A DNA stretch of 5,784 nt, taken from JACRDV01 sp024860865 [NCBI: Methanobacteriota archaeon]. Its GTDB lineage: Archaea; JACRDV01. Positions 1 to 5,784 of the stretch are shown here, piece by piece (position 1 is the stretch's first letter; the number at the start of each line of letters is the position of its first letter). A program made the translations under genes and the position numbers. The notes below the pieces were generated by a model, which worked only from the letters and a program-made list of their open reading frames with translations, searched no databases and was not told the origin of the DNA. The DNA is taken from positions 1-5,784 of the forward strand of contig JACRDV010000072.1 in NCBI GenBank assembly GCA_024860865.1. The letters run 5' to 3'.

Positions 1-19
1 CCCCATAATTTCATGTGGA
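1..19 (-). promoter_or_regulatory. Origin recognition box (ORB), minus strand
   Basis: Read on the minus strand this is TCCACATGAAATTATGGGG. It shares the TCCA start, the GAAAT centre and the GGGG end with the element at 292-310, at identical spacing. Archaeal ORBs are bound by Orc1/Cdc6 and typically combine a TCCA..GAAA core with a downstream G-string. This copy is inverted relative to the other two. It touches the window edge, so any flanking conserved base is unseen. Confidence 0.55.
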
Positions 20-41
20 ATCCAAATAATTTCGGATATTT

Positions 42-54
42 TCCAATAGAAACA
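42..54 (+). promoter_or_regulatory. Half-length ORB-like core
   Basis: TCCAATAGAAACA matches the ORB core pattern TCCA, three bases, GAAA, and is close to the classical TCCAGTGGAAAC core. The G-string is absent: the following bases run straight into the first copy of the 23-base direct repeat. It may be a mini-ORB with lower affinity, or a chance match in A+T-rich DNA. Confidence 0.3.
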
Positions 55-74
55 TAACTAAAGTTACACTAAAA
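52..74 (+). repeat. 23-base direct repeat, copy 1
   Basis: This copy matches positions 117-139 at 22 of 23 bases; the only difference is A68 versus G133. Each copy contains the dyad TAACT-AA-AGTTA (55-66 here), which would suit a dimeric DNA-binding protein. The part reading GTTACACTAAAA loosely resembles the mini-ORB described for Methanothermobacter (TTACACTTGAAA, from memory), so it could be another initiator site. Its function is unknown. Confidence 0.6.
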
Positions 75-92
75 ACAAGTAAAAACCATCAT

Positions 93-111
93 TGCACAGG
101 AAATATAGGGG
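93..111 (+). promoter_or_regulatory. Origin recognition box (ORB), plus strand
   Basis: The sequence TGCACAGGAAATATAGGGG shares the leading T, CA at positions 3-4, GAAAT and GGGG with the other two full ORBs at the same spacing. From GAAAT onward it matches the 292-310 copy in all but one base, and both are followed by T. Its 5' half is weaker, with TGCA in place of TCCA. It runs into the palindrome GTGCGCAC (111-118) and then the second 23-base repeat. Confidence 0.5.
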
Positions 112-116
112 TGCGC

Positions 117-139
117 ACATAACTAAAGTTACGCTAAAA
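117..139 (+). repeat. 23-base direct repeat, copy 2
   Basis: This is the second copy of the repeat at 52-74, offset by 65 bases, with one mismatch (G133 for A68). The internal dyad TAACT-AA-AGTTA (120-131) is perfectly kept. It directly follows the palindrome GTGCGCAC. I know of no named element with this sequence; an operator or accessory initiator site are both possible. Confidence 0.6.
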
Positions 140-194
140 TGCAAAGGTTAATTTTTCACATAGAGAGACCCAATGATAACAACGAGAAAAACTC

Positions 195-220
195 TTCTCT
201 ACACAGAGAATTTTGTTTTT
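195..220 (+). terminator. Small stem-loop followed by a T-tract
   Basis: TTCTCT (195-200) and AGAGAA (205-210) form a perfect 6-bp stem with loop ACAC, followed at once by TTTTGTTTTT (211-220). This could end a + strand transcript entering from the left, protecting the origin from read-through. The stem is short and A+T-rich, no upstream gene is visible, and the T-tract also belongs to the A+T-rich unwinding candidate, so terminator function is only a possibility. Confidence 0.2.
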
Positions 221-253
221 AAGAAATTAAGAAGCGCGAGTTATTCTTAAAAA
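216..253. repeat. 10-bp perfect inverted repeat in A+T-rich segment (possible unwinding element)
   Basis: TTTTTAAGAA (216-225) and TTCTTAAAAA (244-253) are perfect inverted arms around an 18-base spacer that contains the only G+C cluster here (GCGCG). The surrounding stretch (about 205-260) is roughly three-quarters A+T and lies between the plus-strand ORBs at 93-111 and 292-310. That is where a duplex unwinding element would be expected. The repeat is seen in the sequence; the unwinding role is inferred. Confidence 0.35.
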
Positions 254-291
254 GGCTTTTCCACCCCTTTCAAAACAAAATGTCACTAGTC

Positions 292-310
292 TCCAGTTGA
301 AATAAAGGGG
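292..310 (+). promoter_or_regulatory. Origin recognition box (ORB), plus strand, next to orc1 promoter
   Basis: TCCAGTTGAAATAAAGGGG is the best ORB match in the window. It is very close to the classical core TCCAGTGGAAAC followed by an A-rich spacer and G-string, and a TT follows. Family knowledge is that Orc1/Cdc6 binds the core with its winged helix and the G-string with its AAA+ domain. It ends about 20 bases before the putative TATA region, so Orc1 bound here could also repress its own gene (inference). Confidence 0.65.
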
Positions 311-327
311 TTAAAATGGTAAACCGT

Positions 328-341
328 AATTAAGATATAAT
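328..341 (+). promoter_or_regulatory. Putative TATA-type promoter of orc1
   Basis: The A+T-rich sequence AATTAAGATATAAT resembles an archaeal TATA box. It would place the transcription start near 360-365, about 25 bases upstream of the GGAGG ribosome binding site. The preceding AAACCG could contribute to a BRE, but the match is weak. A TATA-like string in A+T-rich DNA can arise by chance. Confidence 0.35.
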
Positions 342-386
342 GCCTTTCTTCCAATGATTCTTTTGCAACACATCCAACTAATTTTT

Positions 387-391
387 GGAGG
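387..391 (+). promoter_or_regulatory. Ribosome binding site of orc1 (decides a TTG start)
   Basis: GGAGG ends six bases before the TTG at 398 and is a strong Shine-Dalgarno match to the 3' end of archaeal 16S rRNA. It supports TTG as the true start; the first two in-frame ATG codons lie deep inside conserved protein. Confidence 0.8.
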
Positions 392-397
392 ATAAAC

Positions 398-1624
398 TTG
401 GCAACGCTTCAACAAACATTAGATGGTGTTGGATTATTTGAGTCAATTCTTAAAACAACGCCGATATTTAAGAATAAAGAAGCGCTGAGGCATTCTTATA
501 CCCCTTCTGACCTCCCTCATAGAGGAGAGCAAACCAATAGGCTTGCAACAATTTTAGCTGCAGCCTTGCGGGGTGAAACGCCATCAAATATACTAATTTA
601 TGGGAAAACAGGCACCGGAAAGACCCTAGTTACTAAATTTGTCGCAAAGGAGTTGGAAAAAACCGGAGAAAAGATCGGAGTACCAGCCACAACTATTTAC
701 ATGAATTGCGAAGTTGTGGACACCCATTACAGGGTTTTGGCTCAATTAGCTAACACTTTGTATGGACAAGAAGTAGTACCATTCACTGGGTGGCCAACAG
801 ATCAGGTTTTCCAGGCCTTTTTTGACATCGCAGATAAGAAAAAACAGGTCATAGTGGTAATATTTGATGAAATCGATAAAATTGTTAAAAAGAGCTCAGA
901 CGAAGTTTTGTATAATCTAACTAGAATAAACACAGACCTAAAAAATGCAAGAGTTAGCATAGTAGGTATTTCTAACGACCTGCGTTTTACCGATTTCTTG
1001 GATCCTAGGGTTTTAAGCAGCTTAGGGCAAGAAGAGATAGTATTTCCGCCCTACGAAGCTGACCAGCTAAAGGATATTTTGACCCAAAGAGCAATACTTG
1101 CGTTTACGGATGGGGTTTTGGATGAAACGGTAATCCCGCTCTGCGCCGCATTTGCAGCAAGAGAACACGGTGATGCGCGAAGAGCACTAGATTTGCTCAG
1201 AGTAGCAGCTGAGCTTGCAGAACTCGGAGGAGCTGATAAGGTAACTGAGGCCCACGTTCGATCAGCAAAAGAAAAAATTGAGCAAGATAGAGTTATTGAA
1301 GTAGTAAGGACATTGCCCTCCCAATCAAAACTAGTTTTGTACAGCATAATCTTGCTAGAAGAGCGAGGCAACGGAGGAGTAATCACTGGTGATGTGTATA
1401 ACATGTATCGCGAGCTATCTAGAAGAGCTCCAATGGACATTTTGACTCAGCGTAGAGTTAGCGATTTGATTTCAGAACTTGATATGCTTGGAATAATCAA
1501 TGCAGCTGTAATTTCAAAGGGAAGGTATGGTCGAACAAAGGAAATTACTTTAGGGGTTCCGATCACGAGAATAAAAGAACTTCTAGAAAAAGAACTTTCA
1601 TTTTCTAACTCTAACCTGTTCTGA
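398..1624 (+). CDS. cdc6: Orc1/Cdc6 replication initiator (AAA+ ATPase, winged helix)
   Basis: This 408-residue protein recognises the origin and is thought to recruit the MCM helicase; its length is normal for archaeal Orc1/Cdc6. The AAA+ domain fills roughly residues 40-290. It has Walker A GKTGTGKT (69-76), Walker B FDEID (156-160), a sensor 1 Asn (N193 in GISND) and a sensor 2 segment GDARRALDLLR with R261 and R262. The family signature ALRGETPSNILIYGKTGTGKT is recognisable across residues 56-76. The C-terminal winged-helix domain starts near 306, with helix-turn-helix LTQRRVSDLISELDMLGII (349-367) and a basic wing SKGRYGRTKE (373-382) for ORB binding. The start is TTG, chosen for the GGAGG six bases upstream. 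The gene sits directly beside ORB-like sites and is followed by the DNA polymerase D genes, which suits an origin-linked initiator. No key residue is missing. The family call is near certain; autoregulation through the ORB at 292-310 is inferred. Confidence 0.97.
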   Translation: MATLQQTLDGVGLFESILKTTPIFKNKEALRHSYTPSDLPHRGEQTNRLATILAAALRGETPSNILIYGKTGTGKTLVTKFVAKELEKTGEKIGVPATTIYMNCEVVDTHYRVLAQLANTLYGQEVVPFTGWPTDQVFQAFFDIADKKKQVIVVIFDEIDKIVKKSSDEVLYNLTRINTDLKNARVSIVGISNDLRFTDFLDPRVLSSLGQEEIVFPPYEADQLKDILTQRAILAFTDGVLDETVIPLCAAFAAREHGDARRALDLLRVAAELAELGGADKVTEAHVRSAKEKIEQDRVIEVVRTLPSQSKLVLYSIILLEERGNGGVITGDVYNMYRELSRRAPMDILTQRRVSDLISELDMLGIINAAVISKGRYGRTKEITLGVPITRIKELLEKELSFSNSNLF

Positions 1625-1691
1625 ATTTTTTGTTTTGAAATCTAACTTCATCTTAGACAAGTTTAAGAGTTTAACGATAAAAGAAAAAAAT

Positions 1692-3200
1692 ATGTCATCG
1701 CTTGATGCGCAAGAAAAAATCTTAACCACATTTCTCAGCGCTGGATTTCAGCTTCACCCTGAAGCTTTGAGCCATCTTCTTACCAACCTAAATTTAAATG
1801 AAGTAGCAGAGAAACTTATAAAGAATTTGAATACGATGCAAGAAAAACCCATTGTGCTTACAAAAGATATAGTTGAAACAATACTAAATGAGCAATTTAA
1901 GCCAACAATAACAATTCAAGAGAGCTCAAGTAGCTTTGAACCACTGGCAAAAAAAGTTGAGCCAAGAATTGAAGTGCTCGAAAAAGAAAAGCCAAAATAC
2001 TCCACAAAAGGGACAATTGAAGACTTTATTAAATATTTTAATAACAGGTATGAGAAAATAAAAAAAATTTTACTTGAACACACTAACTTGCGCGATGCAA
2101 GCACAATTTCAGGCCTAAAGGCACTTCAAAATTCAACTCCTGTTAAAATAATTGGATTAATAAGCAATATTCGAACAACAGCAAAAGGAAATAAACTATT
2201 AGAAATTGAAGACCAAACAGGAAAAATTACAGTTCTAATTTCAAATGACTCTGAAGAAGCCCAAGAAAAAGCCAAGCATGTTATATTAGACGAGGTAATT
2301 GGCATTGAAGGAACAGTAGCAAGAAATGGCGAGCTTCTAATTGCAAAAGACATAATTTGGCCAGACACCCCAGTTAAAAAAGAACAAACTAAAGCCGAAG
2401 ATCCAATTTGCATTGGATTGCTTTCCGACTTGCACGTAGGAAGTAAAATGTTTCTAAAGAAAGAGTTTGAGCGTTTTTTAAAATGGTTAAATACTGGTTT
2501 TGGAAACCCAAAACAAAAAGAACTCGCAAGCCGGATTAAATACTTGATCATTGCTGGAGACTTAGTGGATGGAGTCGGTGTTTATCCAGACCAAGAAAAA
2601 GAGCTTGAAATTTCTGACATTCACCAGCAATATATTGAAGTTGCAAAATTATTGGAACAGATCCCAGATTACATTGAAATAATTATCACACCTGGTAATC
2701 ACGATGCTATTAGGATAGCCGAGCCGCAGCCTCCGCTACCAAGAGATATAGCAGCCCCTTTGTTTGAATTAGACAATGTTCATATGCTTGGGAACCCAGC
2801 GCGGGTAAATATACATGGCTTTAAAACTTTAATTTATCATGGGCGCAGCCTAGACGATATAACTTCAGCAATCTCAGGGTTATCTTTATCTCAGCCTGAA
2901 CTAGCGATGGTTGAGCTTTTAAAAAGAAGGCACTTAGCTCCTATTTATGGTGAACGAGCGCTTATTGCACCAGAAGCCGAAGATCTTTTAGTAATTGATG
3001 AAATCCCAGATATATTTCAGGCAGCACACGCCCATACAGTTGGATTAACTAACTACAGAGGAGTTATAACTGTAAACTCTGGTGCATGGCAATCTCAAAC
3101 AGCATATCAAAAAACACAAGGATTAACTCCCACACCTGCTCGTTTGCCCATTGTAGACTTACAATCCTTAAAAACAACAATTTTAAGATTTGGTGCTTAA
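1692..3200 (+). CDS. polB: DNA polymerase D small subunit DP1 (Mre11-like 3'-5' exonuclease)
   Basis: DP1 pairs with DP2 to form PolD and supplies proofreading. The 502-residue protein has a small helical N-terminal domain (about 9-45, SAGFQLHPEALSHLL), a Lys/Glu-rich linker, an OB fold (about 150-215, VKIIGLISNIRTTAKGNKLL) and a calcineurin-type phosphoesterase domain from about 238. Metal-site motifs are intact: SDLHVGS with D246 and H248, GDLVDG with D290, PGNHD with N336 and H337, YHGRS with H383, and AHAHT with H446 and H448. The DP1 signature KRRHLAPIYGERALIAPEAE lies just before the last motif. In the last motif Ala replaces the Gly usual in GHxH, a mild change. Start choice is uncertain. 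ATG 1692 begins near the family's usual N terminus; TTG 1635 would add 19 Lys-rich residues and leave only 10 bases after orc1. Neither has a clear ribosome binding site. The gene is probably cotranscribed with orc1 and DP2. Confidence 0.95.
   Translation: MSSLDAQEKILTTFLSAGFQLHPEALSHLLTNLNLNEVAEKLIKNLNTMQEKPIVLTKDIVETILNEQFKPTITIQESSSSFEPLAKKVEPRIEVLEKEKPKYSTKGTIEDFIKYFNNRYEKIKKILLEHTNLRDASTISGLKALQNSTPVKIIGLISNIRTTAKGNKLLEIEDQTGKITVLISNDSEEAQEKAKHVILDEVIGIEGTVARNGELLIAKDIIWPDTPVKKEQTKAEDPICIGLLSDLHVGSKMFLKKEFERFLKWLNTGFGNPKQKELASRIKYLIIAGDLVDGVGVYPDQEKELEISDIHQQYIEVAKLLEQIPDYIEIIITPGNHDAIRIAEPQPPLPRDIAAPLFELDNVHMLGNPARVNIHGFKTLIYHGRSLDDITSAISGLSLSQPELAMVELLKRRHLAPIYGERALIAPEAEDLLVIDEIPDIFQAAHAHTVGLTNYRGVITVNSGAWQSQTAYQKTQGLTPTPARLPIVDLQSLKTTILRFGA
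3192..3195 (+). promoter_or_regulatory. Ribosome binding site of DP2 inside the end of DP1
   Basis: GGTG lies within the last codons of DP1 and six bases before the TTG at 3202. It pairs with the CACC of the archaeal anti-Shine-Dalgarno. Its placement supports translation of DP2 from TTG and suggests translational coupling with DP1, whose TAA ends one base before that start. Confidence 0.5.
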
Positions 3201-3201
3201 T

Positions 3202-5784
3202 TTGAGCGCAGAGAGTCCGGAGACAGAGGCCTATCTTAAAAGCATTGAGGAAGAAGTTGAGAAAGCATATAAAGCCGCACAAATTGCACGCCAGCAGTGT
3301 AAAGATCCTGAGCCTGATGTTGAAATTTCATTAGCAGCAGATCTTGCTTCTAGAGTTGAAGGTCTTTTAGGTTTTAAAGGCGTTGCTGAAAAAATTCGAG
3401 AGTTTAATACAAACTTCTCACGTGAAGAAGTTGCACTAAAAATTGCAGAAGAAATAGCAGCTGGAAAAATCGGAACATTTGAAGATAAAGAGAAAGCAAT
3501 TGAATGCGCAATCAGAATTGCACTTGCAATTTTAACAGAAGCAGTAGTTGCGGCACCAATTGAAGGGATATCAAGAGTAAAAATTAAAGAAAATTCAGAT
3601 CGCACAAAATATCTTGCAGTTTATTTTGCCGGGCCGATTAGGTCTGCTGGTGGAACTGCTGAAGCATTTACAGTTTTGGTTGGAGATAAACTAAGACAAT
3701 TATTAAATTTAGATCGATATAAGCCAAGTGAAAAAGAAATTGAACGATATGTCGAAGAAGTTGAATTATACGAAACTGAAGCTGCACATCTACAGTATCC
3801 TTCAACTCCAGATGAAATTCGATTTGCTGTGAAAAACCTTCCAATAGAAATTACTGGCGAACCTACTGACAAAATTGAAGTAACCGGTTATAGAGATTTA
3901 GAAAGAGTCGAAACAAACCAAGTCCGTGGCGGAGCAATTCTTGTTTTAGTTGAAGGAGTTTTATCAAAAGCAACTAAAATAGCAAAGCTTGCTGAAGAGT
4001 TGAAACTCGAGGGCTGGAGTTGGATAAAGGAGTTGGCACAAAAACGAGTTGAAAAAAAATCTACAAAAGAGCCGATTACGCCGAAGTACTTAGAAGATGT
4101 AATTGGGGGGCGTCCAATTCTCGCCTATCCAAATCAGCCAGGGGGCTTTAGGTTAAGATATGGGCGCTGCAGGAACTCGGGCTTAGCTGCCCAATCAATC
4201 CATCCAGCGACCATGGTTATTTTAGATGAGTTCATTGCTGTTGGCACTCAAATTAAAACAGAGCGCCCTGGTAAAGCAGCAGCCATCGTTCCTTGCGACA
4301 CAATCGAAGGGCCGATTGTAAAACTAAAAACAGGCGATGTCATTTATGTTAATACCTTAGAAGAAGCATATAAACTCAAAGACCAGGTTGCTGAAATATT
4401 ATTTTTAGGGGATATTTTAATCTCTTATGGGGAATTTCTTGAAAACAATCACCCATTAATGCCGTCTGGTTACAGCGAAGAGATTTGGCAACAAGAACTA
4501 GAAAAAGTTGCTAAGCAGTCAAATACATTGGATGTTTATCAAATTAAAATGTACATTGAAGATTCAATAAAAAATGTACCAACTGCACAAGAAGCAATAC
4601 AACTTTCTGAAAAATTCAGGATACCTCTGCATCCGCGGTATACTTATTATTGGCACGATATTTCAGCTGAAAGTATCCTTAAGTTAGTTGATTGGATTGT
4701 AAGCGGTGAGTTCTCAGACTCAACACTTAAGTTGCCAATATCAGAAGAAAAAAAGCTACTTGAAATGCTTGGGATTCCGCACAAAATTTCCAATAATTTA
4801 GTTGCCCTAGATTCAAATGAAAGCCAAATTTTGTTAAGATGTTTAGGTTTAGACGAAAAACTATCAAAACAAAGGTTTGAAGAGGTTTATACCAGCAGAA
4901 GTTGGGCAGATCCAGTTGAGTTAGTTTCAGCTTTAGCAGGGTTTTCAGTTCGCAAAAAAGCTCCTACTAAAATTGGAGCGCGAATGGCCAGGCCTGAAAA
5001 GGCTAACATGCGAATGATGAAACCAGCACCGCATTTTTTGTTCCCGCTTGGATGGGCTGGGGGCAAAACTAGGAATACGATAAAAGCAACGAAAAACGGC
5101 ACAATTACCGTTGATATAGTTTACAGAAAATGTCCAATTTGCAAAAAAACAACTTTTAAACCAAAGTGCATTTGCGGTGGACGGACGAGAATTACATCTC
5201 CATCTCATAAAGACCAAGGGTTGCTGATTAAAGACTTGCTAGAAGAGGCAGCTAAAAACATACATGAAAATATACCGGAAGAAATTAAAGGAGTAGTTGG
5301 ATTAATTAGTCGAGATAAAGTTCCAGAGCCACTTGAAAAAGGAATTTTGCGAGCAAAGTATGATTTACACGTTTTTCGAGACGGAACAATTCGATTTGAT
5401 GCTACAAATCTTCCGCTCACTCATTTTAGACCATCTGAAATCAAAACTGATGTTGAAAAACTTAAACAATTAGGTTACCGGACAGATTGCTATGGGAAAC
5501 CTCTCTTAAACGGAGATCAGATTATAGAATTAAAACAGCAAGATTTAGTAATTCCTGAAAAGGGTGGAGAATGCCTAGTTAAAATTACAAAGTTTATTGA
5601 TGAAATGTTGGCGAAATTTTATAATTTGTCACCTTATTACAACGTTAATAAAATTGAAGATTTAGTTGGGCATTTAGTTGTTGGATTAGCACCACATACC
5701 TCAGTTGGAGTTATTGGGAGAATAATTGGTTTTACAAGAGCCGATGCTTGTTTTGCGCATCCATACTTTCATGCTGCGAAAAGA
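3202..5784 (+). CDS. polC: DNA polymerase D large catalytic subunit DP2, 3' end cut by the window
   Basis: DP2 is the polymerase subunit of PolD, with a two-barrel catalytic core related to that of multisubunit RNA polymerases. The frame stays open from TTG 3202 to the window end, giving 861 codons of an expected 1100 or more. Family signatures in order are FAGPIRSAGGTA (142-153), GGRP (302-305), GGFRLRYGRCRNSG (314-327), TERPGKAA (353-360), KIGARMARPEKA (590-601), a zinc-binding segment CPIC..CIC (644-658), DATNLPLTHFRPSEI (733-747), GLAPHTSVG (828-836) and AHPYFHAAKR (852-861). The last motif normally leads straight into RNCDGDED, which carries the catalytic aspartates; those, the later zinc site and the C-terminal PCNA-binding region lie outside the window. 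The TTG start is chosen because it follows the DP1 stop by one base, has GGTG six bases upstream, and gives an N terminus (EAYLKSIEEEVEKAYKAA) that fits the family. No internal stop or frameshift was seen and no intein occurs in the visible part. The family call is certain. Confidence 0.97.
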   Translation, partial: MSAESPETEAYLKSIEEEVEKAYKAAQIARQQCKDPEPDVEISLAADLASRVEGLLGFKGVAEKIREFNTNFSREEVALKIAEEIAAGKIGTFEDKEKAIECAIRIALAILTEAVVAAPIEGISRVKIKENSDRTKYLAVYFAGPIRSAGGTAEAFTVLVGDKLRQLLNLDRYKPSEKEIERYVEEVELYETEAAHLQYPSTPDEIRFAVKNLPIEITGEPTDKIEVTGYRDLERVETNQVRGGAILVLVEGVLSKATKIAKLAEELKLEGWSWIKELAQKRVEKKSTKEPITPKYLEDVIGGRPILAYPNQPGGFRLRYGRCRNSGLAAQSIHPATMVILDEFIAVGTQIKTERPGKAAAIVPCDTIEGPIVKLKTGDVIYVNTLEEAYKLKDQVAEILFLGDILISYGEFLENNHPLMPSGYSEEIWQQELEKVAKQSNTLDVYQIKMYIEDSIKNVPTAQEAIQLSEKFRIPLHPRYTYYWHDISAESILKLVDWIVSGEFSDSTLKLPISEEKKLLEMLGIPHKISNNLVALDSNESQILLRCLGLDEKLSKQRFEEVYTSRSWADPVELVSALAGFSVRKKAPTKIGARMARPEKANMRMMKPAPHFLFPLGWAGGKTRNTIKATKNGTITVDIVYRKCPICKKTTFKPKCICGGRTRITSPSHKDQGLLIKDLLEEAAKNIHENIPEEIKGVVGLISRDKVPEPLEKGILRAKYDLHVFRDGTIRFDATNLPLTHFRPSEIKTDVEKLKQLGYRTDCYGKPLLNGDQIIELKQQDLVIPEKGGECLVKITKFIDEMLAKFYNLSPYYNVNKIEDLVGHLVVGLAPHTSVGVIGRIIGFTRADACFAHPYFHAAKR

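Follow-up and report, generated by a model that had tools for sequence, protein, structure and literature searches.

Archaeal chromosomal origins that carry origin recognition boxes (ORBs) beside the initiator gene orc1/cdc6 are found in the Methanosarcinales, Methanocellales, Methanofastidiosia and Mnemosynella, many of them with a distal box on the minus strand and a proximal box on the plus strand, and in some of them the DNA polymerase D subunits DP1 and DP2 are encoded downstream. More elaborate origins have been described elsewhere. In Sulfolobus, oriC1 is reported to combine ORB2 and ORB3 with an AT-rich duplex unwinding element (DUE) and with ucm, a motif that is bound by the protein UBP and needed for origin activity, and UBP has been proposed there to assist the departure of MCM from the origin (PMC12141716). 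The account of Haloarcula hispanica describes an oriC1 in which a G-rich inverted repeat, located inside two inverted ORBs, acts as an enhancer, and an oriC2 that is negatively controlled by an ORB-rich region, likely through titration (PMC3936714). In Ca. M. intestinalis, a lone ORB is noted downstream of ftsZ (PMC4153887).

Here we describe a locus that shares features with each of these systems. The window, by which we mean the whole 5,784-nucleotide stretch of DNA that was analyzed, is an entire contig (C20) of a draft archaeal genome (1,544,231 bases, 160 contigs, 92% complete). It has the same ORB consensus as the four groups named above, whose Orc1 proteins are 59–64% identical to the window Orc1; compared with them, a palindrome array was found in the window only, and the cores of its first two ORBs are just 73 bases apart. 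Like Sulfolobus oriC1, it has an AT-rich spacer flanked by inverted ORBs, with a second motif near the middle of it, a likeness of layout; ucm is described as an 11-bp motif bound by monomeric UBP at more than 300 genomic sites (PMC12141716), whereas the window palindrome occurs at five exact places in its genome. As in H. hispanica oriC1, a repeat lies within an inverted ORB pair, but instead of a G-rich inverted repeat the window has AT-rich 14-bp palindromes, which occur outside the ORBs as well (PMC3936714). Finally, as reported for Ca. M. intestinalis (PMC4153887), a canonical ORB stands alone far from the candidate oriC, and in this genome one such box lies just before mcm.

Three canonical ORBs upstream of orc1

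The left flank of the window is read through contig C5, whose last 141 bases are identical to the first 141 bases of C20, and the join between the two contigs depends on this overlap. Positions are numbered so that base 0 immediately precedes window base 1. Between a leftward 78-aa ORF on C5 and orc1, measured start to start, the intergenic region spans approximately −106 to 397, or 504 bases if that ORF is a gene, and is longer otherwise. The features of the region and of the genes that follow are:

C5:5080–5316, minus: 78-aa ORF, leftward, without a match to any Pfam or NCBIfam family
1..21 (core 19-mer 1–19, TCCACATGAAATTATGGGG), minus: ORB1, G-tract leftward, matrix score 23.9
20..92: AT-rich spacer between the inverted ORB1 and ORB2, 73 bases, 75% AT, candidate duplex unwinding element
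91..113 (core 19-mer 93–111, TGCACAGGAAATATAGGGG), plus: ORB2, G-tract rightward, matrix score 21.5, the weakest of the three
290..312 (core 19-mer 292–310, TCCAGTTGAAATAAAGGGG), plus: ORB3, canonical, matrix score 34.3
332..341, plus: TATA-like element of orc1, picked by eye and unscored
398..1624, plus: orc1, Orc1/Cdc6 family, 408 aa, TTG start; NF001625 'ORC1-type DNA replication protein' equivalog, 620.5 bits against a cut-off of 501
1692..3200, plus: PolD small subunit DP1, first possible start codon in frame at 1635
3202..5784, plus: PolD large subunit DP2, continuing past the window end

The sequence-only reading had proposed that three 19-mers in front of orc1 define a candidate origin, and their alignment is reproduced: the three copies align without gaps, 12 of 19 columns are identical (T.CA...GAAAT...GGGG), and orc1 starts to the right of all three, at 398. 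Searched across the genome, the pattern TSCANNNGAAATNNNGGGG returned five exact matches, against none for its reversed control; as two of these are the same bases repeated on C5 through the overlap, they represent three unique sites, all before orc1. Random genomes (n = 60, of equal size, with a dinucleotide make-up estimated from stretches of the same genome) contained a mean of 0.08 exact matches, with a maximum of 2. A looser pattern, TSCANNNGAAANNNNGGGG, searched with one mismatch, gave 20 rows versus 6 in the reversed control, and the pattern searches of the genome found no other ORB cluster.

The common archaeal ORB motif given with Ori-Finder 2 is TCCA[CG]T[TG]GAAA[TC][GA]AAGGGGT (PMC4164010), and when it was searched genome-wide with up to three mismatches (reversed control, 0), ORB3 matched perfectly and was the best site of the genome, followed by the mcm site with one mismatch and a site on contig C86 with two, both discussed below; ORB1 and ORB2 (listed twice via the overlap) appeared at three mismatches together with weak sites on C37 and C39. 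The relatives' own ORB consensus, searched in the same manner (reversed control, 0), recovered the mcm site at two mismatches and ORB2 (twice), ORB3 and the C86 site at three, and missed ORB1 at this threshold over the whole genome. ORB1 is cut by the window edge, with two more bases on C5, and its full form read across the overlap is ATTCCACATGAAATTATGGGGTT; ORB2 has G instead of C in TCCA, and each of these two boxes is weak taken singly. The scores listed above derive from a matrix of 23 columns built from 56 ORBs upstream of relatives' orc1, the present genome excluded, and applied to those stretches of this genome that were found by pattern or chosen. Sites scoring at least 20 are expected 0.2 times per random genome (n = 60), and the top matrix site in six further random genomes scored 12.4 to 23.3. 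As judged by sequence, then, the three 19-mers are canonical ORBs, the ordinary docking sites of archaeal Orc1. Two earlier suggestions do not hold: the pattern was thought to be a lineage-specific version of the ORB, but ORB3 fits the published common motif without mismatch, and further boxes were predicted left of the leftmost copy, where C5 holds no other site scoring at least 8 by the ORB matrix.

ORB1 and ORB2 form an inverted pair with cores 73 bases apart and a core midpoint at 56. The two 50-base bins over the intervening spacer, at 76% AT, are the highest of the intergenic region.

Conservation among relatives

The relatives' orc1 loci are the best 80 of 330, of which L076 and L098 were excluded from upstream counts because their contigs end just before orc1, leaving 78. 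The highest Orc1 identity seen among the relatives compared is about 66%, so that conservation of the ORBs could be tested only at a distance, and in the samples of relatives, of 40 and 120 genomes, no genome was marked as closer than the same domain. In trees of DP2 (28 rows) and of Orc1 (70 rows with 69 of the 80 loci), the window sits on a long, loosely placed branch; by tree path, the nearest DP2 sequences are those of Hadesarchaea, scarcely closer than Thermococcus, and the nearest Orc1 sequences those of Methanoperedens and Mnemosynella.

At that distance, an ORB with at most one mismatch was found within 1.2 kb upstream of orc1 at 46 of 78 loci (reversed control, 0). The remaining 32 loci, which include 16 of 20 from Thermococcaceae/Thermococcales, had none at this threshold, and all eight Hadesarchaea loci were without an exact ORB, two of them having a one-mismatch site. 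By matrix score, 41 of 78 upstream regions hold a site of at least 20 (reversed matrix, 0), a count that is partly circular because the same loci supplied the matrix. Where two or more ORBs are present (n = 32), 17 loci run from a distal minus to a proximal plus box as in the window, 13 carry plus boxes only and 2 have a plus–minus order. The strict ORB pattern TTCCANTGGAAATAAAGGGGT, searched with one mismatch, matched in only 17 of the 121 genomes, a count to which the present genome belongs, and its reversed control matched in none. DP1 and DP2 are both encoded downstream of orc1 at 28 of the best 80 loci.

Orc1 and a second paralogue

The window Orc1 matches the solved Orc1 chains 2qby_A (E = 8.7e-109) and 2v1u_A (E = 2.1e-105), both of which we take to be Orc1–DNA complexes. 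Their nature is consistent with the structural account that supplies ApeOrc1 R345, R346, R367 and R369 as reference arginines near ORB DNA (PMC9738581). In a hand alignment, the window Orc1 has R352, R353, K374 and R376 at these positions, three identical and one changed from R to K. Among the best 80 of the 330 relatives' loci, KGR is present at 61, with 18 unmatched by the expression used and one KGC, and the RR pair is present at 33, with 45 unmatched by the expression used.

The genome has a second member of the family:

C6, L145:3213–4409: second Orc1/Cdc6 paralogue, passing the NF001623 ORC1-type equivalog (344.3 versus a cut-off of 311)

By eye, its winged helix reads TQVW compared with TQRR in Orc1, and thus it does not have the RR pair. 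On account of this winged helix, the second paralogue is probably not an ORB reader, although it does pass the ORC1-type equivalog cut-off. A second origin at this gene was considered and rejected, the stretch fetched around it containing no site with fewer than three mismatches. The paralogue adjoins genes that, by eye, read like RadA, Mre11 and Rad50.

ORBs away from orc1

Two lone sites elsewhere in the genome stand out from background:

C76:6843–6865 (L139), minus: mcm-upstream ORB TTTCCAGTGGAAGTAAAGGGGTT, score 30.3, the best ORB match outside the candidate oriC
C86:5396–5418 (L140): lone ORB GTTCCAGTGGAAGAAAAGGGGTT, score 23.4, flanked by the gene of a weakly MarR/ArsR-like regulator and by a 133-aa ORF

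The first lies between a TATA-like element at 6795, picked by eye, and the mcm TTG start at 6912, and a score of at least 27 was reached in none of the 60 random genomes. An ORB just before mcm was not found to recur among relatives: 95 mcm-upstream sequences were scanned, including this genome (own site, 30.3) and G007 twice, with 12 of 42 and 1 of 67 listed rows excluded, start codons mostly not located and no close relative in the sample. Among the other mcm upstream regions, G038 was the sole genome with sites of at least 17 (27.1 and 21.1), and three others reached 14.5–16.3. The mcm site is therefore probably a genuine Orc1 site in this lineage, where it may serve regulation or titration. 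A search of titles and abstract beginnings found no literature report of ORBs in front of mcm, which does not prove that none exists. The G038 sites (L172, sites 330 and 425) precede the estimated mcm start by roughly 750–850 bases and share their contig with orc1, and the mcm gene of the present genome (L139:6912–11972) contains two stretches with intein-splicing and LAGLIDADG features.

For the C86 site, 0.03 sites of at least 23 are expected by chance per random genome. By analogy with H. hispanica oriC2, the lone ORBs of this genome could also titrate Orc1. The 133-aa ORF next to the C86 site belongs to no confident family and is followed by a ubiX-like flavoprotein gene and by one that, by eye, resembles ubiD.

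Other sites were set aside. A weak ORB-like site on C118, TTTCCAGTAGAAAACTTGGGGTT, in the NrdD/Lrp intergenic region (stretch L142:2680–3650), first seemed attractive because the ribonucleotide reductase gene nrdD follows it, and was dropped because it scores 17.7 while random genomes give 0.57 sites of at least 17; we do not claim it as an ORB. The Lrp/AsnC frame there appears interrupted, with the helix-turn-helix part in another frame just upstream, as read by eye. Sites on C130 (15.0) and C23 (12.5), and weaker ones, look like background.

A palindromic repeat interleaved with the ORBs

The palindrome RTAACTAWAGTTAY occurs four times among the ORBs, and these are four of its five exact places in the genome, the fifth being on C81:

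−93..−80 (C5:5330–5343), no strand: P1, palindrome RTAACTAWAGTTAY
−25..−12 (C5:5398–5411), no strand: P2, within the perfect 16-mer CGTAACTATAGTTACG, just outside ORB1, center −18.5
54..67, no strand: P3, ATAACTAAAGTTAC, approximately midway between ORB1 and ORB2, center 60.5
119..132, no strand: P4, ATAACTAAAGTTAC, five bases beyond ORB2 on its G-tract side, center 125.5

The order of elements is thus P1, P2, ORB1 (minus), P3, ORB2 (plus), P4, ORB3 (plus) and orc1. By chance, 0.17 exact matches are expected per random genome on both strands, a rate that serves as a guide and not as a test because the motif was chosen after the repeat had been seen here. Elsewhere in the genome, one-mismatch rows number 20 versus 23 in the reversed control. 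The palindrome was not found before orc1 at the 78 relatives' loci at up to one mismatch, on both strands and up to 900 bases upstream, four of these upstream stretches being shorter than 900 bases.

By analogy with ucm and UBP at Sulfolobus oriC1, a second DNA-binding protein, acting as a dimer, most likely recognizes the palindrome and would help or time origin firing. SegB sites, described as palindromic and in some cases near archaeal origins, were considered as an identity for the repeat and rejected, since the SegB consensus TCTAGASTCTAGA is unlike RTAACTAWAGTTAY (PMC12284271).

Function of the locus

We consider it very likely, with a probability of about 0.87 that does not extend to any role of the palindromes, that the region from approximately −106 to 397 is the Orc1-dependent chromosomal oriC of a deep euryarchaeal lineage, because its ORBs are canonical and unique, the ORB-contacting residues of Orc1 are kept and the strand order is common in relatives. 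The locus is intergenic beside orc1/cdc6, has an inverted ORB pair around an AT-rich element, and is followed by a gene for an Orc1 with the corresponding winged-helix residues. The assignment to a deep euryarchaeal lineage is presumed; the comparisons themselves found no close relative. The earlier proposal of a candidate oriC bound by Orc1 is thus the best reading, given canonical ORBs beside orc1 and polD, a pattern unique in the draft and a strand order frequent in relatives.

Could the boxes instead lack function, as chance matches or decayed repeats? Two of the three copies do depart from the consensus, but three sites within 310 bases, set against 0.08 per random genome, and the match of ORB3 to an independently published motif make this highly improbable. 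It is also conceivable, if unlikely, that the ORBs mainly regulate transcription of orc1–polD, and maybe of mcm too, while the working origin lies elsewhere or initiation is origin-independent. ORB3 is positioned directly before the TATA-like element of orc1, there are single ORBs before mcm and in another intergenic region, and Thermococcus kodakarensis is reported to remain viable when cdc6 and its presumed origin are lost (PMC5663688). However, origins usually have the layout seen here, with three ORBs of which two form an inverted pair flanking an AT-rich spacer, and pattern searches of the genome turned up no competing ORB cluster.

A more serious challenge, somewhat short of even odds, concerns the palindromes and not the oriC: they may be unrelated to replication and serve as operators through which a repressor acts on orc1 or on the leftward 78-aa ORF. 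Palindromes of 14 bases are a typical operator form, and P1 is 14 bases from the start of that ORF; against this, three of the four copies are interleaved with ORB1 and ORB2, one of them about midway between the two, and the 78-aa ORF, lacking a Pfam or NCBIfam match, may not be a gene.

If the locus is an origin, Orc1 from the neighboring gene would bind ORB1 on the minus strand and ORB2 and ORB3 on the plus strand, with the TCCA...GAAA dyad read by its winged helix and the GGGG tract by its initiator-specific motif. MCM loading and DNA opening would then take place in the 73-base, 75% AT spacer flanked by ORB1 and ORB2. These binding and opening steps are ones that we infer for this origin. 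ORB3, which lies beside the TATA-like element of orc1, may contribute autoregulation, and a second dimeric protein on the palindromes would help or time firing. A broader and considerably more tentative hypothesis is that Orc1 acts both as initiator and, as DnaA does in bacteria, as a transcription regulator of orc1–polD, mcm and a further unit through their ORBs, an Orc1 regulon, while at the origin core a second dimeric protein on the interleaved palindromes acts as a dedicated euryarchaeal equivalent of UBP; we regard this combination as a whole as unlikely.

With this locus, a candidate oriC is available for an archaeal lineage that had no close relatives among the sets searched, and the code between Orc1 and ORB appears little changed in it. 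The interleaved palindromes offer a precise means of looking for a second protein that binds origins outside Sulfolobus, for which such a protein has been demonstrated, and the ORB just before mcm makes direct initiator control of replication genes testable.

Minor observations in relatives

Three relatives (L065:4609, L070:9734 and L031:11370) also have ORB-like sites on the downstream side of orc1, within the polD region or close to it. Lone ORBs were seen in two further settings: in G001 (L186), at 1501–1521, at least 100 bases before a CetZ tubulin-like gene (open frame 217–1401, minus), and in G029 (L185), a zero-mismatch site at 1501–1521 before an AAA ATPase gene (open frame 74–1312, minus). 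In the Methanimicrococcus locus L030, seven near-copies of GCAAAAATTTTAGC lie upstream of orc1.
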